NCBI GenBank assembly: GCA_021797025.1
Contig: JAKAAK010000158.1
Location: 1 to 7,379 of the forward strand
From: Thermoplasmata archaeon
GTDB lineage: Archaea > Thermoplasmatota > Thermoplasmata > Thermoplasmatales > Thermoplasmataceae
Direction of reading: 5' to 3'
Length of the DNA: 7,379 bases
Under the pieces are notes generated by a model. That model made no database searches. It was given only the letters and a program-made list of their open reading frames with translations, and was not told the DNA's origin. The first letter of the stretch is position 1, and the number at the start of each line of letters is the position of its first letter. A program made the position numbers and the translations under genes. This document shows positions 1 to 7,379 of the stretch, piece by piece.

Positions 1-495
1 ATTTCAATCCCTACATGGACTTATTTTAACAAGTGCTAATCAGATATGACTTATAACCCTCTAAATATTTCAATCCCTACATGGACTTATTTTAACTCTC
101 CTTATCTGACTATGATAAAGAAAATTCTCCTCGATTTCAATCCCTACATGGACTTATTTTAACGTGGAGCATAAAGCTCTACGGGGAGGATATGGACAGA
201 TTTCAATCCCTACATGGACTTATTTTAACCTAAACTTAGTGCATATGTTGTTAATGCCATTCCCATTTCAATCCCTACATGGACTTATTTTAACAAAAAT
301 GGAATTCACAAATATGAATGAATTCTACGAAATTTCAATCCCTACATGGACTTATTTTAACCAAATTATAATTATATAACAATAATATACAGCCTATCAT
401 TTCAATCCCTACATGGACTTATTTTAACTATGATTTCTACTTGCTGCGATATTCTTTTAAACTCCATTTCAATCCCTACATGGACTTATTTTAAC
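1..495 (-). CRISPR. CRISPR array, 8 identical 30-bp repeats and 7 spacers, continuing past the left edge
   Basis: Eight perfect copies of a 30-bp repeat (plus strand begins ATTTCAATCCC and ends TTATTTTAAC) lie at 1-30, 67-96, 134-163, 200-229, 265-294, 332-361, 399-428 and 466-495. The seven spacers are 31-66, 97-133, 164-199, 230-264, 295-331, 362-398 and 429-465 (35-37 bp) and share no sequence. The bases flanking the repeats vary, so 30 bp is the true repeat length. I infer transcription from the minus strand: read that way the repeat begins GTTAAAAT and ends ATTGAAAT, the usual 8-nt crRNA 5' handle, and the AT-rich leader lies on the upstream side next to cas2. The newest spacer should therefore be 429-465. 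The first base of the window is the first base of a repeat, so more units probably lie to the left. The repeat has only a very weak internal stem, as is common for archaeal I-A/I-B repeats processed by Cas6. Confidence 0.98.
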
Positions 496-663
496 CCATT
501 TTGCAATTAACGCGCAAACACAATTCTACATATAAGTTTTATGTAATTTCTTGTAAAAGCATGTATTGCAAAAAATTCATCTTAGAATTATTTATATAAA
601 TACTTTTTGACTTTTTATCTGGGCAAGTATTTAAACTAAATAACAAATGGGGCATTCCAGATT
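496..663 (-). promoter_or_regulatory. CRISPR leader between cas2 and the array
   Basis: This 168-bp AT-rich stretch without a gene separates the cas2 stop codon from the first repeat. Its position upstream of the array, on the side predicted from repeat orientation, marks it as the leader, where transcription starts and new spacers are inserted. It contains a TATA-like box at 590-601 and a second weaker TATA-like stretch at 527-534 (minus strand CTTATATG). It also has two copies of the palindrome TTGCAA at 501-506 and 566-571, and a 5-bp inverted repeat (TTTGC/GCAAA, 500-504 and 514-518) just before the first repeat. The roles of these short motifs are not shown by the sequence. Confidence 0.85.
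589..602 (-). promoter_or_regulatory. Putative TATA box of the array promoter
   Basis: The 14-bp perfect palindrome TATTTATATAAATA is a good match to an archaeal TATA box. On the minus strand it is preceded by a purine-rich AAAAAG stretch that could serve as the BRE. Transcription would start about 25 bases downstream, near 567-571, giving a leader transcript of roughly 70-75 nt before the first repeat. Because the box is symmetric, firing toward cas2 on the plus strand is also possible, but the purine-rich flank favours the array. A T6 run on the minus strand (575-570) lies at the predicted start; it could alternatively end read-through from the cas operon. Confidence 0.55.
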
Positions 664-927
664 CTATAAAATATTGGTTGGTTCTTTTTTTGGTGTTCCT
701 ATATTACAGGTACTGAGGTATTTATTAGACGACATTATATAAATTTTAATAAAATCAGATTCAATAACTATTTTCTTATGTAGAAAATTTTGAACTCTGA
801 CCAATTGAGACTCTGTGATTTCTCCTTCAAAAACAGAATTTTGAATCCAGTTAAGGAATCTTTTCAAAAATTTCCTTATAACATTAATCCTTTCTTCTCC
901 TATGTCATATACAATTATCACATACAT
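664..927 (-). CDS. cas2: CRISPR-associated endonuclease Cas2
   Basis: Cas2 (87 residues) forms the dimer at the centre of the Cas1-Cas2 integration complex that inserts new spacers. The sequence opens with the beta-strand MYVIIVYDI, whose Asp8 is the conserved acidic residue of the family. The signature block WIQNSVFEGEI follows at about residues 27-37, then a predicted strand IKIYIMSS, and the protein ends with the usual G-x-P-KK...IL tail, so it looks complete. The ATG lies 3 bp after the cas1 stop, with GTGGTGG at the cas1 3' end as a modest ribosome-binding site. It is the last gene of the operon before the leader. In many type I systems Cas2 acts as a scaffold and nuclease activity is dispensable for integration. 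Confidence 0.97.
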   Translation of the reverse strand: MYVIIVYDIGEERINVIRKFLKRFLNWIQNSVFEGEITESQLVRVQNFLHKKIVIESDFIKIYIMSSNKYLSTCNIGTPKKEPTNIL

Positions 928-930
928 GAC

Positions 931-1917
931 CTACCACCACATTACAAAGGGTTTATAATTTTTTAATCCTAGTAAATGTTTCTCTATTTTATACACTTCT
1001 AGCCTAATTAAATCTTGATAACTTACTTGTTTTTTTAGGTCTCTATGTAATATATGATCATTCAATCTACTTTCATAATTTGTTAAGTATAGTTTTTTGC
1101 CTGCATCATTTAAAACTACCTTATCAATGCCCGTATCAAAGTGATCCTCCTTTATTATTCTTTTATTTACCAGATATAAAAAAAGTCTATGAGATATGAT
1201 TGGTTTAAATATTTCAGCAATATCCAGTGCAAGTGAAAATCTTCTTTCAGATGGTTCGTGTAGATATGAAATAGTTGGATTAAGATGAGTATAATATATC
1301 TCCGAGAGAACTGATGCGTAAATTAAGCTGTTGCCAAACGATATTAACGAATTGCCCATATTTGTTGGGGGTCTTCTTTCACGCTTATTTATTCTATAAT
1401 TATCTGGTATGACTGAATCTATTCCTTTAAAATAAGAATTATGTGCTCTGCCTTCTACTCCCATCAAGTCTGGAATAGATTCAACGTCGTTCAATTTTTG
1501 TAATTCATTCATCATACGCTCCTTACTTCTTGAAATTATTGAATTATTATACGGAGATAATATTCGATTAAAATTATTAATTGCTCCTGATACGAATGAC
1601 TTTGCGATAGTCATTCTACTCTCATCATTTAAATAAAATTGAGCCTGTTTTATTATCATGTCTCCAGATATTTCCTTTTCCTTGGGCCACAATGTCGCTT
1701 CGTAATTACCATAATAACCAAAAAAATGTATAGGTATTCCTATTTTTGAAATAGCTGATATTGTTCCGCTCGATATTGACAAAGGTTTATGTGCATATAT
1801 TGATAAAACATTCTCTATAGGAATTGCATTCTTACCCGCGGAATTTTCAATTATTATAGTTCCTCCATCAATATTTATACTTCCTTCATGGATTATATGA
1901 TAGTCTATTTTCCCCAT
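931..1917 (-). CDS. cas1: CRISPR-associated integrase Cas1 (type I-B)
   Basis: Cas1 (328 residues) is the metal-dependent integrase that joins prespacers to the first repeat. The N-terminal beta domain contains the IPIENVLSIYAH and GIPIHFFGYYGNY blocks (about 32-43 and 60-72). The catalytic helical domain carries the expected metal ligands Glu155 in GVEG, His220 in LHEPSERR, and Asp232/Glu235 in LDIAEIFKP. The RRPPTNMGNSLISFGNSLIY block (181-200) is typical of this family. I place the start at the ATG at 1917, one base after the cas4 stop, because the family N-terminus aligns there and GGTG lies five bases upstream. The frame is open farther up to a GTG at 1989, but those 24 residues (rich in Arg and Lys) lie over the Cys cluster of cas4 and do not resemble Cas1. 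Confidence 0.97.
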   Translation of the reverse strand: MGKIDYHIIHEGSINIDGGTIIIENSAGKNAIPIENVLSIYAHKPLSISSGTISAISKIGIPIHFFGYYGNYEATLWPKEKEISGDMIIKQAQFYLNDESRMTIAKSFVSGAINNFNRILSPYNNSIISRSKERMMNELQKLNDVESIPDLMGVEGRAHNSYFKGIDSVIPDNYRINKRERRPPTNMGNSLISFGNSLIYASVLSEIYYTHLNPTISYLHEPSERRFSLALDIAEIFKPIISHRLFLYLVNKRIIKEDHFDTGIDKVVLNDAGKKLYLTNYESRLNDHILHRDLKKQVSYQDLIRLEVYKIEKHLLGLKNYKPFVMWW

Positions 1918-1918
1918 T

Positions 1919-2428
1919 TTAACACCAGCAAAAATTGAAATAAGCACACGATCCACAGTATTTTTTCTTCTTCGGTTGCGGGACTTCACTATTGAGAATT
2001 TTTTTGATGTTTATTAATGCAATCTCTATCATTTCAATTGAATCACTGTTTAGAATGATTTTCTCGTGCTTATTTATGGAGGGATAATCCAAAATTCCAA
2101 CAGCAGTTACACCCTTCTCATTTAATCGATAAAGATAATATAAAAGTTGAATTTTGTGAGCATTTTCTAATTTGTTTGATTTTTTTATTTCATGTACCTC
2201 TAAACCTCTGCCTGTTCTAACAAAATCATATTTCACATTTTCCATAACGACCTCCTTTTTTTCTTTTTTATACCTTTCCTCATGCAAAATTTTTCCTAAC
2301 ATTACATTCTCATTGTAAGCTTCCATTGATATATGATGTGAAAATAGCCATAATTTCGTATCACATATTAAGTAATATGACATCTGCACACCGGAAATAT
2401 TATCTCTATATCGACCTATTTCTTCCAT
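1919..2428 (-). CDS. cas4: CRISPR-associated Cas4, iron-sulfur RecB-like nuclease
   Basis: Cas4 (169 residues) trims prespacers and helps select those next to a proper PAM before Cas1-Cas2 integrates them. The sequence has the PD-(D/E)XK RecB-like core: His49 in GKILHE, Asp68 in KYDFV, Glu80-x-Lys82 in EVHEIKKS, and the QxxxY motif at 94-98 (QLLYY). The four cysteines expected for the 4Fe-4S cluster are present: Cys22 near the N-terminus, and Cys158, Cys161 and Cys167 in the C-terminal CGSC...C cluster, with an extra Cys169 as the last residue. The start at 2428 is supported by GAGGTG five bases upstream. Its position between cas3 and cas1 is the normal type I-B order. All known active-site residues are present, so it should be active. 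Confidence 0.96.
   Translation of the reverse strand: MEEIGRYRDNISGVQMSYYLICDTKLWLFSHHISMEAYNENVMLGKILHEERYKKEKKEVVMENVKYDFVRTGRGLEVHEIKKSNKLENAHKIQLLYYLYRLNEKGVTAVGILDYPSINKHEKIILNSDSIEMIEIALINIKKILNSEVPQPKKKKYCGSCAYFNFCWC
1923..1928 (-). promoter_or_regulatory. Ribosome-binding site that decides the cas1 start
   Basis: The minus strand reads CTGGTG five bases before the ATG at 1917. It lies within the last codons of cas4, so cas1 translation is probably coupled to that of cas4. It supports the ATG start over the upstream GTG at 1989. Confidence 0.55.
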
Positions 2429-2433
2429 TGTTA

Positions 2434-2439
2434 CACCTC
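2434..2439 (-). promoter_or_regulatory. Ribosome-binding site of cas4 overlapping the cas3 stop
   Basis: The minus strand reads TGAGGTG. The TGA is the stop codon of cas3 (2440-2438) and GAGGTG is a strong Shine-Dalgarno site five bases before the cas4 ATG. The overlap suggests coupled translation of cas3 and cas4. It is also a useful reference for the identical GAGGTG inside cas8. Confidence 0.75.
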
Positions 2440-4681
2440 AATATATATTTGACTCTATATCTTCTTTCTCAAATAATATACCGGAGTTTTCATTATATGC
2501 ATAATCAAAATACGGTATGTTAAATTCAGATTCCCTGTAATAACCATGAATAGCGTGTTTAGTTTTATTAGTGAAAGGCACATTGATTGAATGCTTTAAA
2601 AATTCAAGCCATCCCTTATATTTTGAGTCCTGGTATGCAAGATAGATTTGGTTGTAATATTTTTTAGGTATGCACAGAATTTTTGGATAATCTATGTCCC
2701 TAACCAAATTAAACCGGCCGGCCGTAAATTCATCTACCTCGAATTTATATATACCTTTCAGATTTTTATATAATCTATTATCATCCCTTATTTTGGTAAG
2801 GTGTTTAGCAAGGGATTCTAAATATTCTTCATTGTTATATGTCTCATTTATAACTTCTTTAATATTCTCTTGAGTTAAAGTCTCTATATTTTTAAAATAA
2901 TCATACGATTTTTCCATATATTTTCTATCATATACATACTCCGCATTACCTGTCCATCTATAAATAAAAATTTTTGAATTTTCATTCCTGCCATAACGGT
3001 TAACTCTTCCAAAACGTTGAATCAAAGCATCTGGAGGGGGCACTTCAGTAAAAAGAATATCGAAATTAATATCTAAACTAACTTCTACAATCTGTGTGCA
3101 TATAGCTATTATATTATGAGTATTCTCAGATTCAAGCTTATTAGATTTCGCTTGCTTATGCTCGAAGGAAAATTGGCTGTGGAAAAGGATTATTTCCCTG
3201 CTTATATCCTGGTCCTCTATTAAAGCATCATACAGCAACCTAGCTGTTTTTATGGTGTTTACAATTACAAGAATTTTGTCATATTGTAAATTTTGTTTGA
3301 TGTCGGGTATGCAACTCAGTATATCCTCTTCACATACCTCTATTCTGCTTTCGTATTCTCTTTCCATAATAAATTCTCTTTCGCTAAATTTTATTTTACA
3401 ATTCTCTGTTATGAAATTTTTTAAAGAATCGGGTATGGTTGCACTTATCAGAAGTATATTGGGATTGAATATTGATATAGTATTGAGGAATTCTATCATC
3501 AATCCGAGCGACCTTGGATCGTATGCATGAATTTCATCCAGCACGATGTTACTGATGAGTGAATTGAATGTTATACTGTCCCATCTGTTAATATTGTATA
3601 TTGAAAACAATAATTGATCTATTGTAGACACCATAATTGGCATATTAAATGTTTTGGAATAGAATTTAGAAAAATCATTTTGATCGTACTCTGCAGTATC
3701 TGAATTCACAAGGAATAGATCCGAGGTACTATGCAATAGACCAACATATTCCCTAGGAAAAACTTTGCACAGACGATCGAAAATTTTGTTTGTTGTGTTC
3801 ATGGTAGGCAGTAAATACAAAAGTTTACCTTTATTATTTTGAGACCATAACAAAGCGGCTTCTGTTTTACCTGATCCAGTGGGACTTTGTATTATATATG
3901 ACCCTGAATTTGTTTCCGTGAATTTTTGCATTTCATTAAGCCCATTAAAGTTTTTTAATGATTTTAGGTAATTATATACTTTATCACCATATTCCGGCAA
4001 TAAATTAAATTTGGCCCCAGAACTAGCATGCCAATCGCATATATGCAATATATTTTCCATTAAGGTATAAACATACCGTAACTTTTTAAGGTCACCTGTT
4101 TTGAGTGTTTGGATTCTGTTATGTATTGCACTTATAGGGGAGGAATAGTTACCCTTTTCTACTATTGTATTGGATATAAAAACATCGTTGCCGAATACTT
4201 CTTTGTATGCGCCTTTAACAAAAGCGAGAAACTTATCGTAATTACAAAGATCTAATTTATCTAGGTTGGATTGCCCATTCAAGAATGATTTACTCCTTAA
4301 CATTGTATGATGGGAGAGCACGCATAAGGTGGAAATTGGAATTTCACGGAATAACAGGTCTTCCTTTCTATTCTCATAATTAGTCCTAACCTCCATGGCG
4401 GAAATCAATGCATGTGGTAATGCCTTTTTTGTACCATTTACTTTCCGTATCATTTCCTGAAATGACAAATCAACTTTGCCAAAATCATGGAAAGCTACGG
4501 CCATAAAAGTGTGCTTCCAGAAATAATCCCTATCCATTTTAATGCTTTCGAGACCAATATTTATTTTATCCCCTATTTGGTTTTTTACTAATCTATAATT
4601 ATCCAAACACTTTTTTGTATGTTCAAGGAGGGTTTCGCCACTAGATTTTGCTATTATTTCAGTACAATATGACGTCTGCAT
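2438..4681 (-). CDS. cas3: CRISPR-associated nuclease-helicase Cas3 (HD-DExH fusion)
   Basis: Cas3 is recruited by target-bound Cascade and unwinds and cuts the target DNA. With the ATG at 4681 it has 747 residues. The N-terminal HD nuclease shows His21, the HD pair His65-Asp66 in AFHDFGK, His90, the double His124-His125 in SHHT, and Asp216 in CDWHAS. The helicase follows: Walker A SPTGSGKT (266-273), the DExH box DEIH (382-385), SAT (413-415), motif V TQIVEVSLDI (529-538) and motif VI QRFGRVNRYGR (555-565). The HD and helicase parts are in one chain, and all catalytic motifs are intact. The start is uncertain: ATGs also occur at 4696, 4693 and 4690, and a TTG at 4714. I prefer 4681 because about ten residues before AKSSGETLLEHT is typical. 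Any of these overlaps the end of cas5 (23 bp for 4681). Confidence 0.96.
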   Translation of the reverse strand: MQTSYCTEIIAKSSGETLLEHTKKCLDNYRLVKNQIGDKINIGLESIKMDRDYFWKHTFMAVAFHDFGKVDLSFQEMIRKVNGTKKALPHALISAMEVRTNYENRKEDLLFREIPISTLCVLSHHTMLRSKSFLNGQSNLDKLDLCNYDKFLAFVKGAYKEVFGNDVFISNTIVEKGNYSSPISAIHNRIQTLKTGDLKKLRYVYTLMENILHICDWHASSGAKFNLLPEYGDKVYNYLKSLKNFNGLNEMQKFTETNSGSYIIQSPTGSGKTEAALLWSQNNKGKLLYLLPTMNTTNKIFDRLCKVFPREYVGLLHSTSDLFLVNSDTAEYDQNDFSKFYSKTFNMPIMVSTIDQLLFSIYNINRWDSITFNSLISNIVLDEIHAYDPRSLGLMIEFLNTISIFNPNILLISATIPDSLKNFITENCKIKFSEREFIMEREYESRIEVCEEDILSCIPDIKQNLQYDKILVIVNTIKTARLLYDALIEDQDISREIILFHSQFSFEHKQAKSNKLESENTHNIIAICTQIVEVSLDINFDILFTEVPPPDALIQRFGRVNRYGRNENSKIFIYRWTGNAEYVYDRKYMEKSYDYFKNIETLTQENIKEVINETYNNEEYLESLAKHLTKIRDDNRLYKNLKGIYKFEVDEFTAGRFNLVRDIDYPKILCIPKKYYNQIYLAYQDSKYKGWLEFLKHSINVPFTNKTKHAIHGYYRESEFNIPYFDYAYNENSGILFEKEDIESNIY

Positions 4682-5363
4682 CGTAACCATCATCATATAT
4701 TGCTTCGTATCCAAATCTTTTTATTTTCAACTTTAAATTCATTACCTCAGTTACTTTACAAAAATTTTCTGGTTCTCTATACCCATTTTTTATAGCAAAT
4801 GATAACGGCATCTGTCTGCTTACAAGCGGCGCTACGGTACCTCCGTTAACTTCATCTATATCAAAATCATTTACCTCAAATGGAACGATTGTATTTGAAA
4901 CGATGACATAATCGGATTCGATGGTGTCTTTTTCAATTCTGGATATTTCAGATATATCAATAATTTCATGCGACTTACCCAAGCTCAGGGCATATACAGG
5001 ATTTTTGAGTGCCTCATATATTTCATCTAAATTTTTAGAATTTTCTATATAAATTGTATATGAATTGCCATAATTAATCTGTCTTTGCAACTGCCCCTTT
5101 TGGACCTCAGATTTCAATTTATAGATGCTCATAAGATCATAATATCTTGCATTCGAGAATCCCAGTACCCCAATATAAGTATCGTTGTAGAGGGCTATTA
5201 AATTTTGATCTGTCCTGCTATAACCCAGTGCCGCGCCTAGCATTCCTATTATCGTTGTTTTTGGTGGAAGGGTTAAGGTATCGTGCACTGTCATATGGAA
5301 TGGAATCCTAAATGAGTTTGTGATACCGTGCACTTTTATTTTAATAAGTTTAATTCTGTTCAT
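4659..5363 (-). CDS. cas5: Cascade subunit Cas5 (type I-B)
   Basis: Cas5 (234 residues) caps the 5' handle of the crRNA and contacts Cas8 and the first Cas7 in Cascade. The N-terminal RAMP-type fold is recognisable from KIKVHGITNSFRIP (8-21) followed by the family signature LPPKTTIIGMLGAALG (32-47). Later segments with GKSHEIIDI (129-137) and PLVSRQMPLSF (179-189) also fit Cas5 of the Cst5/DevS kind. The gene overlaps the end of cas7 by 14 bp and the start of cas3 by 23 bp or more. The ATG at 5363 has a modest AGTGA site five bases upstream, inside cas7. I see no clear histidine-based active site of the sort that lets Cas5d of type I-C process crRNA, so a separate Cas6 is expected. Confidence 0.93.
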   Translation of the reverse strand: MNRIKLIKIKVHGITNSFRIPFHMTVHDTLTLPPKTTIIGMLGAALGYSRTDQNLIALYNDTYIGVLGFSNARYYDLMSIYKLKSEVQKGQLQRQINYGNSYTIYIENSKNLDEIYEALKNPVYALSLGKSHEIIDISEISRIEKDTIESDYVIVSNTIVPFEVNDFDIDEVNGGTVAPLVSRQMPLSFAIKNGYREPENFCKVTEVMNLKLKIKRFGYEAIYDDGYDADVILY

Positions 5364-6276
5364 TCAATTCACTTATTTGCAATGAATCTATATCTTTGTA
5401 TATAGCATCAAAAGCCTCATTTATATTCAAAATATTTTTTATCCCAGTAACATCTAATTCATTATGATTTTTGATTATTGTATCTATGCCCACAATAGTA
5501 TTTACACTAATGTCTCTGCTATTCAGGTATCCATTTTTGAGTAAATTGACATCAATATTTCGATCTTCGTCCATTAAAACGTAATCTAGATACGATGGTT
5601 TTTTAATAATTTGGGATTGGTATATAATGAACTTTGGAGACATGTCTGAAAGCAGCCTGCTCTGCTTACCTCCACCCCAGAGATGCTGGTAACTCTTTAT
5701 AACAGCTTTTATCCTATTTTTCTTCTCATTATCACTTATAAATTGTTTGAACCCACCTCTTCCTATTCTATCCATTTCTATTAAAACTGTATAAACATAA
5801 AAATTATCAGAGATCTCAGTTTCATAAAATCTGTTGGATTTACCAATATCGTTGTTATTTTGCAATCCCAAGTCTCTCTCAAAGTTATAAGGGAAAAATG
5901 AGATGGCTGGCGAAACTCTAACAGGGCTTATTCTAGAAATTGTTGATTCGTCCTTCTTCCCTTTCTTCCCTGTTTTCATATAGCCATAAAGATCGTCGTC
6001 AATATTTTTTTCCGGATCTGTTTCTGTGGGTATCGGCTGCTTCTCATTTGTTACAGACTCGGGTATCTTGCTTGAAATATGATAACCCATTGATTTGAGT
6101 TGATCCCGGCTCATTCTTCTTAAGGCCTGACCGCTTATATAAGCTCTCATTGTTGAATCGGGAAGCCTTATCTTCTTTATTGTAGAAATTATATCTTCTC
6201 CCCATCCTCCATTCACATTCCCATTTACCTTTACGATTACCGTAAATGTCACACAATTTACTTTCTGTTCGTACAT
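5350..6276 (-). CDS. cas7: Cascade backbone subunit Cas7 (Cst2/DevR family)
   Basis: Cas7 (308 residues) binds the crRNA in multiple copies and forms the Cascade backbone. The Cst2/DevR family is indicated by the opening strand VTFTVIVKVNGNVNGG (9-24), then YISGQALRRM (46-55), DDDLYGYM (93-100), ISPVRVSPAIS (116-126), and the Gly-rich GGGKQSRLLSDMSP (201-214). Between the last two lies VYTVLIEMDRIGRGGF (161-176). Residues 66-111 are a charged and Pro-rich stretch that includes KTGKKGKKDES and is probably a flexible loop. The ATG at 6276 is one base after the cas8 stop and six bases after AGGTGA. The family is the same one as DevR of the Myxococcus developmental CRISPR locus, here in an ordinary cas operon. 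Confidence 0.95.
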   Translation of the reverse strand: MYEQKVNCVTFTVIVKVNGNVNGGWGEDIISTIKKIRLPDSTMRAYISGQALRRMSRDQLKSMGYHISSKIPESVTNEKQPIPTETDPEKNIDDDLYGYMKTGKKGKKDESTISRISPVRVSPAISFFPYNFERDLGLQNNNDIGKSNRFYETEISDNFYVYTVLIEMDRIGRGGFKQFISDNEKKNRIKAVIKSYQHLWGGGKQSRLLSDMSPKFIIYQSQIIKKPSYLDYVLMDEDRNIDVNLLKNGYLNSRDISVNTIVGIDTIIKNHNELDVTGIKNILNINEAFDAIYKDIDSLQISELNEQN

Positions 6277-6277
6277 T

Positions 6278-6583
6278 TTAATTCACCTGTTCGTTTCTTG
6301 GCTTCTGCTTCTGATAAAAGACCTGATGCGCAAATATTGAAATTAATGACTTTATATCCTGCCAGTTTTTAGTATCCATTTCTTTCAACAAATTCGTTGG
6401 AACATTTAAATTATCTATCTTAAAAGTTGCACTATCCAGGAATTGCAGAAACTGGCCAACGTTTGTACAGCTCCTTAGCTCGTATAGCATATCTTTATCC
6501 TCTGGTTTCGAGTCCCCACCCTTGCAGTATTCTCCTATAGTGGCCCCTATATAGTAGCACGTATTAATCAAATTTTTATCCAT
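6278..6583 (-). CDS. cas11: Possible Cas11 small subunit, internal in-frame start within cas8
   Basis: The last 101 codons of cas8 can be translated on their own. The ATG at 6583 (protein beginning MDKNLINTCYYIG) is in frame with cas8 and lies six bases after GAGGTG, the same sequence used by cas4 and nearly the same spacing. The product appears all helical, with amphipathic stretches around residues 4-20, 32-54 and 64-92, and its size fits a Cascade small subunit. It is established that in types I-B, I-C and I-D the small subunit Cas11 is made from an internal start in the large-subunit gene, and no separate small-subunit gene is present here. Another ATG at 6589 directly abuts the GAGGTG and is less likely. 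That this start is used is an inference. Alternatively the motif reflects chance codon use for Glu-Glu-Val-Met. Confidence 0.55.
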   Translation of the reverse strand: MDKNLINTCYYIGATIGEYCKGGDSKPEDKDMLYELRSCTNVGQFLQFLDSATFKIDNLNVPTNLLKEMDTKNWQDIKSLISIFAHQVFYQKQKPRNEQVN

Positions 6584-7379
6584 TTTCATCACCTCTTCAT
6601 TATAAGTATACAAGAAAGCATTCAATTTATTTATATGCATACTGTCACTCTGCGTTCTCCCAGTTGCCTGAACTTTTCCCTCCGCGTCAAGCCCGTTAAC
6701 ACGCGTATTTTTAGTTTTTATATAATCACCATAAAATAGTTCTATGTCATGATTTACATCCTCAAAAAATACTATTTTTCTTGATATTTCCCTCTCATAA
6801 ACATAATTATTGCTGCTATTATTATGGATTATAAACTTTCTAACTAATTTAGGCAAATTTATATCCTTCCTGTCCAGGGTTTCAATCAGTTGAAATAATC
6901 TTTTTGAGTCATTATATGTGTACAGGCTTCTTATAATGTCTGCTGTTGAATACCCAATTATCCAAGATAGGCTTTTCCAAGAATTTACTATATCTTTTTC
7001 ATTTTCCTGGAAGTCTATTTCGGTATTTATATTATTTACAATTTTATCGTCTATATATTTAATTAGCTCGATAAAAGAGTAAAAAGGATCATTAGTGGTT
7101 TTCTTTGAGAAGTTAGAATAGTCATTAAGAGCAGATAGATCAGTATTAGTTTCTAGGAACTTCCATATTTTTTGATTTTCTGATTTTAAAGTAATAACAG
7201 GAGAGGCAAAAAACAAGGCTTTATCCGAAATTGCATATGGCAAACTATTATAAACCATGAATGAGGAAATTGCGCATAAAATGCATATATTCATTCCCCT
7301 TTTGAAATTACTATTAAAATTTCTATATTTCCCTAAGCTAGCTGTAAATGGATAATATGTTGTTTGTATCTTGCTAGAT
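6278..7379 (-). CDS. cas8: Cascade large subunit Cas8 (Cst1/Cas8b-like), 5' end outside the window
   Basis: This is the C-terminal part (366 complete codons) of the Cascade large subunit, which recognises the PAM and recruits Cas3. The reading frame has no stop up to the right edge, so the ATG at 7294 is almost certainly internal. The 28 codons before it encode YYPFTASLGK (residues 8-17 in the window) and FKRGMNICILC (25-35), the conserved block with a CxxC (Cys32, Cys35) that marks the Cst1/DevT-like Cas8 family. KALFFASP (53-60) follows. That ATG also lacks a properly spaced ribosome-binding site: AGGGGA abuts it. The rest diverges, as is usual for Cas8, and appears mostly helical; only this one CxxC pair is visible. 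The gene ends one base before cas7. Its last 101 codons may also be translated separately as Cas11. Confidence 0.85.
   Translation of the reverse strand, partial: SSKIQTTYYPFTASLGKYRNFNSNFKRGMNICILCAISSFMVYNSLPYAISDKALFFASPVITLKSENQKIWKFLETNTDLSALNDYSNFSKKTTNDPFYSFIELIKYIDDKIVNNINTEIDFQENEKDIVNSWKSLSWIIGYSTADIIRSLYTYNDSKRLFQLIETLDRKDINLPKLVRKFIIHNNSSNNYVYEREISRKIVFFEDVNHDIELFYGDYIKTKNTRVNGLDAEGKVQATGRTQSDSMHINKLNAFLYTYNEEVMKMDKNLINTCYYIGATIGEYCKGGDSKPEDKDMLYELRSCTNVGQFLQFLDSATFKIDNLNVPTNLLKEMDTKNWQDIKSLISIFAHQVFYQKQKPRNEQVN
6283..6288 (-). promoter_or_regulatory. Ribosome-binding site of cas7 inside the end of cas8
   Basis: The minus strand reads AGGTGA six bases before the cas7 ATG, within the last codons of cas8 (encoding Gln-Val-Asn). 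It suggests translational coupling of cas8 and cas7 and allows high output of the multi-copy backbone subunit. Confidence 0.7.
6590..6595 (-). promoter_or_regulatory. Internal ribosome-binding site in cas8 for Cas11
   Basis: GAGGTG on the minus strand, extended to AGAGGTGAT, is strongly complementary to the usual 16S rRNA 3' end (anti-Shine-Dalgarno CACCTC). It is followed after six bases (ATGAAA) by an in-frame ATG at 6583. Other AGGTG or GAGGTG stretches inside the operon's genes, for example near 4095 and 5757, have no suitably placed start codon. Confidence 0.6.

Follow-up and report, generated by a model that had tools for sequence, protein, structure and literature searches.

The CRISPR-Cas locus described here raises the question whether its large-subunit gene cas8 encodes a second protein, the small subunit Cas11, which would be translated from a start codon within cas8 itself and would be missed by a standard annotation. 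The window, i.e. the whole stretch of 7,379 nucleotides analysed (Thermoplasmata archaeon, contig JAKAAK010000158.1), carries on its minus strand the 3' part of the type I-B cas8 (6278..7379; PADLOC PDLC01582 Cas8b, E 1.9e-27; the 5' end lies beyond the window), cas7 of the Cst2/DevR family (5350..6276; TIGR02585, 158 bits, cut-off 72.75), cas5 (4659..5363; PF09704, 41.2 bits, cut-off 23; TIGR01895, 87.4 bits, under the cut-off of 96.7), cas3 (2438..4714; TIGR01587, 237.6 bits, cut-off 102.45) and cas4 (1919..2428; PF01930, 181.2 bits). Two further minus-strand open reading frames at 931..1917 and 664..927 are presumably cas1 and cas2, as judged from gene order. Both have counterparts in two sister operons (L001 and L002, see below), those of cas2 starting with MYVIIVYD, and the start of cas1 was set at the methionine of MGKIDYHII by comparison with relatives. 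A CRISPR array (1..495, no strand assigned) of 8 identical repeats of 30 nt with spacers of 35-37 nt starts at the window edge and may be longer. An Rfam search of the window gave no match.

Thus a type I-B set of Cas8b, Cst2/DevR-type Cas7, Cas5 and Cas3 is present. The initial annotation had assigned it to a Cst1/DevT-like lineage; Cas7 agrees with this label and Cas5 does so less well, but the match of Cas8 to the Cst1 model is marginal (E 0.94).

A putative internal ribosome-binding site and start codon in cas8

Close to its 3' end the cas8 frame reads AAT GAA GAG GTG ATG AAA ATG GAT AAA on the minus strand. The in-frame ATG at 6583-6581, six bases (ATGAAA) past GAGGTG, is the start codon of the proposed Cas11b small subunit of 101 aa (6278..6583, minus strand), which shares the frame and the stop of cas8, ending at 6278. 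The putative Shine-Dalgarno site, GAGGTGAT (6588..6595, minus strand), lies inside the cas8 codons GAG GTG AT. Both elements are read directly from the DNA, as had been claimed, the ATG lying 101 codons before the stop. The likeness to the ribosome-binding site of cas4 holds as well: the cas4 start is TTGAGGTGTAACA-ATG, with the GAGGTG core in common and a spacer of 5 instead of 6 bases.

GAGGTGAT shows complementarity to the 16S tail GGATCACCTCC. Archaeal 16S genes were detected in the genomes of three of the six relatives, and two of these genes, from G001 (Ferroplasma) and G105, supplied the tail. The predicted duplex reaches -13.2 kcal/mol, compared to a gene mean of -2.62 (sd 2.83). This value is attained by 3 of 346 codons and by a single one of the 17 scored in-frame start-type codons of the cas8 fragment, namely ATG 6583. 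The other starts of the window score -8.4 (cas7), -3.9 (cas5), -1.8 (cas3), -9.5 (cas4) and -8.2 (cas2). If codons are redrawn from the gene with the amino acids fixed, 5.0% of the draws equal the observed value, so that the window by itself is only suggestive and the case has to be made by the relatives.

Conservation of the site in diverged relatives

Seven protein homologues were found (P0001-P0007), and a profile search of proteins gave the same seven. P0001, a full-length homologue, is 93% identical to the window cas8, and P0002 84%. The DNA set comprises six relatives. Two of these, L001 and L002, come from a scan of genome contigs, whose loci were Ferroplasma acidarmanus Fer1 (43% identity; L002) and the Thermoplasmata MAG TL1-4.bin55 (42%). 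The remaining four (G105, G025, G133, G522) were obtained by searching 117, 400 and 389 related genomes, of which 4, 5 and 6, in overlapping sets, gave matches. Two of the six genomes of the last search, G465 (L018) and G562 (L019), had only N-terminal fragments and were dropped before the counts; of the 401 positions of the PADLOC profile they match 60-127 and 18-94, respectively, and do not reach the C-terminal region. Identity to P0001 amounts to 44% (L001), 46% (L002), 25% (G105) and 22% (G025 and G133), and G522 was found by the PADLOC profile only. G002, G105 and G025 belong to the order of G001 (117 genomes), G133 and G522 to other orders. A plasmid search gave no match, viral contigs yielded no confirmed relative, and further genome searches no additional gene.

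A GGAGG-type site followed by ATG or GTG is located at the same domain junction in all six relatives with DNA, i.e. in 7/7 genes including the window. The methionine encoded at 6583 is identical in the eight protein sequences (window and seven homologues). The aligned start column holds ATG or GTG in six of the seven DNA sequences; in the seventh, G522, an ATG is found two residues upstream. Glu-Val codons make up the site in the window, in L002 (CAG GAG GTA ATG AAT ATG), in G025 (AAG GAG GTG TTA AAC GTG) and in G133 (AAG GAG GTA CTG AAA ATG), and Glu-Ala codons in L001 (AAG GAG GCG ATA AAA ATG). G105 and G522 have other amino acids at the junction and retain the site in different codon phases: it is formed by GGA GGG (Gly-Gly) in G105 (TTG GGA GGG AAT GAA ATG) and by TGG AGG TGG (Trp-Arg-Trp) in G522 (GAA TGG AGG TGG GAA AAA ATG). 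A constraint on shared amino acids therefore cannot explain the site in these two genes. In G025 the methionine is replaced by valine, encoded by the start-capable codon GTG (L006, 1702-1704).

The alignment of the seven genes contains 410 columns with at least six genes. Start-type codons in at least five genes occur in only one of these columns, the internal start column (6/7 genes). This column also has the best mean duplex of all 410 (-12.63), the best value outside its immediate neighbourhood being -5.92. The fraction of synonymous redraws equalling the observed value was 0.050 for the window, 0.010 for L001, 0.082 for L002, 0.130 for G105, 0.041 for G025, 0.046 for G133 and 0.308 for G522. 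Combined by Fisher's method, which treats the genes as independent and is in this respect only roughly true, the synonymous-codon test gives 3.5e-4. The rank test, in which the site is ranked against every scored codon of its gene, gives 9.4e-9 under the same rough assumption. These comparisons at nucleotide level, which the initial annotation had suggested, indicate that site and start are conserved beyond the requirements of the amino acids (G105, G522 and the column scan); a relative keeping the amino acids but losing the site, named there as the opposing case, occurs in none of the six.

In-frame candidates as strong as the internal site or stronger exist 99-153 codons upstream in G105 (two, L012) and in G133 (one, L013). 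Start-type codons recur in five or more genes at no other scan column, so these candidates are not shared; such strong Shine-Dalgarno candidates might be due to chance or be further internal starts. The openness of the RNA at the internal start is mixed: in five of the seven genes no more than 13% of codons reach the same openness, which does not hold for G133 and G522.

From these sequence data we consider it highly probable that a Shine-Dalgarno-driven internal start in cas8 gives rise to Cas11b. It might instead be that only the protein is constrained, i.e. that Glu-Val-x-x-Met matters for Cas8, the site is a by-product of the codons and the small subunit exists solely as a fused Cas8 domain. 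Valine and methionine are indeed invariant in eight close sequences, and depending on the gene a chance site arises in 1 to 31% of redraws. However, L001 has Ala for Val, G105 Gly-Gly-Asn-Glu and G522 Trp-Arg-Trp-Glu-Lys with the site retained in all of them, and G025 changes Met to Val by way of GTG. Protein constraint alone was rejected on the grounds that the site persists in L001, G105 and G522 despite the changed amino acids, and we regard it as improbable.

Even less probable is that the site is used with a start at ATG 6589 or GTG 6592, resulting in a product of 103 or 104 aa. Both codons are in frame and inside GAGGTGAT, but if the spacer is imposed they reach no more than -1.7 and -0.8 kcal/mol, respectively. 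Moreover, the residue at 6589 is not conserved (Ile in P0001, Leu in P0004), the codon being ATA in L001, TTA in G025, CTG in G133 and AAT in G105. The weak score and the missing conservation make 6583 the likelier start, and both alternatives were rejected. Internal Shine-Dalgarno-like sites may also pause ribosomes, and GAGGTGAT is situated at a predicted domain junction, that of the Cas8 core with the C-terminal domain, where it could slow ribosomes as a signal for pausing or folding without any translation start. A pause would not call for a start codon shortly after the site, yet such a codon is present in 7/7 genes; pausing without initiation was rejected for this reason and appears very improbable indeed.

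Predicted fold and supply of the proposed small subunit

For the 101-aa segment, which had looked helical in the initial annotation, structure prediction indeed gives a bundle of five helices (pLDDT 88). In the model of full-length P0001 the internal start (Met434) falls into the break between the helices 411-430 and 436-454. After structural re-alignment of the segment model the top five rows among 134 chains were CRISPR effector chains, but the E-values of Foldseek alone were not significant. One of these best matches is to a chain of a type I-B CAST, in its C-terminal part, and the whole Cas8 model matches this chain as well. PDB sequence searches with profiles of the alignments A1 and A4 found nothing, for A4 at E-values as high as 10. 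In A4 and A5 the G105 row starts one codon behind its ATG; the statistics given above do not draw on these alignments. According to PMC11899642, significant sequence similarity is lacking between the Cas11 proteins of different subtypes. The best matches of the full-length P0001 model are type I-B Cascade chains, including 8h67_L and 8ip0_J, two entries that appear to belong to PMC11096372.

A stretch of 22 residues, RVNGLDAEGKVQATGRTQSDSM (window 6638-6703, minus strand), is located shortly upstream of the small-subunit part of cas8. The window shares it with P0001 and P0002, while P0003-P0007 lack it. Its counterpart in the P0001 model (393-412) has a pLDDT under 50, and the stretch appears to be an inserted linker that joins the Cas8 core to the Cas11-like domain.

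The gene order of L001 and L002 is cas6-cas8-cas7-cas5-cas3-cas4-cas1-cas2. The names were given by comparison with the window, which itself carries nothing upstream of the cas8 fragment; the first gene we take to be cas6 from its position. In Ferroplasma, cas2 is followed by an open reading frame of 349 aa (L002, 15130-16179) resembling a transposase by impression only. From cas6 to cas2 no separate small-subunit gene was detected in L001 and L002 among same-strand open reading frames of at least 60 aa starting with ATG. These two sister operons are complete; for the window, the initial annotation had noted that no other small-subunit gene is visible. Searching six genomes with a profile of the segment gave one match in each, the copy inside cas8; five of these six copies are in the profile itself, which would miss a small subunit of unrelated sequence.

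In all four relatives for which the cas8 start was placed (L001, L002, G105 and G522), the internal site is stronger than that of cas8 (-13.4 vs -10.4 in L001, -11.4 vs -10.0 in L002, -11.0 vs -7.8 in G105 and -14.1 vs -9.5 in G522). This would agree with an excess of small subunit such as that in the type I-B complex of Synechocystis.

With an internal start at ATG 6583, the 3' end of cas8 would be read twice by ribosomes. Those coming from the cas8 start would produce the large subunit Cas8b, with the five-helix bundle as its C-terminal domain, while others would bind GAGGTGAT within the message and begin at ATG 6583, producing the bundle alone as Cas11b. Several copies of Cas11b may then line up beside the C-terminal domain of Cas8b along the belly of Cascade, and this row may hold the displaced DNA strand. 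Production, copy number and role of Cas11b are in this scheme modelled on known relatives.

Related systems and implications

In Haloferax volcanii, in-frame internal translation of Cas11b from cas8b has been shown, starting at Met545 (PMC11899642; for bacteria, the paper refers to such translation in types I-B, I-C and I-D). As in our locus, this is an archaeal type I-B system with an in-frame start within the last third of cas8b and, according to that paper, no separate cas11. There, too, a potential Shine-Dalgarno site is described upstream, but it is only a potential GGATG. Furthermore, expression of the Haloferax product is proven, at about 29 kDa on gels, whereas the putative product here has 101 aa and is predicted from sequence. 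The Cascade of the bacterial Synechocystis type I-B system contains one Cas8b and three Cas11b, the latter being a helical bundle identical to the C-terminal portion of Cas8b (PMC11096372). The small subunit of types I-F and I-G is reported only as a fused C-terminal domain of Cas8 (PMC13199841).

A further comparison can be made with the type I-B system of the bacterium Thermotoga maritima. Its cas8b1 we take to be of the Cst1/TNEAP lineage, the one nearest to Cas7 and Cas5 of our locus. An internal Cas11 start in cas8b1 of this I-B1 system was proposed in May 2026, and Cas8b1 did not co-purify in the absence of Cas11 (PMC13199841). It differs from the present case in that the site is called suboptimal and was silent in E. 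coli, and in its product of 15.1 kDa. In the initial annotation, internal Cas11 translation in a Cst1/DevT-like lineage had been regarded as inference only, a view partly overtaken by this proposal (PMC13199841).

Since an internal Cas11b is shown for Haloferax and proposed for Thermotoga, the present case is a further instance of a known phenomenon. Among the literature matches listed there was no report of an internal Cas11 for Ferroplasma or Thermoplasmata; a study of McBride and others from 2020, reportedly the original one on internal Cas11 starts, may hold predictions. The chains 7tr6_E, 9cro_I and 9crp_H are, from their size, presumably Cas11a/Csa5, the small subunit of the type I-A Cascade. 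Unlike in our locus, the small subunit of type I-A has its own gene (PMC13199841).

Such internal starts are known from related systems; here the putative signal is kept in distant relatives despite a changed protein sequence. On balance we favour, with some reserve, the view that type I-B cas8 genes throughout the phylum of Ferroplasma inherited the internal Cas11 start from their common ancestor and that it has been maintained at RNA level, the site shifting its codon phase as the protein changed and being kept stronger than the cas8 start for an excess of Cas11. If this is true, the Cas11 start would be a widespread archaeal case of in-frame internal initiation driven by a Shine-Dalgarno site, and would include a variant started by GTG. 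The analysis provides comparative evidence at nucleotide level, from strongly diverged relatives in three orders, for a second protein from cas8, and names start sites for testing, e.g. in Ferroplasma acidarmanus. Rebuilding such Cascades may require that Cas11 is supplied, and the conservation of a site through a change of codon phase offers a compact test by which further nested genes can be sought.
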